Both the position numbers and the translations under genes were made by a program. From Pseudomonadota bacterium (GTDB lineage: Bacteria; Pseudomonadota; Gammaproteobacteria; Acidiferrobacterales; UBA6901), in contig JAJYEE010000001.1 of NCBI GenBank assembly GCA_021790335.1, forward strand, positions 93,873 through 157,872: a stretch of 64,000 nt of DNA. The letters are read 5' to 3'. How positions within the stretch are numbered: the first letter of the stretch is position 1; every line of letters starts with the position of its first letter. Positions 1 through 64,000 of this stretch are shown piece after piece. The notes beneath the pieces were generated by a model. It was not told where the DNA came from. It was given only the letters and a program-made list of their open reading frames with translations, and ran no database searches.

Positions 1-174
1 AAAGAGCACCTGAACAAGCTCGAGTACAGCCTGATCAAGCAAGCGCTCGACGAGGCCGACGGCGTCGTGGCCCAGGCTGCGAAGCGCCTCAGGCTGGGGC
101 GCACGACGCTGGTGGAAAAGCTGCGCAAACACGAAGTGGTTGCACGGGAATCCGACGACGGGATTTTGACGTGA
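1..174 (+). CDS. fleQ: 3' end of flagellar master regulator FleQ/FlrA (sigma-54 enhancer-binding protein), 5' truncated by window edge
   Basis: Frame 1 is open from the first base to TGA at 172-174 and gives 57 residues. They form a Fis-type helix-turn-helix: a helix ending EADGVVAQAAKRL, then LRLGRTTLVEKLRKH. The RTTLVEK recognition helix is the form typical of FleQ/FlrA, whereas NtrC-type regulators usually have RxTLxxKL. In Pseudomonas and Vibrio this protein activates the sigma-54 flagellar class II genes and lies directly upstream of the fleSR/flrBC pair, as here. REC-like and AAA+ domains must lie outside the window. The assignment rests on the helix-turn-helix plus the context. Confidence 0.85.
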   Translation, partial: KEHLNKLEYSLIKQALDEADGVVAQAAKRLRLGRTTLVEKLRKHEVVARESDDGILT

Positions 175-221
175 CGATCGGGCCAAGAATTCAATATACT
201 GATAAAAAAGGATAATTTATC

Positions 222-237
222 GGGCACAGTTCTTGCT
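222..237 (+). promoter_or_regulatory. sigma-54 promoter of the flrBC operon
   Basis: The sequence GGGCAC-AGTTC-TTGCT matches the sigma-54 consensus TGGCAC-N5-TTGCW at all but one position and keeps the GG-N10-GC core. It lies 48 bp after the fleQ stop and 60 bp before the flrB ATG, so transcription should begin near 249. Activation by FleQ/FlrA is expected from the known flagellar hierarchy and is not shown by the sequence. Confidence 0.85.
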
Positions 238-297
238 GACATCGTTTCAGGGGCCGCCTAGGTCCCGGTGTTAAGACGAAGCCGGAGCAGGAATTGT

Positions 298-1569
298 ATG
301 ACCCATCAACTTGTCAGCCCGCAACCCGCGCCGCGCATCGATGCCGGGGACGGGGCCATTGCGGGACCCGCCCACTGCCTGGTTGACGCATTCCGCCTGT
401 TTGACGAGGCCTCAAGCCACCTGGCGGCGTCGTTTCATGAGCTTGAGAGCCGGGTTGACTCGCTTACGGGCGAGTTGGCCGCCGCTCGTAATGAGCGCCT
501 TGCAGGGCTCGCTGAAAAAGATCGGCTGGCCAGTCGCCTGCGAAGTCTGCTCGATGCGCTACCCGGTGGCGTGGTCGTGCTGGACGGCGACGGACACGTG
601 CAGGACTGCAATCCAGCCGCGGTCGACCTGCTCGGAGAGCCTTTGCTCGGCAACGCGTGGCGCGATGTGATCCAGCGGGCATTCGCCCCGCGCGATGATG
701 ACGGCCACGAAATTTCGCTGCGCGACGGTCGCCGTGTGAGCATTGCCACGAGCCCGCTCCTTTCCGAGCCCGGCCAGATCCTGTTGCTCAAGGATCTGAC
801 CGAGACACGCCGTCTTCAGGAGCAGCTAAATCATGATCGGCGCCTGGCGGCCATGGGCAGCATGGTTGCGGCGCTCGCACACCAGATACGCACTCCGCTG
901 GCATCAGCCCTGCTTTACGCCTCGCATCTCAATCGCCCGGTACTCGAAGCGGCGGACCGTCAGCGGGCGGCTGAACGCATCCAATCGCGCATGCGTCATC
1001 TGGAGCGAGTGATCAACGACATGCTTCTTTTCGCCCGAGACGGCAATTTTGCGAAAAGTACGTTTCCGGTGGCAGATCTGATCACGGATTTGCAGCGGGC
1101 GCTGGAAGTGGGGCTGCAGACCCACGGTTGCCAGCTCGCGACCCTTGACGAATCGGACGGCGCGGTGCTTTGCGCTAGCCGTGAAACCCTGCTGAGCGCT
1201 CTTCAGAACCTCGCGAACAACGCCATGCAGGCCTGTGGTTCCGGGGGGCAGCTTCTTTTCGTCGTACGTGCAAGCGCCGTCTGCGTGGATCTGATGATGT
1301 GCGACAACGGACCCGGGATACCACAGGCGCAGCAAGATCGCGTTTTCGAACCCTTCTTCACAACCCGCACACAGGGCACTGGACTGGGCCTGGCCGTGGT
1401 GCGCGCGATCGCTGAGGCGCACGGAGGCAGTGCCTGGATGAGTTCGCGACTCGGAGTCGGTAGCACATTCGGCCTGCGTCTGCCGCAGAATATGACGGAT
1501 CAAAAAGTCGTTTCACGCGGCAAGGAGTGCGAAACGGTATCGGATGACTTCTCGAGAAGGAGTATGTAA
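298..1569 (+). CDS. flrB: Flagellar two-component sensor kinase FlrB/FleS
   Basis: This is a cytoplasmic histidine kinase of about 423 residues without a membrane segment, as in FleS/FlrB. It has an N-terminal helical region (about 30-80), a PAS-like segment (about 82-170), and a HisKA H-box AALAHQIRTPLAS with the phosphoacceptor His195. The HATPase domain shows the N-box NLANNAMQA, the G1 box DNGPGIP and the F/G2 boxes FFTTRTQGTGLGL. I prefer ATG 298 over GTG 268: 298 follows a purine-rich AGCAGGA and begins downstream of the mapped sigma-54 promoter. Its stop overlaps the flrC start by one base. It phosphorylates FlrC to switch on class III flagellar genes. Confidence 0.93.
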   Translation: MTHQLVSPQPAPRIDAGDGAIAGPAHCLVDAFRLFDEASSHLAASFHELESRVDSLTGELAAARNERLAGLAEKDRLASRLRSLLDALPGGVVVLDGDGHVQDCNPAAVDLLGEPLLGNAWRDVIQRAFAPRDDDGHEISLRDGRRVSIATSPLLSEPGQILLLKDLTETRRLQEQLNHDRRLAAMGSMVAALAHQIRTPLASALLYASHLNRPVLEAADRQRAAERIQSRMRHLERVINDMLLFARDGNFAKSTFPVADLITDLQRALEVGLQTHGCQLATLDESDGAVLCASRETLLSALQNLANNAMQACGSGGQLLFVVRASAVCVDLMMCDNGPGIPQAQQDRVFEPFFTTRTQGTGLGLAVVRAIAEAHGGSAWMSSRLGVGSTFGLRLPQNMTDQKVVSRGKECETVSDDFSRRSM

Positions 1570-2969
1570 TGGGTTCCTCCAGTGCTTTGCCGAATAACCC
1601 GCATCGGTCACGCGCCACGGTGCTGGTTGTGGAAGACGACGAGCCGCTGCGTGAGGCGTTGTGCGACACGCTGACCATGGCCGGATACGGAGTGGCGGCA
1701 GCATCTGACGGGAATGATGCGATCGACATGCTGGCAACCGGCGCCATTGCCATGGTCATCGCCGATGTACAGATGCCGCGCATGGACGGAAACGCCCTGC
1801 TTCAGCGCATGAAATCGGATTCTCCGAATACGCCGGTGCTGTTGATGACTGCCTACGGCACGATTCAGGCTGCCGTGACTGCGATGCGCGAAGGCGCTGC
1901 CGATTACCTCGTCAAGCCCTTTGAGGCGGAGGTCCTCGTCAATATGGTGGAGCGCTATGCATTACCGGCGACGGCAACGGATGGGGACTTGGTCGCCGTC
2001 GATGCGCGCATGCGTGAGCTTGTCGAGCTCGCCCGGCGCGTCGCAGACAGCGATGCGACCGTAATGATCAGCGGCGAGAGCGGCACCGGCAAGGAAGTGC
2101 TGGCACGCTTTCTCCATCGCCACTCGCGCCGCTGCGACAAGCCGTTTGTCGCTATAAATTGTGCCGCGATTCCGGACAACATGCTGGAGGCAATACTGTT
2201 CGGCTACGAGAAGGGCGCCTTCACCGGTGCCTATCAGGCAAGTCCGGGAAAGTTCGAGCAGGCCCAGGGCGGTACGCTGCTGCTCGACGAGATATCGGAA
2301 ATGGACCTAGCGCTGCAGGCAAAACTGTTGCGGGTCCTGCAGGAAAAAGAGGTCGAGCGCCTCGGAGGACGCAAGCCGGTTGCGCTCGATGTCCGCGTGC
2401 TCGCGACATCCAATCGGGTCATGCGCGAGGAGGTTGTGGCCCAGCGTTTCCGCGAGGATCTGTTTTACAGGCTGAACGTCTTTCCGCTGCAGGTTCCGCC
2501 ACTGCGCGAACGTACACAGGACATTGTGCCGCTCGCACGCTGCCTGCTGGCGCGCTCTGCGGCAGCCCAGGGGAAGCGCGTTCCGGATTTATCGCAGGCG
2601 GCAATGGACCGCCTGTCGCAGCACGGCTGGCCGGGCAACGTGCGCGAGCTTGACAATGTGATGCAACGGGCCCTGATTCTTCATTCCGGGGATCGGATCG
2701 AAATGCACGATTTGCGCTTCGAAAATGCCGTAGCGGCGGCTGCGCCTGCAACCGCAATTTCGCCTGCAGTCACGGCGGCGGCGCAGTCGGCAGGCGTGGA
2801 TTCCCTGGGCGATGATCTGCGCAGCCACGAGCGCAATCTGATCCTGGAAGCGCTGAGAGCCGGCATGGGTAGCCGCAAGGAGGCGGCCGCGCGCCTCGGG
2901 ATCAGCCCGCGCACGCTGCGCTACAAGCTGGCGCGCCTGCGGGAAGAAGGGATCGTAATCCCCGGATAG
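1569..2969 (+). CDS. flrC: Sigma-54-dependent flagellar response regulator FlrC/FleR
   Basis: This 466-residue NtrC-family activator has a REC domain with phosphorylated Asp66 in VIADVQMP and a conserved Lys in VKPF. The AAA+ domain follows, with Walker A GESGTGKE and the sigma-54-contacting loop GAFTGA. A C-terminal Fis helix-turn-helix (RKEAAARLGISPRTLRYKL) completes it. The start overlaps the flrB stop by one base (TAATG), so the pair is translationally coupled. It should activate the other sigma-54 promoters in the cluster (9451, 10985, 28810). The linker between AAA+ and the helix-turn-helix is alanine-rich. Confidence 0.95.
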   Translation: MGSSSALPNNPHRSRATVLVVEDDEPLREALCDTLTMAGYGVAAASDGNDAIDMLATGAIAMVIADVQMPRMDGNALLQRMKSDSPNTPVLLMTAYGTIQAAVTAMREGAADYLVKPFEAEVLVNMVERYALPATATDGDLVAVDARMRELVELARRVADSDATVMISGESGTGKEVLARFLHRHSRRCDKPFVAINCAAIPDNMLEAILFGYEKGAFTGAYQASPGKFEQAQGGTLLLDEISEMDLALQAKLLRVLQEKEVERLGGRKPVALDVRVLATSNRVMREEVVAQRFREDLFYRLNVFPLQVPPLRERTQDIVPLARCLLARSAAAQGKRVPDLSQAAMDRLSQHGWPGNVRELDNVMQRALILHSGDRIEMHDLRFENAVAAAAPATAISPAVTAAAQSAGVDSLGDDLRSHERNLILEALRAGMGSRKEAAARLGISPRTLRYKLARLREEGIVIPG

Positions 2970-3004
2970 GTCCGTTCCGGCTGAAACAGGAGAAACAGCA
3001 AGCC

Positions 3005-3325
3005 ATGAATAATATCGACGTGACCCAGCTCATATCGCAGCTGCGCGCCATGAGTGCCGCAGCGCAGGGCATGCCGCACCAGGCAAATCCCGCCACCGGG
3101 GGCGGAGAATTTTCGTCTCTGCTAAAGGGGGCGATGGAACAGGTAAACGACAGCGAACTGCACGCACGCTCTCTGGAGCGGGTATTCGAGACCAATTCGA
3201 GCCAGGTAAGCCTATCGCAGGTGATGATCGCCGTGGAAAAGGCCAACATTTCATTTCAGGCCATGACTCAGGTGCGCAACAAGCTAGTCTCAGCGTATCA
3301 GGACATCATGAGCATGCAGCTATGA
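3005..3325 (+). CDS. fliE: Flagellar hook-basal body adaptor FliE
   Basis: The product has 106 residues, the usual FliE length. It shows the C-terminal FliE signature SQVSLSQVMIAVEKANISFQ followed by MTQVRNKLVSAYQDIMSMQL. FliE links the MS ring to the proximal rod in the periplasm and is the first rod substrate exported. An AGGAGA ribosome site lies 11 bases before ATG 3005. It sits 35 bp after flrC. I found no clear sigma-54 box directly upstream, so it may be read through from flrBC or from a weaker promoter inside flrC. A 112-bp spacer with no recognisable gene separates it from fliF. Confidence 0.95.
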   Translation: MNNIDVTQLISQLRAMSAAAQGMPHQANPATGGGEFSSLLKGAMEQVNDSELHARSLERVFETNSSQVSLSQVMIAVEKANISFQAMTQVRNKLVSAYQDIMSMQL

Positions 3326-3437
3326 GCAAACCCGTCAATATGCATGCCGGTCTGCCGATCCGGCCGACGCAGGCGTGTCAAGCAATGTGCAGCGCAACCG
3401 AAGTCCAAAGACAGGCATTGTGAACCCTGGTTGACCT

Positions 3438-5123
3438 ATGGCTACCGAACTTGCAAAGACTCAAAGCGCACCCTTGCCTCTGCAGGTGCTGACCCGTAAT
3501 CCCGTGGTCCAGCAGCTCGGGCTGTTGCTCGGAATCGCTGCGTCCGTGGCCATCGGCATAAGCGTGGTGATGTGGTCACGGACTCCGAACTATGGACAGC
3601 TTTACGCCGGCCTGTCTGCCAAGAATGCGGGTCAGGTGATCAGCAGCCTGCAGAAGCTGAACATTCCCTACAAGATCGAGCCGGGTGGCATGATCATGGT
3701 TCCGGATGGGCGGGTTGCGGATGCACGCATCAAACTGGCAGCGCAGGGTTTGCCACGAAGCACGGACGGGGGCATGGACCTGCTTGATGATCCGCACGGG
3801 TTCGGTACTAGCCGGTTCATAGAGACTGCGCGCTATCAATATGTTCTTGAGCGACAGCTGGCGCGATCCATCGGTGCACTCGACAATGTGCGCCGCGCAC
3901 GCGTCAGTTTGGCCATACCCAAGCAATCGGTTTTTGTGAGTGAACGCACGCAGCCGACAGCCTCGGTGCTGGTCGATCTCTACCCGGGGCGCGATCTTAA
4001 TGGAGGCGAGGTCGCGGCGATCGAGCACCTCGTTGCCTTCAGTGTTCCAAACCTGGCAACCGGCAACGTGACGATCGTCGACCAGCAGGGGCGGTTGCTC
4101 AGCGGTGGCGCCTCTAGCCGGTTTGCGGCGCTGAACAACAGCGAGTTTCAATACACGCGCCGTCTGGAACATTCCTATGTGCAGCGCATCAACGATATTC
4201 TCACGCCAATAATAGGATTCGGAGGAGTCCGCGCGCAGGTAGTCGCGAACGTGGACTTCACGATGACGGATGAAACCAGGGAGAAAGTCAATCCCAAGGA
4301 TGAGGCACTGCTGAGCGAGCAGGTATCGCGGCGGCAGACTACCGGTGCCGGAGGCGAAGTGATGGGCGTTCCGGGCGCGCTGTCGAACGAGCCCCCCGGT
4401 CCGACCACAGTGCCGCAGACTACTGCGACGACCACGCCCAAGACGCCGGGGTCGGGTGCCGGTGCGAAACCATCCAAGCCTGTGGCCGGGACTGCTGCAA
4501 GCCCGGCCATTCCGACCGATAGCAGCAGCAGTGCCACTCGCAATTACGAACTGGACAAGACGATCAGCCACACGCGGCTTCCGAGCGGACGCATCAAGCG
4601 CCTGTCGGTGGCTGTAGTAGTGGATGACCTGAGGACGGTCAACAGCAGCGGCCAGGTCGTGCGCACCGCGCTCAAGCCGCAGGAGCTCGCGCGCATAACA
4701 GCGCTGGTCAAGTCCGCCGTCGGCTTTGATTCCCAGCGCGGTGACAGCGTCAATGTCATCAACATTCCTTTCCGGCAGCTGCCGCAAATACTGCCTCCGC
4801 CGCCACCACCCATCTGGAAGCAGCCCTGGGTGTGGAGCGCAGCCAGGCAGGTGCTTGCCGGATTGATAGTGTTATTCCTGATTTTCGGGATCCTGCGACC
4901 AGTGATGCGTGGATTACTTGCCAAGCAGGCAGCGACGCTTGCGGCCGCGCCGGCACCCAATTCAGCGGCGAGCCCGCAGGCGCTGGGCGGACCCGGGCCA
5001 GTGGCGCAGCTCAGCGGTCCGGGCAACTATGATGCCCAGCTCAATGCCGCCCGCAGCATGAGTTCGCAGGATCCAAAACGGGTAGCGCAGGTGGTCAAGA
5101 CCTGGGTAGCGAGCGATGGCTGA
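3438..5123 (+). CDS. fliF: Flagellar MS-ring protein FliF
   Basis: The product has 561 residues. It has an N-terminal membrane helix (about 30-48), a periplasmic YscJ-like ring-building motif region (MWSRTPNYGQLYAGLSAKNA onward), and a proline/threonine-rich insert near 315-360. A second membrane helix (about 470-490, VLAGLIVLFLIFGILRPVM) is followed by a short cytoplasmic tail. The tail ends RVAQVVKTWVASDG, the segment that binds FliG. It forms the inner-membrane MS ring on which the rotor is built. The 3' end overlaps fliG by 8 bases. The start has a weak ribosome site (GGTTGACCT), but the protein length fits the family. Confidence 0.95.
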   Translation: MATELAKTQSAPLPLQVLTRNPVVQQLGLLLGIAASVAIGISVVMWSRTPNYGQLYAGLSAKNAGQVISSLQKLNIPYKIEPGGMIMVPDGRVADARIKLAAQGLPRSTDGGMDLLDDPHGFGTSRFIETARYQYVLERQLARSIGALDNVRRARVSLAIPKQSVFVSERTQPTASVLVDLYPGRDLNGGEVAAIEHLVAFSVPNLATGNVTIVDQQGRLLSGGASSRFAALNNSEFQYTRRLEHSYVQRINDILTPIIGFGGVRAQVVANVDFTMTDETREKVNPKDEALLSEQVSRRQTTGAGGEVMGVPGALSNEPPGPTTVPQTTATTTPKTPGSGAGAKPSKPVAGTAASPAIPTDSSSSATRNYELDKTISHTRLPSGRIKRLSVAVVVDDLRTVNSSGQVVRTALKPQELARITALVKSAVGFDSQRGDSVNVINIPFRQLPQILPPPPPPIWKQPWVWSAARQVLAGLIVLFLIFGILRPVMRGLLAKQAATLAAAPAPNSAASPQALGGPGPVAQLSGPGNYDAQLNAARSMSSQDPKRVAQVVKTWVASDG

Positions 5124-6132
5124 GGCGGCCGCCAAGGTCACCGGGGTTGAGCGCGCGGCTATTTTGCTGCTCACGCTCGGCGAGCAGGATGCCGCCGAGA
5201 TTCTCAAGCACATGGCCCCCAAAGAGGTCCAGAAGGTCGGCTCGGCAATGGCTGCGCTGTCGAGTGTCTCGCGTGCCCAGGTAAGCCAGGTACTACAGGA
5301 TTTCGTGCAGTCCGTGGACAACCAGACCTCACTTGGAATCGGCTCCGACGATTACGTCCGCAAGGTCCTGACGAAGGCGTTGGGCGAGGACAAGGCCGGA
5401 GGCTTCATCGATCGCATACTTCTTGGTGGAAACACCAAGGGCCTGGAGGGGCTCAAGTGGATGGATGCGCGCGCAATCATGGAGCTCATCCGCCTCGAAC
5501 ACCCGCAGATTATCGCCATCATTCTCGCTTATCTGGACAGTGATCAGTCGGCCGAGATACTGGCGCTGTTTCCTGAGAAGAGCAGAGCTGATGTTTTAAT
5601 GCGCATCGCTGCGCTAGACGGCATTCAGCCGTCAGCGCTGCAGGAACTCAACGACATCATGGAGAAGAAATTCTCCGGAAAGGCTGTCAGCAAGCTCAAG
5701 TCATCGAGTGTCGGAGGGGTCAAGACCGCTGCCGGAATCATCAACAGCATGAGCGGATCGGCTGAAGCCGATATCCTGAAGCACATCAAGGAGGCCGACA
5801 GCGAGATGGCACAGAAGATCGAAGACCTCATGTTCGTGTTCGAGGATCTGTTGAGCATCGATGACCGAAGCATACAGACTCTGCTGCGTGAGGTGTCGTC
5901 GGAGTCGCTGCTGCTTGCACTCAAAGGTTCGGACGATGCAATGAGGCAGAAGATCTTCGGCAACATGTCGAAGCGCGCTGCCGAAATGCTGCGCGACGAT
6001 TTGGAAGCCAAGGGTCCAGTGCGACTGTCCGAGGTGGAGACAGCACAGAAGGAGATTCTTGGAATTGCACGGCGCCTTTCCGAATCCGGGGAAATTGCGC
6101 TAGGCAGTAAAGGGGGAGAAGAGTATGTCTGA
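5116..6132 (+). CDS. fliG: Flagellar motor switch protein FliG
   Basis: This is a full-length 338-residue FliG. The N-terminal domain (GVERAAILLLTLGEQDAAEI) binds the FliF tail. The middle domain contains the EHPQ motif (LEHPQIIAIILAYL, about residue 128). The C-terminal torque domain carries alternating charges (MFVFEDLLSIDDRSIQTLLREV) that face the MotA stator. It forms the rotor C ring together with FliM and FliN. The start overlaps the fliF stop by 8 bases and the end overlaps fliH by 8 bases, indicating one polycistronic unit. Confidence 0.97.
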   Translation: MAEAAAKVTGVERAAILLLTLGEQDAAEILKHMAPKEVQKVGSAMAALSSVSRAQVSQVLQDFVQSVDNQTSLGIGSDDYVRKVLTKALGEDKAGGFIDRILLGGNTKGLEGLKWMDARAIMELIRLEHPQIIAIILAYLDSDQSAEILALFPEKSRADVLMRIAALDGIQPSALQELNDIMEKKFSGKAVSKLKSSSVGGVKTAAGIINSMSGSAEADILKHIKEADSEMAQKIEDLMFVFEDLLSIDDRSIQTLLREVSSESLLLALKGSDDAMRQKIFGNMSKRAAEMLRDDLEAKGPVRLSEVETAQKEILGIARRLSESGEIALGSKGGEEYV

Positions 6133-6802
6133 GCCCGACAGCCCCGTCCGGCTTCCGGCACAGGCGCCTGAGCGTGGTGCGGGACGCAAGTCACGCATAA
6201 TTTCGGGAGACGAGTTGAGCGCCTATCAGCGATGGGAGGTGCCGGCGGTCGAAGGGGCGCTCGGCAAGAACCCCAATGTGCTTACTGCCAAGCAGATTGA
6301 ACAGATACAAAAGCAGGCCTACGAAGAAGGCTTTGCTCAGGGTCACCAAGAAGGACGAACGCAGATGCTTGCGCAGGCCGAGCGCTTCGCGAAACTGGTC
6401 GGCCTATTGAACGAGCCGCTTGCGGATCTTGACCAGCAGGTCGAGCATGAACTCATCCAGCTCGCAATTGTGATCGCGCGGACGCTGGTGCGGCGTGAAC
6501 TGCGCACCGATCCAGGCATGATCGTGGCAGTAGCGCGCGAGGCTGTGTCGTCTCTGCCGGTTTCGGCGCGCCACGTGAGCGTTCATCTTCATCCCGAGGA
6601 CGCCGCTCTTGTGCACAGCGCACTCTCCCTGCCGGAAGGTGATCGTGCCTGGCGCATAATTGAGGACCCGGTGCTGACGCGCGGAGATTGCAGGGTGCAT
6701 ACGGAGCATTCCCAGATAGACGCAAGCATGGAGGCTCGTCTTACCAGCATCGTTACCGCAATTCTCGGAGGGGAGCGCCGCGATGACCGCCCTGCTGGCT
6801 GA
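6125..6802 (+). CDS. fliH: Flagellar export ATPase regulator FliH
   Basis: The 225-residue product shows the FliH pattern. A GxxxG-type helix with Gly/Glu/Gln repeats ([20 protein letters not shown]) is followed by a C-terminal domain ([20 protein letters not shown]) related to the V-ATPase E subunit. FliH dimers tether FliI ATPase to the C ring through FliN. It overlaps fliG by 8 bases and fliI by 20 bases. The N-terminal 45 residues are proline-rich and poorly conserved, as is usual for the family. Confidence 0.9.
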
Positions 6803-8153
6803 CTCGTCGCACGGCGCGCGCTGGCGTGACGGCCTCGTGCGTGCCCGTGAGGTTCTGGATTCGCCCCCGCCCTTGGTGGTGGAAGGAAAACTTACGCGCA
6901 TGGTCGGGCTCACGCTGGAAGCTACCGGCTGTCAGGCGGCGATTGGAAGCCGCTGCCTCATTGCAGGTCCGCAGGGAGCAAATATCGAGGCCGAGGTGGT
7001 CGGTTTTGCTGGAGAGCGGCTATTCCTTATGCCTACCGGAGACATACGCGGACTTACGCCCAATGCGCGCGTGATTCCGAGCACATTGGTGTCCGAGGCG
7101 CATGTGGGCGACGCTCTGCTCGGGCGGGTTCTGGATGGCGCTGGAAATCCGCTGGATGGAAAGGGAAAAGTGCGAACCACCGCGCGCGTTCCGCTGACGG
7201 GGCGACCGATCAATCCATTGGCGCGAGCCCCGATCCGGGAGCCGCTCGATGTCGGCGTGCGCGCGATCAATGCGCTGTTTACTGTAGGGCGCGGACAACG
7301 GCTTGGGCTTTTTGCCGGAAGCGGAGTCGGCAAGAGCGTATTGCTCGGTATGATGACGCGCTTTACCACGGCCGATGTCATCGTGGTCGGATTGATCGGC
7401 GAGCGCGGTAGGGAAGTGAAGGAGTTCATCCAGAACATTTTGGGCACGCAGGGCATGGCGCGGGCGGTCGTGGTGGCGGTACCGGCGGATTACCCCCCTC
7501 TCATGCGCCTGCATGGCGCTATGCTGGCCACCAGCATTGCCGAGTATTTTCGGGACCAGGGACGTCAGGTTTTGCTGCTCATGGACTCGCTGACTCGCTA
7601 CGCGCAGGCGCAGCGCGAGATTGCCCTCGCCATTGGCGAGCCGCCGGCCACAAGGGGCTATCCGCCATCCGTGTTTGCCAGGTTGCCGCAGCTCGTGGAG
7701 CGTGCCGGAAATGGAGTGGCCGGCGGTGGATCGATCACCGCATTCTACACCGTGCTCACCGAAGGGGATGACCAGAATGATCCGATTGGTGATGCCGCGC
7801 GTGCCATTCTGGACGGACATATATTCCTTTCACGCCAGCTTGCCGAAAGCGGACACTACCCGGCCATCGACATCGAGGCTTCGATAAGCCGCGCGATGAA
7901 TGAGATTATCAAGGCACCGCAGCAGCAGTCTGCGCGGCGCTTCAAGCAGCTTTACTCGGTGTATCAGCAAAATCGCGATCTCGTCAGCGTCGGCGCCTAT
8001 ACGCGCGGAACGGATCAGCGCCTGGATGAAGCCATTGACTATCATCCTCGCCTTCTGGGGTTCCTGCGCCAGGATATGAACAAGGCCGTTCCACTAGCCA
8101 CAAGTCTGTCTGAACTTGCTGCACTTGTTCCAGAAGCAGTAGCTAAGCAGTGA
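6783..8153 (+). CDS. fliI: Flagellum-specific export ATPase FliI
   Basis: The 456-residue product resembles the F1 beta subunit. Walker A is [14 protein letters not shown] (about residue 175), Walker B is [14 protein letters not shown], and the family signature [18 protein letters not shown] is present. It drives loading and unfolding of export substrates at the base of the type III flagellar apparatus. It starts inside the fliH 3' end. A 52-bp spacer containing a run of nine A residues (about 8190-8198) separates it from fliJ. Confidence 0.97.
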
Positions 8154-8205
8154 ATCGTGCCGCCAAAGACCAGCGTTCTATATTTTTAAAAAAAAAGGAT
8201 GCGTC

Positions 8206-8658
8206 ATGAGAAAGTCAAAACGCATGAAGCCGGTTGCGAGAGTAGCAGAGTCGCGCGAGCGTACGGCAGCACGCGTACTAAGTGAACAGAGACGGGTGCT
8301 CGCCGAAGCCGAGGCCAAGCTTGCCGAGTTGCTGGGATATCGGGACGAGTATGCGAAGAAACTCGAATTTTCTGGGGGGTCTGCCATCGATGCGCGCCGC
8401 ATGTACGACTTCCGTGTATTCCTCTCGCGTTTGAACGAGGCGATCATCCACCAGCAGCATCGTGTTGAGCATAGCCGGATGGAGTATGAGGCAAGGCGCC
8501 ATCAATGGTACGCGACGCGCACCAAGATCCGCGCTGTAGACAAGATCATCGAACGTTATCGCGGTGATGAAGCCCGCGCTTCGGAGCGGCGCGATCAAGT
8601 CGAAGCCGACGATCGCACAAAGCAAGTGCGGGTTGACATCGGCGACGAATGCGACTAA
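8206..8658 (+). CDS. fliJ: Flagellar export chaperone/stalk protein FliJ
   Basis: The product is a 150-residue all-helical coiled-coil protein with dense Arg/Glu/Lys, typical of FliJ (ARVAESRERTAARVLSEQRR; KLAELLGYRDEYAKKLEF). FliJ plays the part of the gamma stalk in the FliI ring and escorts chaperones. An AAAGGA ribosome site precedes ATG 8206. Position directly after fliI supports the call even though sequence conservation in this family is low. The unit appears to end here: the next 220 bases hold no intact gene. Confidence 0.85.
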   Translation: MRKSKRMKPVARVAESRERTAARVLSEQRRVLAEAEAKLAELLGYRDEYAKKLEFSGGSAIDARRMYDFRVFLSRLNEAIIHQQHRVEHSRMEYEARRHQWYATRTKIRAVDKIIERYRGDEARASERRDQVEADDRTKQVRVDIGDECD

Positions 8659-8879
8659 CCGTTTGAATACGGATTGCTGGCTGATGCTGGGATCGATCGA
8701 CACGCATATGGCGTCAAATACAAGGATCATATGGGAAGTCGGCATATTGTCCGGACTACACGCCCATTCGAGCGTCATCGGCCGGTCGGCGATGTGTCAA
8801 AGCGTGAAGCGAGGACGATGGGTGCCTCGGCATTGCGACGCGTGATCCGAATGCGGACCGGGGCTAAAGATTCCACATT

Positions 8880-9185
8880 TTGCCGCAAATTCTCCCCTCG
8901 ATTGAGACAGCGCTTGTGCGGGCCGAAGAGCTTCGCAAACTCAGGGCTGCCGAGTCGCATCTCAGCAGTGCACTGAATAGCAATCGTACTATTAGCCTGG
9001 CGGTAGGTGTCATCATGGAGCGACACCGCCTGCAACAGAAGGAAGCGTTTGAGATCCTACGGTTTTTTACGCGCTCCCATCGATGCAAGATATCCGAGGT
9101 CGCGGCAGATGTGGTACGTGCCATTGATGCGATCAATCTGCCTGCAGGCGCTCCAAGCGTTGTGCCGGGTGATCGCCCGGACTGA
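8880..9185 (+). pseudogene. Remnant of an ANTAR-domain (NasT/AmiR-like) response regulator
   Basis: The frame from a TTG at 8880 encodes about 101 residues. The first 38 form a coiled coil (VRAEELRKLRAAESHLSSAL). An ANTAR RNA-binding domain follows: an ISLAVGVIMERHRLQQKEAF helix pair, the ILRFFTRSHRCK segment and an EVAADVV helix. In ANTAR regulators a REC domain of about 120 residues comes first. Here the frame is closed by TAA at 8865-8867, and 8659-8864 shows no recognisable REC in any frame. No ribosome site precedes 8880. I infer a decayed, N-terminally lost gene, but a short functional ANTAR protein cannot be excluded. ANTAR proteins elsewhere act by antitermination on nascent RNA. Confidence 0.6.
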
Positions 9186-9384
9186 TTGCCCGCTGTACCT
9201 CGGCTTTTTTGGAAAAATGATGCCGCCAATTCGATCGCAGCGGCCTGGCATTCTAAACAGCCACCGTACCGCGAGTGAATTGGAACCCCCTGATTGGCTT
9301 GCCTTCCTGTTTTCAATGACCAGGGATTCTGGCTGGTCGTCTGCCAGAGAACGCGTCGAACAGCAGTACTGGGGGTAATCGTAC

Positions 9385-9410
9385 CGTGACAGGCAATCGG
9401 TTCGTGACAG
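9385..9410 (+). repeat. Direct repeat upstream of the fliK sigma-54 promoter, possible activator site
   Basis: The octamer CGTGACAG occurs at 9385-9392 and again at 9403-9410, 18 bp apart. It lies about 40-65 bp upstream of the sigma-54 box. Spacing and position fit an enhancer for a dimeric activator such as FlrC or FleQ. Binding is inference; the repeat itself is seen. Confidence 0.3.
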
Positions 9411-9450
9411 CAACTCCTGTACTTGATCGGTATCTGGAGTGCTTGCCGCT

Positions 9451-9466
9451 TGGCATGCCTTTTGCT
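9451..9466 (+). promoter_or_regulatory. sigma-54 promoter of fliK
   Basis: The sequence TGGCAT-GCCTT-TTGCT keeps the GG-N10-GC core and differs from the TGGCAC-N5-TTGCW consensus at one position. Transcription should start near 9478, giving a leader of about 33 bases before the fliK ATG. This start lies downstream of the longest open frame (from 9439), which supports ATG 9511 as the true start. Confidence 0.87.
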
Positions 9467-9510
9467 GTTCTGTGATTCATCATATTAGGCGCCGATCCGA
9501 CAGGAGTGCC

Positions 9511-10812
9511 ATGCCGCAGCCAAGCTTTCTTCCACCGTCACGGCCTGATCTCAGTCCACCCGTTCCTGTCGCGCCGCAGCCGGCTTCAGAGGGCGCGGGC
9601 GATGCTAAAGACTCGTTTCCCGCGGTCCTGGCAGCGCACGGTGCTACGAGCCGGGATACGGTGGCTGGCAACGGCCCGGGATCCCCTGCGCGTGACGATG
9701 CAAATTCTAAGCCTGCCGCCAAGGCGGTGGGTCCGGAACAATCGGTCCCAAAGGACGGCAATTCGAAAATGGATGCCAAGGCGGCAAAGGACGGCAAAAC
9801 GGCAGGCAAGGCGGCAATAGACGGCAAGACTTTGCCGCATGCGACGGTGCCAGATGGAGCCGCAGTCAAGGCAGCCGCGCCGCCGGCGGGAACCGTAATC
9901 ATGACGGCCCCACCGCCAGGTGGGGCTGCAGTCAAGGCAGCCGCGCCGCTGTTCCAGCGGCAGCCGCCCGATCCAGTAAAGCTTTCGGTTGCTCGGCAGA
10001 ATATGCCGCCAGGTCCCGTGGCGGCAACGATCGTTGGGACCGGGGCGGTTAGAGCTCAGATTGAGCCCGACAAGAAGTCTTCTGGCGCGGGCTCCATCCG
10101 GATTGCCAAGCCCGGACCCAAAGTCGTTTCTCTTCCGGATCCGATTACAGCAAGCACCGGATCCGCCGTGAGCGACCAGACCAATATGGCGGTGAACTCC
10201 TCGCTGAAAGACTTGGTGGGCAAATCCGGTGTTTCCAGGGAGCCGCCGGCAAAGGAGATTTCGCCGAACCCGTCGCTATCGACCACCCACCTCGGGACAG
10301 AGTTAGCAGTTGCAAGCGACCTGACCCGTCCTGCTTTCGCCGTTCTCGCTTCCGGTTCCCCGGCTGCGGCGCCGGCATCCGCGAATCCGAGTGCGATGCT
10401 TCAGGTCAATCCGTCCATCAACCAGGCCGGCTGGGATCAGGCACTTGGAAACAGCATGATTTGGGTGGTTGGCCGCCAGATCCAGACCGCACAACTGCAA
10501 TTAAACCCCCCGCACCTCGGGCCAATCGAGGTGCGCGTTGCGATTCGCAATGACCAGACGACCCTCACTTTTGTCTCGGCGCATTCCCAGGTCCGCGATG
10601 CCCTGCAGGCAGCGATTCCCGGCCTGCGCGAAATGTTCTCGAACAACGGCCTCAATCTGGTCAATGTGGATATCTCGCAGCATTCCTTTTCCAGGGATTC
10701 CCGGCAATCAGACTATCCTTTCCCGCGCCGCGACGGGGAAAATCTGCCCGAGGACGACGTCGCCATGGCACCGGCGGCGGCACATGTCGGATTGATCGAT
10801 TTCTACGCCTGA
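9511..10812 (+). CDS. fliK: Flagellar hook-length control protein FliK
   Basis: The 433-residue product has a disordered N-terminal two thirds rich in Ala, Pro, Lys and Gly. This part includes DGK/DGN-containing repeats (about residues 85-110) and a 66-bp-spaced duplicate of the segment encoding AVKAAAP (DNA at 9862 and 9928). The C-terminal Flg_hook domain contains the FliK signature TAQLQLNPPHLGPIEVRVAI. FliK is exported as a ruler and then contacts FlhB to switch export from rod/hook to filament substrates. The start ATG 9511 has CAGGAG seven bases upstream and lies behind the sigma-54 promoter at 9451. A second FliK-like gene lies at 31581-32879. Confidence 0.92.
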   Translation: MPQPSFLPPSRPDLSPPVPVAPQPASEGAGDAKDSFPAVLAAHGATSRDTVAGNGPGSPARDDANSKPAAKAVGPEQSVPKDGNSKMDAKAAKDGKTAGKAAIDGKTLPHATVPDGAAVKAAAPPAGTVIMTAPPPGGAAVKAAAPLFQRQPPDPVKLSVARQNMPPGPVAATIVGTGAVRAQIEPDKKSSGAGSIRIAKPGPKVVSLPDPITASTGSAVSDQTNMAVNSSLKDLVGKSGVSREPPAKEISPNPSLSTTHLGTELAVASDLTRPAFAVLASGSPAAAPASANPSAMLQVNPSINQAGWDQALGNSMIWVVGRQIQTAQLQLNPPHLGPIEVRVAIRNDQTTLTFVSAHSQVRDALQAAIPGLREMFSNNGLNLVNVDISQHSFSRDSRQSDYPFPRRDGENLPEDDVAMAPAAAHVGLIDFYA

Positions 10813-10823
10813 GCCACTCGACT

Positions 10824-10850
10824 CTCCGGCGGCCATGGCTGCCGTCGGAG
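10824..10850 (+). terminator. Hairpin after fliK, probable transcription end
   Basis: The arms 10824-10833 (CTCCGGCGGC) and 10841-10850 (GCCGTCGGAG) pair over 10 bp with one G-T wobble and a 7-base loop. It begins 12 bp after the fliK stop and lies before the next promoter at 10985. There is no clear T run behind it, so it is either a Rho-assisted terminator or a 3'-end stabiliser. Confidence 0.45.
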
Positions 10851-10984
10851 TTGCTTGTGGACAACTTCCCGCTTTAGCCGGATTTACGCCGCCAGTTCCT
10901 GGATGTCCTGTCAAATTCTTGTCGAATCGCCGCTAGCCCGATGCTAACCACATGAAAGTTAAGAAATTCTGCCATGACCTCCGG

Positions 10985-11000
10985 TGGCATGCGTCTTGCT
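10985..11000 (+). promoter_or_regulatory. sigma-54 promoter of the fliLMNOPQR-flhB operon
   Basis: The sequence TGGCAT-GCGTC-TTGCT matches the consensus with one deviation; its -24 element is identical to that of the fliK promoter and its -12 element (TTGCT) is shared with fliK and flrB. The predicted transcription start near 11012 falls after ATG 10974, so that upstream ATG cannot be the fliL start. Upstream, CTGTCA at 10907-10912 resembles the CGTGACAG repeat near fliK in the opposite orientation. Confidence 0.87.
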
Positions 11001-11036
11001 AAAGGTGGAACAGACAACGCATTGAGGGCTGTCCGA

Positions 11037-11633
11037 ATGGCGAAGGCGGAAGAGCGTGATCGTCGCGATCGTGACGACGAAGACGATGATGAAGACGACA
11101 AGAAGACCAAGGGGTCGGCCAAAGGGGGCGGCAAAAGGGTTCTGCTGATTGTGGGCGGCGTCATTCTGCTGCTGATCGCCTCGATCCTCGGAACTGTCCT
11201 CATTACCCGCATGCTTGAAGGTGGTCGCGCACCTGCCGGTGCCGCAACGAGCGCGCCACTGGCACAGCCGGTTCAGGCTCCGCAGCCGGCGCCGGCCAGG
11301 CCGCAGAACGCCAATCAGGAACTGTATCTGAGTCTGGACCCACCGTTCGTCGTTAACTTCCAGGGGCAGAACGGAATGCGCTTTCTTCAGGTAACCATTG
11401 AAGTCATGGCTCACGATCCGGCAGCTCTCAAGGACGTCAAGAAGTACATGCCGCATATCCGTAACAACCTGGTGATGCTGCTGAGCAATCAGAGTGCTGC
11501 CGACCTCAGCACGCTTGCCGGAAAGGAGAAGGTCCGCGCCGAGGCGCTTGCCGAGATCCAGAGGATCATGCAGCAGGAGACCGGCAGCCCGCAGATTTCT
11601 GCCGTCTACTTCACCAATTTCGTGATGCAGTGA
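11037..11633 (+). CDS. fliL: Flagellar basal body-associated protein FliL
   Basis: The product has 198 residues from ATG 11037 (GAGGG eight bases upstream). A very acidic and basic cytoplasmic leader (residues 2-25, runs of Asp/Glu) precedes a single membrane helix (about 36-58, VLLIVGGVILLLIASILGTV). A periplasmic domain follows with the FliL pattern SLDPPFVVNFQ and MQQETGSPQISAVYFTNFVMQ at the C terminus. FliL surrounds the stator and supports torque. The longer frame from 10974 is rejected because the sigma-54 promoter lies inside it. Confidence 0.92.
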   Translation: MAKAEERDRRDRDDEDDDEDDKKTKGSAKGGGKRVLLIVGGVILLLIASILGTVLITRMLEGGRAPAGAATSAPLAQPVQAPQPAPARPQNANQELYLSLDPPFVVNFQGQNGMRFLQVTIEVMAHDPAALKDVKKYMPHIRNNLVMLLSNQSAADLSTLAGKEKVRAEALAEIQRIMQQETGSPQISAVYFTNFVMQ

Positions 11634-11638
11634 CAGCC

Positions 11639-12622
11639 ATGGCAGCCAACGATGTGCTCAGCCAAGACGAAATCGACGCACTGCTGACTGGCGTCGAGAG
11701 TGGCAGTGTAAAGACCCAGGACGATCTGGCCGCTCATGACGGCGTTGCGCGACCACTCGACATCGCCAGTCAGGATCGTATCGTGCGCGGTCGTCTGCCC
11801 ACGCTGGAGATGGTCAATGACCGCTTCGCACGTCTGCTACGCATAAGTCTGTTCAATATGCTGCGGCGCTCACCGGAAATAAGTCCCGGTGAGGTGAAAA
11901 TGTTCAAGTTCTCGGAATACGTGCACAGCCTGTTCGTGCCTACCAGCCTGAACATCATGCGCGTCCGGCCGCTTCGGGGCAGCGCACTCCTGATTTTTGA
12001 TCCGAACCTTGTATTCGCAGTGGTCAACAGCTTTTTCGGAGGTGCCACGCGCTTTCGGGCCAAGATTGAGGGAAGGGAGTTCACCGCCACCGAACAACGC
12101 ATCATCCATATGCTTCTGGAGCAGGTATTTCACGATCTCAAGGAGGCCTGGAAGCCGGTGCTGGCGTTGAATTTCGAGTTCATCAACTCCGAGGTCAATC
12201 CCCAGTTTGCGAATATCGTCAGTCCGAGTGAAGTGGTCGTGGTGAGCACCTTCCGCATCGAACTCGAAGGTGATGGCGGAGAGGCGCACGTCACGATGCC
12301 GTACGCGATGGTTGAGCCGATACGGGACCTGCTAAACACGGGCCTGCAGAGCGATCGGGACCAGGTCGACGAGCGCTGGCTGATTGCGCTACGTGAGGAG
12401 GTCAAGGAAGCCGTTGTCGAGGTCAGCAGTACGCTCACGGAGACTGAGATCTCGCTGCGCGAACTGATGAACCTGAAAGCGGGCGACGTGATACCGATTG
12501 AGTTTCCGAGCCATGTAGTGCTTAAGGCAGAAAACGTGCCGGCGTTTCGTGGCAAGTACGGCGTATCACGTGGAAACCGGGCAATTAAGGTCAAGGAACC
12601 CATCAAACGTCTGCCACAGTAG
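11639..12622 (+). CDS. fliM: Flagellar motor switch protein FliM
   Basis: The 327-residue product starts MAANDVLSQDEIDALLTG, which is the EIDALL peptide that binds phosphorylated CheY. The middle CheC-like domain (about 45-230) and the C-terminal SpoA/FliN-like domain (KAGDVIPIEFPSHVVLKAEN) follow. FliM is the CheY receptor in the rotor C ring and determines rotation direction. A GTG at 11630 overlapping the fliL stop (GTGA) is an alternative start; ATG 11639 gives the length and N terminus seen in relatives. Confidence 0.96.
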   Translation: MAANDVLSQDEIDALLTGVESGSVKTQDDLAAHDGVARPLDIASQDRIVRGRLPTLEMVNDRFARLLRISLFNMLRRSPEISPGEVKMFKFSEYVHSLFVPTSLNIMRVRPLRGSALLIFDPNLVFAVVNSFFGGATRFRAKIEGREFTATEQRIIHMLLEQVFHDLKEAWKPVLALNFEFINSEVNPQFANIVSPSEVVVVSTFRIELEGDGGEAHVTMPYAMVEPIRDLLNTGLQSDRDQVDERWLIALREEVKEAVVEVSSTLTETEISLRELMNLKAGDVIPIEFPSHVVLKAENVPAFRGKYGVSRGNRAIKVKEPIKRLPQ

Positions 12623-12649
12623 AAGTAGCGAGCACCTAACGGAGAACCT

Positions 12650-12994
12650 ATGAGCGATTCGGCGACAAATAGCGATGGCTACGCGCCTGCCCCGCTGCCT
12701 GACCTGAAGGCAGAAGGCGGTGCAGCAGCCGGGGACGCCAACCTCGAGGTGATACTCGATATTCCGGTAATGATCTCGATGGAAATCGGGCGCACACGCA
12801 TCAGCATTCGCCATCTGATGCAGCTCAATCAGGGGTCGGTCGTAGAACTCGACCGTCTGGCCGGGGAACCCCTTGACGTTCTGGTCAATGGGACACTGAT
12901 TGCGCATGGCGAGGTGGTCGTGGTCAACGAGAAGTTCGGCATCCGGCTCACAGACGTGATCAGCGCCGCCGAGCGAGTGCAGAAGCTTAAATGA
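12650..12994 (+). CDS. fliN: Flagellar motor switch protein FliN
   Basis: The 114-residue product has a variable 35-residue leader and then the SpoA domain: ILDIPVMISMEIGRTRISIR, LDVLVNGTLIAHGEVVVVNE and FGIRLTDVISAAERV. It forms the bottom of the C ring and docks FliH. A GGAGAA site lies a few bases before ATG 12650. Its stop overlaps the fliO start in ATGA. Confidence 0.96.
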   Translation: MSDSATNSDGYAPAPLPDLKAEGGAAAGDANLEVILDIPVMISMEIGRTRISIRHLMQLNQGSVVELDRLAGEPLDVLVNGTLIAHGEVVVVNEKFGIRLTDVISAAERVQKLK

Positions 12995-13491
12995 AAAGCG
13001 CATTGTTTAAGCAACCACCAAAGCGATTTCGCATGGCCGGCCTGCCGATGGGGACAGCAAGGCGTGTCCGGATTCTGTCGTTGTTGACGCTGGCGGTTGC
13101 AGCGATTCCTCAGGCGGCTGCGGCTGTGGACAAGACGACCCCGACGGTTTCCCGTACGGTGGCCGAAAGTCTGGTTCAGATCCTGCTGGGTCTGATTCTG
13201 GTGCTGCTCGTAATTGCAGCAGCAGCCTGGCTGCTGCGCCGGTTCGGGCATCTGCAGGCAGGCGCCGGCGGAGCGCTCCGTATCGTGGGCGGGTTGTCGC
13301 TCGGGCCCCGCGAACGCGCAGTTCTGATTCAGGTCGGAGAACGTCAGCTGCTGCTGGGCGTTGCGCCCGGACGTGTCCAATTGCTTCACGTTCTGGACCA
13401 GGAACTTCCGGGCGCAACGCCGGTGGCGATGCCGGGCGGGGGCTTTGCAGCGCGTCTGGCAGCGGCACTGAAGCATGGGAAGCAGCCATGA
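12991..13491 (+). CDS. fliO: Flagellar export gate assembly protein FliO
   Basis: The 166-residue product has a hydrophobic N-terminal segment (about 29-46, possible cleaved signal after AAAA). A strong membrane helix follows (about 60-82, [20 protein letters not shown]). The C-terminal cytoplasmic FliO domain contains [20 protein letters not shown] and [18 protein letters not shown]. FliO assists assembly of the FliP ring. It is coupled to both neighbours by ATGA overlaps. An earlier internal ATG at 13033 could also serve as start. Confidence 0.88.
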
Positions 13492-14243
13492 AGTACCGGT
13501 CATCCATGGTTCTTATCGTGCCGATCCTGTTGTTATTCGCGCCGCATGTAGCGGCCGCAGCACCGGCCGGTCTCAAAGCGTTCACGATTACGCCTGCTCC
13601 CGACGGCGGTCACACCTACTCGGTGAGTCTGCAGATACTCGCGGTGATGACCGCGCTGACGCTTCTGCCCGCAGGTCTTATGATGATGACGTCGTTTACA
13701 CGCATCATTGTCGTTCTTGCGATCCTGCGTCAGGCGCTAGGGACCGGACAGACGCCGCCCAACCAGATCCTGTTGGGACTCGCCCTGTTTCTGACGTTCT
13801 TCGTCATGGCGCCGGTTTTCGATCGCATCAATACCGAAGCTCTGCAGCCGTATATGAACCAGCATCTGCCGCTCGACCAGGCGCTGCAGAGAGCAGGACG
13901 GCCGATTAAGAAATTCATGCTCGCCCAGACTCGCGAGAGCGACATCGCACTGTTTGCGCACATCGCCGGGCGCGACAGCATCGCATCGCCGGACAAGACA
14001 CCGATGTCGCTGCTGGCGCCGGCATTCGCGACCAGCGAGCTGAAGACAGCCTTCGAGATTGGGTTTCTCATCTACATTCCATTCGTGATCATCGACCTCG
14101 TGGTGGCGAGTGTGCTCATGGCGATGGGCATGGTCATGCTGTCGCCACAGACGATCTCATTTCCGTTCAAGCTGATGCTGTTCGTGTTGGTCAACGGATG
14201 GGGGCTGGTGGTGGGAACACTGGTTGCGAGCTTTCACACCTGA
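13488..14243 (+). CDS. fliP: Flagellar type III export gate protein FliP
   Basis: The 251-residue product has a cleavable signal peptide (residues 1-25, ending AAAAP), as known for FliP. Family signatures are [40 protein letters not shown] and, near the end, [20 protein letters not shown]. With FliQ and FliR it forms the helical export-gate core through which substrates cross the inner membrane. It overlaps fliO by ATGA and lies 9 bp before fliQ. Confidence 0.97.
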
Positions 14244-14252
14244 GGTTGCGCC

Positions 14253-14531
14253 ATGAGCCCGGAAGCAGCAATGACGGTCGGACAGCAGGCGCTCGAGGTA
14301 ACGGTCATGCTCGCGGCGCCGCTGCTGCTCGCGGCTCTTGCCGTAGGGCTGTTGGTGGGAATGTTTCAGGCTGCAACCCAGATCAATGAGACCACGTTGA
14401 GTTTCATACCGAAACTCATGATTCTCGTGGTAGTTCTGGTGGTTGCTGGTCCGTGGATGCTGCGCCTGATCGTCGGTTATACCCGCGAGCTGTATGAAAG
14501 CATCCCGGCGATGGTGAGGTTCGGTGGATGA
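14253..14531 (+). CDS. fliQ: Flagellar type III export gate protein FliQ
   Basis: The 92-residue product has two membrane helices (about 17-37 and 52-74) and the FliQ motif GMFQAATQINETTLSFIPK between them. This is the usual length and layout. It is part of the FliPQR gate in the order fliP-fliQ-fliR seen throughout proteobacteria. Confidence 0.97.
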   Translation: MSPEAAMTVGQQALEVTVMLAAPLLLAALAVGLLVGMFQAATQINETTLSFIPKLMILVVVLVVAGPWMLRLIVGYTRELYESIPAMVRFGG

Positions 14532-14550
14532 AGGCGTCGGAGCGCAGCAC

Positions 14551-15342
14551 ATGAATTTCACCAGCGCCGAAATCGCGTCTTGGATAGGATCCTACATGTG
14601 GCCGTTGTTCCGCATCGGCGCCTTTGTTGGTGCCGCGCCGATAGTGGGCAGTGCCGTGGTTCCCATGCGCATACGTCTGGGGCTGGCGCTACTGGTAACC
14701 CTGGTGGTTGCCCCACTGCTGCCGGCCGCGCCCGCAGTCGAACCCTTGGGCGTGGATGCACTATTCATCACGTTGCAGCAGCTGATTATTGGTGTCGCAA
14801 TGGGCTTCATCCTGCGCCTGATGTTCAACGCGCTGGAGCTTGCCGGACAGATGATCGGGCAGCTCATGGGGCTCGGCTTCGCCGCGATGATAGACCCTAA
14901 CAGCGGCGTGCAGGTGCCGGTGCTGAGTCAGTTCTACGTGGTCATGACAACGCTGCTGTTCCTAGCGTTCAACGGACACCTGATCATGATTGAAATGTTA
15001 GTGGACAGTTTCCGTGCGCTACCTGTATCGACACACGGCTTCGGGCCCGATGCCGTGCATGCGGTGGTTGAGTGGGGGGGGCAGATGTTCGCAGGGGCGG
15101 TCATGGTGGCCCTGCCGGCAGTTGCGGCGCTGCTGTTGGTCAATATCGCATTCGGTGTCATGACGCGCGCTGCGCCGCAGCTCAATGTTTTTGCGGTCGG
15201 TTTTCCGGTCACGTTGTTGCTAGGGTTGGTAGTGCTTGTGATGTCGATGCCGGAGCTGCCATCGCAGTTTGTACGCCTGTCGGATGCGGCTTTTGGTCTG
15301 ATGGGTAAGCTGGCTGGGGGAGGGGCAATCCATGGAATCTGA
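14551..15342 (+). CDS. fliR: Flagellar type III export gate protein FliR
   Basis: The 263-residue, very hydrophobic protein has six predicted membrane segments and FliR patterns (MNFTSAEIASWIGSYMWPLF at the start, RAAPQLNVFAVGFPVTLLLG near 210). ATG 14551 follows GGAG by about nine bases and gives the usual N terminus. A GTG at 14524, overlapping fliQ, would add nine residues. The end overlaps flhB by 11 bases. Confidence 0.95.
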   Translation: MNFTSAEIASWIGSYMWPLFRIGAFVGAAPIVGSAVVPMRIRLGLALLVTLVVAPLLPAAPAVEPLGVDALFITLQQLIIGVAMGFILRLMFNALELAGQMIGQLMGLGFAAMIDPNSGVQVPVLSQFYVVMTTLLFLAFNGHLIMIEMLVDSFRALPVSTHGFGPDAVHAVVEWGGQMFAGAVMVALPAVAALLLVNIAFGVMTRAAPQLNVFAVGFPVTLLLGLVVLVMSMPELPSQFVRLSDAAFGLMGKLAGGGAIHGI

Positions 15343-16456
15343 CCGCGGTCAGGAACGCACTGAAAGCGCCACCCCAAAGCGCCTGCGCGAGGCACGCGAA
15401 AAGGGCCAAATCGCACGCTCTCGCGAGCTCAACACCATGGTGTTGGTGCTGGCAACCGCCGGAGGGATGCTGTTCCTGGGCACCGGCCTGCTACACGGAC
15501 TCGGCGATCTCATGCGCGAATCGCTGCATCTGACCCGCAGCGCAGCTTTCGATGCCGGCGCCGGTCCTCACGCTTTTATGCATGCAGTAGTGGAAGTGCT
15601 CGTCAGATTCGCCCCCTTGGGGCTCATCATGTTGTTTGCGGCCCTTCTTGCGCCGCTTGCGCTGGGCGGCTGGTTGTTCAGCCCCGAGGCGCTGGGGTTC
15701 AAGTGGGACAGGCTCGATCCGGTCCGGGGATTCGGCCGCCTGCTCTCCGTGCGAAGCCTGATGGAGCTGCTTAAATCCCTGGCCAAGTTCGTGCTGCTGG
15801 TGGCTATCGCCAGTGCGCTGTTATGGCGCAAGTCCGGAACGATTCTCGGTCTGGGAACCGAGCCACTGGGCGTGGCGCTGCCGCATCTTGCGTATATGCT
15901 GGGCTGGTCGCTTGTCACCCTGTGCCTGGGCCTGGTTGTGATAGCCGCTGTCGACGTGCCATATCAGCTCTGGGACCATGCGCGCGATATGAAGATGACA
16001 CGCCAGGAAGTGCGCGACGAATTCAAGGAAACCGACGGCAGGCCTGAGGTGAAGGCGCAGATCCGGCGCATGCAGCGCGAGATGTCAAAGCGCCGCATGA
16101 TGGCCGAGGTTCCGAAGGCGGACGTCATCGTCACCAACCCGACGCATTATGCGGTCGCATTGCGCTACGATCAGTCGCGTATGCGTGCGCCGCGGGTCGT
16201 GGCCAAGGGCGGGGACCTGATTGCCGAGCAGATCCGCAAGATCGGCGCAGAGCATGGAGTGGCAATACTCAGCGCTCCGCCTCTGGCGCGTGCCCTGTAT
16301 TTCAGCACAGAGCTCGGTCGCGAAATACCGGCAGGACTGTATTTGGCAGTAGCCAAGGTGCTTGCCTACGTCTATCAGCTGCGCAGCCGCGGTGCCGAAC
16401 CAGGCTCTGAACCGATTCCGGATCTGGAAATTCCTGACGACCTGAGGCACGACTGA
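15332..16456 (+). CDS. flhB: Flagellar export switch protein FlhB
   Basis: The 374-residue product has an N-terminal ERTESATPKRLREAREKGQ motif, four membrane helices (about 30-210), and a cytoplasmic domain with the autocleavage site NPTH in VIVTNPTHYAVALRYD (about residue 268). Cleavage after Asn, promoted by FliK, changes substrate specificity from hook to filament. A separate copy of only the C-terminal part of this family lies at 31258-31584. FlhA follows after 4 bp. Confidence 0.97.
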   Translation: MESDRGQERTESATPKRLREAREKGQIARSRELNTMVLVLATAGGMLFLGTGLLHGLGDLMRESLHLTRSAAFDAGAGPHAFMHAVVEVLVRFAPLGLIMLFAALLAPLALGGWLFSPEALGFKWDRLDPVRGFGRLLSVRSLMELLKSLAKFVLLVAIASALLWRKSGTILGLGTEPLGVALPHLAYMLGWSLVTLCLGLVVIAAVDVPYQLWDHARDMKMTRQEVRDEFKETDGRPEVKAQIRRMQREMSKRRMMAEVPKADVIVTNPTHYAVALRYDQSRMRAPRVVAKGGDLIAEQIRKIGAEHGVAILSAPPLARALYFSTELGREIPAGLYLAVAKVLAYVYQLRSRGAEPGSEPIPDLEIPDDLRHD

Positions 16457-16460
16457 AGTC

Positions 16461-18542
16461 ATGGCTGAAATGAACCCGACCTTCGATCTGCGCGCGGTAA
16501 GCCGCACCGCTCTGGGTGTGCCGCTGTTCCTGGTCATGATACTGGCGATGGTAATCGTGCCGCTGCCGCCGCGGGTCCTCGACATACTGTTCACCTTCAA
16601 TATCGCGCTGTCTCTGGTCGTAATTCTTGTGGTGGTGTACACGCTGCGCCCGCTTGATTTCGCCGCTTTCCCCACGGTGCTTCTGGTTGCGACTCTTCTG
16701 CGGCTATCGCTCAATATTGCCTCCACACGTGTGGTGTTGCTGCACGGGCAAAACGGTTCTGGCGCCGCTGGACAGGTGATCAAGGCATTCGGCGATTTCG
16801 TTGTTGGCGGAAACTATGCAGTTGGGCTGGTGGTCTTTGCGATCCTGGTGATCATAAACTTTGTCGTTGTCACCAAGGGCGCAGGACGGGTCTCGGAAGT
16901 CAGCGCACGCTTCACCCTCGATGCCATGCCCGGAAAACAGATGGCTATCGATGCCGATCTTAACGCTGGCCTGATCACCCAGGAAGAGGCCAAGCTGCGG
17001 CGCTCTGAAGTTGCCCGCGAGGCGGATTTCTACGGTTCCATGGATGGCGCGAGCAAATTCGTACGTGGCGACGCGATCGCCGGCATTCTGATTCTATTCA
17101 TAAATATCATCGGTGGTCTTGCCATCGGCGTTATTCAGCATGGCATGGCGTTCAGCGACGCGCTCCACAACTACACACTGCTGACCATCGGCGATGGACT
17201 GGTGGCGCAGATACCCTCGCTGATACTGTCGACAGCGGCCGCCATCATAGTGACCCGTGTGTCGAGTGCCCAGGACATGGGCAAGCAGATTATGAACCAG
17301 ATGTTCGATAATCCGCGCGCTCTGGGTGTGACGGCAGGCGTGATCGGCATGATCGGAATCGTGCCGGGCATGCCAAACCTAGCCTTTCTGACGCTTGCTT
17401 CAGTATGCGGCGCCACTGCCTACATGATTGCCAGGCGCAAGCAGGTGCAGTCCCTGATGCCGGCGACGGTTGAATCGCCCGTTGCCGTGCCGGGAGAGCC
17501 AGTTGAGCTGAGCTGGGAGGACGTGGTTCCACCTGACACCATCGGTCTAGAAGTCGGTTACCGCCTGATCCCGCTGGTGGACAAGAACCAGGGTGGGCAG
17601 CTCATGACGCGCATCAAAGGGGTACGCAAGAAGCTTTCGCAGGAGCTCGGATTCCTGGTGCCGGCAGTGCACATCCGCGATAACCTGGATCTGGCGCCGA
17701 ACGCCTATCGCATCAGTCTGCATGGAGTGATGGTCGGACAGGGCGACGTGCAAACGGAGCGCGACATGGCGATCAATCCCGGGCGCGTCTACGGCAACAT
17801 CTCCGGTACTGCCACGCGCGATCCGGCTTTTGGGCTCGAGGCCGTCTGGATCGAGCGCCACATGCGCGAGCAGGCCCTCACTCTGGGGTACACGGTGGTC
17901 GATCCGGCGACCGTCGTCGCAACCCATCTCAGTCAGCTGCTGCAGGATCATGCCCATGAGCTGCTCGGGCGCGAGGATGTGCAGCAGATGCTCAACAACC
18001 TTGCCAAGACCGCCCCGAAGTTGGTGGAGGATCTTGTCCCCAAAACGCTGTCGCTGGGAGTGGTGCTGAAAGTGCTGCAGAACCTTCTGGAAGAGAGAAT
18101 CCCGGTCCGCGACATCCGCACGATTGCCGAAACCTTGGCGGTACAAGGTGGCCAGAGTCAAGATACCGCCGTCCTCACCGCTGCGGTTCGCGCGGCATTG
18201 GGACGGTCCATCCTCCAGCATATCAACGGGATAGCTGCTGAGTTGCCCGTGATCACCCTCGATCCGTCTCTGGAACAGATATTGCAACAATCGCTGCAAG
18301 TCGCCGGTGAGGGGGGCATGGGGTTCGAGCCCGGTCTGGTCGACCGCATGCGCAAGGCGCTCTGGGAAAGCGCGCAGCGTCAGGAAGTAGCGGGACAGCC
18401 GACGGTGCTGCTGGTATCGGCAACCCTGCGTCCCTGGATGGCCCGCTTCACGCGTCATGCTGTGCCGGGGATGCGCGTGCTTTCATACAACGAGATACCG
18501 GATGACAAGCAGATTCGAATCGTGGCGACGGTGGGCAAGTAA
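16461..18542 (+). CDS. flhA: Flagellar export gate protein FlhA
   Basis: The full-length 693-residue protein has eight membrane segments within the first 330 residues. The FHIPEP-family signature region AGRVSEVSARFTLDAMPGKQ (about 130-150) is followed by a large cytoplasmic domain that docks chaperone-substrate complexes. FlhA conducts protons and forms the nonameric export ring. It is contiguous with flhB and followed by flhF after 41 bp, the standard polar-flagellum order. Confidence 0.98.
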   Translation: MAEMNPTFDLRAVSRTALGVPLFLVMILAMVIVPLPPRVLDILFTFNIALSLVVILVVVYTLRPLDFAAFPTVLLVATLLRLSLNIASTRVVLLHGQNGSGAAGQVIKAFGDFVVGGNYAVGLVVFAILVIINFVVVTKGAGRVSEVSARFTLDAMPGKQMAIDADLNAGLITQEEAKLRRSEVAREADFYGSMDGASKFVRGDAIAGILILFINIIGGLAIGVIQHGMAFSDALHNYTLLTIGDGLVAQIPSLILSTAAAIIVTRVSSAQDMGKQIMNQMFDNPRALGVTAGVIGMIGIVPGMPNLAFLTLASVCGATAYMIARRKQVQSLMPATVESPVAVPGEPVELSWEDVVPPDTIGLEVGYRLIPLVDKNQGGQLMTRIKGVRKKLSQELGFLVPAVHIRDNLDLAPNAYRISLHGVMVGQGDVQTERDMAINPGRVYGNISGTATRDPAFGLEAVWIERHMREQALTLGYTVVDPATVVATHLSQLLQDHAHELLGREDVQQMLNNLAKTAPKLVEDLVPKTLSLGVVLKVLQNLLEERIPVRDIRTIAETLAVQGGQSQDTAVLTAAVRAALGRSILQHINGIAAELPVITLDPSLEQILQQSLQVAGEGGMGFEPGLVDRMRKALWESAQRQEVAGQPTVLLVSATLRPWMARFTRHAVPGMRVLSYNEIPDDKQIRIVATVGK

Positions 18543-18583
18543 GCGGCGCGAAATGAACGGTCGATTGGGCGAGGAAAGGCAGA

Positions 18584-19765
18584 ATGCGAATTAAGCGTTT
18601 TTTTGCGCCGAACATCCGTCAGGCCATTCGCATGGTACGCGAAGAAGTGGGCCCCGATGCGGTAATCCTTTCCAATACCGAGGTCGAAGGTGGAGTGGAA
18701 ATCATTGCCGCAATGGACTATGACGAAGCCCTCCTTCAGAGCTCCGAATGTGCCCCTTCCCCCGGTGTCGCAGCTGCGGACGCGTTAAAGCCAGCTGCAG
18801 GCGTTGCACGGATAGAATGGTCGCAGGAGCCGGCTCTTCTGGACATGCGCCGAGAGATGAAATCCCTGCGTGGGCTGCTCGAGCAGCAGCTATCCAGTCT
18901 TGCATGGGGCGACATGGCTCGGCGCAATCCAGCGCGCGCGCGACTGCTCCACAGTCTGCGCGACACCGGAATCAGCCCGGCGCTTGCACGTCAAATCGCC
19001 AATGAGGCCGCGCAGACCACCGACTACGAAGCAGCCTGGCGGCAGGCGCTGGCAATACTCGCCCATCGCCTCCAGGTCACCAACGACGACATTCTTGACG
19101 GCGGCGGTGTCGTGGCACTTATTGGGCCAACCGGCGTAGGCAAAACGACTACGATCGCCAAACTCGCTGCACGTTTCGTGCTGCGGCATGGCGCCCGCAG
19201 TGTGGCGCTGGTCACGACCGACAGCTATCGCATCGGTGCGCACGAGCAGCTGCGCACCTACGCAAGGATTCTCGGTCTTCCTCTGCGCATTGCGGCAAAT
19301 GGCGAAGAGCTGCGCGCGGCTCTGGCGGCGTTTTCCGACAAGCGACTTGTATTGGTCGACAGCGCCGGCATGAGTCAGCGTGATCTGCGCCTTTCCGAGC
19401 AGATGGCGTTGCTTGCGGGTGGCGGCGAACCGCTTGGCACCTATCTGGTGCTTTCTGCCGCCGGCCAGATGTCCGCAGCGCTGGAAGCGGCACAGGCGTT
19501 CCACGGCACACGGTTGCGCGGCTGCATCATAACGAAACTTGACGAGGCGATGAGTCTCGGCGGTCTCCTGAGTGTGGTGATACAGCAGAAGTTGCCCGTG
19601 GCTTACGTCAGTGACGGACAGCGCGTCCCTGAGGATCTGGCAGTGGCACGGGCACACAACCTTGTCAGTTCTGCCGTCAGCCTGGCTGCCCGTGCCGCGC
19701 ACATGCTGCGCAATAACAGTCATGCAGAAAGCCCGAGGAGGGTTGCGACCAATGTGTGCGTCTGA
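18584..19765 (+). CDS. flhF: Flagellar polar-placement GTPase FlhF
   Basis: The 393-residue SRP-type GTPase starts MRIKRFFAPNIRQAIRMVRE, the FlhF N-terminal domain. The G domain contains the P-loop GPTGVGKTTTIAKLAARF, the VTTDSYRIGAHEQLRTYA motif, the DSAGMSQRD switch and the TKLDEAMSLGG motif. FlhF marks the cell pole where the basal body is built. GAGGAAAGG precedes the start. The 3' end overlaps fleN by 14 bases. Its presence with FleN strongly suggests polar flagellation. Confidence 0.96.
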   Translation: MRIKRFFAPNIRQAIRMVREEVGPDAVILSNTEVEGGVEIIAAMDYDEALLQSSECAPSPGVAAADALKPAAGVARIEWSQEPALLDMRREMKSLRGLLEQQLSSLAWGDMARRNPARARLLHSLRDTGISPALARQIANEAAQTTDYEAAWRQALAILAHRLQVTNDDILDGGGVVALIGPTGVGKTTTIAKLAARFVLRHGARSVALVTTDSYRIGAHEQLRTYARILGLPLRIAANGEELRAALAAFSDKRLVLVDSAGMSQRDLRLSEQMALLAGGGEPLGTYLVLSAAGQMSAALEAAQAFHGTRLRGCIITKLDEAMSLGGLLSVVIQQKLPVAYVSDGQRVPEDLAVARAHNLVSSAVSLAARAAHMLRNNSHAESPRRVATNVCV

Positions 19766-20639
19766 ACAAACTGCCGATCAGGCTGCGGGACTGCGTCGCA
19801 TGGCGCGCCCGAAGCCGGTGCGGGTAATCGCGGTCACCAGCGGCAAAGGCGGTGTTGGCAAGACGAATGTGTCGGTGAACCTCGCGCTGGGACTGGCCCT
19901 GAATGGTCGTGAGACGCTGTTGCTTGATGCCGATCTCGGACTTGCGAATGTCGACGTCATTCTCGGGCTGCATCCGGCCTACAATCTCTCGCATGTCATA
20001 AGCGGGGAGCGATCTCTGGAGGAGGTCATTCTTACCGGTCCGTCAGGCCTCAAGGTCGTGCCGGCTTCTTCTGGCGTGCAGGAAATGGCCGATCTCGGCC
20101 AGGCCGGGCACGCCGGCATCATTCGTGCCTTTAGTGAACTTGGCCAAAAACTGGACGTTCTCGTAGTCGATACTGCTGCGGGCATATCCGACAGTGTGAT
20201 CAGCTACTGCCGCGCTTCGCAGGAAGTGATCGTCGTGGTTTGCGATGAACCGGCCTCGATCACCGACGCCTATGCCTTGATCAAGGTGCTGAGTCGCGAT
20301 TATGGCCTCAGTCGATTCCGCGTCTTGTCGAACATGACGAAGAATGTTCATGAAGGTCGGGTTCTGTTCGACAAGATCGCGCGTGTTACGGACCGGTTCC
20401 TGGATGTTGCGCTCGATTATCTGGGGATGGTGCCGTACGACGAATATCTGCGCAAGGCCGTGCAGAAGCAGCGTGCGGTCGTTGATGTCTATCCGCGCAG
20501 CCGCGCAGGCGTTGCGTTCCAGGGCCTTGCAGCGAAGGCAGATGGCTGGCCAATGCCGGAGACTGCGCGCGGCCATCTCGAGTTTTTCGTGGAACGTCTT
20601 ATACACTGCGGCAGGCGCGAACCGTGTGCGGTTGCATGA
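19752..20639 (+). CDS. fleN: Flagellar number regulator FleN/FlhG (MinD-like ATPase)
   Basis: The 295-residue MinD/ParA-family ATPase has a deviant Walker A SGKGGVGKTNVSVNLA, then LLLDADLGLANVDVILGL and VVDTAAGISDSVISYC. It limits flagellar number by antagonising FleQ and stimulating FlhF GTPase. ATG 19752 has a strong GAGGAGGG site about nine bases upstream, which decides against the longer open frame beginning at 19611. Its stop overlaps the fliA start by ATGA. Confidence 0.95.
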   Translation: MCASEQTADQAAGLRRMARPKPVRVIAVTSGKGGVGKTNVSVNLALGLALNGRETLLLDADLGLANVDVILGLHPAYNLSHVISGERSLEEVILTGPSGLKVVPASSGVQEMADLGQAGHAGIIRAFSELGQKLDVLVVDTAAGISDSVISYCRASQEVIVVVCDEPASITDAYALIKVLSRDYGLSRFRVLSNMTKNVHEGRVLFDKIARVTDRFLDVALDYLGMVPYDEYLRKAVQKQRAVVDVYPRSRAGVAFQGLAAKADGWPMPETARGHLEFFVERLIHCGRREPCAVA

Positions 20640-21364
20640 GTGGCGCAGCCAGATACGCGGCTACCCAGGACGAGGGTCTCGACGAGACCCTTGCCCGGCA
20701 CGCAGGTCTGGTGAAGCGCATTGCCTACCATCTGATCAGCAGGCTTCCGTCCAGCGTCCAGGTGGATGACCTAATCCAGGCGGGCATGATCGGCCTGCTG
20801 GAAGCAGCACGTCACTATGATGCTTCCCAGGGTGCGAGCTTCGAGACCTATGCCGGAATCCGAGTCCGGGGTGCGATGCTCGATGAAATGCGAAAGAACG
20901 ACTGGGCGCCACGCTCGGTGCACCGGCGCGCACGCGAGGTCGCACAGGCGATTCATGAGCTTGAGAACCGGCACGGGCGGGACGCGCGAGATAGTGAGGT
21001 TGCCGAAGCACTCGGGATATCGCTCGAGGAATATCATCGCATTCTTCAGGATGCGTCGAGCTGCCGGCTGTTCAGCCTTGACGACGTCGGCAACGATGAG
21101 CCCGGGCTTGTCGAAGATCTGCCGTCCGACGTACCGGACCCGCAACAGGGTATGCAGGCTGAGGACTTCCGCCGCAGTCTGGTGCAGGAGATTGATTCCC
21201 TGCCGGAGCGCGAGCGACTGGTGCTGGCGCTGTACTACGACGACGAGCTTAACCTCAAGGAGATTGGCGCCGTCCTGGGGGTAAGCGAGTCGCGCATCAG
21301 CCAGATACACAGCCAGGCCGTGCTGCGTTTGAGGGCGCGCCTGCATGACTGGAGTGGTGACTGA
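20636..21364 (+). CDS. fliA: Flagellar sigma factor FliA (sigma-28)
   Basis: The 242-residue sigma-70-family protein has region 2 ([59 protein letters not shown]), region 3 ([17 protein letters not shown]) and a region 4 helix-turn-helix ([20 protein letters not shown]). It directs RNA polymerase to late flagellar and chemotaxis promoters. No sigma-28 promoter was recognised in this window and no flgM is present; the filament genes must lie elsewhere. The start is ATGA-coupled to fleN. Confidence 0.97.
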
Positions 21365-21425
21365 CACCCGGACCTGGGGACCAGCACGCAAACCTGGAAC
21401 GGCCGTTAGTTCAAGTGGAGGCGGT

Positions 21426-21818
21426 ATGGATAAAAACACGAAGATCCTGATCGTGGACGATTTCGCCACGATGCGCGGAATTATCAAAAACCTGCTGCGG
21501 GATCTTGGCTACAACAATGTGGTCGAGGCGGACGATGGCAACACGGCGCTCCCGGTCCTGCGCGGCGGCGGCATTCAGTTTCTGATTACCGACTGGAACA
21601 TGCCCGGAATGTCCGGGCTGGAGCTGCTGCGCACAGTCCGTGCGGATGCGAATCTGGCAAAGCTTCCGGTGCTGATGGTCACGGCCGAGGCCAAGCGCGA
21701 GCAGATCGTCGAGGCCGCGCAGGCCGGCATCAATGGCTACATAGTCAAACCATTTACCGCCAATACCCTGAAAGAGAAGATCGACAAGATATTCGAAAGG
21801 ATCGCGGCCAGTGCGTGA
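21426..21818 (+). CDS. cheY: Chemotaxis response regulator CheY
   Basis: The 130-residue single REC domain has the acidic pair in [11 protein letters not shown], phosphorylated Asp56 in [12 protein letters not shown], Thr in MVTAEA and Lys in [11 protein letters not shown]. Asn at position +2 from Asp56 and the DWNMP sequence are typical of true motor CheY. Phospho-CheY binds the N-terminal peptide of FliM (11639). GGAGGCGG lies just before ATG 21426 and decides against the longer frame from 21345. Confidence 0.97.
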
Positions 21819-21854
21819 GGGTGCGCGTCTGCGCATGAAAACCCGGGAGCGGGA

Positions 21855-22592
21855 ATGAACAAGAAATTGACTAAAAAACAGTGTCTGGAGGAGGTGCGTA
21901 TGCTGGCCAAGCGCATCGAGGAGTCTGGCGGCGACGATGACGCCAGCCGTCTTCTGGACAAATTTCACAATGATCGGGACGCGGACCTGTTTCACGAGAT
22001 CGGACGCCTCACGCGCGATCTGCACGACTCGCTCAACGGGTTCCGTCTGGATGCGCGCGTGGTTTCGATCGCCGAAAAGGATATCCCTGACGCGCGCGAC
22101 CGGTTGAACCATGTCATTTCTATGACCGAGCAGGCCGCTCGCCGCACACTCAGCGCCATCGAGGAAACCATGCCGATGAGCAACCGGCTGGGCGAGAGCG
22201 CCACGAGCCTGAAGGGCGAATGGACGCGCTTTACGCGACGCGAACTGACACCCGAGGAGTTCCGTATGCTGGCCCGGCGCATAGAGGAGTTTCTGGCGGC
22301 GATCACGGCGGATGCTTCGTGTATACATTCGAATCTGATGGAAATTCTCATGGCTCAGGAGTACCAGGACATAACTGGACAGATCATCCATCGCGTAATC
22401 CGCCTGGTGCAGGAAGTCGAAGACAGCCTGGTCGGGCTTATCCGCGTATCGGGCCAGCGCATCATTCCAGCGGACCCGGCTAAGGAAACCGGAACGGTCC
22501 TGGAGGGTCCGCAGATCAGGCCATTCGAGCGGTCGGACGTCGTGGCAAACCAGGATGAGGTGGACAGTCTTCTGTCCAGCCTCGGATTCTGA
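21855..22592 (+). CDS. cheZ: CheY-P phosphatase CheZ
   Basis: The 245-residue, mostly helical protein has the CheZ active-site helix with Gln (HSNLMEILMAQEYQDITGQI; catalytic Gln in YQDITGQ). It ends in the CheY-binding peptide NQDEVDSLLSSLGF, separated from the helix bundle by a proline/charged linker. CheZ accelerates dephosphorylation of CheY-P at the pole. It lies 36 bp after cheY and 12 bp before cheA. Confidence 0.95.
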   Translation: MNKKLTKKQCLEEVRMLAKRIEESGGDDDASRLLDKFHNDRDADLFHEIGRLTRDLHDSLNGFRLDARVVSIAEKDIPDARDRLNHVISMTEQAARRTLSAIEETMPMSNRLGESATSLKGEWTRFTRRELTPEEFRMLARRIEEFLAAITADASCIHSNLMEILMAQEYQDITGQIIHRVIRLVQEVEDSLVGLIRVSGQRIIPADPAKETGTVLEGPQIRPFERSDVVANQDEVDSLLSSLGF

Positions 22593-22604
22593 CGGAACCC
22601 GGCC

Positions 22605-24503
22605 ATGGCGATAGATGCCGACGACAAGATTCTGCAGGACTTCTTGGTTGAAGCTGGAGAAATCGTAGAGAACCTGGGCAGGCAGCTGGTGGAATTGGAA
22701 AGCCGCCCCGGGGACTATGATCTTCTGAACGCGGTGTTCCGCGCCTTTCACACAATCAAGGGCGGCGCCGGATTTCTCAATCTGAACCCGCTGGTCGATC
22801 TGTGCCATCGCTCGGAAGATGTCTTCAATGTCCTGCGCCAGGGTAAGCGCATGATCGATGCCGGCCTCATGGATGTGATATTGCAGGCCGTGGATGTGGT
22901 GAATGCCATGTTCCAGGCACTGAAAGCCGGCAATGAGCTTGCGCCGGTCGATATGCAGCTGCTTACTCGGCTCGAGCTGCTGGTGCAGCCGGCGGAGCCC
23001 GTTATGCAGTCGCCTGCAGCCCAGGATCAACCTCAGCTGCCCGGGAATGCCGATGATCTCACCGACCAGGAATTCGAGGCTTTGCTGAAGGCATTGCCTC
23101 CATCGGCTCCGCCACCGCAGGCGGGTGTTGCCAACGCCGGACAAGGTGGCGAGATCACGGACGCCGAGTTCGAAGCCCTGCTCGATGCCCTCCAAGGCGC
23201 GCCGACTGAAAAGAACCAGCCAAGACGCATGCCGGCAGTCAAATCAGTGTCCGGCGAGATCGTGAACGAGCCGCTGCCGGCCGTTTCGTCGGCCGCCCCA
23301 TCCGCCACGGCCGTCGCCGAGAGCACGGTGCGTGTGGATACTCGGCGCCTGGATGACATCATGAACATGGTCGGAGAACTCGTGCTTGTGCGTAACCGAC
23401 TGGTCACACTCAAAGCGGCAACGGGCGATGAGCAGATGGCGGCCGCGGTCGCCAACATAGACGTCGTTACCGCCAACCTGCAGATCGCGGTCATGAAGAC
23501 GCGCATGCAGCCGATCAAAAAGGTGTTCGGACGCTTTCCGCGCGTGGTGCGCGATCTTGCGCGCAGCCTCGGCAAGGAGGTTGTACTAGAGTTGCAGGGC
23601 GAGGACACCGATCTCGACAAGAACCTGGTGGAGGCGCTTGCGGATCCGCTGGTGCATCTCGTGCGCAATGCGGTGGATCATGGCGTCGAGACCCCGGAGG
23701 GCCGGCAGGCATCGGGAAAGTCCGGCGCCGGGTGCGTGCTGCTGGCCGCATCGCAGGAAGGCGATCACATACGGATCGTGATTGCCGACGACGGCGCCGG
23801 CATGGATCCGGAGATGTTGCGGCGCAAGGCGGTGGAAAAGGGTGTACTGGATTCCGATGCAGCGGCACGTCTTGGGCGCGAGGACTGCTACGGACTCATT
23901 TTTTTGCCGGGATTTTCCACCAAGAACGAAATTACCGATGTATCCGGACGCGGCGTCGGCATGGACGTGGTCAAGACGCGCATCACGCAACTCAACGGCA
24001 CGATAGACATCGAGTCTGAGCCCGGCAAGGGTACCCGCATGATCATAAGGGTACCGCTGACTCTGGCAATCATGCCGACCCTCATGGTCATGGTTGGAAC
24101 GCAGATTTTTGCACTTCCGCTCACCTGCGTGGCCGAAATCCTGCAACTGGATTTAAAAAAGCACAGCAGCATCGATGGGCAGCGTGTCGTGATGGTACGA
24201 GATCATCCTCTGCCGATTTTCTATTTGCGGCACTGGCTGAGCGGCGATGGATCCGGCCAGTTGTGGCCGGAGTCGGGTCATGTGGTGATTGTCGCCGCCG
24301 GCGGGCAGCGGGTCGGTTTTATCGTTGATGGTCTGATCGGCCAGGAGGAGGTGGTGATCAAGCCGCTTGGTGCGCTGCTGCAGGGCACTTCCGGTCTGGC
24401 CGGCGCCACGATCACCGGTAATGGCCGCATGGCGCTCATCCTCGATGTACCCGGGCTCATGCGCACCTATGGGCGCGGGGCGCGCCAGAGTGAGGTCGCC
24501 TGA
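22605..24503 (+). CDS. cheA: Chemotaxis histidine kinase CheA
   Basis: The 632-residue product has an Hpt domain with phosphoacceptor His49 (RAFHTIKGGAGFL). Two short repeated peptides follow (DQEFEALLKAL and DAEFEALLDAL, about residues 153-200) in place of a recognisable P2 domain. Then come the dimerisation domain (RLDDIMNMVGELVLVRNRL), the HATPase (HLVRNAVDHGVE; DDGAGMD; GRGVGMDVVKTRI) and the C-terminal CheW-like domain (MPTLMVMVGTQIFALPLTCV). It forms the core signalling complex with CheW and receptors. Its stop overlaps the cheB start (TGATG). Confidence 0.96.
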   Translation: MAIDADDKILQDFLVEAGEIVENLGRQLVELESRPGDYDLLNAVFRAFHTIKGGAGFLNLNPLVDLCHRSEDVFNVLRQGKRMIDAGLMDVILQAVDVVNAMFQALKAGNELAPVDMQLLTRLELLVQPAEPVMQSPAAQDQPQLPGNADDLTDQEFEALLKALPPSAPPPQAGVANAGQGGEITDAEFEALLDALQGAPTEKNQPRRMPAVKSVSGEIVNEPLPAVSSAAPSATAVAESTVRVDTRRLDDIMNMVGELVLVRNRLVTLKAATGDEQMAAAVANIDVVTANLQIAVMKTRMQPIKKVFGRFPRVVRDLARSLGKEVVLELQGEDTDLDKNLVEALADPLVHLVRNAVDHGVETPEGRQASGKSGAGCVLLAASQEGDHIRIVIADDGAGMDPEMLRRKAVEKGVLDSDAAARLGREDCYGLIFLPGFSTKNEITDVSGRGVGMDVVKTRITQLNGTIDIESEPGKGTRMIIRVPLTLAIMPTLMVMVGTQIFALPLTCVAEILQLDLKKHSSIDGQRVVMVRDHPLPIFYLRHWLSGDGSGQLWPESGHVVIVAAGGQRVGFIVDGLIGQEEVVIKPLGALLQGTSGLAGATITGNGRMALILDVPGLMRTYGRGARQSEVA

Positions 24504-25546
24504 TGAGTGTTCGGGCACTCATTGTCGACGACTCCGGATTCTTTCGCCGTCGTATTGCGGAGATTCTCGAGGCCGATCCCCTTATCGAAGTGGCTGGTTT
24601 TGCAGCCAACGGCATGGAGGCGATCGAAAGGACCGCGCAGCTGCGGCCAGACGTCATCACCATGGACATAGAAATGCCAGTGCTCGACGGCATCAATGCC
24701 GTGCGACGGATCATGGCGAGCCGGCCGACGCCGATTCTCATGTTCTCCTCGCTCACGCATGAAGGTGCACAGGCGACGCTCGACGCTCTGGATGCCGGTG
24801 CGATGGATTACCTGCCCAAGCGCCTGGAGGACATCTCCCGAGATCATAACGAGGCTAAACGCCGGTTGTGTGCGCGGGTACGAGCCCTCGGGCTTCGTAG
24901 CTCCACCCACCGTCGAAGCGAGGTCCCAGGCACCGGTGCAGAGCATGGCGCGCAGCCGGTTGTTGCTCGGGCGGCAGGCAACTATCGCCTGGTTTTGATT
25001 GGGGCTTCCACCGGCGGACCGGTGGCGCTGCGCCAGGTGCTGAGCAAGCTGCCCGGAGACTTTCCTTTGCCGCTGCTGCTGGTACAGCATATGCCGGCGA
25101 GTTTCACGCCGGCGTTTGCGCAACGCCTGAACGACCTCTGCGCAATCACCGTGCGCGAGGCGCGCGATGGAGATGTCCTGCAGCCAGGAACAGCGCTGCT
25201 GGCGCCGGGCGGGCGGCAGATGCAGCTTGATGCGAAGCGTGACGGAGTTGTTGTACGTATCCGTGACAGCGAGATCAGCCAGCACTACCACCCCAGTCTG
25301 GACGTTACTTTCGTTTCGGCGGCGGTGGCATTCCCGGGGAAGGTGCTAGCGGTGGTGCTCACCGGCATGGGCGCGGATGGGCGCGAAGGTGCACGCGCGC
25401 TCAAGGGTAATGGCTCGACCGTCTGGGCGCAGGACGAAGCGTCATGCGCCATCTACGGTATGCCCATGGCCGTAGCCGAGGCCGGTCTTGCTGATCAAGT
25501 GATATCCCTCTCCGATATCGGGTCGGCGCTGGCGAGGAAAGTCTAG
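24503..25546 (+). CDS. cheB: Chemotaxis methylesterase/glutaminase CheB
   Basis: The 347-residue product has an N-terminal REC domain with Asp55 (ITMDIEMPVLDG), a linker, and a C-terminal esterase domain. The catalytic triad is visible: Ser in LIGASTGGPVAL, His in LVQHMPASFTPAF and Asp in VLTGMGADGREGA. It removes receptor methyl groups during adaptation. No cheR is in the window. MotA begins 3 bp downstream, matching the cheB-motC-motD order of Pseudomonas. Confidence 0.96.
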   Translation: MSVRALIVDDSGFFRRRIAEILEADPLIEVAGFAANGMEAIERTAQLRPDVITMDIEMPVLDGINAVRRIMASRPTPILMFSSLTHEGAQATLDALDAGAMDYLPKRLEDISRDHNEAKRRLCARVRALGLRSSTHRRSEVPGTGAEHGAQPVVARAAGNYRLVLIGASTGGPVALRQVLSKLPGDFPLPLLLVQHMPASFTPAFAQRLNDLCAITVREARDGDVLQPGTALLAPGGRQMQLDAKRDGVVVRIRDSEISQHYHPSLDVTFVSAAVAFPGKVLAVVLTGMGADGREGARALKGNGSTVWAQDEASCAIYGMPMAVAEAGLADQVISLSDIGSALARKV

Positions 25547-25549
25547 GCC

Positions 25550-26290
25550 GTGGATATCCTGAGTCTATTCGGCCTGATTCTCGGTATCGGAGCCATTCTC
25601 GGTGGCAATCTGATCGACGGTGGCCAGACCCGCTCGCTGCTTCAGGTGACCGCGTTCGTCATCGTCTTCGGTGGGACCATCGGGGCGATTCTGCTGCAGA
25701 CGCCGCTCAAGGTGTTTCTGCGCGCACTTAAGATTGCAGTGTGGATTTTCATGCCTCCCAAGCTTGCGCCGGCAGCGGTAATAGAGAAAATCGTCGGCTG
25801 GAGCCAGATTGCGCGCAAGGAGGGGTTGCTCGGACTCGAATCGATCGCTGAGTCCGAGCCTGATCCGTTTGCGAGCAAGGGCCTGCAGCTGCTTGTGGAC
25901 GGCACCGAGCCGGACACGATACGCGCCATACTCGAAGTGGATCTCGAAGCCACGGAGCATCGTGATACGCAGGCCGCCAAAGTATTCGAAAGCATGGGTG
26001 GCTACAGCCCGACCATCGGCATCATCGGTGCGGTCATGGGCCTGATCCACGTGATGTCGCACCTGGCCGATCCGTCCAAACTCGGGGCAGGCATCGCCAC
26101 AGCCTTCGTGGCGACCATCTACGGTGTGGGCTCGGCAAATCTGCTCTATCTGCCGTTTTCCAACAAGCTCAAGAGCCAGGTTCATGTTCAGACCCAGTTC
26201 AGGGTGATGATCATCGAAGGCATCATTTCGATCGCTGGGGGCGAGAACCCGCGGAACATCGAGACCAAGCTGCAGGGGTACGCGCATTGA
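25550..26290 (+). CDS. motA: Flagellar stator protein MotA (MotC type)
   Basis: The 246-residue product has four membrane helices (about 4-22, 30-50, 147-170, 178-200). The cytoplasmic loop has paired charges that act on FliG. The family signature GGYSPTIGIIGAVMGLIHVM is present. A GTG start at 25550 directly follows the cheB stop. Position next to cheB and parA indicates the MotC/MotD type. The partner MotB lies 122 bp downstream after a hairpin-containing spacer. Confidence 0.95.
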   Translation: MDILSLFGLILGIGAILGGNLIDGGQTRSLLQVTAFVIVFGGTIGAILLQTPLKVFLRALKIAVWIFMPPKLAPAAVIEKIVGWSQIARKEGLLGLESIAESEPDPFASKGLQLLVDGTEPDTIRAILEVDLEATEHRDTQAAKVFESMGGYSPTIGIIGAVMGLIHVMSHLADPSKLGAGIATAFVATIYGVGSANLLYLPFSNKLKSQVHVQTQFRVMIIEGIISIAGGENPRNIETKLQGYAH

Positions 26291-26342
26291 AGGCGGCTAG
26301 CGGCAGCAGAGTGAGCGTGCGGGGAGTCGAAACGATGTGCCG

Positions 26343-26363
26343 GATCGGCCACGCTGGCCGATC
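26343..26363. other. Hairpin in the motA-motB spacer
   Basis: A perfect 8-bp inverted repeat, GATCGGCC/GGCCGATC, with a 5-base loop lies between motA and motB. There is no T run, so it is probably not a terminator. It may shield the motA mRNA 3' end or set relative expression of the two stator genes. Confidence 0.35.
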
Positions 26364-26412
26364 GCTGCGCGAAAATCGGTGGTGTCGGAGCGTTGCGGAT
26401 TGGTGACTGGTC

Positions 26413-27360
26413 ATGGCGCGTAAAGGAAAACATGAGGAACATGAGAACCACGAGCGTTGGCTCGTGTCGTACGCGGATTTCATTACCCTCCTGTTCGCGT
26501 TTTTCGTGGTGATGTATTCGGTCTCGGCGGTCAATGAAGGAAAGTTCCGTGTGCTGTCCGATGCGCTCATGGCGGCATTTCGCGGGCATCCGAAGACCGT
26601 GTTGCCCATCCAGTTCGGCAAGCCCGCCCGCGTTCCGTTCCCGAGACCGCCCGATCCGAGGTTGCGTCCCGGGCCGCCGCTTTCTGGCGGGCTGCAAATG
26701 AGCCCGGCGCCGATATCGCTGCCGTTGCCGGTTCCCTCTGCGGCGCCACAACCCAGGTTGTCTGACAAGCAGGTGGCGGCGGTCAAACAGGAAGCAGCGA
26801 TGAAGCAGATGAGCGATCAGATCGAGCACGCCATGCGCTCGCTTATCAAGGCAAAGCTGATCGTAGTGCGGCGCAGCAGCCTGTACTTGGCAGTCGAAAT
26901 CAGGGCCAGTGTCTTGTTCCCGAGCGGCAGCGCGCGACTTCAGTCTGATGCGGTACCGGTTCTGGCGAAAATCGCCAAGGTACTGCACAAGTTTCCGAAT
27001 CCGATCCACGTCGAGGGGTTTTCGGACAACAAGCCGATTCATACTTTGGCCTACCCGTCGAACTGGGAGCTTTCGGCCGCCCGGGCGGTGAGCGTGGTAC
27101 AGCTGTTCATGCGTGCCGGTATCGATCCGCAGCGCATGGCGGCGATCGGATTGGGCAAATACCGCCCGGTCGCCAGCAACGGCACGCGGATTGGCCGCAA
27201 CAAGAACCGCCGCGTGGTGCTGATTATACTGGCGCATTCCGATTCCCCCGACATGATGGGCATCATTCCACAGCATGAGCATTTCGGTGCTGCAACTGCC
27301 GCGTCTGCGGTTCGGAACGCGCTGCCGCGGACGTTGCCTGCCGCGCGGAGCGGTCCGTGA
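26413..27360 (+). CDS. motB: Flagellar stator protein MotB (MotD type)
   Basis: The 315-residue product has a charged cytoplasmic N terminus and one membrane helix with the essential proton-carrying Asp (SYADFITLLFAFFVVMYSVS, Asp about residue 24). A proline-rich plug/linker (about 70-115) leads to a C-terminal OmpA-like peptidoglycan-binding domain (HVEGFSDNKPIH; NWELSAARAVSVVQLF; RNKNRRVVLIIL). Its stop overlaps the parA start (GTGA). The Asp in YADF favours a proton motor, although sequence alone does not decide ion type. Confidence 0.95.
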   Translation: MARKGKHEEHENHERWLVSYADFITLLFAFFVVMYSVSAVNEGKFRVLSDALMAAFRGHPKTVLPIQFGKPARVPFPRPPDPRLRPGPPLSGGLQMSPAPISLPLPVPSAAPQPRLSDKQVAAVKQEAAMKQMSDQIEHAMRSLIKAKLIVVRRSSLYLAVEIRASVLFPSGSARLQSDAVPVLAKIAKVLHKFPNPIHVEGFSDNKPIHTLAYPSNWELSAARAVSVVQLFMRAGIDPQRMAAIGLGKYRPVASNGTRIGRNKNRRVVLIILAHSDSPDMMGIIPQHEHFGAATAASAVRNALPRTLPAARSGP

Positions 27361-28154
27361 ATATCTGGTCCATTGCCAACCAGAAGGGGGGGGTCGGGAA
27401 AACCACCACCGCGGTGGCGCTCGCCGGTCTTCTGGCGCAGCGGGGCCGCGAAACCCTGCTGGTGGATCTAGATCCGCAAGGTTCACTCACGGCCTATTTC
27501 GGTTACGACCCGGAGTCTGTCGAATCGAGCGTCTACGATATCTTCGCTGATGCCGCCGCCGGTTCGGCAGCGCATCGGGATTCGGGTCGGCCGACCGGCT
27601 GCGAGCGGCTTTCACTGGTTCCGGCATCCACTGCGCTGTCGACGCTCGATCGTCGTCTGGGCGCGCGCGATGGCATGGGACTCGTGGTGGCACGCCACCT
27701 GGCGCAGCTCGGTGGCCGCTTTGACCATGTGCTGATTGACTGTCCGCCGGCGCTCGGGCTGCTCATGATCAACGCCCTTGCCGCCTGCAAGCGCCTGATC
27801 ATTCCTGTGCAGACCGAGTTTCTTGCACTCAAGGGTCTAGAACGGATGCTGCATACCCTGAACATGGTGACGCGCTCACGTCGCCTTGACCTACCGTATG
27901 TGATCGTTCCCACGATGTTCGACCGGCGTACACGCGCCTCACTCGACACTCTGAGTCAGCTGCAGGAGCGCTATCCGGACCACCTCTGGTCCGGTGCGGT
28001 TCCGGTGGATACCCAATTGCGCGAGGCGAGCCGTGCCGGGATAACGCCTTGCCAGCGCTTTCCTCAGGCGCGGGCAGTTACCGCCTACTCGGCGTTGCTT
28101 GACCATCTGCTGGCCGCTGCCGACCCGCCTGTGCCGGCCGGTGCTGTGGTGTGA
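27357..28154 (+). CDS. ParA-family ATPase of the chemotaxis cluster (ParC-like)
   Basis: The 265-residue product begins MNIWSIANQKGGVGKTTTAV, a deviant Walker A typical of ParA/Soj. LLVDLDPQGSLTAYFG and the VLIDCPPALGLLMINALAA block follow. There is no parB partner and no DNA-binding N-terminal domain. In Vibrio and Pseudomonas the equivalent gene (ParC) positions chemotaxis arrays at the pole; here it stands between motB and a CheW-like gene and overlaps both by GTGA, so the same role is inferred. Confidence 0.88.
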   Translation: MNIWSIANQKGGVGKTTTAVALAGLLAQRGRETLLVDLDPQGSLTAYFGYDPESVESSVYDIFADAAAGSAAHRDSGRPTGCERLSLVPASTALSTLDRRLGARDGMGLVVARHLAQLGGRFDHVLIDCPPALGLLMINALAACKRLIIPVQTEFLALKGLERMLHTLNMVTRSRRLDLPYVIVPTMFDRRTRASLDTLSQLQERYPDHLWSGAVPVDTQLREASRAGITPCQRFPQARAVTAYSALLDHLLAAADPPVPAGAVV

Positions 28155-28801
28155 ATGGTTCTGCCGGAAGCGGGTCTGACCGTCTGCCCGTGGCTACCGA
28201 GGCGTTGACGGGCTATCTTGAAGAGATGCTGCGCGACAGCGCCGTGGCGCCGGATCTGGCAGGGTCGTCGACGGAAACAGATGCCCATGAACTGTCCGCG
28301 TCCCCGTTAACAACGGGTCCGTTGCCCGGGGACGCGCCGCGTGCGGACGACACGCCCGGCGGTGAGACGGCGCGCGCAATGGCGGTGCAGGTTTTCAGCC
28401 TGGCGGGTCTCAATCTGGCGCTGCCTTCCGGCAGGGTCAAGAACATCGTGGATGCGCTGAATCTCACCACTTCAGCTGCCGATTCCCTGCCCTGGGTGAT
28501 GGGCACGCTTGGCGTTGCCGACATTAACATCAAGGTCGTGAATCTGTGCGGCTTTATCTTGCCGCCCGAGCGGCAACCACTTGCCTGGCGGCCCAGTACC
28601 ATAATCGTACTCCAAGGTAGCTGCTGGGGGCTTGGCTGTGACGGGTATCTTGCAGCGCACAGTCTCGAGCCCGACGAAGTGCTCTGGCGCACGGCCCGGA
28701 CCCGGCGCTCCTGGCTTGCCGGCACGGTGTCCAGATTTGGCTATGCTCTTATAGATGTCGACGCATTGATTGCGCTGTTTGACCGCCAGACAAAGTCTTG
28801 A
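28151..28801 (+). CDS. CheW-like domain protein (accessory, ParA-adjacent)
   Basis: The 216-residue product has about 75 disordered N-terminal residues (Ser/Thr/Pro/Asp-rich). A divergent CheW fold follows (QVFSLAGLNLALPSGRVKNI; PWVMGTLGVADINIKVVNLC; WLAGTVSRFGYALIDVDALI). It lacks the tight CheW match of the gene at 28955. A corresponding protein (PA1463-like) lies at the same place in Pseudomonas. I infer that it ties the ParA protein to chemoreceptor arrays. GTG start overlapping the parA stop. Confidence 0.75.
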   Translation: MNGSAGSGSDRLPVATEALTGYLEEMLRDSAVAPDLAGSSTETDAHELSASPLTTGPLPGDAPRADDTPGGETARAMAVQVFSLAGLNLALPSGRVKNIVDALNLTTSAADSLPWVMGTLGVADINIKVVNLCGFILPPERQPLAWRPSTIIVLQGSCWGLGCDGYLAAHSLEPDEVLWRTARTRRSWLAGTVSRFGYALIDVDALIALFDRQTKS

Positions 28802-28809
28802 CAACATGC

Positions 28810-28825
28810 TGGCACGGATCCTGCA
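28810..28825 (+). promoter_or_regulatory. sigma-54 promoter of cheW
   Basis: The sequence TGGCAC-GGATC-CTGCA has the perfect -24 element and one mismatch (C for T) in the -12 element. It begins nine bases after the preceding stop. The predicted start near 28837 leaves a leader of about 118 bases before the cheW ATG at 28955. The leader contains a direct repeat CAGGGACGG at 28871-28879 and 28890-28898. Confidence 0.8.
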
Positions 28826-28954
28826 ACCTAGTGATATAAATGTCAGAAAATTGGCGCTATCGTTCGGCCCCAGGGACGGCCTCATGTGTCAGGGACGGAC
28901 GGCCGTAATGAAAGGGTGGCGGCGCCAAGGGTACAGTTTCCAGGAGTGCAGGCA

Positions 28955-29428
28955 ATGAATCAGGCGGTACAGGCCCTTCCAAATCCTGTTGCCCAGTGGG
29001 TGACCTTCCGGCTCGACCTCGAGACCTATGGCATCAACGTGATGCAGGTGCAGGAGGTGTTGCGTGTCAGCGAGATCACCCCGGTCCCGGGATCGCCGGA
29101 TTTTGTCCTGGGCATAATCAACCTGCGTGGCCACGTGGTCACGGTGGTCGACGCACGGCGCCGATTTAATCTTGCAGTTCTCCAGACAAGCGATGAGTCG
29201 CGCATCGTGATCGCGGAGATCGGGGGACAGGTCGTGGGGATGCTTGTCGACAGTGTGGCCGAAGTGCTGGAATTGCGCGCCGAACAGATTGAGACGCCAC
29301 CCAACGTCGGAAACGAGGAAAAGGCACGTTTTGTACAGGGTGTCTGCAGTCATGACGGCGAACTCCTGATCCTCATCGACCTAAATCAGCTCCTGGGTGA
29401 TGTGGCAGTCCAGGGCGCCGGGTCCTGA
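28955..29428 (+). CDS. cheW: Chemotaxis coupling protein CheW
   Basis: The 157-residue product has the full CheW fold: VTFRLDLETYGINVMQVQEV, ITPVPGSPDFVLGIINLRGH, VVTVVDARRRF, MLVDSVAEVLEL, and a C-terminal LLILIDLNQLL. It joins CheA to receptors. ATG 28955 has CAGGAG eight bases upstream and is preferred over ATG 28886, which lacks a ribosome site and adds a non-conserved leader. It is transcribed from the sigma-54 promoter at 28810, probably with the next two genes. Confidence 0.95.
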   Translation: MNQAVQALPNPVAQWVTFRLDLETYGINVMQVQEVLRVSEITPVPGSPDFVLGIINLRGHVVTVVDARRRFNLAVLQTSDESRIVIAEIGGQVVGMLVDSVAEVLELRAEQIETPPNVGNEEKARFVQGVCSHDGELLILIDLNQLLGDVAVQGAGS

Positions 29429-29481
29429 GGTGCCGTTTTCGAAGCAGCGGTTGGTTGCGGTGCAGACCGCGGAGGGACGCA

Positions 29482-29667
29482 ATGCCGGATCTCGGTGACT
29501 TACAGCCTCCATCTCCAGCGAGACCCGCGCGCCCCTTTGACCCCAAGGACCAGCAGCGCCGCCAGCCGCGCCCTCCACCGCAGGATAAACCTGCGCGGGC
29601 ACCGAATGACGGAGGCGGATCTTCCCGCGATCATATCGACGAGTATGCAGACCCGAGGCAGTTCTGA
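29482..29667 (+). CDS. Small proline-rich protein between cheW and the DUF2802 gene
   Basis: This is a 61-residue open frame with a strong GGAGGG ribosome site six bases before ATG 29482. Its stop overlaps the next start (TGATG). It is hydrophilic and disordered: Pro, Arg, Gln and Asp dominate (ARPFDPKDQQRRQPRPPPQD) and the tail reads HIDEYADPRQF. No membrane or enzymatic motif is present. Coupling on both sides suggests a real gene co-expressed with cheW; its function is unknown. Confidence 0.7.
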   Translation: MPDLGDLQPPSPARPARPFDPKDQQRRQPRPPPQDKPARAPNDGGGSSRDHIDEYADPRQF

Positions 29668-30125
29668 TGAAGACTGAACTGATGATGGTTCTAGGTGTTG
29701 CTGCCCTGGTTGTAGGTGCGGTCCTGCAGATGGTGCTTGCGGCCATGGGTCAGCGCGCCCAGCGCCGTATGTATGCGCATCTGGATGCAACGCAGGGATT
29801 GCAAGCAGATCTGGCAGCGATCCGTGCCGAGGCGGCAGGGTTGGCGAAACGGCTGGGGCAGGTAGAGCGCGAGCTCACTCGCGTTTCCGAGTCCGCCGAG
29901 AAGCCCGGTCGCCAGGAGATCTACGATCACTCCTACGCGGTTGCGGCAAGATTGGTGCGCGAAGGCGCAGACGCCGCCGAACTGGTCGCCAGCTGTGGAC
30001 TTGTCCGGGGCGAAGCCGAGCTGATGATGCGGCTCTATGGTACCGGTGTTGCCGCGAGGGACGTCCCGAAGGCGGGATCTATCGGAAAGCCGAGCGCGCC
30101 GCGTCCCGCCCGCGCCGCCGGTTAG
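29667..30125 (+). CDS. DUF2802-type membrane-anchored protein of the chemotaxis cluster
   Basis: The 152-residue product has an N-terminal membrane helix (about 5-28, MVLGVAALVVGAVLQMVLAA), a coiled coil (about 45-85, IRAEAAGLAKRLGQVERELT), and a short C-terminal helical motif (YAVAARLVREGADAAELVAS, CGLVRGEAELMMRLYG) resembling a small DNA-binding-like helix pair. DUF2802 proteins occur after cheW in Pseudomonas (PA1465-like). Function is unknown. A 157-bp spacer without a recognised gene follows. Confidence 0.75.
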   Translation: MKTELMMVLGVAALVVGAVLQMVLAAMGQRAQRRMYAHLDATQGLQADLAAIRAEAAGLAKRLGQVERELTRVSESAEKPGRQEIYDHSYAVAARLVREGADAAELVASCGLVRGEAELMMRLYGTGVAARDVPKAGSIGKPSAPRPARAAG

Positions 30126-30282
30126 GCCAGTCGTTGACCATCGTGCTGATACAGGGTGCGAGGCGGTTTGCGGTAGAGTGCAGATGTTGCGGCGTGCGCG
30201 AACCGGCCTTGTCCAGGAGCGAGGTTCTGAAATATGGGCGCGGGGTCGGGTTTCGTGCGCCCGACAAAACGAATAAGAAGAA

Positions 30283-31203
30283 ATGGTGATGCCCGAACAA
30301 CTACAAATCGACGTTGACGCCGCATCGGCAGCGACCAAGGCTGCCGGATCGGTTACCGTTGGTGATGGCTCGCGAGGATCTGGATCTGGTCCGGTGGATC
30401 TCCTGGCGCGGCTTCAGACGACACTGGACGTTGGACAGTTGGTCCGGATTTTCGCCGCCTCGATCCAGCCGGTAATTCCGCATGCCAGTCTCAGTTACGG
30501 CAACCTGATCCAGGAAATAGCGGTGGAAACCGGCAAGCCTCAAACGCACTCGTGTACCTATCGCCTGGCGCTCGGTGATGAAGCGCTGGGTTACCTTGTC
30601 GTGACGCGCGCCACGCCATTTCGGCGCGAAGAGACCGTGCTGTTCGAAAACCTGCTGGTCACCCTGGCTTTCCCGCTGCGCAATGCACTGATGTATCAAC
30701 GCGCGTTGCAGTCGGCACTCAGGGATCCGCTCACCGGCCTGTACAACCGCTCGGCGATGGATTCCGCCCTGAGCCGGGAGATTCTGCTTGCCAGGCGCAA
30801 CAGCGCCCCGCTGTCTCTGATCATCCTGGATATCGATAATTTCAAGGATATCAATGACAGCTATGGCCATGCGACCGGCGATGCAGTAATCAAGACACTT
30901 TCCAATCGTCTGATCGATTGTGCGCGCAAGAGCGATATTCTTTCGCGCTTTGGCGGTGAAGAATTTTCCATCCTGATGAACAGCACCGACCAATACGGCG
31001 CGCGTTTGCTGGCAGAACGCATCTGTCTCGCGGTGCGCGCCACGCACTGCCAGACGGCGGGCGGCAGCGTCCGTTTCACGGTAAGTGCCGGAGTCGCAAC
31101 GCTGCGCGTGCAAGAGAGCGAACGGCACTTTTTTGAGCGTGCCGACGCCGCGCTGTACGAAGCCAAGCGCTCGGGCCGCGACCGAGTCTGCCTCGCGCCA
31201 TGA
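30283..31203 (+). CDS. Diguanylate cyclase (GGDEF) with N-terminal sensory region
   Basis: The 306-residue product has a GAF-like N-terminal region (about 35-140) and a C-terminal GGDEF domain. The latter starts DPLTGLYNRSAMDSALSREI and has the active-site motif GGEEF in ILSRFGGEEFSIL. The inhibitory I-site RKSD lies five residues before it, so c-di-GMP feedback is expected. It lacks membrane segments. Location at the end of the flagellar/chemotaxis block suggests a role in the motile-to-sessile switch. The start could be 30283 or the ATG six bases later; neither has a strong ribosome site. Confidence 0.9.
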   Translation: MVMPEQLQIDVDAASAATKAAGSVTVGDGSRGSGSGPVDLLARLQTTLDVGQLVRIFAASIQPVIPHASLSYGNLIQEIAVETGKPQTHSCTYRLALGDEALGYLVVTRATPFRREETVLFENLLVTLAFPLRNALMYQRALQSALRDPLTGLYNRSAMDSALSREILLARRNSAPLSLIILDIDNFKDINDSYGHATGDAVIKTLSNRLIDCARKSDILSRFGGEEFSILMNSTDQYGARLLAERICLAVRATHCQTAGGSVRFTVSAGVATLRVQESERHFFERADAALYEAKRSGRDRVCLAP

Positions 31204-31257
31204 CCGGATGGGCCCCCTGCAATAGACGACCTGCAGTGTGGTGCTAAGTCCGCTTCA

Positions 31258-31584
31258 TCAAGCTTCGCGGGGCTGGGCGTCAGCGCTCTTGCCGCTGAGT
31301 CGGTAGGCGAAAGCGATGACTTCCGCTACCGCCACATACAGGCTCGCGGGAATCTCGTCGCCCAGGTCAATCCTTGACAGCAACTGCAGAAGATCGGCAT
31401 CTTCGCGCAACGGGATGCCATGTTCGCGTGCGATCGCCAAAATTCGTTCCGCCACCTCCCCTTCGCCCTTGGCTGTGACACGCGGCGCACCTTTACCATC
31501 GTAGCGCAGTGCTACGGCGCTGGTGCGAGAATGGGCAGATTCCGGCGTGATGGGATCGCCATCGTGAGGGCCGTCGCTGCTCAT
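31258..31584 (-). CDS. flhX: FlhB C-terminal domain protein (FlhX/EscU-like)
   Basis: The 108-residue product covers only the cytoplasmic C-terminal part of FlhB: SAVALRYDGKGAPRVTAKGE, then REHGIPLREDADLLQLLSRI and IPASLYVAVAEVIAFAYRLS. It aligns with the portion of the local FlhB that follows the NPTH cleavage site. NPTH itself is absent (RTS precedes AVALRYD), as are the membrane helices. Stand-alone FlhX proteins are known to replace or modulate the cleaved FlhB domain in some bacteria. ATG 31584 overlaps the stop of the FliK-like gene (ATGA). An upstream in-frame start at 31653 is unlikely. Confidence 0.85.
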   Translation of the reverse strand: MSSDGPHDGDPITPESAHSRTSAVALRYDGKGAPRVTAKGEGEVAERILAIAREHGIPLREDADLLQLLSRIDLGDEIPASLYVAVAEVIAFAYRLSGKSADAQPREA

Positions 31585-32879
31585 GCCCGGGTATCCAGAA
31601 GTTTTTCGGGCATCCGGACGTGCGCCGATGCCGGCGCCTTCCCGCAATAACAACCCATGGCACCCACGGCCAGACCGGCTTGCGTCATGCCGGCGCGGAG
31701 CTCTTCAAGATGTATCGCAAACAGAGCGGCCGTGTCCGGCCGTTCAGCCCAGACGGTCGCCGAGATCTGGCCACCGTGGAGGGTCAGGCGCACATGTACC
31801 GGACCGAGGTTGCTTGGCTCAAGCCCAAGGCTCACCGACCACGATCGGAGTTCCTGCGAGTGGCCGCGCCGATCGTCGGCTTCGACTTGCAGACGCAGGA
31901 CGTCGACCCGGTCTTCGCGGCGAACTGGCAGGTCGATCACCCACATTGGTGTGCCGCCATGTTCAGCCGGTAGCGACGACAGCTGATTCATCTGCAGGCG
32001 CGCAAGCGCGGCTTCCACCTGATGAACCGGTGCCTTTCCTGTTAGGTCAGGCGGAAGCTGTAGCGGGGGCGATGCGGATACGGAATTCTGGCCTGGAGGT
32101 TTGGTCGTAATGGAACTCTGGACCAGAAGTGATGTGTTGCTGACCGAAGGCAATGAATTCTGGACCAAGGGGGCTGCCTGCATGGAACCCCGAGCCGGAA
32201 CTGCATCGCCACGAGCTGGCGGGAGGGCACTGCCGCCAAATTCGGACCCGGCGGCAGCGGGATCCGTGGTTGATTCACGCAACGCACTGGTCAGGCGCAG
32301 CAGCCCGGCCTTGAAGTCGGCCACAGAAATGCCGGCCGCACTCCCGCTTTCGTTGGCGGCGGCTAAAAGGCGCGACTCGAGAAACAAGCCGGAGTTGAGT
32401 ACCGCGGTCTTGAGTCCGGCGGGGCGCGCGACCTCCTGGACATCCGGGAGGCTGGTGAGAATCTGTTCAGCGATCCGGAAGACGACCTGCGCCGGCGTGG
32501 CGGTCGATTCTGCCGTGTCGTTGGCAAGTGCCGCGACCACGTCCAACAACGGCTGTAGCGGCTCCTGGAGGGGGAGCACGACCCGCCATGCCTGAGTTTG
32601 CGGATCCTGCTCCGCCGTCGATGGCGCTACCGCGAGCGTTGGTTGTTCTCCAACGCTTACCACCCGCAATGTGAGGGTCGCACCCGGCTTGACGGTCAGC
32701 GAGGTCTGCGCCGTAAAAAGCTGTCCGTTGATGCGCATCGAAACCTGTCCAGAGCCGAGGGCTTCCGCCACGGTGGCAGACAGAATCTCACCTACCTGCC
32801 AGGTGCTTGTCTGTGCCGCGAGCAGTCCCGAAGGGCCAGTCGGCCGGATGGTCAGGTTGTCGCTGATCTGCATAGGCAT
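31581..32879 (-). CDS. Second FliK-like hook-length control domain protein
   Basis: The 432-residue product begins MPMQISDNLTIRPTGPSGLL, with long Ala/Pro/Ser-rich middle regions. The C-terminal Flg_hook-like domain contains SLGLEPSNLGPVHVRLTLHG (compare LNPPHLGPIEVRVAIR in the fliK at 9511) and TAALFAIHLEELRAGMTQAG. It is more distant from canonical FliK and has a Cys pair (GCYCG) near its end. It is translationally coupled to the FlhX gene, so the two probably work together. It is probably transcribed from the 210-bp spacer 32880-33089, divergent from miaB. Confidence 0.8.
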   Translation of the reverse strand: MPMQISDNLTIRPTGPSGLLAAQTSTWQVGEILSATVAEALGSGQVSMRINGQLFTAQTSLTVKPGATLTLRVVSVGEQPTLAVAPSTAEQDPQTQAWRVVLPLQEPLQPLLDVVAALANDTAESTATPAQVVFRIAEQILTSLPDVQEVARPAGLKTAVLNSGLFLESRLLAAANESGSAAGISVADFKAGLLRLTSALRESTTDPAAAGSEFGGSALPPARGDAVPARGSMQAAPLVQNSLPSVSNTSLLVQSSITTKPPGQNSVSASPPLQLPPDLTGKAPVHQVEAALARLQMNQLSSLPAEHGGTPMWVIDLPVRREDRVDVLRLQVEADDRRGHSQELRSWSVSLGLEPSNLGPVHVRLTLHGGQISATVWAERPDTAALFAIHLEELRAGMTQAGLAVGAMGCYCGKAPASAHVRMPEKLLDTRA

Positions 32880-33089
32880 GGTGGCGGCTTATTTTGGGCC
32901 TACTAGGGCCGGACCAGGATGCTGGCCGGGACCGTGGAATGGTGCGGTATATTAACGTTTAGTTCCAACATCTGTGCTTGTAAACAAAAAACCTGAAAAT
33001 CCGTCATTGGAACGGCTGCCGGTCGACGTCGCCGTGTCGCCAGCTATCCGTTTGCGCTAAACTCGGGTTCCCGATCTCTGGCGTATGCT

Positions 33090-34433
33090 ATGGGCCGCAA
33101 GCTTTATATAAAGACATTTGGGTGCCAAATGAATGACTATGACTCCGCGCGTATGGCCGACCTGTTGCGCGCGACTCATGGCATGGAGACGGTGTCCGAC
33201 CCGGACCAGGCGGATGTGCTTTTGCTCAATACCTGTTCGATCCGTGAGAAGGCCCAGGAAAAAGTATTTACCCAGCTTGGTTTCTGGAAGGCCCTGAAGC
33301 AGTCACGGCCAGAAATCATCATTGGGGTCGGCGGCTGTGTCGCCAGCCAGGAAGGTGATGCCTTGCGCCGCCGGGCGCCGCAGGTGGACGTCGTGTTCGG
33401 GCCGCAGACCCTGCACCGTCTGCCCGAGATGATCGGCGCGGCGTTGCGCGGCAGTGCGCCGTCAGTGGACACGTCGTTTCCGGAAATCGAAAAGTTCGAT
33501 CGCCTTCCGGAACCGCGCGCAGACGGCGTGCGCGCATTCGTCTCTGTCATGGAAGGCTGTAGCAAATACTGCAGCTTTTGCGTCGTGCCTTATACGCGCG
33601 GCGAAGAGTTTAGCCGTCCCTTCGATGATGTGATCGCCGAGGTGGTGGCGCTTGCGGCGCAGGGCGTGCGGGAAGTTACCCTGCTCGGCCAGAACGTCAA
33701 TGCCTATCGCGGAGCACGTCATGGAGGCGGGGTCATCGATCTGGCGGACCTGATTCGCTACGTCGCCGAGGTCGACGGCATTGACCGCATACGCTACACC
33801 ACCTCTCATCCGATCGAATTTTCCGAGGCGCTTATCCAGGTCCATGGCGAGGTGCCGCAGCTCGCCGGACATCTTCACCTGCCTGTGCAAAGCGGGTCTG
33901 ACCGGATTCTCGCCTTGATGAAGCGCGGTCATACCGTCGATGACTACAGAGCAAAGATCGAGCGCCTGCTTTGCGTGCGGCCGGATATCAGCATTACGAG
34001 CGACTTCATCGTCGGGTTTCCTGGCGAGACCGACGATGATTTCCGGGGCACCATGGATCTTATCGAGGAAATCGGATTCGATCAGTCGTTCAGCTTTCTC
34101 TACAGCCCGCGCCCCGGCACACCGGCCGTGCTGCTCGAAGATGACACGCCGCAGTCGGTCAAGGAGGAGCGGCTGGGCATCCTGCAGCAACGCAACGAGG
34201 AGATTGCCACACAGATCAGCCGTCACATGGTCGGGAAAGTTCAGCGTATCCTCGTGGAAGGGCCCGCACGGCGGAACCCGGAACAGCTCTGCGGCCGCAC
34301 CGAGAATAACCGCGTCGTGAATTTTGAAAGCACAGACAGGGGTCTCATCGGGCGCCTTATCGATGTCGAGGTTAGCGAGGCGCTGCACTTTTCGCTGCGC
34401 GGCCGGATCACCGGCGGCGTGGTGGCAGATTGA
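33090..34433 (+). CDS. miaB: tRNA-2-methylthio-N6-dimethylallyladenosine synthase MiaB
   Basis: The 447-residue radical-SAM methylthiotransferase has the auxiliary 4Fe-4S ligands Cys12 (FGCQMN), Cys49 (LLNTCSIR) and Cys83 (GVGGCVA). The radical-SAM triad is Cys157, Cys161 and Cys164 (CSKYCSFC). A C-terminal TRAM domain is present. It adds the methylthio group to i6A37 of tRNAs reading UNN codons. It heads the miaB-phoH-ybeY-corC-lnt block. The 210-bp region upstream (32880-33089) is shared with the divergent FliK-like gene; I could not fix a promoter there. Confidence 0.97.
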
Positions 34434-34464
34434 GTCGCTTCGTGCGACCGGCGGGCTGCGGCAG

Positions 34465-35430
34465 TTGACCGGAAAATCGAAACACATCGAGTTCAGCCTG
34501 ATACCTGCCGATAACGCGCGGCTGGCGAATCTCTGTGGGCGTTTCGATGAGCATATCCGGCAGATCGAGGGACATCTCGGCGTCGAGATCGCGAACCGGG
34601 GCAATGTCTTCCGTGTGACCGGCAGTGCCGGCGTTGCACGCCACGCCGAGCGTCTGCTCAAGGAACTCTATGAGACTACCGCCCTGAACGATAATCTGAC
34701 CCCGGCGGGAGTGCGTTCGGCCCTGCAGCAGATCGAGGCCAAAGGGGCGGGCGCGGATGGCGAAGAAGCCGTTTTGCGAACGCCGAAGTGCGTCATCAGG
34801 GCGCGCACCGTTCATCAGCGTGAATACATCCGCAACATCGTCACGCACGACATCAACTTCGGCATCGGCCCGGCAGGTACCGGAAAAACTTTTCTTGCCG
34901 TGGCGTGTGCGGTCGATGCGCTGGAGCGTGATGAGGTGGGTCGCATCATACTGGTGCGCCCGGCGGTAGAGGCGGGCGAGCGCCTCGGCTTTCTTCCCGG
35001 AGACTTGGAGCAGAAAGTTGATCCCTATCTCCGCCCGCTGTACGACGCTCTCTACGAGATGCTCGGTTTCGAGCGCGTGGCGAGGTTGCTCGAGAAAAAT
35101 GTCATCGAGCTTGCGCCGCTTGCCTACATGCGTGGACGCACGCTCAATGAATCGTTCATTATTCTGGACGAAGCGCAGAACACGACAACCGAGCAGATGA
35201 AGATGTTTCTCACCCGTATCGGTTTCGATGCCAAGGCTGTGATCACCGGCGACATCACGCAGGTCGACCTTCCGCGCGCCCAGAAATCGGGCCTGCGGGA
35301 AGCCATGGAGATCCTTGGTGGAATAGACGGAATCAGTTTCATGCATTTTACTCCCCAGGATGTCGTGCGAAATCCGCTGGTCCAGAGGATCGTCGAGGCC
35401 TATGAATCGCAGCGTGATGACGAGCGCTGA
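34465..35430 (+). CDS. phoH: PhoH-family ATPase (YbeZ)
   Basis: The 321-residue product has an N-terminal RNA-binding-like region (FSLIPADNARLANLCGRFDE) and a P-loop domain with Walker A GIGPAGTGKTFLAVACAVDA and Walker B SFIILDEAQNTTTEQMKMFL. No in-frame ATG lies between the miaB stop and the conserved N terminus. TTG 34465 gives a start close to that of YbeZ and is my choice; an ATG at about 34363, inside miaB, is the alternative. The protein interacts with YbeY in other bacteria and probably helps ribosome/RNA maturation. Confidence 0.9.
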   Translation: MTGKSKHIEFSLIPADNARLANLCGRFDEHIRQIEGHLGVEIANRGNVFRVTGSAGVARHAERLLKELYETTALNDNLTPAGVRSALQQIEAKGAGADGEEAVLRTPKCVIRARTVHQREYIRNIVTHDINFGIGPAGTGKTFLAVACAVDALERDEVGRIILVRPAVEAGERLGFLPGDLEQKVDPYLRPLYDALYEMLGFERVARLLEKNVIELAPLAYMRGRTLNESFIILDEAQNTTTEQMKMFLTRIGFDAKAVITGDITQVDLPRAQKSGLREAMEILGGIDGISFMHFTPQDVVRNPLVQRIVEAYESQRDDER

Positions 35431-35442
35431 CCGGTCGGCACC

Positions 35443-35901
35443 GTGACGCTGCGTGTGCATGTTCAGTACGCGTTTTCCGGTGCTGAGGTTCCGAAAAGAG
35501 CGGCCATCGTGAAATGGGTGCGCGCAGCGCTGGAGGACAGCGCTGTGGAGGGCATGGAGCTTGTTGTGCGCGTCGTGGATGAGGAGGAGAGCGCCGGCCT
35601 GAACCTCCGCTACCGACACAAGCCCGGGCCGACCAACGTATTGTCGTTTTCCTACACGGAGCCAGGAGTGGTGCCGGCTGGGCCAGGTTTGCTCGGGGAT
35701 ATCGTGATCTGCGCTCCGGTGGTTGCTCGCGAAGCGCGGCTACACGGGGGAGATGTGGTGGCGCATTGGGCGCATATGGTGGTTCACGGTATAATGCACC
35801 TGCGAGGTTATGACCATATTCACGAACGCGATGCGAAGATCATGGAACAGATGGAATCCCGGGTTGTCAGGCGGCTGGGTTTCGCGGACCCGTACGCCTG
35901 A
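35443..35901 (+). CDS. ybeY: Endoribonuclease / rRNA maturation factor YbeY
   Basis: The 152-residue product has the UPF0054 zinc motif HGIMHLRGYDH (three His ligands) and the upstream pattern LNLRYRHKPGPTNVLSFSY. It processes 16S rRNA 3' ends and takes part in ribosome quality control. It uses a GTG start 12 bp after the phoH stop. It lies in the conserved phoH-ybeY-corC order. Confidence 0.95.
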   Translation: MTLRVHVQYAFSGAEVPKRAAIVKWVRAALEDSAVEGMELVVRVVDEEESAGLNLRYRHKPGPTNVLSFSYTEPGVVPAGPGLLGDIVICAPVVAREARLHGGDVVAHWAHMVVHGIMHLRGYDHIHERDAKIMEQMESRVVRRLGFADPYA

Positions 35902-35919
35902 ATCTCGCGCGGTCGTACG

Positions 35920-36807
35920 ATGAGCCAGAACAGCGGCGACAACGGCGGCGAAGGCCAGCCGCGCTCGTTCCTAGACCGCCTGGGCATGGCGCTGCTGCGG
36001 GAACCCGGCACGCGCCAGCAACTCGTCGAGGTGTTGCGCGAGGCGCAGGCCCGCGACCTCATGGACCGGGATGCCCTCGACATGATCGAAGGCGTGCTGC
36101 AGGTCTCGGAGATGCAGGTGCGCGATATCATGGTGCCGCGCGCGCAAATGTATGTGGTCGACAAGAATTCGGCGCCCGAGGAATACCTTCCGCGGGTGAT
36201 CGAGACCGGTCATTCACGTTTCCCGGTGGTAGACGGTGACAAGGACAAGGTCGTCGGGATCCTCCTGGCGAAGGACCTGTTGCGGTATTTCTATGGCGGG
36301 AAGCGCAGGAAATCTAGGTTCAGTTTGAACGACTACCTGCGTCCGGCGGTGTTCGTCCCGGAGAGCAAGCGACTAAACGTGCTGCTGCGCGACTTTCGTA
36401 CCAACCGCAACCACATGGCCATCGTTGTGGATGAATACGGTGGAGTGGCAGGCCTTGTGACGATCGAGGATGTGCTCGAGCAGATCGTCGGCGAGATCAA
36501 GGATGAATACGACATCGACGCCGATGACGTAATGATCGTCGAACGGGGAACAGGGGAGTTCGTCGTCAAGGCCCTTACCACGCTGGAGGAAGTCAATTCC
36601 CGTCTGGGAACCGCTTTTACCAACGATGGGGTCGACACGATCGGTGGTCTCGTGGTCACAACGTTTGGCCACCTGCCCCGGCGCGGGGAAAAGACCGATA
36701 TCGGCGGCCTGTGTTTCGAGGTACTGCGTGCCGATAGCCGTCAGGTGCATCTGCTGAAGGTGACTCGGGTCGGGGCGCGGCGCGCGGCCGACGCACCCGG
36801 AACCTAA
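35920..36807 (+). CDS. corC: CBS-domain protein CorC (magnesium/cobalt efflux family)
   Basis: The 295-residue soluble protein has two CBS domains (VRDIMVPRAQMYVVDKNSAP; FRTNRNHMAIVVDEYGGVAG) and a C-terminal CorC_HlyC domain (TLEEVNSRLGTAF; GGLVVTTFGHLPRRGEK). E. coli CorC/YbeX is linked to magnesium/cobalt efflux and ribosome function. It lacks the membrane DUF21 domain of larger relatives. It is followed 27 bp later by lnt. Confidence 0.92.
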   Translation: MSQNSGDNGGEGQPRSFLDRLGMALLREPGTRQQLVEVLREAQARDLMDRDALDMIEGVLQVSEMQVRDIMVPRAQMYVVDKNSAPEEYLPRVIETGHSRFPVVDGDKDKVVGILLAKDLLRYFYGGKRRKSRFSLNDYLRPAVFVPESKRLNVLLRDFRTNRNHMAIVVDEYGGVAGLVTIEDVLEQIVGEIKDEYDIDADDVMIVERGTGEFVVKALTTLEEVNSRLGTAFTNDGVDTIGGLVVTTFGHLPRRGEKTDIGGLCFEVLRADSRQVHLLKVTRVGARRAADAPGT

Positions 36808-36834
36808 GGCCGGCGACGCGGGTCAGATCAGCAG

Positions 36835-38349
36835 ATGCCGCTGCAAGCCACACCCGCACGTCTTGATTTTTTGGCGCTGATCGCCGGCGGTCTGCTGCCG
36901 TTGGCGTTCTCGCCGGTGTCGCTGTATCCGCTCGCCATCCTCTCTCTTGCGCTGCTGTTCGTGCTGTGGCGGGATGCTACACCGGCGCGTGCCGCATGGC
37001 GCGGTTTTCTCTTCGGGTTCGGGCAGTTCGCCGTTGGTGTATCGTGGCTGTATGTCGCGTTACACACCTACGGCGACATGTCGGGTGCGCTCGCCGGGCT
37101 GGCGCTGGTGCTGTTTTTCTCCTTTCTCGCCTGTTACCCGGCACTGGTCGGATGGCTGCAGGTGCGTTTGTTTTCAAGCGCTGGACCCTGGGTGCAGATA
37201 CTGGGGGTATCCTCCCTCTGGACGCTGGGCGAGTGGGTACGCGGGTGGTTCCTGACAGGGTTTCCGTGGCTCGCCGTGGGGTATAGCCAGATCAATGGTC
37301 CACTGGCGGGTCTAGCGCCATGGCTTGGAATCTACGGGGTCAGCCTGGCGGCGGCCGTCAGCGCGGGGCTGGTGGCACAGGCCTGGCGGCGGCGCCCGAC
37401 CGCCGCATGGGGCTATGCGGGCGCCCTCATCGCGCTGTGGCTCGTTGCCTGGTTGGCCGGACGCGTCGACTGGGTGCAGCCGGCCGGTGCGCCGCTACGC
37501 GTTGCGCTGGTGCAGGGTGATGTGCCGCTCACGCAGAAATGGATGCCGGCCTATCGCCAAAGCATCCTGCGACGCTACACGGCCCTGACTTTCGAACAGC
37601 GGGGGGTAGATCTTGCCGTTTGGCCTGAGGCCGCAGTGCCATTCTTTCGTGACGAGGTCGAGCACAGCTTTCTCGTGCAGCTGAAACATGCAGCCGAAGC
37701 CCGTCACATGGAGGTTCTGCTGGGCATCCTGGAGCGTGAACGCGTGGGCGGGGTCATGCACTACTACAACAGCGTAATCGGCGTTGGCAAGGACCCGGGC
37801 GTTTACCGCAAGCATCACCTGGTGCCCTTCGGCGAGTATCTGCCGTTTGCCGCGGAACTGGGATGGCTATTTGATGATCTCCGGATTCCAATGTCGGATC
37901 TGAGCCCCGGTCCGGCACGGCAACCGCCGCTGCGGATCGACGGCCAGACGGTCGGCATGTCTATCTGCTATGAGGATGCCTTCGGTTCCGAGATCATACG
38001 CGCACTTCCGCAGGCCACGTTGCTGGCGAATGTCACCGAAGACGCCTGGTACGGTCATTCGCTGGCGTCGTACCAGCAGATGGAGATGGCGCGCATGCGC
38101 GCGCTCGAGGCCGGTCGCGAGATGATGCTGGCGACCAACACCGGTGTCAGCGCCATCATCGACAGTCACGGTAATGTCGTGGCGCGTGCCCCACAGTTTC
38201 GACCCTGGGTGCTTGTCGGCGTTGTAACGCCGATGAGAGGGACGACCCCATATGTGCGTTACGGAAACCGGATGATCGTGTGGCTGCTGGCGGCGATTAT
38301 GGCGGGTTTGGTGGCCGCACGGTATCTGCGTACCGCAGCCCGGCGTTGA
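36835..38349 (+). CDS. lnt: Apolipoprotein N-acyltransferase Lnt
   Basis: The 504-residue product has about six N-terminal membrane segments (to about residue 205) and a periplasmic nitrilase-fold domain. The catalytic residues are visible: Glu in VWPEAAVPFF, Lys in YRKHHLVPFGEYLPF and Cys in MSICYEDAFGSE. A final membrane helix (IVWLLAAIMAGLVAARYL) ends the protein. It adds the third acyl chain to lipoproteins such as LptE (42089). It is the last gene of the miaB block. Confidence 0.96.
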   Translation: MPLQATPARLDFLALIAGGLLPLAFSPVSLYPLAILSLALLFVLWRDATPARAAWRGFLFGFGQFAVGVSWLYVALHTYGDMSGALAGLALVLFFSFLACYPALVGWLQVRLFSSAGPWVQILGVSSLWTLGEWVRGWFLTGFPWLAVGYSQINGPLAGLAPWLGIYGVSLAAAVSAGLVAQAWRRRPTAAWGYAGALIALWLVAWLAGRVDWVQPAGAPLRVALVQGDVPLTQKWMPAYRQSILRRYTALTFEQRGVDLAVWPEAAVPFFRDEVEHSFLVQLKHAAEARHMEVLLGILERERVGGVMHYYNSVIGVGKDPGVYRKHHLVPFGEYLPFAAELGWLFDDLRIPMSDLSPGPARQPPLRIDGQTVGMSICYEDAFGSEIIRALPQATLLANVTEDAWYGHSLASYQQMEMARMRALEAGREMMLATNTGVSAIIDSHGNVVARAPQFRPWVLVGVVTPMRGTTPYVRYGNRMIVWLLAAIMAGLVAARYLRTAARR

Positions 38350-38729
38350 ACATAACGACAGCACCACGGGTCCGCCGTCTATCCCTGGGCATGGCCAACG
38401 CCACCCGTCGGTTGCCAGAAGCGTTCGAGGTGGCGGGTCGACATCGGACGTGTCGCGATCCGTGCATTATCTTCAGTCGGCTGCCGGATTTCGGCAATCT
38501 TGGCGTTTTCCTGCTTGTCCGGGCAGGGCGAACCCGGCGCCTGTCCGGACAATCCGCCATGGGCAGCTTGTGGTTGGAACCGGATCCGGAGTGCTTCTGC
38601 CTGCATCCAGGAAGGGGGGTCGACAATCCGCCTCTTACACTCGCTGAACTGCTGTGAAATAATCTTGCTCCCAGTGACGTCGGGAACCGAAAACCGGTTG
38701 CCTGTGACAAGTGACTCAGGAGCGTATTC
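38350..38729. other. 380-bp intergenic region between lnt and the Skp-like gene
   Basis: No supported gene is seen on either strand. Small open frames here have arginine-rich, low-complexity translations and no ribosome sites. The region contains several short inverted pieces around TGTCCGG and a candidate promoter near its right end. No T-run terminator is visible after lnt. Confidence 0.5.
38634..38663 (+). promoter_or_regulatory. Candidate sigma-70 promoter for the Skp-like gene
   Basis: CTTACA at 38634-38639 (four of six to TTGACA) is followed after 18 bp by AATAAT at 38658-38663 (five of six to TATAAT). The predicted start lies about 60 bp before ATG 38730. No experimental support; moderate match only. 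Confidence 0.35.
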
Positions 38730-39266
38730 ATGAAATCAAAGCTATTGGCCACCGTGTTTCTTGTGGGGGGCATCATCGCATGTGCATCTGCACATGCAGC
38801 AGGTGGTCTCAGGATCGGGTTTGTCGATATGCGGCAAGTGATTCTGGAGAGCAAGGCGGGCAAGGAGCACCAGGCGCAGATGGAGAGGCTTATCAAAGAA
38901 CGGCAGGGTCCGCTCAATGTGGAAAAGGAGAAGCTGCAGGCGATGCGGGCAAGTTTCCTGAAGGAGCGGCTCACTCTCACAAAGACCCAGGAAGCAATGA
39001 AGCAGAAGCAATTCCAGGCCGAACTGCAGAAATACCAGGAGATGGCAGGCGAGGCGCAGAATGCATTGCGCGCGAAGGACAACGAGTACATGCAGCAGTC
39101 AATCGGGGCGATCAAGGCCGTCATTGCCAAAGTGGCGCATCAGGACCGGCTCAATCTGGTGTTCGAGAAGACCCAGCTGATGGTGCTGTACTCTGATCCC
39201 GGCATGGACATCACGCAGCAGGTTATGCAGATGTATAACGCCACGGACACACCGGCAGCCAAGTGA
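38730..39266 (+). CDS. skp: Periplasmic chaperone of the OmpH/Skp family
   Basis: The 178-residue product has a signal peptide (MKSKLLATVFLVGGIIACAS, probable cleavage after AHA near residue 24). The OmpH start IGFVDMRQVILESKAGKEHQ and a long helical arm (about 50-130) follow, ending in LVFEKTQLMVLYSDPGMDIT. It would carry unfolded outer-membrane proteins through the periplasm. It is not next to bamA/lpxD as in many gammaproteobacteria, so it may be a paralog. Ribosome site AGGAG lies before ATG 38730. Confidence 0.88.
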   Translation: MKSKLLATVFLVGGIIACASAHAAGGLRIGFVDMRQVILESKAGKEHQAQMERLIKERQGPLNVEKEKLQAMRASFLKERLTLTKTQEAMKQKQFQAELQKYQEMAGEAQNALRAKDNEYMQQSIGAIKAVIAKVAHQDRLNLVFEKTQLMVLYSDPGMDITQQVMQMYNATDTPAAK

Positions 39267-39411
39267 TGACGTCGCACACCCCCGCGGTGGCTGGCGACCG
39301 GAGTGATGATGGGTCCGGAGCGTTACCGCGATGTGCGGCGCGCACGGCCGCGACCCGCCTACAACGGGACCGGGTCGCGAGGTACAGCAATCTGTCGGCT
39401 TCGGTCCCTGA

Positions 39412-42084
<2,673 letters not shown>

Positions 42085-42088
42085 GCAG

Positions 42089-42658
42089 GTGCCGAAGAAT
42101 GCGCTTCCGGGTGCGCGCAACCGCGCCGGTCGGATTTCCAGACTGCTGGTTGTCGCCGGCTTTCTGTCGCTCGGCGGATGCGGGTTCCATCTTCGTGGTA
42201 CGCAGCATGCGGTGCTGCCGGCTCAGCTCTCGGTGCTTCGGGTGACGATGGGAGGGGGATCCGCCTACCCGCCGCTGCTTGTCAAGATGCGCGATGCCCT
42301 GCGCACCGAGACAGGTGTGCGGCTGACTGACAACGCCGCGGCGCATGTGCCGACGTTGACATTGTGGGGGGAAAACATCGGCAGCGAAGTGGCGGCAATC
42401 GATGTCACCGGGCGCGCAACCGAATACATGCTGGACTATGAGGTGAGCTTCAGCCTGACCGATGCCTCAGGCCGCCAGATCATTCCTGCACGCACGATCA
42501 AGATTCAGCGCGAATACACGTTCAACAAGCTGAATGTGTTGGCGACCGAGCGGGAAAACGCGTTTCTCCAGAACGACATGCAACGCGACGCGGTACACCA
42601 GATCATTCGTCAGCTTGTGGCGGTCGGCGCCAGCCACGAGAGCGGTCATGCAAATTGA
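42089..42658 (+). CDS. lptE: LPS-assembly lipoprotein LptE
   Basis: The 189-residue product has a lipoprotein signal with lipobox LSLGGC (Cys about residue 32). The LptE/RlpB start GFHLRGTQHAVLPAQLSVLR follows, with a C-terminal segment QREYTFNKLNVLATERENAF. It plugs LptD and delivers lipopolysaccharide to the outer surface. GTG 42089 gives a sensible signal peptide; the longer frame from TTG 42071 overlaps leuS. The end overlaps holA by 11 bases. The leuS-lptE-holA order is standard. Confidence 0.93.
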   Translation: MPKNALPGARNRAGRISRLLVVAGFLSLGGCGFHLRGTQHAVLPAQLSVLRVTMGGGSAYPPLLVKMRDALRTETGVRLTDNAAAHVPTLTLWGENIGSEVAAIDVTGRATEYMLDYEVSFSLTDASGRQIIPARTIKIQREYTFNKLNVLATERENAFLQNDMQRDAVHQIIRQLVAVGASHESGHAN

Positions 42659-43691
42659 TTCAGATCGCCTGCCGGGACTGTTGGGCAAGGATCTTGCCTC
42701 CGTGTATCTTGTTTGCGGCGATGATCCGCTGCTGGTCGAGGAGAGCTGCGAGGCAATTCGCCAGGCGGCGCGCGCGGCTGGATATGCGGAACGCAGCGTG
42801 ACAAGCGTCGGCAGCGGCTTCGACTGGAACGATCTGCTGCTATCTTCGCAGTCCTTGTCGCTGTTTTCGCGCGCACGCTTGTTGGAGGTGCGCATGCCTA
42901 ACGGCAAGCCGGGCGAACATGGTACGCGAGTCCTGTCGCTGCTGGCAGCGCATCCGCCTGCCGACACCATACTGCTGGTCATCACCGGCAAGCTCGACAG
43001 GCAAACACGCGAAGGCGGCTGGGCAAAGAATCTGGAAGACGCCGGTGTCTTGGTGAGTATCCGGCCGCTCGATGGACAGCGGCTGCCCGGTTGGATCGAA
43101 CAACGCATGGCACTGCGCGGTCTGCGCGGAGAGCCAGGTGTGGCAGACCTTCTGGCCTACCATACGGAAGGGAATCCCTTGGCCGCGGCACAGGAAGTGG
43201 ACAAGCTGGCGCTACTTTACGGTGACGGCATGGTGCGGGTTGCGGACGCGGAAAATCTTATTGCCGATAATACGCGCTTCACAGTGTTCGGGCTGGCAGA
43301 TACCTGTCTTGCCGGCGACGGGCGATCAGCCATTCGCGTCCTGGAGAGCTTGCGCGCGGAAGGGCTTGATCCGATACTCGTGCTCTGGGCGCTGGCCCGG
43401 GAGGCGCGTACCATGGCGCAGATCGCGGCGCAGATCGCCCAAGGTCGCTCCGAATCCGGCGTATTTCAGGCGCACCGCGTCTGGGCCAGTCGTCGGCCTC
43501 TGGTGGCGAAGGCGCTGCGGCGCTTTCGTCCGACACAGTGGCTAGGTATGCTGGTGCGAGCGGCGCGCATTGACCGTATCATCAAGGGCCGTGCCGAAGG
43601 TGATGCTTGGACGGAAATCGAATCTTTGGTGCTGGTCTTGTGCGGCGTCCGTATTCAGGCGGCGGCTGCGCCTGTTGAGCGTGGAATGTAG
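42648..43691 (+). CDS. holA: DNA polymerase III delta subunit HolA
   Basis: The 347-residue product starts MQIDSDRLPGLLGKDLASVY and has the delta-subunit AAA+ pattern VYLVCGDDPLLVEESCEAIR. It also has LLVITGKLDRQTREGGWAKN and a C-terminal helical collar. It opens the beta clamp during loading. The ATG lies inside the lptE 3' end. The long frame upstream of 42648 is a shadow of lptE. Confidence 0.95.
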   Translation: MQIDSDRLPGLLGKDLASVYLVCGDDPLLVEESCEAIRQAARAAGYAERSVTSVGSGFDWNDLLLSSQSLSLFSRARLLEVRMPNGKPGEHGTRVLSLLAAHPPADTILLVITGKLDRQTREGGWAKNLEDAGVLVSIRPLDGQRLPGWIEQRMALRGLRGEPGVADLLAYHTEGNPLAAAQEVDKLALLYGDGMVRVADAENLIADNTRFTVFGLADTCLAGDGRSAIRVLESLRAEGLDPILVLWALAREARTMAQIAAQIAQGRSESGVFQAHRVWASRRPLVAKALRRFRPTQWLGMLVRAARIDRIIKGRAEGDAWTEIESLVLVLCGVRIQAAAAPVERGM

Positions 43692-43729
43692 TGTCGGAGC
43701 CCGGGTAGAGGGGTTTGTGGAGTTTCTAT

Positions 43730-45019
43730 ATGACGAAAACGGCATCGCGTGAGCCGGAAGTTCTGGACATCAGGCAGTACGTGCGGCAGGTCGGAGAACG
43801 TGCCCGTCAGGCGTCGCGCGAAATGGCGCGCGCGGAAACCGCAGCCAAGAACAGTGCACTCGAAGCCATTGCCGTTGCCGTCGAGCGCGCGACCGGCAGT
43901 CTTGTCCAGGCGAACAGTGAGGATCTCGAGGACGGTGCGCGCGCCGGTCTCGATGCTGCGCTGCTTGACCGGCTGACCCTGGACTCGCGGCGAATCGCCG
44001 CGATGGCCCAGGGACTGCGTCAGATCGCAGCGCTGCCTGATCCGATCGGCGAGATAACCGGGCTCAATTACCGACCTTCAGGTATACAGGTAGGTCGTAT
44101 GCGCGTGCCGCTCGGCGTGATCGGTATCATATACGAGTCGCGGCCGAACGTGACCGCAGATGCCGCCGGGCTGTGCCTGAAGTCCGGGAACGCCGCCATC
44201 CTGCGTGGCGGTTCCGAGGCGCTCCATTCGAACAAGGAAATAGGCGCCTGCATCCATCGGGGTCTCGTCGAGGCCGGGCTGCCGGAAGACGCGATTCAGG
44301 TCATCGATACCACGGACCGCGCGGCAGTCGGAGAGATCATCCGCCTGAAAGAACATGTCGACGTCATCGTTCCGCGCGGCGGCAAGGGTCTCATCGAACG
44401 CATTGCCCGGGAGGCAACCGTTCCGGTAATCAAGCATCTGCACGGTGTCTGTCACGTGTACATCGACGACAAGGCCGATATGGACAAAGCCGTACGCGTG
44501 GCCTTCAATGCGAAGACCCAGCGCTATGGAACCTGCAACACCATGGAGACGCTGCTGGTCGCACAGGTAGTTGCCGAGCGGGTGCTGCCGGTGCTGGGCG
44601 CGATGTATCGTGACAAAGGTGTGGAACTGCGCGGCTGCGACGTGACGCGCCGTGTTCTGCCCTGGGCCAATGTAGCCACCGAGGACGACTGGCATGCTGA
44701 ATATCTCGCACCCATTCTGGCGATCCGGGTCGTCTCCGGACTGGAGGAGGCGCTCGAACATATCGCCAGGTATGGGTCTCAGCATACGGACGCCATAGTC
44801 ACCGAGGACCTCACGCATGCGCGGCGTTTCCTGCGGGAGGTTGACTCCAGCTCGGTGATGGTCAATGCTTCAACGCGTTTTGCAGACGGCTTTGAGTATG
44901 GTTTGGGTGCCGAGATCGGCATTTCGACTGACAAACTGCATGCGCGCGGGCCGGTCGGCCTCGAGGGGCTCACCTCCCAGAAGTTCATCGTGCTCGGTGA
45001 CGGCCATATCCGCAGTTAG
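43730..45019 (+). CDS. proA: Gamma-glutamyl phosphate reductase ProA
   Basis: The 429-residue aldehyde-dehydrogenase-fold enzyme has [40 protein letters not shown], and the catalytic Cys in [12 protein letters not shown]. It converts glutamyl-5-phosphate to the semialdehyde in proline synthesis. ATG 43730 follows GTGGAG by eight bases. No proB is in the window. It stands between holA and nadD, as in several non-enteric gammaproteobacteria. Confidence 0.97.
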
Positions 45020-45053
45020 TGCGCCCGCAGTGCCCGGTCCGATCCCGGGGCAG

Positions 45054-45075
45054 TGCGATTCGACGCGGAGTCGCA
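45054..45075 (+). terminator. Hairpin after proA
   Basis: TGCGATTC (45054-45061) pairs with GAGTCGCA (45068-45075) over 8 bp with one wobble and a 6-base loop, 35 bp after the proA stop. No T run follows. It could be a weak terminator or processing signal between proA and nadD. Confidence 0.35.
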
Positions 45076-45162
45076 GGGCCCGGGCGGTTTGCCACGGATA
45101 GGGGGCCGGGCTATGATGTGCAGGTGCGATCGAGCGCAAGCGCGGAACATCAGAAGCGGCGA

Positions 45163-45816
45163 GTGCAGCCCATCGGCATCTTTGGCGGTACGTTTGACCC
45201 CATTCACTTCGGTCATCTGCGTCCGGCGCAGGAAATCATGCGGACGCTGGCGTTAGAGGAAGTGCGCTTTATTCCCGCCGCCGTCCCACCCCATCGTCAA
45301 GCACCGGTAGCCAGCGCAGACGAGCGATTGCGCATGGTGGAAATCGCTGTTTCCGGGATCGCAGGATTTCGGGCCGATGATCGCGAGATACGACGCAGTG
45401 GTCCGTCCTATACGGTACCGACACTGGAGTCGTTCCGGGCAGAGCTCGGACGGCGCCCGCTTTGCCTGGTTATAGGGATGGACGCCTTTGGCGGCATAGA
45501 ATCGTGGTACAGAGCGCCTGATCTGCCGGGACTAGCGCATCTGGTTGTCATCCAGCGTCCGGGCTGGGATTTTGCACCGGAGGACGAAGCGCTTCCGTCA
45601 TGGCTGCGCGGACGACGCTGTGAGGATCCGGCCCAGATAACGGATGCTCCGGCCGGGAGGCTGGTATTTCAGGCGGTGAGCCCCCAGAACATATCCGGTT
45701 CGCGCATACGCGCGATGCTCGCGTGCGGCGAATCGGTCCACGGGATGCTTCCCGCAGCGGTAGAGGAATTCATTGAAAGCCGCGGGCTTTACCGCAATCC
45801 AACTCAGAGGATGTAA
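45163..45816 (+). CDS. nadD: Nicotinate-nucleotide adenylyltransferase NadD
   Basis: The 217-residue product has the nucleotidyltransferase motif GIFGGTFDPIHFGHLRPAQE at the N terminus and the ISGSRIRAML variant of ISSTxIR at about residue 180. It makes deamido-NAD. The GTG at 45163 gives the family's usual start; an upstream in-frame GTG would add a non-conserved leader. Its stop overlaps the rsfS start (TAATG). Confidence 0.95.
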   Translation: MQPIGIFGGTFDPIHFGHLRPAQEIMRTLALEEVRFIPAAVPPHRQAPVASADERLRMVEIAVSGIAGFRADDREIRRSGPSYTVPTLESFRAELGRRPLCLVIGMDAFGGIESWYRAPDLPGLAHLVVIQRPGWDFAPEDEALPSWLRGRRCEDPAQITDAPAGRLVFQAVSPQNISGSRIRAMLACGESVHGMLPAAVEEFIESRGLYRNPTQRM

Positions 45817-46163
45817 TGACAGCAAGTACGATAGAACAACTCATTTGTGATACGCTGATCGACGCCAAGGGCCAGGATATCCGGGTTCTTGACGTCCGCA
45901 AGGTAACCGATTTCACCGATTTCATGGTGATCGTGAGCGGAACTTCCAATCGCCATGTGGTTTCCATGGCCGAAAAAGTGCGTGAGAAATTACATGACTT
46001 CGGTCGCAAGGCGCTTGGGATCGAGGGCGAAAAGCCCGGAGATTGGGTCTTGGTCGATTTTGGCGACGTTGTAGTCCACATCATGCGGCCGCAAACGCGC
46101 GATTTTTATAATCTGGAAAAGTTGTGGAGCGATGGAGAGAGGGCCGATGTCGCCGGGCGCTAG
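45816..46163 (+). CDS. rsfS: Ribosomal silencing factor RsfS
   Basis: The 115-residue product has the RsfS pattern GQDIRVLDVRKVTDFTDFMV and the C-terminal WVLVDFGDVVVHIMRPQTRD. It binds L14 on the 50S subunit and blocks subunit joining in starvation. It is coupled by one base to nadD and followed by rlmH, the conserved order. Confidence 0.97.
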   Translation: MTASTIEQLICDTLIDAKGQDIRVLDVRKVTDFTDFMVIVSGTSNRHVVSMAEKVREKLHDFGRKALGIEGEKPGDWVLVDFGDVVVHIMRPQTRDFYNLEKLWSDGERADVAGR

Positions 46164-46212
46164 ACTGAAAGTTGCGGGGGTCATACAACTTGTCTGAGCG
46201 CCGAGCAGACAG

Positions 46213-46689
46213 ATGGCCGTGCGCCTGCATCTGATCGCTGTTGGCACACGCATGCCTGAGTGGGTGAGCACGGCCTATGCGGGCTACGCGAAGCGGCTGC
46301 GCTCCGGTTGTAGGCTGGAGCTGCGGGAAATTCCCGCCGGCAGGCGCTCACAGTCCGCCGACATTGCGCGGGTGCTGAGAATGGAAGGAGAACGCTGTCT
46401 CGCTGCTGTGCCGGCAGATGCACGTATTATCGCGCTTGAAAGGCAGGGGAGGGCGATCGCAACAGACCAGATCGCTGACTCCATGGAACGGTGGCTGCGC
46501 GATGGTCGGGATATCGCCTTTCTTGTCGGTGGGCCAGAGGGGCTCGCGCCGCAATGCCTGCACGATGCGGACGAGCAGTGGTCGCTGTCGGCGCTGACGT
46601 TGCCTCATCCGCTGGTGCGAGTGCTGCTGGCCGAGCAGTTGTACCGCGCGTGGAGCATGCTTAACCATCTGCCCTATCATCGTGATTAA
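46213..46689 (+). CDS. rlmH: 23S rRNA pseudouridine-1915 N3-methyltransferase RlmH
   Basis: The 158-residue SPOUT methyltransferase has a VRLHLIAVGTRMPEWVSTAY start, the SAM-knot FLVGGPEGLAPQCLHDADEQ, and the C-terminal LPHPLVRVLLAEQLYRAWSM with LPYHRD at the end. Length and motifs are those of YbeA/RlmH. An 83-bp spacer separates it from maf. Confidence 0.97.
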   Translation: MAVRLHLIAVGTRMPEWVSTAYAGYAKRLRSGCRLELREIPAGRRSQSADIARVLRMEGERCLAAVPADARIIALERQGRAIATDQIADSMERWLRDGRDIAFLVGGPEGLAPQCLHDADEQWSLSALTLPHPLVRVLLAEQLYRAWSMLNHLPYHRD

Positions 46690-46772
46690 GCGTTGCCAGC
46701 GGGTCAGTCACAGAGAACGTCTGTCGAAGTCACGCTTTCATGTAAACGGTTTGGTCTTCGCCTGAATTGGAA

Positions 46773-47363
46773 ATGCCCAGTCCGAGTATCTACCTAGCTT
46801 CATCGAGCCCGCGTCGGCAGGAACTGCTGCGCCAGCTCGGTATTGCATTCGAGGTGGTGGCACCGCAAATCAGCGAGCAGCCACGCACCGACGAGCTGGC
46901 CACCGACTACGTTCTGCGGCTGGCCACAGAGAAAGCCCGTTGCGTAGCCCGTCGCGTTGCCTCGCGTGCCGGGGGCTCGCTTCCGGTACTGGGCGCCGAC
47001 ACTGAGGTGGTTGTCGACCGGGAAATTCTCGGGAAGCCCCGGAACCGTGACCATGCCTGCGGAATGCTGCGACGACTGTCTGGCAGAACCCACCGAGTCC
47101 TTACGGCCTTATGCATCGTGAACCAAGGTGTGGAGCGCAGTGCTATCAGCGAAAGCCGTGTCACCTTTGGCCCCCTCTCCGAGGAGGAGATTGCGCGATA
47201 CTGGGAGTCTGGCGAACCCGCCGACAAGGCGGGCGCCTATGCGATCCAGGGCAGGGCCGCTGCCTTCATCGCGCGCCTGGAGGGAAGCTATTCGGGCGTC
47301 ATGGGACTGCCATTGTACGAACTTGCGATGCTCTTGCGAGAGCTGGGAAGGCCGATTCCGTGA
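46773..47363 (+). CDS. maf: Maf-family nucleoside triphosphate pyrophosphatase
   Basis: The 196-residue product has the Maf motif LASSSPRRQELLRQLGI at the N terminus, the catalytic Asp in LGADTEVVVDREILGKP, and the IQGRAAAFIARLEGSYSGVM signature near the end. The family hydrolyses non-canonical or dTTP/UTP nucleotides. ATG 46773 is preferred over TTG 46767. The stop overlaps the rng start (GTGA). The maf-rng-yhdP order matches enteric bacteria. Confidence 0.94.
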   Translation: MPSPSIYLASSSPRRQELLRQLGIAFEVVAPQISEQPRTDELATDYVLRLATEKARCVARRVASRAGGSLPVLGADTEVVVDREILGKPRNRDHACGMLRRLSGRTHRVLTALCIVNQGVERSAISESRVTFGPLSEEEIARYWESGEPADKAGAYAIQGRAAAFIARLEGSYSGVMGLPLYELAMLLRELGRPIP

Positions 47364-48850
47364 GCGAAGAAATACTCATCAACGTAACACCCCAGGAGTC
47401 TCGCGTTGCTGTCGTCGAGAATGGCGTGCTTCAGGAGGTGCACATCGAGCGCACACGCAGCCGCGGAATCGTCGGCAATGTATACATGGGGAGGGTTTCC
47501 CGGATCCTGCCCGGAATGCAGGCTGCATTCATAGATATCGGGCTCGAGCGCGCCGCTTTCCTGCATGTCTCGGATGTGCGCAGTGTCGGTTCCGCGGCCC
47601 AGACCCGAATTGCGTCAGGCGGATTGAACCAGGAATCCGATCTGGCCGCAATCGGCGAGGTACTTCATGACGGGCAGCCAATCGTCGTGCAGGTGGTCAA
47701 GGATCCGCTCGGCACCAAAGGTGCACGTGTGACGACACATATCACGCTTCCAGCACGATATCTAGTGTACATGCCGTACACTAAACACATCGGCATCTCA
47801 CAGAAGATCGGCGACGACGCGGAGCGTGAGCGCCTGCGTGCTGCGGTGAAGTCGGCCATGGACGAAGGTGATGAGGGCGGCTACATCCTGCGGACCGTAG
47901 CCGAGGCGGTCAGCGACGAGGAGTTGCGGACCGATATACGCTACTTGCGCCGGGTGTGGCTGGCTATCCAGGATCGCATCAAGGGCGCTGCGCCGTGCAG
48001 CCTGTTGCACGAGGATCTTGTGCTCGCGTTACGTGCAATGCGTGACCTGGTGCGTGAAAATGTGGAAAAGGTGCGAATCGATTCGCGCGAGTCCTATCAT
48101 AAGGCGCGCGAATTTGCGCGCGAATTCATTCCTGAAGTGGAAAACCGCATCGAGTATTACCCGGGCGAGCGGCCGATTTTCGATCTGTATTCCGTCGAGG
48201 ATGAAATCAAGAAGGCGCTGGAGCGCAAGGTGCCGCTGAAGTCCGGTGGATACCTGATCATTGACCAGACGGAAGCCATGACCACTATCGACGTAAACAC
48301 CGGAGCCTATGTCGGTCGCAAGAATCTCGAGGAAACGCTTTTCAAGACCAATCTGGAGGCGACCCAGACCATTGCCAGGCAGCTGCGGTTGCGCAACCTT
48401 GGTGGGATGATCATCATAGATTTCATCGACATGGCCGATAGCGACCATAAGCGGCAGGTGTTGCGGGCGCTGGAAAAGGCTTTCGCGCGTGATCGATCGA
48501 AGACCTATATGACCGAGATGTCACCGCTCGGACTGGTCGAGATTACGCGCAAGCGAATCCGCGAAAGCCTTGAGCACGTGCTGTGCGAACCGTGTCCTGT
48601 CTGCAGGGGTCGCAGCGTGCTCAAAACGCCACAGACCGTCTGCTATGAAATCTTTCGGGAGATCTTGCGCGAGGCACGTCAATTCGACGCCGACAAGTAT
48701 CTCGTTCTGGCCTCACCAATGGTGATCGACCTGCTGCTTGACGAAGAATCTACGAGCCTGGTGCAGTTACAGGAATTCATCGGCAAGTCCGTGACCCTGC
48801 AGGTGGAGTCGCACTACAACCAGGAACAGTTCGACGTCGTGCTGTTATAG
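47360..48850 (+). CDS. rng: Ribonuclease G
   Basis: The 496-residue RNase E/G-family protein has an S1 domain (NVYMGRVSRILPGMQAAFID), the catalytic-metal Asp residues in TTIDVNTGAYVG and MIIIDFIDMADSDHK, and the zinc-link CEPCPVCRG. The membrane and degradosome regions of RNase E are absent. It matures the 16S rRNA 5' end. It uses a GTG start overlapping the maf stop. Confidence 0.96.
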   Translation: MSEEILINVTPQESRVAVVENGVLQEVHIERTRSRGIVGNVYMGRVSRILPGMQAAFIDIGLERAAFLHVSDVRSVGSAAQTRIASGGLNQESDLAAIGEVLHDGQPIVVQVVKDPLGTKGARVTTHITLPARYLVYMPYTKHIGISQKIGDDAERERLRAAVKSAMDEGDEGGYILRTVAEAVSDEELRTDIRYLRRVWLAIQDRIKGAAPCSLLHEDLVLALRAMRDLVRENVEKVRIDSRESYHKAREFAREFIPEVENRIEYYPGERPIFDLYSVEDEIKKALERKVPLKSGGYLIIDQTEAMTTIDVNTGAYVGRKNLEETLFKTNLEATQTIARQLRLRNLGGMIIIDFIDMADSDHKRQVLRALEKAFARDRSKTYMTEMSPLGLVEITRKRIRESLEHVLCEPCPVCRGRSVLKTPQTVCYEIFREILREARQFDADKYLVLASPMVIDLLLDEESTSLVQLQEFIGKSVTLQVESHYNQEQFDVVLL

Positions 48851-48896
48851 GTCCGTTTGCGCCGAGGGCCAGATTCGTCGGCTTCCTGCAATATGG

Positions 48897-49052
48897 TCAG
48901 TGACGCGTCTCGTGTTCCGGTTGCGCGCCGGCTTGGCGCGTTTTCCCGGCACAGACGCTCGACAACGCGGCATCCAGATCCTTGGTGCTCCTCAGAAAAT
49001 AGACGACGCTTGATATGATGGCATCGAGTTCCCAATGCTGTTGTTGTGCCAT
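48897..49052 (-). CDS. Small unknown protein, 51 residues, antisense in the rng-yhdP spacer
   Basis: On the minus strand an ATG at 49052 is preceded seven bases upstream by the strong ribosome site GGAGGGG. It opens a 51-codon frame ending at TGA 48899-48897. The product starts MAQQQHWELDAIISSVVYFL, continues with RSTKDLDAALSSVCAGK, and has a polar His/Glu-rich tail. It has one amphipathic to hydrophobic helix and one Cys. A minus-strand promoter candidate lies at 49191-49218. No family was recognised. Ribosome site, codon choice and promoter support it; absence of a homology test limits confidence. Confidence 0.55.
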   Translation of the reverse strand: MAQQQHWELDAIISSVVYFLRSTKDLDAALSSVCAGKTRQAGAQPEHETRH

Positions 49053-49190
49053 GACCCCTCCACCCCGTTTGTTTTAATTTTCATGTCCCGTTGCAGGATA
49101 TCCGGTGCAGTATCGCAAGATCGCAGTGGCGCCGCCCGGGGGGCGGCCGTCGCCAAAAACAGATTCCCCTGCTCTAGCGGATGCAGGCCT

Positions 49191-49218
49191 ATTATACTGT
49201 TGCGTAGTGTCCAGTCCA
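49191..49218 (-). promoter_or_regulatory. Candidate sigma-70 promoter, minus strand, for the small gene at 48897-49052
   Basis: Read on the minus strand, TGGACT (49218-49213, four of six to TTGACA) is followed after 16 bp by a perfect TATAAT (49196-49191). The predicted start near 49184 gives a leader of about 130 bases before ATG 49052, containing the GC-rich hairpin at 49131-49147. Confidence 0.45.
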
Positions 49219-49291
49219 TCTCCGGTAGGAGTGCCGGCCGCAGCCTCGCCGCTTGCTATCTCCGCGGCAGTTGATACGGCAAAATGATACA

Positions 49292-52200
49292 ATGCGTCGG
49301 ATCTTGAGGAAAATAGGGCACCGGCTGGCCCGAGGAAATAAGGGCATGAGGCGCCTGGCAACGCTCGATGCGGCGTGGAGGACTTGGCACCGTCCGGTAC
49401 TGCAAATCTGTCGCTGGACGGCTTACGTTGTCGCGATATTGCTGGTACTGGGCGCAGCGGCCCTGACTCTTGCTCACGCCTGGCTGCCGACGTTCGCCAG
49501 CCGCAAAGACCAGATTGCCAATTTCATCAGCCAGCGTTCGTCGTATCGGGTGCATATTGATCGATCCGAGGCGTACTGGCATGGGCTGAATCCCGGCCTG
49601 CGCGTCTACGGTTTGACCGTCTACCCTCCCGGCAGCCAGGAAGTCGCAGTCAGGCTCAAGGAATTACGGATCACGCTGGCCTGGCTGCCGCTGCTTGCCG
49701 GGCAAATCCAGATCAACAACCTCGTTCTGGTTCATCCTGACCTGTCATTTGAGCGGTTTGCCGACGGCACATTCCGGATCACCGGCCTTGCGGGGGTTGG
49801 GAAGAATATTCCGGGACAGGGTTCAGGGTTCCTGCCGTGGCTGTTCCAGCAGAACGACGTCTCTGTACAGGACGGTGAGGCCGAATGGATAGACTACAGA
49901 TCGACCGAGCCACCGCTGCGCCTGGCGCACGTCAATCTGAGTCTCCAGAACAGCGGCAACCGCCATCGGCTGCAGATGAGTGCCGTTTTCCCCCGTGCCA
50001 TGTGCCAGGCGTGTTCCTTTCTGGCGGACGTCACCGGCAATCCTTTTACCGACAAGAACTGGGAAGGTGAGATTGATGTCCAGGCCGAGGGGCTCAATAC
50101 TTATGTTCTCCCGAAAATCATCCGCAGCAAGCTGCCCGCCGGTTTCGACGGCCGATTCAACGTAAACATCTCCAGCCAGTGGTCGGATGGAGTCGCAGTA
50201 TCGCTTTATGGTTACGCCGGGGTTGCCGCGCTCAAGCTGGCTTTGTCCGGAATCCCCGCATTTGACGTAAAAACGGCGGCAGCGCGCGTGAACTGGACTG
50301 CAACCTCTCGGGGCGGGAGTTGGACACTGCAGCTCGACCAACTGCGACTCGGCTTGGTTTCCTCGCCGTGGTCTGCCGGCGAACTGCGCATTGAGCACAA
50401 CCCCTATGCAAACCATCTCTTCGTCCAGCATGTCGATGTCGACGACGTCGATTCATTTTTGGCGCGACTAAAGGGAAGCAGCAAATTGCTGACGGCTCTG
50501 CGTGTGATTCATCCCGGCGGGGCGCTGAACAATCTGAGACTGCGGATTGACAGCAGGGATGGGAATGTTTCCGGCTACGCGGTCGAGGCCGACATGAACG
50601 GGCTGCGCTTCGATCCGTATGGCGAGTTTCCTGGCGTGCACGGCCTGACGGGTCATGTGTCGTTCGGCACCGCGGCCGGTAAATTGGTGGTGGCCAGCCA
50701 GGCTATCAAGGTAGCCTTACCGCTTGTTTTCCGGCACGCGATAGATGCCCAGTCCGCAAGCGGACGCATAAGCTGGCAGCGTGACGGCCGTTCGTGGCGC
50801 GTGAATGGAAAAGACCTGCATGTGGTGGCGGACGGCGCAACGCTGCAGGGACATCTGGTGCTGCGATTGCCGGACGACAGCAATGTGTCGCCGCATCTGG
50901 ATCTGCAGGTCAACCTGACCAACGGTAAACTGGCCGATGCAACTCGCTATTATCCGAACATCCTGTCTGAGGGATTGCGTGACTGGCTGAGCCAATCAGT
51001 CGGGTCGGGCACCGTCTCTTCTGGGCAGGTGGTGATCCAGGGAGCGCTGAGAGATTTTCCGTTTCGCGACGGCAACGGCGTCTTTCAGGTCTCGGCCCAC
51101 ATTAAAAATGGCGTATTCCGTTACTTGGCGGGTTGGCCCAGGATCGTGAACATCGACGCGGATTTGCTGGCCAGCGGCCCCAGCTTGTCTGTGGCGGGCC
51201 GCAGCGGCAATATCCGCGGGCTTTCGGTGCGTCGGGTGGCAGTTACCATCAATGATCTGGCTGCTGCTGGCGGGCCCGTGATCCGGGCCGTAGGTCAGGT
51301 GACTGGACCGGTGGATCAGACGCTTTCCGTGCTTTACGCCAGCCAAATCAATCCCCGGCCGCGGCTTCTTTTGCCTGGCATGCACGCGAGCGGCCAAGGT
51401 GTGCTCAGCCTAGATCTGGCCATTCCGACGCACGACCTGTCGAAGCTGCAATTGACAGGGGCGTACCAGCTCCGCGACGCGGCCATTCATTTCCCGCTGC
51501 CGGGGGTCGGCTTCAAGTCCATCAATGGGTCCCTGCAGTTTGATCGGAACGGTTTGAACGGCGGCAGCGTGCGCGGAAATCTGCTCGGGGGCAACGCATC
51601 GCTGGCAGTGAGAACGCTCCGCGGAGCCGCTCCCGAGACCTCCGTTGTAAACCTGCAGGCGTCCGGTACCATGACTCAGGCCGGCCTGCAGCAGGCGCTC
51701 GGAAATGCCCTCGGAAGCCGTCTGAGCGGAGACGTTCCGTGGACTGCCTCGCTGCAGCTGTCCAAGCCGGGGGCGCGTTTTGACCTGGCGATGGACCTGA
51801 AGGGTGTGGGTGTGCAGCTGCCGCAGCCGCTCGGCAAGCCGATAGGAGCTGCCGCCAAACTGACGCTGCAAACGCGTGCCACCGGCGCGGGACATCAGGT
51901 TCTGGATTTGCACGTCGCCGACAAGCTTAATGGACGCTTTGTCCTCGACGTACCGCCCGGCGCAGACTGGAAGCTCACGCGCGCCACTGTCGAGATCGGT
52001 GGCAGACCGGCGAGGCTCGTAGTGGCACCGGGTCTGCGCATGAGCGTCGATACACCGCGACTGGATGCCGATCGCTGGTGGCATGTCATCCGGGCTTTCG
52101 GGCGGAACGGATTCGATTCCGAATTTGCCAAGACGCTTACGGCCATAGATGTGCGAGTCGGCCGCCTTCACTTTCTCGGGCGATCCTTCGGGGCGTTTCA

Positions 52201-53350
52201 GATGAGCGCGGCAAGGCAAGCGAACGGCTGGCTCGGGACCCTGAACGGTGATGATGTGGCTGGCCGTCTTGACGTACGGCCGATCGCCGCCGCTTCAGTC
52301 CCGGCGCTGGTTCCGGAGCCGGCTGCGGCAGCCGATCAGGGTATTCTCGGGCCGCCGCCCGCCCTTGAGCCGTCGGTGACGCCGCAGGGTGTATCTGGCG
52401 AAAAAAGCCTGCGGGATAATGTGGTCAATCTCGTGTTGCAGCGATTGACGATTCCGCAGAAACCCCCGGCAGCCGGCACTGGGCAGACAACAGAGGTGGA
52501 CCCACGCTTGATGCCGGAGCTGCATTTGCAAGTCCAGAACTTCCAGGACTGGGGCAAGGCTCTCGGCCAGCTGGAGGTGGCCGCGGTCCCGGCAGCGCAG
52601 GGCTGGCATATCCAATCTGTCCATATTTTCCAGAAGGATCTGGACTTCAGCGCCAACGGTGACTGGCGGATCTCGCAGGCAGGTGACCAGTCGACCCACA
52701 TCAACATGCAGGTTCAAAGCTCGGACCTGGGACGTGTTCTCGATCGCCTCGGCTACGGGGGAAATCTCGCCCAGGGCCATCTTCGGGCGAGTGGGCAATG
52801 GGACTGGGCGGGGGGGCCGGCCAGCTTCAGCGCCGGGCGTCTGAACGGCAACTGCGTGCTGTCGCTGAAGAACGGGCGTTTACCCAAAATCAGCCCGGGT
52901 GGCGCCGGGAGGTTGCTTGGCCTGATCGACACCCGCGCGCTGACGCGGTACCTCGCACTGGATTTCAGCAACGTCTTCGGCAAAGGCTTTACGTTTGATA
53001 GCATAGGGGGCAAGGTAGCGGTGCGGAACGGAAATGCCTACACAAAGAGCCTGACCGTGAAAGGCCCCTCCGCCACGATCGCCGTTAGCGGCCGACTGGG
53101 TTTGGCGGCGCGCGACATGGATCTGAACATCACGGTTGTGCCGCGATTGGGCGACCAGCTGACGGTGACCGGTATGCTGTTGGGAGGGCCGGTGGTCGGT
53201 GCGGCCGTTGCGGTGTTCCGGAACATGCTCAAGAGACCTCTGGAACAGACCACGGAAACACAGTACGCCGTAACGGGGTCGTGGGACAGTCCGAAGGTAA
53301 TCAAGGGCGGCTCACTTGCCCCGCTGGATCTGCTGCCGACGAAAAAATAA
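49292..53350 (+). CDS. yhdP: YhdP-family AsmA-like intermembrane lipid-transfer protein
   Basis: The 1352-residue protein has an N-terminal membrane helix (about 43-65, VVAILLVLGAAALTLAHAWL), a DUF3971 region and a C-terminal AsmA-like region (FDSIGGKVAVRNGNAYTKSL; GDQLTVTGMLLGGPVVGAAV). YhdP in E. coli bridges the periplasm and moves phospholipids to the outer membrane together with TamB and YdbH. Length and layout fit the family (TIGR02099). ATG 49292 is the likely start, although the ribosome site is weak. It follows rng as in enteric bacteria. Confidence 0.93.
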   Translation: MRRILRKIGHRLARGNKGMRRLATLDAAWRTWHRPVLQICRWTAYVVAILLVLGAAALTLAHAWLPTFASRKDQIANFISQRSSYRVHIDRSEAYWHGLNPGLRVYGLTVYPPGSQEVAVRLKELRITLAWLPLLAGQIQINNLVLVHPDLSFERFADGTFRITGLAGVGKNIPGQGSGFLPWLFQQNDVSVQDGEAEWIDYRSTEPPLRLAHVNLSLQNSGNRHRLQMSAVFPRAMCQACSFLADVTGNPFTDKNWEGEIDVQAEGLNTYVLPKIIRSKLPAGFDGRFNVNISSQWSDGVAVSLYGYAGVAALKLALSGIPAFDVKTAAARVNWTATSRGGSWTLQLDQLRLGLVSSPWSAGELRIEHNPYANHLFVQHVDVDDVDSFLARLKGSSKLLTALRVIHPGGALNNLRLRIDSRDGNVSGYAVEADMNGLRFDPYGEFPGVHGLTGHVSFGTAAGKLVVASQAIKVALPLVFRHAIDAQSASGRISWQRDGRSWRVNGKDLHVVADGATLQGHLVLRLPDDSNVSPHLDLQVNLTNGKLADATRYYPNILSEGLRDWLSQSVGSGTVSSGQVVIQGALRDFPFRDGNGVFQVSAHIKNGVFRYLAGWPRIVNIDADLLASGPSLSVAGRSGNIRGLSVRRVAVTINDLAAAGGPVIRAVGQVTGPVDQTLSVLYASQINPRPRLLLPGMHASGQGVLSLDLAIPTHDLSKLQLTGAYQLRDAAIHFPLPGVGFKSINGSLQFDRNGLNGGSVRGNLLGGNASLAVRTLRGAAPETSVVNLQASGTMTQAGLQQALGNALGSRLSGDVPWTASLQLSKPGARFDLAMDLKGVGVQLPQPLGKPIGAAAKLTLQTRATGAGHQVLDLHVADKLNGRFVLDVPPGADWKLTRATVEIGGRPARLVVAPGLRMSVDTPRLDADRWWHVIRAFGRNGFDSEFAKTLTAIDVRVGRLHFLGRSFGAFQMSAARQANGWLGTLNGDDVAGRLDVRPIAAASVPALVPEPAAAADQGILGPPPALEPSVTPQGVSGEKSLRDNVVNLVLQRLTIPQKPPAAGTGQTTEVDPRLMPELHLQVQNFQDWGKALGQLEVAAVPAAQGWHIQSVHIFQKDLDFSANGDWRISQAGDQSTHINMQVQSSDLGRVLDRLGYGGNLAQGHLRASGQWDWAGGPASFSAGRLNGNCVLSLKNGRLPKISPGGAGRLLGLIDTRALTRYLALDFSNVFGKGFTFDSIGGKVAVRNGNAYTKSLTVKGPSATIAVSGRLGLAARDMDLNITVVPRLGDQLTVTGMLLGGPVVGAAVAVFRNMLKRPLEQTTETQYAVTGSWDSPKVIKGGSLAPLDLLPTKK

Positions 53351-53381
53351 GCCAACTCGACGCCGTGCTTGTCTCAGCATC

Positions 53382-53846
53382 ATGAAGACAGAATTCAGAC
53401 TTTTGATTCCAGCACTGTCGCTGACGATGCTTGCCGCCGTTACGGCGCCGGCATGCGCGCTCACTGCAGGTTCCGCGGAAACGGTGTTTGCACCCAGCGC
53501 CAAACCAATATCCGCGGCGGGAGCCGGATTGCGCGGATGCGAGCATCAGGCGGCCAAAAGTGTGACGCTCAGCGCCGTGCAGCTGTCGCAGCCGCACACC
53601 GGACAGAGGATAGCGCGTTTGCCAGGACTGGCCAGCCTCGTCGGCAGCTTCGAGGAGCGTCGTGGCGAACGACTGGTCATGGGCTATCCGGCGGGCGACA
53701 AGGGCACTTTGTGGGCGGAGGAACTGCGGGCGTGGCTGGTAGCGCTCGGTGTTCCAGCGAAGCGCATAATGCTTGAACCCGATCCGGCACACGATGACGA
53801 CTCGGTAACCATTGCAATTCAGCGACACGGAGAACAGGTGCCTTGA
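53382..53846 (+). CDS. Secreted hypothetical protein, 154 residues
   Basis: The product has a signal peptide (about residues 1-26, MKTEFRLLIPALSLTMLAAV, cleavage near ACA-LTA). A mature part of about 125 residues follows, with one Cys. Its C-terminal half (LWAEELRAWLVALGVPAKRI followed by a short strand VTIAIQRHG) resembles the last helix-strand unit of OmpA-like domains, but the peptidoglycan-binding residues are not evident. I do not recognise a family. Its stop overlaps the nitrilase start (TTGA), so it is probably co-transcribed with yhdP, the hydrolase and tldD. Confidence 0.7.
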   Translation: MKTEFRLLIPALSLTMLAAVTAPACALTAGSAETVFAPSAKPISAAGAGLRGCEHQAAKSVTLSAVQLSQPHTGQRIARLPGLASLVGSFEERRGERLVMGYPAGDKGTLWAEELRAWLVALGVPAKRIMLEPDPAHDDDSVTIAIQRHGEQVP

Positions 53847-54655
53847 GCAAGATCGCCGCCATACAGATGGCTTCGGGACTGCAGGTGAGCGCAAATCTCA
53901 ATGAAGCGGCGCGGCTCATAGCCAACGCTGCTGCGGCCGGCGCGTCGCTGGTCGTGCTGCCGGAAAACTTCGCGATAATGCCAATGAAGGATGCCGATCG
54001 TGTGGCCATGTCGGAGACCGACGGCAAGGGTCCGATTCAGGAATTTCTCGCTAACCAGGCTCGACATCACGGCATATGGCTTGTTGGCGGAACGATCCCC
54101 ATGCGCGCAACTCATGCCGATCGTGTGCGGGCGGCGTGTCTGTTATTCGATGATCGCGGCACACGGGTCGCACGCTATGACAAGGTGCACCTGTTCGACG
54201 TCCACCTGGAAAACGGAGAGCAGTATAATGAGTCCGCGGCAATTGAGCCGGGCAGCGACGTGGTGGTCGCGGTGACACCGTTCGGGAAACTCGGACTGGC
54301 GGTGTGTTACGATCTGCGGTTCCCGGAACTGTTCCGGCGCCTGCTCGATGCAGGTGCGGAGCTGTTCGCGGTGCCTTCAGCTTTTACGGTTCGCACCGGA
54401 CGCGCTCACTGGGAAGTGCTGGTTCGCGCGCGCGCCATTGAAAACCTTGCCTACGTCGTTGCAGCCGCCCAGGGCGGCTATCACCTGAATGGGCGCGAGA
54501 CTTATGGAGACAGCATCATAGTGAACCCTTGGGGCGAGGTCGTCGACCGCCTGGCACGCGGTTCGGGCTTCGTGCTCGCCGATATCGATCGCACGATGCA
54601 GCGCCGGATACGCAGCAACTTTCCCAGTATCCGTCACCGGAGGTTCAGCGCATGA
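53843..54655 (+). CDS. Nitrilase-superfamily carbon-nitrogen hydrolase (Nit1/YbeM-like)
   Basis: The 270-residue product has the catalytic triad Glu41 (VVLPENF), Lys114 (RYDKVHLFD) and Cys155 ([13 protein letters not shown]). [17 protein letters not shown] is typical of the Nit subgroup, whose members hydrolyse deaminated glutathione. It uses a TTG start overlapping the preceding stop. Its own stop overlaps tldD (ATGA). Nitrilase next to tldD is a common gammaproteobacterial arrangement. Confidence 0.92.
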
Positions 54656-56100
54656 GCAGTCTTTTGAATCAAGTACGCGGGATTCTGCTCGATCCGGCCT
54701 GCATCGGCGAGGGCGAAGTCGGAAGGCTGATGGCGAGGCTGCTCGGCCATCGCCTGGATTATGCCGACATCTATTTTCAGTATAGCCGCCACGAGAGCTG
54801 GATGTTGGAGGAAGGGCAGGTCAAGAGTGGCAGCCACAACATCGAGCAAGGTGTGGGTGTGCGTGCCGTGAGCGGAGAAAAGACGGGGTTTGCCTACTCC
54901 AACGACATTGTGCTGCCCGCGCTGCTGGAGGCCGCCACCGCCGCACGGGCGATTGCGCGCCAGGGCGGCGACCTAGCGGTGCCATCGGCGTGGTGTTCGA
55001 GCCCGGTTCTCGATCTGTACCAGCCGCTCGACCCCCTGACCAGCCTTGAGGATGGGGCCAAGGTGAAACTGCTGGAGCAGGTGGAGACCGAAGCGCGGCG
55101 CCAGGATCCGCGGGTGAAGCAGGTAATGGCCAGTCTGTCCGGCGTGCAGGAGACTGTCCTGGTAATGCGCAGCGACGGTGTTCAGGCAGCGGATATCCGG
55201 CCCCTGGTGCGATTGAACGTCACGGTGATCGTAGAGCAGGGCGGGCGGCGTGAACAGGGCAGTCATGGCGGGGGTGGACGCTTCAGCTATCAGGACCTGC
55301 TCGCAAAAGGCGCTGCAGCGACGTATGCGCATGAGGCGGTACGCCAGGCCTTGGTGAACCTCGACGCTGACGCGGCCCCGGCCGGTACCATGAAAGTTGT
55401 GCTCGGGCCGGGTTGGCCGGGCATACTGCTGCACGAGGCCATCGGACATGGCCTGGAGGGGGATTTCAACCGCAAGGGTACTTCGGCGTTTTCCGGGCGT
55501 ATCGGCGAACGTGTCGCTTCGGTCGAATGTACAGTCGTCGACGATGGCAGCCTGCCCGGCCGCCGTGGCTCGCTTAACGTGGACGACGAGGGGACTCCAA
55601 CGCAGCAGACCGTGCTGATCGAAAAGGGAATCCTGAAGTGCTATCTCCAGGATCTGCAGAATGCCCGCCTCATGGGCATGACACCGACCGGTAACGGGCG
55701 GCGTGAGTCCTATGCCCATATTCCGATGCCGCGCATGACCAATACGTTCATGCTGGCCGGCCGGCATGATCCCGCAGAGATCATTGCATCCGTCGATAAG
55801 GGGCTCTACGCCGTCAACTTTGGCGGGGGTCAGGTCGACATCACGTCCGGTAAATTCGTATTTTCAACGAGCGAGGCCTATTTGATCGAAAACGGCAGGG
55901 TTACGCGGCCGGTAAAAGGGGCCACGCTTATTGGAAACGGTCCGGATGTTCTGACGCGAGTGACGCGCGTCGGGTCCGACATTCAGCTTGATTCCGGAGT
56001 TGGCACCTGTGGCAAGGAAGGCCAGAATGTGCCTGTTGGTGTCGGACAACCGACGCTACTCATCGAAGGTCTTACGGTGGGCGGAACACATGGTAGCTGA
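54652..56100 (+). CDS. tldD: TldD metalloprotease subunit
   Basis: The 482-residue product, matching the usual TldD length, has the zinc-binding motif HEAIGH in [20 protein letters not shown] (about residue 263). Other conserved blocks are [20 protein letters not shown] and [20 protein letters not shown]. With TldE/PmbA it forms a heterodimeric protease that trims unfolded peptides and matures microcin B17-type and other modified peptides. ATG 54652 is coupled to the nitrilase stop. Confidence 0.97.
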
Positions 56101-56163
56101 CGGGCTTTGGAGGTGCCTGACCGGCGCATGCCTGGCCTGTTGCGAATGCAGGAGGGTTACGTC

Positions 56164-56415
56164 ATGAACGACCAGTTTCTGAATGAAGAGCGGCCGCTCC
56201 CCGAGACTGGCCGCGGCAATGTCGTGCAGTGGCACGTGTATCGCCGCATCGGCGAGGCACGTGCCCATCTTACCCACATAATTCTTGGGCAGGGTCAGCA
56301 TATAGTCGGAGGTCACAGCCACGACAGCATCGGTGATCTGTGGTGGGTCGGCGTCGAAGTGGACAACATCGGGCATTGGGGGAATCGCGGTGCCATCAAC
56401 AAACACTCGGGTTAA
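56164..56415 (+). CDS. Small His-rich protein between tldD and pmbA, 83 residues
   Basis: ATG 56164 has a strong GGAGGG site nine bases upstream and opens an 83-codon frame starting MNDQFLNEERPLPETGRGNV. The product has about eight His and three Trp, concentrated in HLTHIILGQGQHIVGGHSHD and DNIGHWGNRG. There is no signal peptide or membrane helix. PmbA starts 12 bp later, so the gene is wedged inside a tldD-pmbA operon. I do not recognise the family. The His spacing would allow metal binding, but this is inference. Confidence 0.7.
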   Translation: MNDQFLNEERPLPETGRGNVVQWHVYRRIGEARAHLTHIILGQGQHIVGGHSHDSIGDLWWVGVEVDNIGHWGNRGAINKHSG

Positions 56416-56426
56416 GGGCATACTTG

Positions 56427-57782
56427 ATGACGCAAGAACTGAAGCCGGCGGCGTCTGTCGCCACCACTCCTGAAGCGCTGCGCGCGCTGATCAGCGAAGT
56501 CCTCGCGGAAGCGCTGAAGCAGGGCGCCAGTGCGGCGGAGGCCAGTGCAAGCGTCAGTCAAGGCCTGTCTGTGACCGTGCGGCTTGGTAACGTCGAGACG
56601 GTCGAACACACCCGGGACAAAGGCTTGGGCGTAACCGTATATTTTGGCAAGCAGAGCGGTTCGGCCAGCACTTCGGACTTGGGGCCAGAGGCCATTCGCA
56701 GCACGGTGTTGGCGGCGGCGAGCATCGCGAGATATACGGCCGCCGATGAGTTTTCCGGGCTTGCCGATGTCGCATCCCTTGCCAAATCGATTCCCGATCT
56801 TGACCTGTATCATCCGTGGAATCCCGGCGCCGACCGTGCCATCGAGATCGCTGCCGCGTGCGAGCATGCGGCTCGCTCGGCCGATGCGCGCATCCTTAAT
56901 TCCGAGGGTGCATCACTGTCTTCGCATGAGGGGCTGGAGGTCTATGGCAACACTAATGGTTTTCTTGGCGCTGTGGCTGCCACACGTCACGCACTGAGCT
57001 GTGCCGTTGTGGCGCAGGACGACTCCGGTATGCAGCGTGATTACTGGTATACGGTCGCGCGCGATGTGCGCGATTTCGAGGTACTGGAGTCCGTTGGCCG
57101 CCAGGCGGCGGCGCGGGCGGTGCGCAGGCTGGCTGCGCGCAAGTTGTCCACGCGTGAGACTCCGGTACTGTACGAGGCGCCTGTTGCCTCTAGTCTCTTG
57201 TCGCATTTTGTCGGAGCAGTGCGCGGAACCAGTCTGTATCGAGAGGCTTCATTCCTGTTGGGCCAGCTCGGCAAGCCGGTGTTTGCGCCGTGGATCCGGA
57301 TTTATGAGCAGCCACACCTGAGGAAGGGTCTGGGCAGCGCCCCTTTCGACAACGAAGGTGTCGCCACACGCGATCGTGATCTCGTGCGCGACGGCATGCT
57401 GCTGGGTTATGTTCTGGATTCGTATTCGGCGCGTAAGCTCGGCATGGAGACAACCGGGAATGCCGGGGGTGTGCACAATCTTGCAATCGAGGCCGGGGCC
57501 GACGATTTTCCGGAAATGCTCGCGCGCATGCATACCGGGTTGCTCGTGACCGAGCTGATCGGCTTCGGAGTCAATACCGTCACCGGCGACTACTCGCGGG
57601 GGGCCGCCGGATTCTGGGTGGAAAATGGTGAAATCCAGTTTCCGGTTGAAGAGATCACCATTGCCGGAAACCTGCGCGAAATGTTCCGCCAGATCGTTGC
57701 CGTCGGTCGGGATGTCGATCAGCGCGGCAACATCCGCACCGGATCCATTCTTGTCGAGAACATGACGCTCGCCGGCTCCTAG
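56427..57782 (+). CDS. pmbA: TldE/PmbA protease subunit
   Basis: The 451-residue TldE subunit lacks the HExxxH motif, as expected. It shows VTVRLGNVETVEHTRDKGLG, YHPWNPGADRAIEIAAACEH and LLVTELIGFGVNTVTGDYSR with GAAGFWVENGEIQFPVEEIT. It pairs with TldD (54652). ATG 56427 is chosen from the conserved N terminus; the longer frame overlaps the small gene at 56164. It converges on the minus-strand gene at 57811 across 28 bp. Confidence 0.96.
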   Translation: MTQELKPAASVATTPEALRALISEVLAEALKQGASAAEASASVSQGLSVTVRLGNVETVEHTRDKGLGVTVYFGKQSGSASTSDLGPEAIRSTVLAAASIARYTAADEFSGLADVASLAKSIPDLDLYHPWNPGADRAIEIAAACEHAARSADARILNSEGASLSSHEGLEVYGNTNGFLGAVAATRHALSCAVVAQDDSGMQRDYWYTVARDVRDFEVLESVGRQAAARAVRRLAARKLSTRETPVLYEAPVASSLLSHFVGAVRGTSLYREASFLLGQLGKPVFAPWIRIYEQPHLRKGLGSAPFDNEGVATRDRDLVRDGMLLGYVLDSYSARKLGMETTGNAGGVHNLAIEAGADDFPEMLARMHTGLLVTELIGFGVNTVTGDYSRGAAGFWVENGEIQFPVEEITIAGNLREMFRQIVAVGRDVDQRGNIRTGSILVENMTLAGS

Positions 57783-57810
57783 GCGGTGCGCATAGCCCGC
57801 AAGGATAGGC

Positions 57811-58293
57811 TCAGAACGATCCCCACGACGCAGAGTGGATCTCGTTTTCCTCGGGCGGCAGGCCGCGCTTGAGACGCAGGCCGTCAGCCTCAAGGTACAG
57901 CGCCGCGTGAAAGCGGGTTCCGATTTCATCAAGCATCCATGCGATGTCGGCCGGGTGACAAATTGCGCCGTTGCGGTTCAAATGGCGGACCAGCATGGTC
58001 GTGGGTTCAACCTTGATCACCAAAGGAAGTGGCAGGGCGAGCGGCAGTACCTGCTCCCGAACCACGTGCTCCAGCGGGCCAGGCGAACGTGGCTGGGCCT
58101 GACGGATGTCGAAGCGCAGGTGTCTGCCACCGCCGCCCACCACCAGGAGCTCATTTGTCCATCCGATGCCCAGACCGGAGTGAACGATGATTGTTCTGCC
58201 GGTAAACTTCGCGAAGAACAGTCCATACGCAGTCGCCCGTCGACGCGCACTGCGTCCGCGTCGACGAATCAGCGTGACCAGTCTGGGTATCAT
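57811..58293 (-). CDS. Hypothetical protein, minus strand, start uncertain
   Basis: The minus-strand frame encodes about 160 residues with G/C-rich third positions and a balanced composition. Segments include GRTIIVHSGLGIGWTNELLV, VLPLALPLPLVIKVEPTTML and DIAWMLDEIGTRFHAALYLE; it ends PPEENEIHSASWGSF. It has no signal peptide. I do not recognise the family. The N-terminal part is Arg-rich, and a second minus-strand frame (58151-58405) is also open there, so the true start or a frameshift cannot be settled; in-frame ATGs also exist at 58338 and 58386. The plus-strand frame at 57835-58302 is judged a shadow. Confidence 0.55.
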   Translation of the reverse strand: MIPRLVTLIRRRGRSARRRATAYGLFFAKFTGRTIIVHSGLGIGWTNELLVVGGGGRHLRFDIRQAQPRSPGPLEHVVREQVLPLALPLPLVIKVEPTTMLVRHLNRNGAICHPADIAWMLDEIGTRFHAALYLEADGLRLKRGLPPEENEIHSASWGSF

Positions 58294-58551
58294 ATGCCAT
58301 GATGCCCAGCGTCCGCAGGACCTGCAAGTGGCCGCCATCGGGACGCGCGCTGTCGTGGTCGCTCGCCTTGCGAGGTGGCATGCCACCGCTGCATTTTTGG
58401 TCCATTCGGGCGGCGCTGCGGGTGCTGGCGAATCAGTACGCTTCCACCTGCCGCTGAGGAGTTTCGCGGCTGCAACCGGTTAGGCATGCTGGGCGGTCCA
58501 GACTCGGTAGCGAGCGGATTGCCGCTTGTGACTCGGAAGGAGCGAGATAGT

Positions 58552-59985
58552 GTGACTGAAGCGTTCGATATCGCTGTCATCGGATCCGGCCCCGGAGGGT
58601 ATCGTGCCGCCGTACTCGGCGCGTTACGCGGCAAGCGTGTCGCGATCGTTGAGAAGCAGGACTGGGGCGGCTGCTGCTTGAACCGCGGATGTGTACCGAA
58701 GAAGGACTGGTACCACAGCGCCCGTCTGATTGCTGCGTCACGTACTTTCGCGGGGCGCGGAATCAGCGGGAGCCTGACGGTTGACCTGGCGCGCGCATGG
58801 GAGCACCAGGAGACCGTGGTGCGCATGGTGCAGGACAGCTACCTGGACTACATGAAGCGCCTGGGTATCAGCGTGTACAGCGGAACCGCTCGCTTTGCTT
58901 CTTTGCACGTACTGGATATTCTGGCCGGGGCCGGCTGCGAGCGCCTGCAGGCCGCTCATATCATAATTGCTACCGGATCGAAACCCACGGCGCCAGCGGG
59001 GCTTGTGCCGCAGGAGGGGCGCATCCTGACCTCGGACATGCTTTTCGATGATCCACCTCCGCCGGGACGGCGTGTCGCAGTCATCGGTGGCGGTCTGATT
59101 GGTGCCGAGTTCGCTTTTATACTGTCAATGCTTGGCCTGCAGGTGCACTGGATCACGCGTCGTTTGCCCCTGAGCCGAACCCGATTCAGCCCGCAGGCGC
59201 TGACTGCCCTCAAGGAAGCATTGCGCGACTGCGGTATTGAGCCGCTTGAAGGCACAAGCGTTACCAGCAGCGAGGTGCGCAATGGGGATCTGGTGCTTCG
59301 GCTTGCTGGGGGACGAGATCTGACCGTCGACTGGGCGCTGCTTGGCACAGGGCGTGCTCCGTTTACCGACGGACTTGCGCTCGACGCTGTCGGGATCGAA
59401 CTGGACGATCGCGGCTTCGTGCACGTGAACGAATGGCTGCAGACCAGCCTGCCGCATGTTTACGCGGTCGGCGACTGCGTATCCGAACACATGACCGCCA
59501 ATCAGGCACTCGCCGATGCCGCTGTTGCGGTGCAGAATATCGTCTCCGGCAGTTCGCCGCAGGCGCGGAGACGGCGCGATGTGCTGTGGGTGCCGGAAGT
59601 GGTTTACAGCGCCCTGGAGCTCGCGCGCATCGGCCTGAATGAGGACCTTGCGGAAGACGCCGGACTCGAGCCTGCGGTGGGTTTCGCAGCTTTCGAGAAA
59701 TCGCCGTGTGCCCTGGGCCAGGACGACACCCGCGGTTTCGTGCGTCTGATTGGAGAACTGGACAGCGGGGCGCTGCTGGGGGCGGAAGTGGTCGGGAGCG
59801 AAGCGGGGGAGCTGATCCATATGCTGGCGCTTGCACCGGATCATGTGTCCGCGCTCTCGCTGCTCGCACACGCCTGGGTCAATCACCCTACGCGGGCTGA
59901 GGAATTCGTCAATGCAGCCGAAACTTTGGCGAGCAAGTGGGGTCTCGCAGATCAAATATTCGGGGTATCGGATCGTGACAGGTGA
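58552..59985 (+). CDS. Dihydrolipoamide-dehydrogenase-like flavoprotein disulfide reductase
   Basis: The 477-residue product has an FAD-binding IAVIGSGPGGYRAAVLGALR and the redox-active disulfide GGCCLNRGCVPKK (CxxxxC). The NAD-binding VAVIGGGLIGAEFAFILSML, the second FAD motif VYAVGDCV, and the C-terminal His-Glu dyad in WVNHPTRAEEFVNAAE are present. No E1/E2 2-oxoacid dehydrogenase genes are nearby, so the partner disulfide is unknown; dihydrolipoamide, a MerA-like or other substrate is possible. GTG 58552 with AAGGAG nine bases upstream is preferred over earlier in-frame starts. Confidence 0.88.
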   Translation: MTEAFDIAVIGSGPGGYRAAVLGALRGKRVAIVEKQDWGGCCLNRGCVPKKDWYHSARLIAASRTFAGRGISGSLTVDLARAWEHQETVVRMVQDSYLDYMKRLGISVYSGTARFASLHVLDILAGAGCERLQAAHIIIATGSKPTAPAGLVPQEGRILTSDMLFDDPPPPGRRVAVIGGGLIGAEFAFILSMLGLQVHWITRRLPLSRTRFSPQALTALKEALRDCGIEPLEGTSVTSSEVRNGDLVLRLAGGRDLTVDWALLGTGRAPFTDGLALDAVGIELDDRGFVHVNEWLQTSLPHVYAVGDCVSEHMTANQALADAAVAVQNIVSGSSPQARRRRDVLWVPEVVYSALELARIGLNEDLAEDAGLEPAVGFAAFEKSPCALGQDDTRGFVRLIGELDSGALLGAEVVGSEAGELIHMLALAPDHVSALSLLAHAWVNHPTRAEEFVNAAETLASKWGLADQIFGVSDRDR

Positions 59986-60023
59986 CCGTACAGACCTTGG
60001 AATGGACCACTGGTCCGGACCGC

Positions 60024-60053
60024 TTGCCGCTGTTTTGCCGGATGGCGTAGTAT
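60024..60053 (+). promoter_or_regulatory. Candidate sigma-70 promoter for the WYL-like gene
   Basis: TTGCCG (60024-60029) and TAGTAT (60048-60053) are separated by 18 bp, each four of six to consensus. It lies about 50 bp before ATG 60104 in a short A/T-richer patch. Confidence 0.3.
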
Positions 60054-60103
60054 TTTTAGTCAAGAAGGCGCCCAGGTCGGGTGAGAAAGTGAAGGTTGGA
60101 TCT

Positions 60104-60511
60104 ATGATTCCCAATGTCTTGCATGTACTTACCGCTGCGGTCAAGGAAAAGCGCTGCGTGGCGATCCGTTATCACGACCAGACCCATATCCGCGTTATAG
60201 AGCCGCATGCGATCTATACCGCCGAAAATGGAGAAATCGTGGTCGATGGATACCAGATCCGCGGCTATTCTTCCTCGGGCCGCCAGCCGCCGTTCTGGCG
60301 TCCCTACCGGCTGAAAAAGATCAGCGCGGTCTCGCTGCTGAAGGAGTCCTTCGAGACGCGAACCGGAGATGGTTTCGCGTCGGCCAAGGAAAAATACCGG
60401 GATAAGGTGCTTGCGATGGTAGACGACCGGCGTCAGTCGTTTGTCTTTCCTTCGTCGGTGGCGCCCGAAGAAATGGGACCGCACCTGCCGGGCAACCCCC
60501 ACCGCCGCTGA
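60104..60511 (+). CDS. WYL-like domain protein, 135 residues
   Basis: The product starts MIPNVLHVLTAAVKEKRCVA and shows a compact WYL-like pattern: AIRYHDQTHIRVIEPHAIYT, then VVDGYQIRGYSSSGRQPPFW and RPYRLKKISAVSLLKESF. There is no helix-turn-helix, unlike WYL transcription regulators; such stand-alone WYL domains may sense a ligand. ATG 60104 has GAAGG eight bases upstream. The frame extends farther upstream into the flavoprotein gene, but those codons are atypical. It is followed by a hairpin and convergent ptsI. Confidence 0.65.
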   Translation: MIPNVLHVLTAAVKEKRCVAIRYHDQTHIRVIEPHAIYTAENGEIVVDGYQIRGYSSSGRQPPFWRPYRLKKISAVSLLKESFETRTGDGFASAKEKYRDKVLAMVDDRRQSFVFPSSVAPEEMGPHLPGNPHRR

Positions 60512-60524
60512 AACAGCGCCTCAC

Positions 60525-60563
60525 GTTTCCCGGCTGTATGCGGTTGCGGCATCGCCGGGAAAC
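60525..60563. terminator. Hairpin between convergent genes (bidirectional terminator candidate)
   Basis: GTTTCCCGGC (60525-60534) and GCCGGGAAAC (60554-60563) form a perfect 10-bp inverted repeat. The loop itself contains ATGC/GCAT able to pair. It lies 13 bp after the WYL-like gene stop and 14 bp past the ptsI stop on the other strand. T runs are lacking on both sides. Confidence 0.55.
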
Positions 60564-60577
60564 CGCGGTAAATCAGG

Positions 60578-62317
60578 CTAACGCTCGTTCATTTTGTCCA
60601 CCAGTGCGTGCAGTTCGCCGGTGTGGCGCGCGTTCAGCACATTTTCTGCGAACCTGCCCAGTTCGGTAAGATCGCTTTCACGCACAATCCTCTTGATTTC
60701 CAGCAGTGCGGAGGGGTGCATGCTGAATTCATCCAGGCCTAAGCCCAGTAACAGGCGCGTATAACGCGCGTCGCCGGCCATTTCACCACACATGGCGACG
60801 GGAATGCCGGCCGATTTCCCTGCGCGTATCGTCATTGAGATCAGCCGCAACACTGACGGGTGCAGCGGATCGTAGAGATAGTTCACCGCCTCGTCGACGC
60901 GGTCGATCGCAAGTGTGTACTGGATCAGATCGTTCGTGCCGATCGAAAAAAAGTCCAGGTGTGGCGCAAACAGGTCTGCTGAAACGGCCGCTGCCGGCAC
61001 CTCGATCATGCCGCCAACCTGCGTTTCCGGATCGAATGGCTGCCCCTGGTGTGTCAGTTCCGCCTTGGTCTCCTCGATAAGATCCAGAACGCGGAACATT
61101 TCCCCGAGGCTAGAAAGCATGGGGATCATGATACGCACTTGACCCAGCGCCGAAGCCCGCAGTATTGCCCGAAGCTGCGGCCGGAACAGCGATGTGTCAT
61201 GCAGGCACAGCCGCACGGCACGCAAGCCCAAGGCCGGATTTACGGTGATGGTTTCGCTGCCCCGACTGCTGCTATCGATGCGCTTATCAGCGCCGAGATC
61301 AAGCGTGCGTATCGTTACCGGTTTTCCGGGAATGGCCTTCACGACCTTCGCATAGGCCCGGTATTGTTCTTCTTCGTCAGGCAGATCGGTCCGGTTCATG
61401 AACAGGAACTCGGTACGGTACAGCCCGATTCCTTCGGCCGAGACTTTGTTTGCTCCTTTGATGTCATCCGGCAGTTCTATGTTTGCGTAAAGCTTGATCG
61501 CGCGTCCGTCGCGCGTTTCCGAGCGGCTGGCCTTGATGGTCTCCAGTTCGCGCTTGAGCTGGACTATCCTCTTCTGCCGCAGCTGGTACTCGGCGACGAC
61601 GCCGGGCTCGGGCAGCACAATCAGGACACCGAGCTTCCCGTCGACTATCAGCTGCTCGCCGCTGCGTATGGCGCGAGTGGCATTATGCACCGCAACGATG
61701 GCAGGGATTTCGAGGCTGCGAGCCAAGATCGCCGTGTGGGAAATCGGGCCTCCTAGATTGGATACGAACGCCGCGATGCGGGTGTGCTTGAGCAGCACTA
61801 TATCGGCGGGCGTGAGGTCGTTGGCGACCACGATTTGCCCGTCAAGCGCATCCGTTATCTGCTCATGTTCCTCATCGGTGGACACCAGCAGATTGCGCAG
61901 GATGCGGTCTACAACCTGACCTACGTCGGTTTTCTTGCTGCGCAGATAGGGATCGTCCATCTGCTCGAACACGGCGGAAAGTTCGTCGCTCTGCGTCTTG
62001 AGCGCCCACTCGGCGTTGCATCGTTTCTTGCGGATTGTGTCGACTGGAGCATCGCATATCATCTTGTCGTGCAGAATCAGCAGATGTGTGTCGATAATGC
62101 TCGAAATTTCGGGAGGTGCGGACTTCGGGATGTGGTCGCGTATGCTCTCGAGCTGGTTGCGTGCGGAATCGATTGCCGCAGTGAAGCGCTTGATCTCTTC
62201 TTCGATCAGGTTCTCCGGCAACGCATATTCCGGCACCTCCGGCCGTTCGCGGTGCAGCACGTGTGCCTTGCCAATGGCAATTCCGCTGCTGACGCCAGTT
62301 CCGTGCAGTACAAGCAT
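60578..62317 (-). CDS. ptsI: PTS enzyme I (phosphoenolpyruvate-protein phosphotransferase)
   Basis: The 579-residue product has the phosphoacceptor His194 in GGPISHTAILARS, a PEP-binding barrel with YRTEFLFMNRTDLP and IMIPMLSSLGEM, and the active-site Cys in GIPVAMCGEMAGD. It has no N-terminal GAF domain, so it is an EI rather than EI-Ntr type. It transfers phosphate from PEP to HPr. It follows ptsH by 5 bp. Confidence 0.97.
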   Translation of the reverse strand: MLVLHGTGVSSGIAIGKAHVLHRERPEVPEYALPENLIEEEIKRFTAAIDSARNQLESIRDHIPKSAPPEISSIIDTHLLILHDKMICDAPVDTIRKKRCNAEWALKTQSDELSAVFEQMDDPYLRSKKTDVGQVVDRILRNLLVSTDEEHEQITDALDGQIVVANDLTPADIVLLKHTRIAAFVSNLGGPISHTAILARSLEIPAIVAVHNATRAIRSGEQLIVDGKLGVLIVLPEPGVVAEYQLRQKRIVQLKRELETIKASRSETRDGRAIKLYANIELPDDIKGANKVSAEGIGLYRTEFLFMNRTDLPDEEEQYRAYAKVVKAIPGKPVTIRTLDLGADKRIDSSSRGSETITVNPALGLRAVRLCLHDTSLFRPQLRAILRASALGQVRIMIPMLSSLGEMFRVLDLIEETKAELTHQGQPFDPETQVGGMIEVPAAAVSADLFAPHLDFFSIGTNDLIQYTLAIDRVDEAVNYLYDPLHPSVLRLISMTIRAGKSAGIPVAMCGEMAGDARYTRLLLGLGLDEFSMHPSALLEIKRIVRESDLTELGRFAENVLNARHTGELHALVDKMNER

Positions 62318-62322
62318 GGCGT

Positions 62323-62592
62323 TTACTCTTCCTCGCCGAAGCGGTTATCCATCAAATTGCGCAAGGCCTGCATTGCTTCGTCCTCGTCCTTTCCGTCGAC
62401 ACGCAGGATAAGCCGGCTTCCTTGGCCGGCAGCCAGCATCATGATTCCCATGATGCTCTTTCCGTTCGCCTGGTGGCCATTGCGCTCCAGAATGATGTCA
62501 CTCTTGAACTGCGATGCAAGATTGACGAATTTCGCCGAAGCGCGTGCATGCATGCCGAGCTTGTTGATTACCGTTATGGTTGCATTCTTCAT
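62323..62592 (-). CDS. ptsH: HPr phosphocarrier protein
   Basis: The 89-residue HPr has the EI-phosphorylated His15 (LGMHARAS) and Ser46 (NGKSIMGIMML), the residue modified by HPr kinase. With hprK nearby, both phosphorylation states are possible. Its start overlaps the EIIA-like stop (ATGA) on the minus strand. Confidence 0.97.
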   Translation of the reverse strand: MKNATITVINKLGMHARASAKFVNLASQFKSDIILERNGHQANGKSIMGIMMLAAGQGSRLILRVDGKDEDEAMQALRNLMDNRFGEEE

Positions 62593-63002
62593 CGACGCGG
62601 CTCCGCCTTGCGCAGTTCCACTGGTGCCGACACTATGCCTTCGGGGCCGCCCGTCAGAGCTTTTGCGACGAGCCCTTTCATGTCCAGGCTGCGGTAATTC
62701 AGAATCCGGATGAGCATTGGAAGGTTCACGCCGCTTACGAGTTCGATGTGATTCTTTCTGAGGAGGCGGCAGGCCGTGTTGGTGTGGGACGCGCCATAAA
62801 TGTCAGCCAAAATCAGTACCCCCTGGCCATGGTCGAGCTGCGTCAGGCGTTCGGCGATAGCCTGCTCCAGAAGCTCCTGTGGCAGTTCATAGTCCACAGG
62901 AAAGGTCTCGACGCCAGGCGGCAGCTCGCCCAGAACGTGTTCCGCCGAGCGCAGTAATCCCTTGCCAAGATCTGCCTGAGCCAGAATCAACAGACCTATC
63001 AT
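62589..63002 (-). CDS. EIIA-Man-type PTS protein lacking the phosphorylated His
   Basis: The 137-residue product has the EIIA-Man/fructose fold: MIGLLILAQADLGKGLLRSA, VLILADIYGASHTNTACRLL, VSGVNLPMLIRILNYRSLDM and KALTGGPEGI. Family members carry an active-site His in the first loop (THG or AHA). Here the codon at residue 9 is CAG (Gln) in ILAQADLG. It is coupled to rapZ and ptsH by ATGA overlaps. Phosphate transfer at the normal site should be impossible, so it may be a pseudo-acceptor that works by binding. Confidence 0.88.
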   Translation of the reverse strand: MIGLLILAQADLGKGLLRSAEHVLGELPPGVETFPVDYELPQELLEQAIAERLTQLDHGQGVLILADIYGASHTNTACRLLRKNHIELVSGVNLPMLIRILNYRSLDMKGLVAKALTGGPEGIVSAPVELRKAEPRR

Positions 63003-63853
63003 GCCAACTCCCGGTGTCGAACCTGCACGTTTACCCCTTTGCGCGAAAAGTACTCCGCCAGCCTCCTGACCAGATATACCGAGCGATGCTGGCCTCCGGT
63101 ACACCCCAAAGCGATGGTCATGTAGCTGCGATGCTCCGCCTCGAAGCTCGGCAGCCAGTTCCCAAGGAAGTCGCATAGCTGTCCGAACATGGCTTGCACC
63201 CGCTTGTCTTTCTCGAGGAACTCCATGACCGGTGGATCGAGTCCTGTCAGCTTGCGCAGGTCGGCCTCCCAGTAGGGATTTGGAAGGCAGCGAACATCGA
63301 AAACGAAATCTGCATCAAGCGGGGTCCCGTTCTTGAACCCAAAGGACTCGAACATCAGGGTCATTCCCTCTGTATTATCGCTGCGCGCGAAGTTATGCAC
63401 CAGATGGCGCAGCTCGTGCGGGGTGGTATGGGTAGTGTCGACCCGCAGTGCGGCATTGGCAGACAGCGGCACGAGCAGCGCTTTCTCCTGACGAATTCCA
63501 TCCAGCAGCGGAATACCCCGCCTGGTGAGCGGGTGCTTGCGGCGCGTCGCCTTGAAGCGCGTGACCAGGACGGATTCCTCCGCCTCGAGAAAAATGATCT
63601 GATAACTCAATCCGATGGATTCGAGCTGGGCCAGCCCGGTCGGCAGGGCGTCAAGAAAGCGGTGATTGCGCGCGTCGATGCCGACCGCCGCGTTGCGCAG
63701 CTCGTCGCGCCCGCTTTCCATAATCTGGCGCGCGAAGTGCGGCAACAGCGCCGCCGGGAGGTTGTCTATGCAGTAGAACCCCATATCCTCCAGCGCCTGG
63801 AGCGCGATACTTTTTCCGGATCCGGAGAGCCCGCTGACTATCAGGAATGTCAT
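62999..63853 (-). CDS. rapZ: RapZ RNase adaptor / nucleotide-binding protein
   Basis: The 284-residue product, identical in length to E. coli RapZ, has Walker A GLSGSGKS (residues 8-15), GFYCIDNLPAALLPHFARQI, and a C-terminal domain with ALGCTGGQHRSVYLVRRLAE. In E. coli it directs RNase E to GlmZ and senses glucosamine-6-phosphate; outside enterics it lies in hprK/PTS clusters with less clear roles. ATG 63853 is chosen from the family's N terminus. Confidence 0.96.
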   Translation of the reverse strand: MTFLIVSGLSGSGKSIALQALEDMGFYCIDNLPAALLPHFARQIMESGRDELRNAAVGIDARNHRFLDALPTGLAQLESIGLSYQIIFLEAEESVLVTRFKATRRKHPLTRRGIPLLDGIRQEKALLVPLSANAALRVDTTHTTPHELRHLVHNFARSDNTEGMTLMFESFGFKNGTPLDADFVFDVRCLPNPYWEADLRKLTGLDPPVMEFLEKDKRVQAMFGQLCDFLGNWLPSFEAEHRSYMTIALGCTGGQHRSVYLVRRLAEYFSRKGVNVQVRHRELA

Positions 63854-63917
63854 GTCTGGAGTCGCCCCGGTGCAGGGCCTGCTGGTGTCTCCGGAACTCT
63901 GATGAACCGGTATGTCA

Positions 63918-64000
63918 TCATTTCTCGGCACCTTGCATGGCCGCTTCCTGCCGCTTCACTATGTCGTCCAGCGGGTTCACTCCGCGCATGCGGAGTATAT
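63918..64000 (-). CDS. hprK: 3' end of HPr kinase/phosphorylase HprK, truncated by window edge
   Basis: The minus-strand frame entering from the right edge reads LRMRGVNPLDDIVKRQEAAM and stops at 63918-63920. This resembles the C-terminal tail of proteobacterial HprK (LRxRGxx...FxxRQ). The position before rapZ, an EIIA, ptsH and ptsI is where hprK lies in many proteobacteria. Only about 27 residues are visible, without catalytic motifs, so the call leans on context. Confidence 0.6.
   Translation of the reverse strand, partial: ILRMRGVNPLDDIVKRQEAAMQGAEK

Follow-up and report, generated by a model that had tools for sequence, protein, structure and literature searches.

A FliK-like protein encoded together with a stand-alone FlhB C-terminal domain: a candidate second module of the flagellar export gate

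Why should a genome that encodes a complete FliK and a complete FlhB also encode, in two overlapping genes, a further FliK-type switch domain and a further FlhB C-terminal domain? This question is raised by a locus in the window, the whole stretch of 64,000 nucleotides analysed here (Table 1). A sequence-only reading had described an ATGA-coupled pair of ORFs on the minus strand, with a complete FliK and a complete FlhB elsewhere in the window. The coordinates and the overlap were confirmed, as were the two complete genes, and the Flg_hook and FlhB C-terminal matches were found by Pfam. In this paper the first protein of the pair is called FliK2, which is our own label, and the second FlhX, a name already in print.

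Table 1. Positions of the paired genes, their protein regions and the canonical genes in the window
Feature	Residues	Position	Strand	Description and basis
fliK2		31581..32879	-	432-aa FliK-like protein; Flg_hook PF02120 E = 5.4e-17; AlphaFold2 mean pLDDT 80.9
flhX		31258..31584	-	108-aa stand-alone FlhB C-terminal cytoplasmic domain; Pfam and structure comparison
fliK2 stop/flhX start overlap		31581..31584	-	ATGA; sequence reading
FliK2 N-terminal beta-barrel, S1/OB-fold-like	15-88	32616..32837	-	AlphaFold2; VIA-align Z 6.7 to S1 domain 4nni
FliK2 helical region	93-211	32247..32603	-	Conserved SGLFLE motif; AlphaFold2
FliK2 linker	212-280	32040..32246	-	Mostly low-confidence; pLDDT <50 at 216-260 and 262-271
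FliK2 Flg_hook (switch) domain	345-410	31650..31847	-	Pfam, AlphaFold2, structure matches
FliK2 C-terminal end		31584..31601	-	LLDTRA; penultimate Arg where FliK has Tyr/Phe
FlhX FlhB-CC domain	23-92	31309..31518	-	Substrate pocket retained; no NPTH; shorter by one residue near Tyr323
Canonical fliK		9439..10812	+	Ends LIDFYA; PF02120 77.7 bits
Canonical full-length flhB		15332..16456	+	With NPTH; PF01312 model positions 1-335

The locus and its two products

The TGA stop codon of fliK2 shares bases with the ATG of flhX. The true start of fliK2 may be at 32873, the second Met, judging from three relatives (L006, L008 and L009) that start there (MQI...). The host genome (109 contigs) contains exactly two matches each to PF02120 and PF01312 at E ≤ 0.001. 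The interval from the flagellar cluster to the pair is occupied by genes with ParA-like ATPase, CheW, CheW, DUF2802 and GGDEF domains; on the far side lies a miaB-like gene with UPF0004, radical SAM and TRAM domains. The DUF2802 gene (29667-30125) follows the cheW genes; genes that look similar by eye lie close to the pair in L110 and L131 and close to flhX in L182 and L184. A sigma-70 scan found no site, and the terminator-like sites are consensus matches only.

The Flg_hook match of FliK2 (61.8 bits) lies above the PF02120 cut-off of 29.8. In the AlphaFold2 model, the wider switch region spans residues 282-412 and is followed by a loose tail. The switch domain resembles those of FliK-C (2rrl; sequence profile E = 2.2e-6, Z 5.0) and PscP (5cuk; Z 6.0). 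A Foldseek search with the model gave nothing at E ≤ 0.001, the top two hits being the switch domains of PscP and FliK (E 0.02 and 0.03). FliK2 and FliK of the window share 26% identity over 53 aa (E = 0.006). The S1/OB likeness of the N-terminal barrel in the model is middling and may reflect a common arrangement only; no function is read from it. The pair had been said to duplicate exactly the two interacting parts of the hook-length switch. Both domains are present; however, FliK2 holds more than the Flg_hook domain, and a further folded region is predicted in the first half of the protein.

The match of FlhX to Bac_export_2 (PF01312, E = 3.8e-19) is confined to model positions 262-334 of 335. 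This means that the membrane part and the NPTH site are absent from FlhX, and the absence of NPTH agrees with the earlier description. FlhX is thus an FlhB C-terminal domain alone, accompanied by a full FlhB elsewhere, and not a full-length FlhB/SctU protein, which would have the membrane domain and the NPTH site. Its best NCBIfam match is TIGR00789 (flhB_rel), but the score of 88.6 bits is below the cut-off of 117.35, outside the limits of that family. FlhX and FlhB of the window are 47% identical over 83 aa. The predicted model of FlhX (mean pLDDT 75.6) superimposes on the solved Salmonella FlhB-C (3b0z_B) with an rmsd of 1.5 over 81 columns, and a second comparison with solved FlhB-C gave a Z of 13.1.

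Co-occurrence of FliK2 and FlhX

A sample of 140 gammaproteobacterial genomes, drawn evenly, was searched; PF01312 was matched in 74 genomes and PF02120 in 73. Whole-length FlhB was found in 72 genomes and stand-alone FlhX in 51. In all 51, FlhX lay directly behind a Flg_hook gene on the same strand, with 19-473 bases between the domain matches. FlhX was carried by 49 of the 72 FlhB genomes, 48 of which had at least two Flg_hook matches and one of which had a single match; two Flg_hook genes were found in none of the 23 FlhB genomes without FlhX. The association of FlhX with a second Flg_hook gene (Fisher p = 6e-18) is overstated by this value, since neighbouring genes are not independent. The pair is missing from 23 of the 72 FlhB-bearing genomes and is therefore dispensable for the flagellum in general. 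Where pair and flhB were on one contig, the pair lay within 18.1 kb of flhB and on the opposite strand in 24 of 26 genomes. In the order to which the window belongs (41 genomes), FlhB occurred in six, and all six had FlhX behind a Flg_hook gene. The ATGA overlap is present in 65 of 80 distinct fliK2-flhX pairs. Judged by sequence and gene order, which are conserved across families, the pair is far beyond chance.

Several loci of the class deserve separate mention. One genome (G003) carries two different fliK2-flhX pairs (L007 and L008). In G036, the sole Flg_hook gene has a highly divergent FlhX as its partner (L011, 2270-3792; 27.3 bits), and this locus adjoins flhA- and flgF-like genes. FlhX was found without a whole-length FlhB match in G071 and G084. 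The assembly of G084 is fragmented, and its pair is present with no FlhB match. In the one-contig genome G071, both fliK2 and flhX are broken and have a common inserted repeated peptide stretch (L110, 2841-4854); this is probably decay after loss of flagella. The best FlhX relatives include two MAG records titled Klebsiella pneumoniae (L061 and L083), labels which look doubtful; the rest of the list is rich in methanotrophs, sulphur bacteria and other gammaproteobacteria.

The two genes are not always adjacent. Among 113 candidate loci, a Flg_hook-type ORF was directly in front of flhX in 83 and absent there in 30. One of the latter (L121) turned out to be a full FlhB and was rejected, which leaves 29 lone loci, many of them from Methylobacter, Methylomonas and relatives. 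In seven of eight lone loci inspected, flhX neighbours a gene that we take to be queF or psd. Of the 29 genomes, 23 were searched: at least two Flg_hook matches were found in 22 (G186 has one), and the FlhB match was whole-length in 19 and partial or absent in four. It should be mentioned that these genomes are close kin, so that 22 of 23 does not represent 22 independent events. Twenty of the 22 second Flg_hook proteins were read, and all 20 had a FliK2-like end with no penultimate Tyr, Phe or Trp; an SGLFLE-type motif was seen in 16 of these 20. In G179, the unlinked fliK2 and flhX are 2.5 kb apart on one contig. In a Bathymodiolus endosymbiont (G181, L020), the FlhB match is partial with an internal stop, and the ORFs of FlhX and the second Flg_hook protein are open.

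Outside Gammaproteobacteria, 50 genomes that match PF01312 were chosen from the remaining classes of the phylum. FlhX was found in 33 of them, as 39 copies. A Flg_hook match lay directly upstream of 23 copies and not of the other 16, which means that FlhX may work without FliK2. Twelve of the 16 were read: a short diverged FliK2-like gene precedes flhX in four, and none was seen in the adjoining stretch in eight. The four (L177, L182, L184 and L186) have an ORF of 246-283 codons before flhX, by eye a short diverged FliK2 missed by the Flg_hook model, and three of them precede what appear from sequence reading to be flgF-like genes. In three further loci of the same family (L175, L176 and L185), no FliK2-like ORF of at least 150 codons was found before flhX. 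In L178, L180 and L181, flhX precedes a fliP-like gene with no FliK2 seen on sequence reading, which is a different setting of FlhX. The contig of L183 has a second Flg_hook match at a distance of 10 kb from flhX, and the setting in L179 is ambiguous. The FliK2-FlhX link is thus strong yet not universal. The co-occurrence expected from the sequence-only reading holds inside Gammaproteobacteria, both when the genes are linked (51 of 51) and when they are apart (22 of 23); in the other classes, 16 of 39 copies had no Flg_hook match directly in front.

Plasmid records were also looked at. Seventy had a tblastn match, and four were inspected from the best 20 listed. The Pseudomonas record has the pair. 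In the Cupriavidus record, the matched stretch carries no annotation. The matches in Curtobacterium and Thermomicrobium were rejected as FlhX, because they are full-length FlhB genes.

Ancestry and residues changed in both partners

The C-terminal regions of 23 FliK2 and 20 FliK were split at one branch of the tree with a support of 100/100, and FliK2 was not grouped with canonical FliK. Similarly, 37 FlhX and 20 FlhB-CC were split at one fully supported branch. In both trees the bootstrap had not settled and some long rows were included; the FliK tree is without L092-L099. The pair is thus not a local copy of the FliK and FlhB genes found in the same genome, as the wording of the sequence-only reading might suggest, and a recent lineage-specific duplication was rejected because both trees separate the paralogues at one branch over many families. 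On these trees, FliK2 and FlhX are old paralogues. The distances of FlhX and FliK2 are correlated after correction for FlhB-N (partial r 0.39, p 0.008, n = 18). This is hardly above the value for FlhB-CC and FliK2 (0.34, p 0.01), and the mirror-tree comparison therefore gives no specific co-evolution; the correlation of FlhX with the C-terminal 130 residues of FliK2 was weaker (0.21, p 0.09).

The C-terminal tail distinguishes FliK2 from FliK. The penultimate residue was Tyr or Phe in all 60 FliK proteins read: 40 of 40 from FlhX-bearing genomes, 20 of these from the lone-FlhX set, and 20 of 20 read out of 22 FlhX-less genomes with a Flg_hook match. A penultimate Tyr, Phe or Trp was found in only one of 119 FliK2 proteins: one of 79 readable linked ones (the Trp of L011), none of 20 from other classes and none of the 20 unlinked. 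L064 is masked at the tail and stands outside this count. FliK2 of the window also lacks the aromatic residue. All 80 distinct FliK2 end in Ala, Val or Ile. This tail signature was found in the present analysis and has no published status as a criterion for FliK.

On the FlhX side, 109 sequences (106 distinct, 87 clusters at 90%) were aligned with 20 FlhB-CC. NPTH is present in 20 of 20 FlhB and in none of the 109 FlhX. The residues of the substrate pocket are kept in FlhX: Ala286 in 105 of 109, Pro287 and Ala341 in all 109, and Ile (92) or Leu (16) at the site of Leu344 in 108, with one other residue. The column of Tyr323 is a gap in all 109 FlhX and all 87 clusters, whereas the 20 FlhB have Tyr (17), Phe (2) or His (1). 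BLAST places this one-residue gap two positions away, and the safe wording is therefore that FlhX is one residue shorter around Tyr323. Within columns 321-325, Tyr, Phe or Trp occurs in 3 of 109 FlhX (L011, L071 and L095) against 19 of 20 FlhB. Residues 283-284 are both missing in 108 of 109 FlhX. In 20 pairs from other classes, the Tyr323 gap, Pro287, Ala341 and Leu or Ile at 344 were found in 20 of 20 and Ala286 in 15 of 20; the shortening at 283-284 is not general there.

Residues at sites linked to the switch have thus changed in FliK2 as well as in FlhX, and this is the strongest hint of a mutual fit. L011 is exceptional in both partners: its paired Flg_hook protein, the only one of G036, has Trp in the tail, and its FlhX has Tyr near the 323 site. 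L071 and L095 have Tyr next to this site, yet their FliK2 tails are without an aromatic residue.

Possible function of the pair

The sites concerned have been described in several papers. In Salmonella, the gate is kept in its early mode by FlhB-CC together with Fluke, and ejection of FlhB-CC by FliK has been proposed (PMC13344023); the term FlhX is absent from that paper. Switching is affected by the five C-terminal residues of FliK (PMC10965912), and FlhB Y323D suppresses loss of fliK, that is, it bypasses FliK (PMC3040844). Ala286, Pro287, Ala341 and Leu344 of FlhB form the pocket that binds early (rod/hook) export substrates (PMC9307174).

We propose that FliK2 and FlhX, inherited together, make up a second FliK/FlhB-C module that works at the flagellar export gate; the chances for and against this reading seem to us evenly balanced. 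The module would probably act as a cytosolic complex. FliK2 and FlhX would be made together through translational coupling, and FliK2 would bind FlhX via its switch domain and tail. FlhX would be a free version of the FlhB part that FliK is said to eject, retaining the pocket and differing at the 323 site. It might replace FlhB-CC on FlhB-CN at the export gate, or compete with it, and the swap would keep or restore early-type export in a form that ordinary FliK cannot eject. A dedicated specificity switch, as had been suggested at the outset, is a reasonable candidate function. The Fluke profile NF007987, searched to see if FlhX takes over in genomes lacking Fluke, matched none of the 140 class genomes and, among the controls, only E. 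coli; the sample thus has no bearing on this idea.

A more specific and rather doubtful form of this proposal is an orthogonal second lock and key. The ordinary lock would consist of two matched parts, the penultimate aromatic residue of FliK and FlhB Tyr323, of which FliK2 and FlhX have each lost one. FlhX swapped onto FlhB-CN could then not be ejected by FliK, and its lock would be opened only by FliK2.

The pair resembles several known systems. The FliK-FlhB hook-length switch uses the same two domains, but FlhX has neither the membrane part nor NPTH and is shorter by one residue near Tyr323, and FliK2 is without the penultimate aromatic residue and, by prediction, without the disordered ruler. 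A pair with the same order and 4-base overlap lies beside ccmA in Pseudomonas aeruginosa (NZ_CP133752), annotated as FliK and an EscU/YscU/HrcU family protein with no function given; identity to the window is 25-27% for FliK2 and 45-46% for FlhX. The available passages count FlhX among the flagellar components of Campylobacterota and Actinobacteria. In Nitratiruptor, a member of Campylobacterota, flhX and fliK are mentioned as one unit that lies away from the main flagellar cluster, as here; this fliK is not stated there to be a second copy (PMC9321776).

Helicobacter pylori HP1575 (flhB2) is a named homologue of the FlhB C-terminal domain, as is FlhX here, and Campylobacter jejuni Cj0848c is named flhX. 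The passages available on these two, likened here by name and description rather than sequence, make no mention of a FliK-like partner. HP1575 is said to act as a "spare part" for FlhB-CC (Wand 2006, title). In the same way, FlhX might be only a backup of FlhB-CC, with FliK2 a neighbour having a loosely related job. The retained substrate pocket and the eight of 12 lone outside-class copies read without an adjoining FliK2 agree with this reading. However, a plain backup should keep the 323 site, which is a gap in all FlhX of both sets, and co-retention with FliK2 inside the class is near-perfect even when the genes are unlinked. We consider this explanation unlikely.

Somewhat less probable is a soluble complex away from the gate, holding or sorting early substrates in the cytosol. 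FlhX has the substrate pocket without a membrane anchor, and the prediction for FliK2 is a mostly folded protein that includes an OB-like domain, which would suit such a role; against it, FlhX retains the fold of FlhB-C in solved structures.

We give still less credence to a second full hook-length ruler and switch, a role in line with the sequence-only reading, in which an exported FliK2 would measure another structure or a second hook state. FliK2 has the Flg_hook domain and a FliK-like C-terminal end, and its median length is similar (442 aa in 22 FliK2 chosen at at least 380 aa, 420 aa in 20 FliK). However, its N-terminal region is predicted to be folded in place of a disordered ruler, which argues against a role as a second hook ruler or exported ruler. 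In the same two sets, residues 16-215 are more alike between species than in FliK (mean pairwise identity 0.27 against 0.19), and the N-terminal half is richer in order-promoting residues (0.278 against 0.218). The last 130 residues, the switch region, are less conserved in FliK2 (0.28 against 0.34). The folding predicted by the model would be no proof against export.

A decaying relic without function, as the broken pair of G071 might suggest, is very improbable, since the pair is open and conserved in dozens of families and the only genome in which a broken pair was read has no FlhB, which is what would be expected if the pair is kept only with the flagellum.

FlhX and the flhX-fliK pairing are already in print, and the matched residue signature is new as far as searched. 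The literature search, with most subscription journals outside its coverage, found nothing on the function of the pair or the matched residue changes. Bacillus subtilis ylqG and ylqH are a similar pair, and no paper with both names was found in this search.

A natural free FlhB-CC made with its own FliK occurs in 49 of 72 FlhB-bearing genomes of the class, and the literature searched offers no worked-out role for it. The matched loss of the penultimate aromatic residue of FliK and of a residue around Tyr323 of FlhB points to two sites that could be exchanged. The pair copies parts of the two proteins that signal sufficient hook length, and this hints at a second, separate version of the switch.

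Follow-up and report, generated by a model that had tools for sequence, protein, structure and literature searches.

Can a protein of the EIIA-Man type that lacks the histidine at its canonical phosphoacceptor position still end a phosphotransferase (PTS) relay, and if so, which residue would receive the phosphate? This question is raised by a gene at positions 62589-63002 on the minus strand of the window, the whole stretch of 64,000 nucleotides analysed here, which starts with ATG and encodes a protein of 137 amino acids. The Gln9 codon of this gene (CAG, positions 62976-62978, minus strand) aligns with His10 of E. coli IIA-Man, in agreement with an initial annotation made from the sequence alone, which had reported that a glutamine replaces the phosphoaccepting histidine and had suggested that the protein could be a pseudo-acceptor.

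The EIIA-Man gene and its operon

The assignment of the gene to its family is supported by a match to the EIIA-man Pfam profile (PF03610; 53.5 bits against a cut-off of 21.4), by a phmmer alignment with E. coli IIA-Man, and by an AlphaFold2 model (pLDDT 80.3) that has the IIA-Man fold and finds its best fold matches among IIA-Man structures. The gene is joined to both neighbours by ATGA overlaps, one between the rapZ stop and the EIIA start and the other between the EIIA stop and the ptsH start, which confirms the coupling to rapZ and ptsH noted earlier. On the same strand, ptsH (62323-62592; PF00381, 103.1 bits) encodes an HPr with His15 and Ser46, ptsI (60578-62317) encodes an Enzyme I (EI) of 579 amino acids that keeps its active-site histidine (GGPISHTAI), and the rapZ open reading frame as listed (62999-63931, with a later ATG at 63853 as the likelier start) contains the RapZ N and C domains. 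Read past the edge of the window, the operon has the order kdsD-kdsC-lptC-lptA-lptB-rpoN-hpf-hprK-rapZ-EIIA-ptsH-ptsI, in which gene names were assigned by eye from the translations except for the four genes tested with Pfam and hprK. Compared with regulatory PTSs of the PTS-Ntr/HprK type, the window's genome (a 109-contig draft, 97.6% complete) has EI, HPr and HprK but is without PtsN and without a GAF domain on EI such as that of EI-Ntr, only the three EI domains being matched in Pfam profile searches. A dihydrolipoamide dehydrogenase-like gene (58375-59985, plus strand) is convergent with ptsI. A functional tie to this gene was rejected, as it lies beside the operon within the genus only, among the loci checked.

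Comparison with E. coli IIA-Man (the A domain of ManX; 1PDO, 1VRC, 2JZN) shows that the two proteins have their family, their fold, Asp67 (codon 62802-62804, minus strand), Ser72 and Asn75 in common, whereas the window protein has Gln9 for His10 and His73 (CAC, 62784-62786, minus strand) for Pro73, and stands alone without EIIB or EIIC. Gly91 and Asn93 are also present, and the proposed HPr-contact residues (Asn75 together with the Gly and Asn of the GxNxP motif) are kept. In the AlphaFold2 model, helix alpha3 falls in the segment that carries His73. The initial annotation had described the rest of the fold as intact, which holds for the overall IIA-Man fold, but it overlooked that the active-site Pro73 is now a histidine. 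By descent and fold the window protein is an EIIA-Man, although by the defining phosphoacceptor residue it falls outside the canonical form; it is a variant, 'EIIA-Man with His73', set apart from the standard members.

Solved structures place positions 9 and 73 in one pocket. The active imidazole of E. coli IIA-Man is ringed by Gly71, Ser72, Pro73 and Phe36, joined by Met23 and Leu24 from the second subunit, while the buried carboxylate of Asp67 orients the catalytic histidine, Ser72 positions the phosphate, and Asn75 is a proposed HPr contact (PMC7587183). In the EIIA of S. agalactiae, His9 is contacted at van der Waals distance by Pro69, which corresponds to position 73 (PMC6837340). Since this proline packs against the catalytic histidine, the two residues that swap identity in the window protein touch in solved structures.

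Positions 9 and 73 across homologues and on the operon tree

Both positions were compared across 198 non-redundant EIIA-Man sequences from Pseudomonadota genomes, gathered from the order, the class and the phylum. Position 73 is near-universally proline in EIIA-Man, and His9/Pro73 is the state of 143 sequences. Another 46 have His73 with a residue other than histidine at position 9, five have both histidines, one each has His9/Gln73 and His9/Ala73, and two have neither histidine (Gln9/Pro73 in locus L137 and Arg9/Gln73 in L228). Histidine at position 73 is found in 46 of 48 sequences without His9 versus 5 of 150 with it, and in the alignment of homologues from the window's order every sequence without His9 has His73. 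The surrounding motif reads D67-x-x-G-x-S/T-H-x-N, where other EIIA-Man have proline in place of the histidine. Asp67, Gly70, His73, Asn75 and Gly91 do not vary among the 46 sequences, and only Ser or Thr occurs at position 72. Position 9, which comes no higher than 67th when the 119 columns are ordered by conservation, is occupied by Gln (33 sequences), Tyr (4), Glu (3), Phe (2), Pro (2), Leu (1) or Thr (1). Since all of these residues occur within the clade, the glutamine is not a selected pseudo-acceptor residue, and specific selection of Gln9 is ruled out. The initial annotation had asked whether the glutamine is conserved in a clade; it is the loss of His9 that is fixed, and not the residue that replaced it.

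EIIA alone is too short for resolving deep forks, and the history of the operon was followed on an unrooted tree of RapZ, HPr and EI that excludes L225, from the distant lineage f104, and the fragment L038. On this tree the sampled His73 forms fall in one clade of 50 rows (SH-aLRT 99) that combines the window's order with a single neighbouring order, and His73 was gained once. The minimum number of changes is two at position 73, and at position 9 it is five when scored as His or non-His and eleven when scored by residue. We would like to stress that most of the 46 sequences share one ancestry and hence represent fewer than 46 independent events. Forms with both histidines are found in both orders (L152 and L153; L025, L055 and L057). 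The operon of L054 (G050:C402), nested inside the His73 clade, has a His9/Pro73 EIIA; this apparent reversal may be a reversal proper, a local recombination, or a misbinned contig from another organism.

Outside this clade, Gln9/His73 occurs in one genome of f104 (L225/L227), with sisters that have His9/Gln73 and Arg9/Gln73, and this lineage probably gained the combination independently. At the f104 loci L227-L229, HPr and EI are fused in one open reading frame (L225/L227 and L228) that adjoins EIIA-Man; no rapZ lies alongside these loci, and an ilvD-like gene is found upstream.

A general rule that no homologue lacks both histidines is false, with L137 and L228 as the exceptions. In L137 (also L215, positions 7004-7450, in G086), Asn75 is replaced by Arg and the EIIA gene lies away from ptsHI, which sit on another contig, while the family members L205 and L206 keep His9/Pro73 and are located beside HPr. 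Judged from its sequence, the EIIA of L137/L215 is likely a genuine pseudo-acceptor and offers a contrast case to the His73 forms. L228 likewise has histidine at neither position, and its gene is found next to an open reading frame in which HPr, its histidine intact, is fused to EI.

Partner proteins and competing explanations

HPr keeps His15 and Ser46 in 48 of 48 His73-type loci in which it was found, HPr Arg17 is invariant, and the EI active-site histidine is kept in 45 of 47 His73-type loci, the other two being unreadable. Profile searches found no ptsN (PF00359) in the window's genome, in the six other genomes of its family (f1), in any of the f4 genomes, or in two single-contig genomes of the order (G012 and G023). 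Likewise, EIIB-sorb (PF03830) and EIIC (PF02378) were absent from 41 genomes, namely that of the window and 40 relatives, which extends the earlier remark that neither is nearby. As these three are absent, EIIA-Man is the only EIIA found in a search that covered EIIA-Ntr, EIIB-sorb and EIIC; within the same scope, the system has EI, HPr and HprK with no permease. With EI and HPr His15 conserved and f1 and f4 yielding no further EIIA, an acceptor would be needed, and the window EIIA is the candidate.

EIIA-Ntr has been lost in f1, f4 and most of f7. Just past the right end of the window (L002:10742-11732), a gap of about 1 kb between hpf and hprK contains no recognisable gene where relatives have ptsN, and a search for a degenerate ptsN in this gap gave no match in the locus. 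The idea that His73 arose in response to ptsN loss is unsupported, ptsN being present in His73 genomes (e.g., G007, G013, G017 and G155). HPr residue 14, just ahead of the active histidine, is Met in 30 of 44 cases with non-His9/His73 EIIA and Leu in 134 of 140 with His9/Pro73; co-adaptation at this residue is suggestive but not significant given ancestry, with too few independent pairs on the tree.

Four alternatives to a relocated acceptor were weighed. The first, raised by the initial annotation, is a true pseudo-acceptor that would never be phosphorylated and would bind HPr, HprK, RapZ or another partner, with His73 as a binding or structural residue. The canonical histidine is indeed missing across the whole clade, and L137 shows that acceptor-less forms occur. 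However, His73 is invariant wherever the clade has lost His9, and it lies in the original pocket, where Asp67 and Ser/Thr72 persist, while EI and HPr His15 have been conserved despite the lack of any other EIIA found in f1 and f4. The loss of His9 is therefore real, but the near-constant presence of His73 in its absence, together with the retention of the EI histidine and of HPr His15 and Ser46, favours a relocated acceptor over a dead one, and we regard a true pseudo-acceptor as unlikely. A repurposed pocket, serving for example as a small-molecule site or as one in which His73, Asp67 and the partner subunit's His22 bind metal, seems quite improbable: these three residues could meet at the dimer interface, but Ser/Thr72 is retained, as are Asn75 and Gly91 on the side facing HPr, the gene is still coupled to ptsH, and some members lack His22.

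Still less credible is phosphorylation of His22 itself (RSAEHVLG; codon 62937-62939, minus strand), which the initial annotation had named as an alternative acceptor and which would have to reach the pocket from the other dimer subunit. Its counterpart in E. coli, Met23 of the neighbouring subunit, adjoins His10 (PMC7587183), and His22 is present in 43 of the 46 proteins with His73 but not His9. Three of these proteins (L044, L052 and L059), however, lack both His9 and His22 and yet have His73, and the occurrence of His22 in 53 of 143 ordinary His9/Pro73 proteins marks it as background variation. Finally, an assembly or sequencing error at Gln9, conceivable in a draft of this kind, has a negligible probability and is refuted by relatives, since the five genomes of the genus and the two remaining genomes of the family all have Gln9, which recurs in further genomes of the order, with both CAG and CAA codons occurring in the clade.

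A candidate relocated phosphoacceptor

The explanation that we consider likely, on comparative grounds, is that the relay of a permease-less regulatory PTS still ends at the window protein, an EIIA-Man-type terminal phosphoacceptor whose acceptor histidine has shifted from position 9 to position 73. His9, at the end of strand beta1, has been replaced and Pro73, in the neighbouring beta3/alpha3 loop, has become histidine, with Asp67 and Ser/Thr72 of the pocket and the proposed HPr-contact Asn75 retained. Phosphate would then pass from PEP through EI and His15 of HPr to His73, in the same pocket and at the same HPr-docking face, and HprK would act as a brake by phosphorylating HPr Ser46, slowing transfer. 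As for the order of events, His73 would have come first, giving a two-histidine intermediate that survives in some genomes, after which His9 would no longer have been needed, and position 9 would have drifted along several branches to Q, E, Y, F, L, T or P. We lean towards such a relocation of the phosphohistidine within one pocket, from the beta1-alpha1 loop to the start of alpha3 by way of two-histidine intermediates, as having taken place once in the order-level clade and probably again in f104, with one apparent reversal (L054). Counting against relocation, L137 and L228 show that a homologue can persist without either histidine. The literature searched, mostly outside subscription papers, held no earlier report of His73 and nothing on point concerning EIIA proteins without the conserved histidine or relocated active sites.

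The closest known systems offer some guidance as to the output. In other Gammaproteobacteria, rpoN-hpf-ptsN-hprK-rapZ-EIIA-ptsH-ptsI operons have the same surrounding gene order as the window, but their EIIA-Man is His9/Pro73, in contrast to Gln9/His73 with ptsN absent. The orphan EIIA-Man-like proteins of Alphaproteobacteria (Brucella PtsM and Rhizobium ManX) likewise have no permease and are encoded near hprK and an HPr/NPr gene; those sampled are His9/Pro73 and coexist with PtsN, unlike in the window's genome. In Brucella the protein receives phosphate from P~NPr and interacts with SucA (PMC2937029), and in R. leguminosarum ManX serves as a terminal acceptor and influences the TCA cycle (PMC13104625). 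By likeness to these relatives, the window EIIA may act on central carbon metabolism, probably exerting its control through protein-protein contacts.

If the acceptor has indeed been relocated, HPr would have to deliver phosphate to a displaced acceptor without any change in its own active-site residues, and an active-site residue would have made a traceable move within a phosphorelay while the partner proteins and the operon stayed as they were; the two end states and the two-histidine intermediate would all still be represented among sequenced genomes. This would caution against calling such proteins inactive because the canonical histidine is missing. It would also provide a minimal PTS, consisting of EI, HPr, HprK and the one EIIA found, for learning what orphan EIIA-Man proteins regulate.
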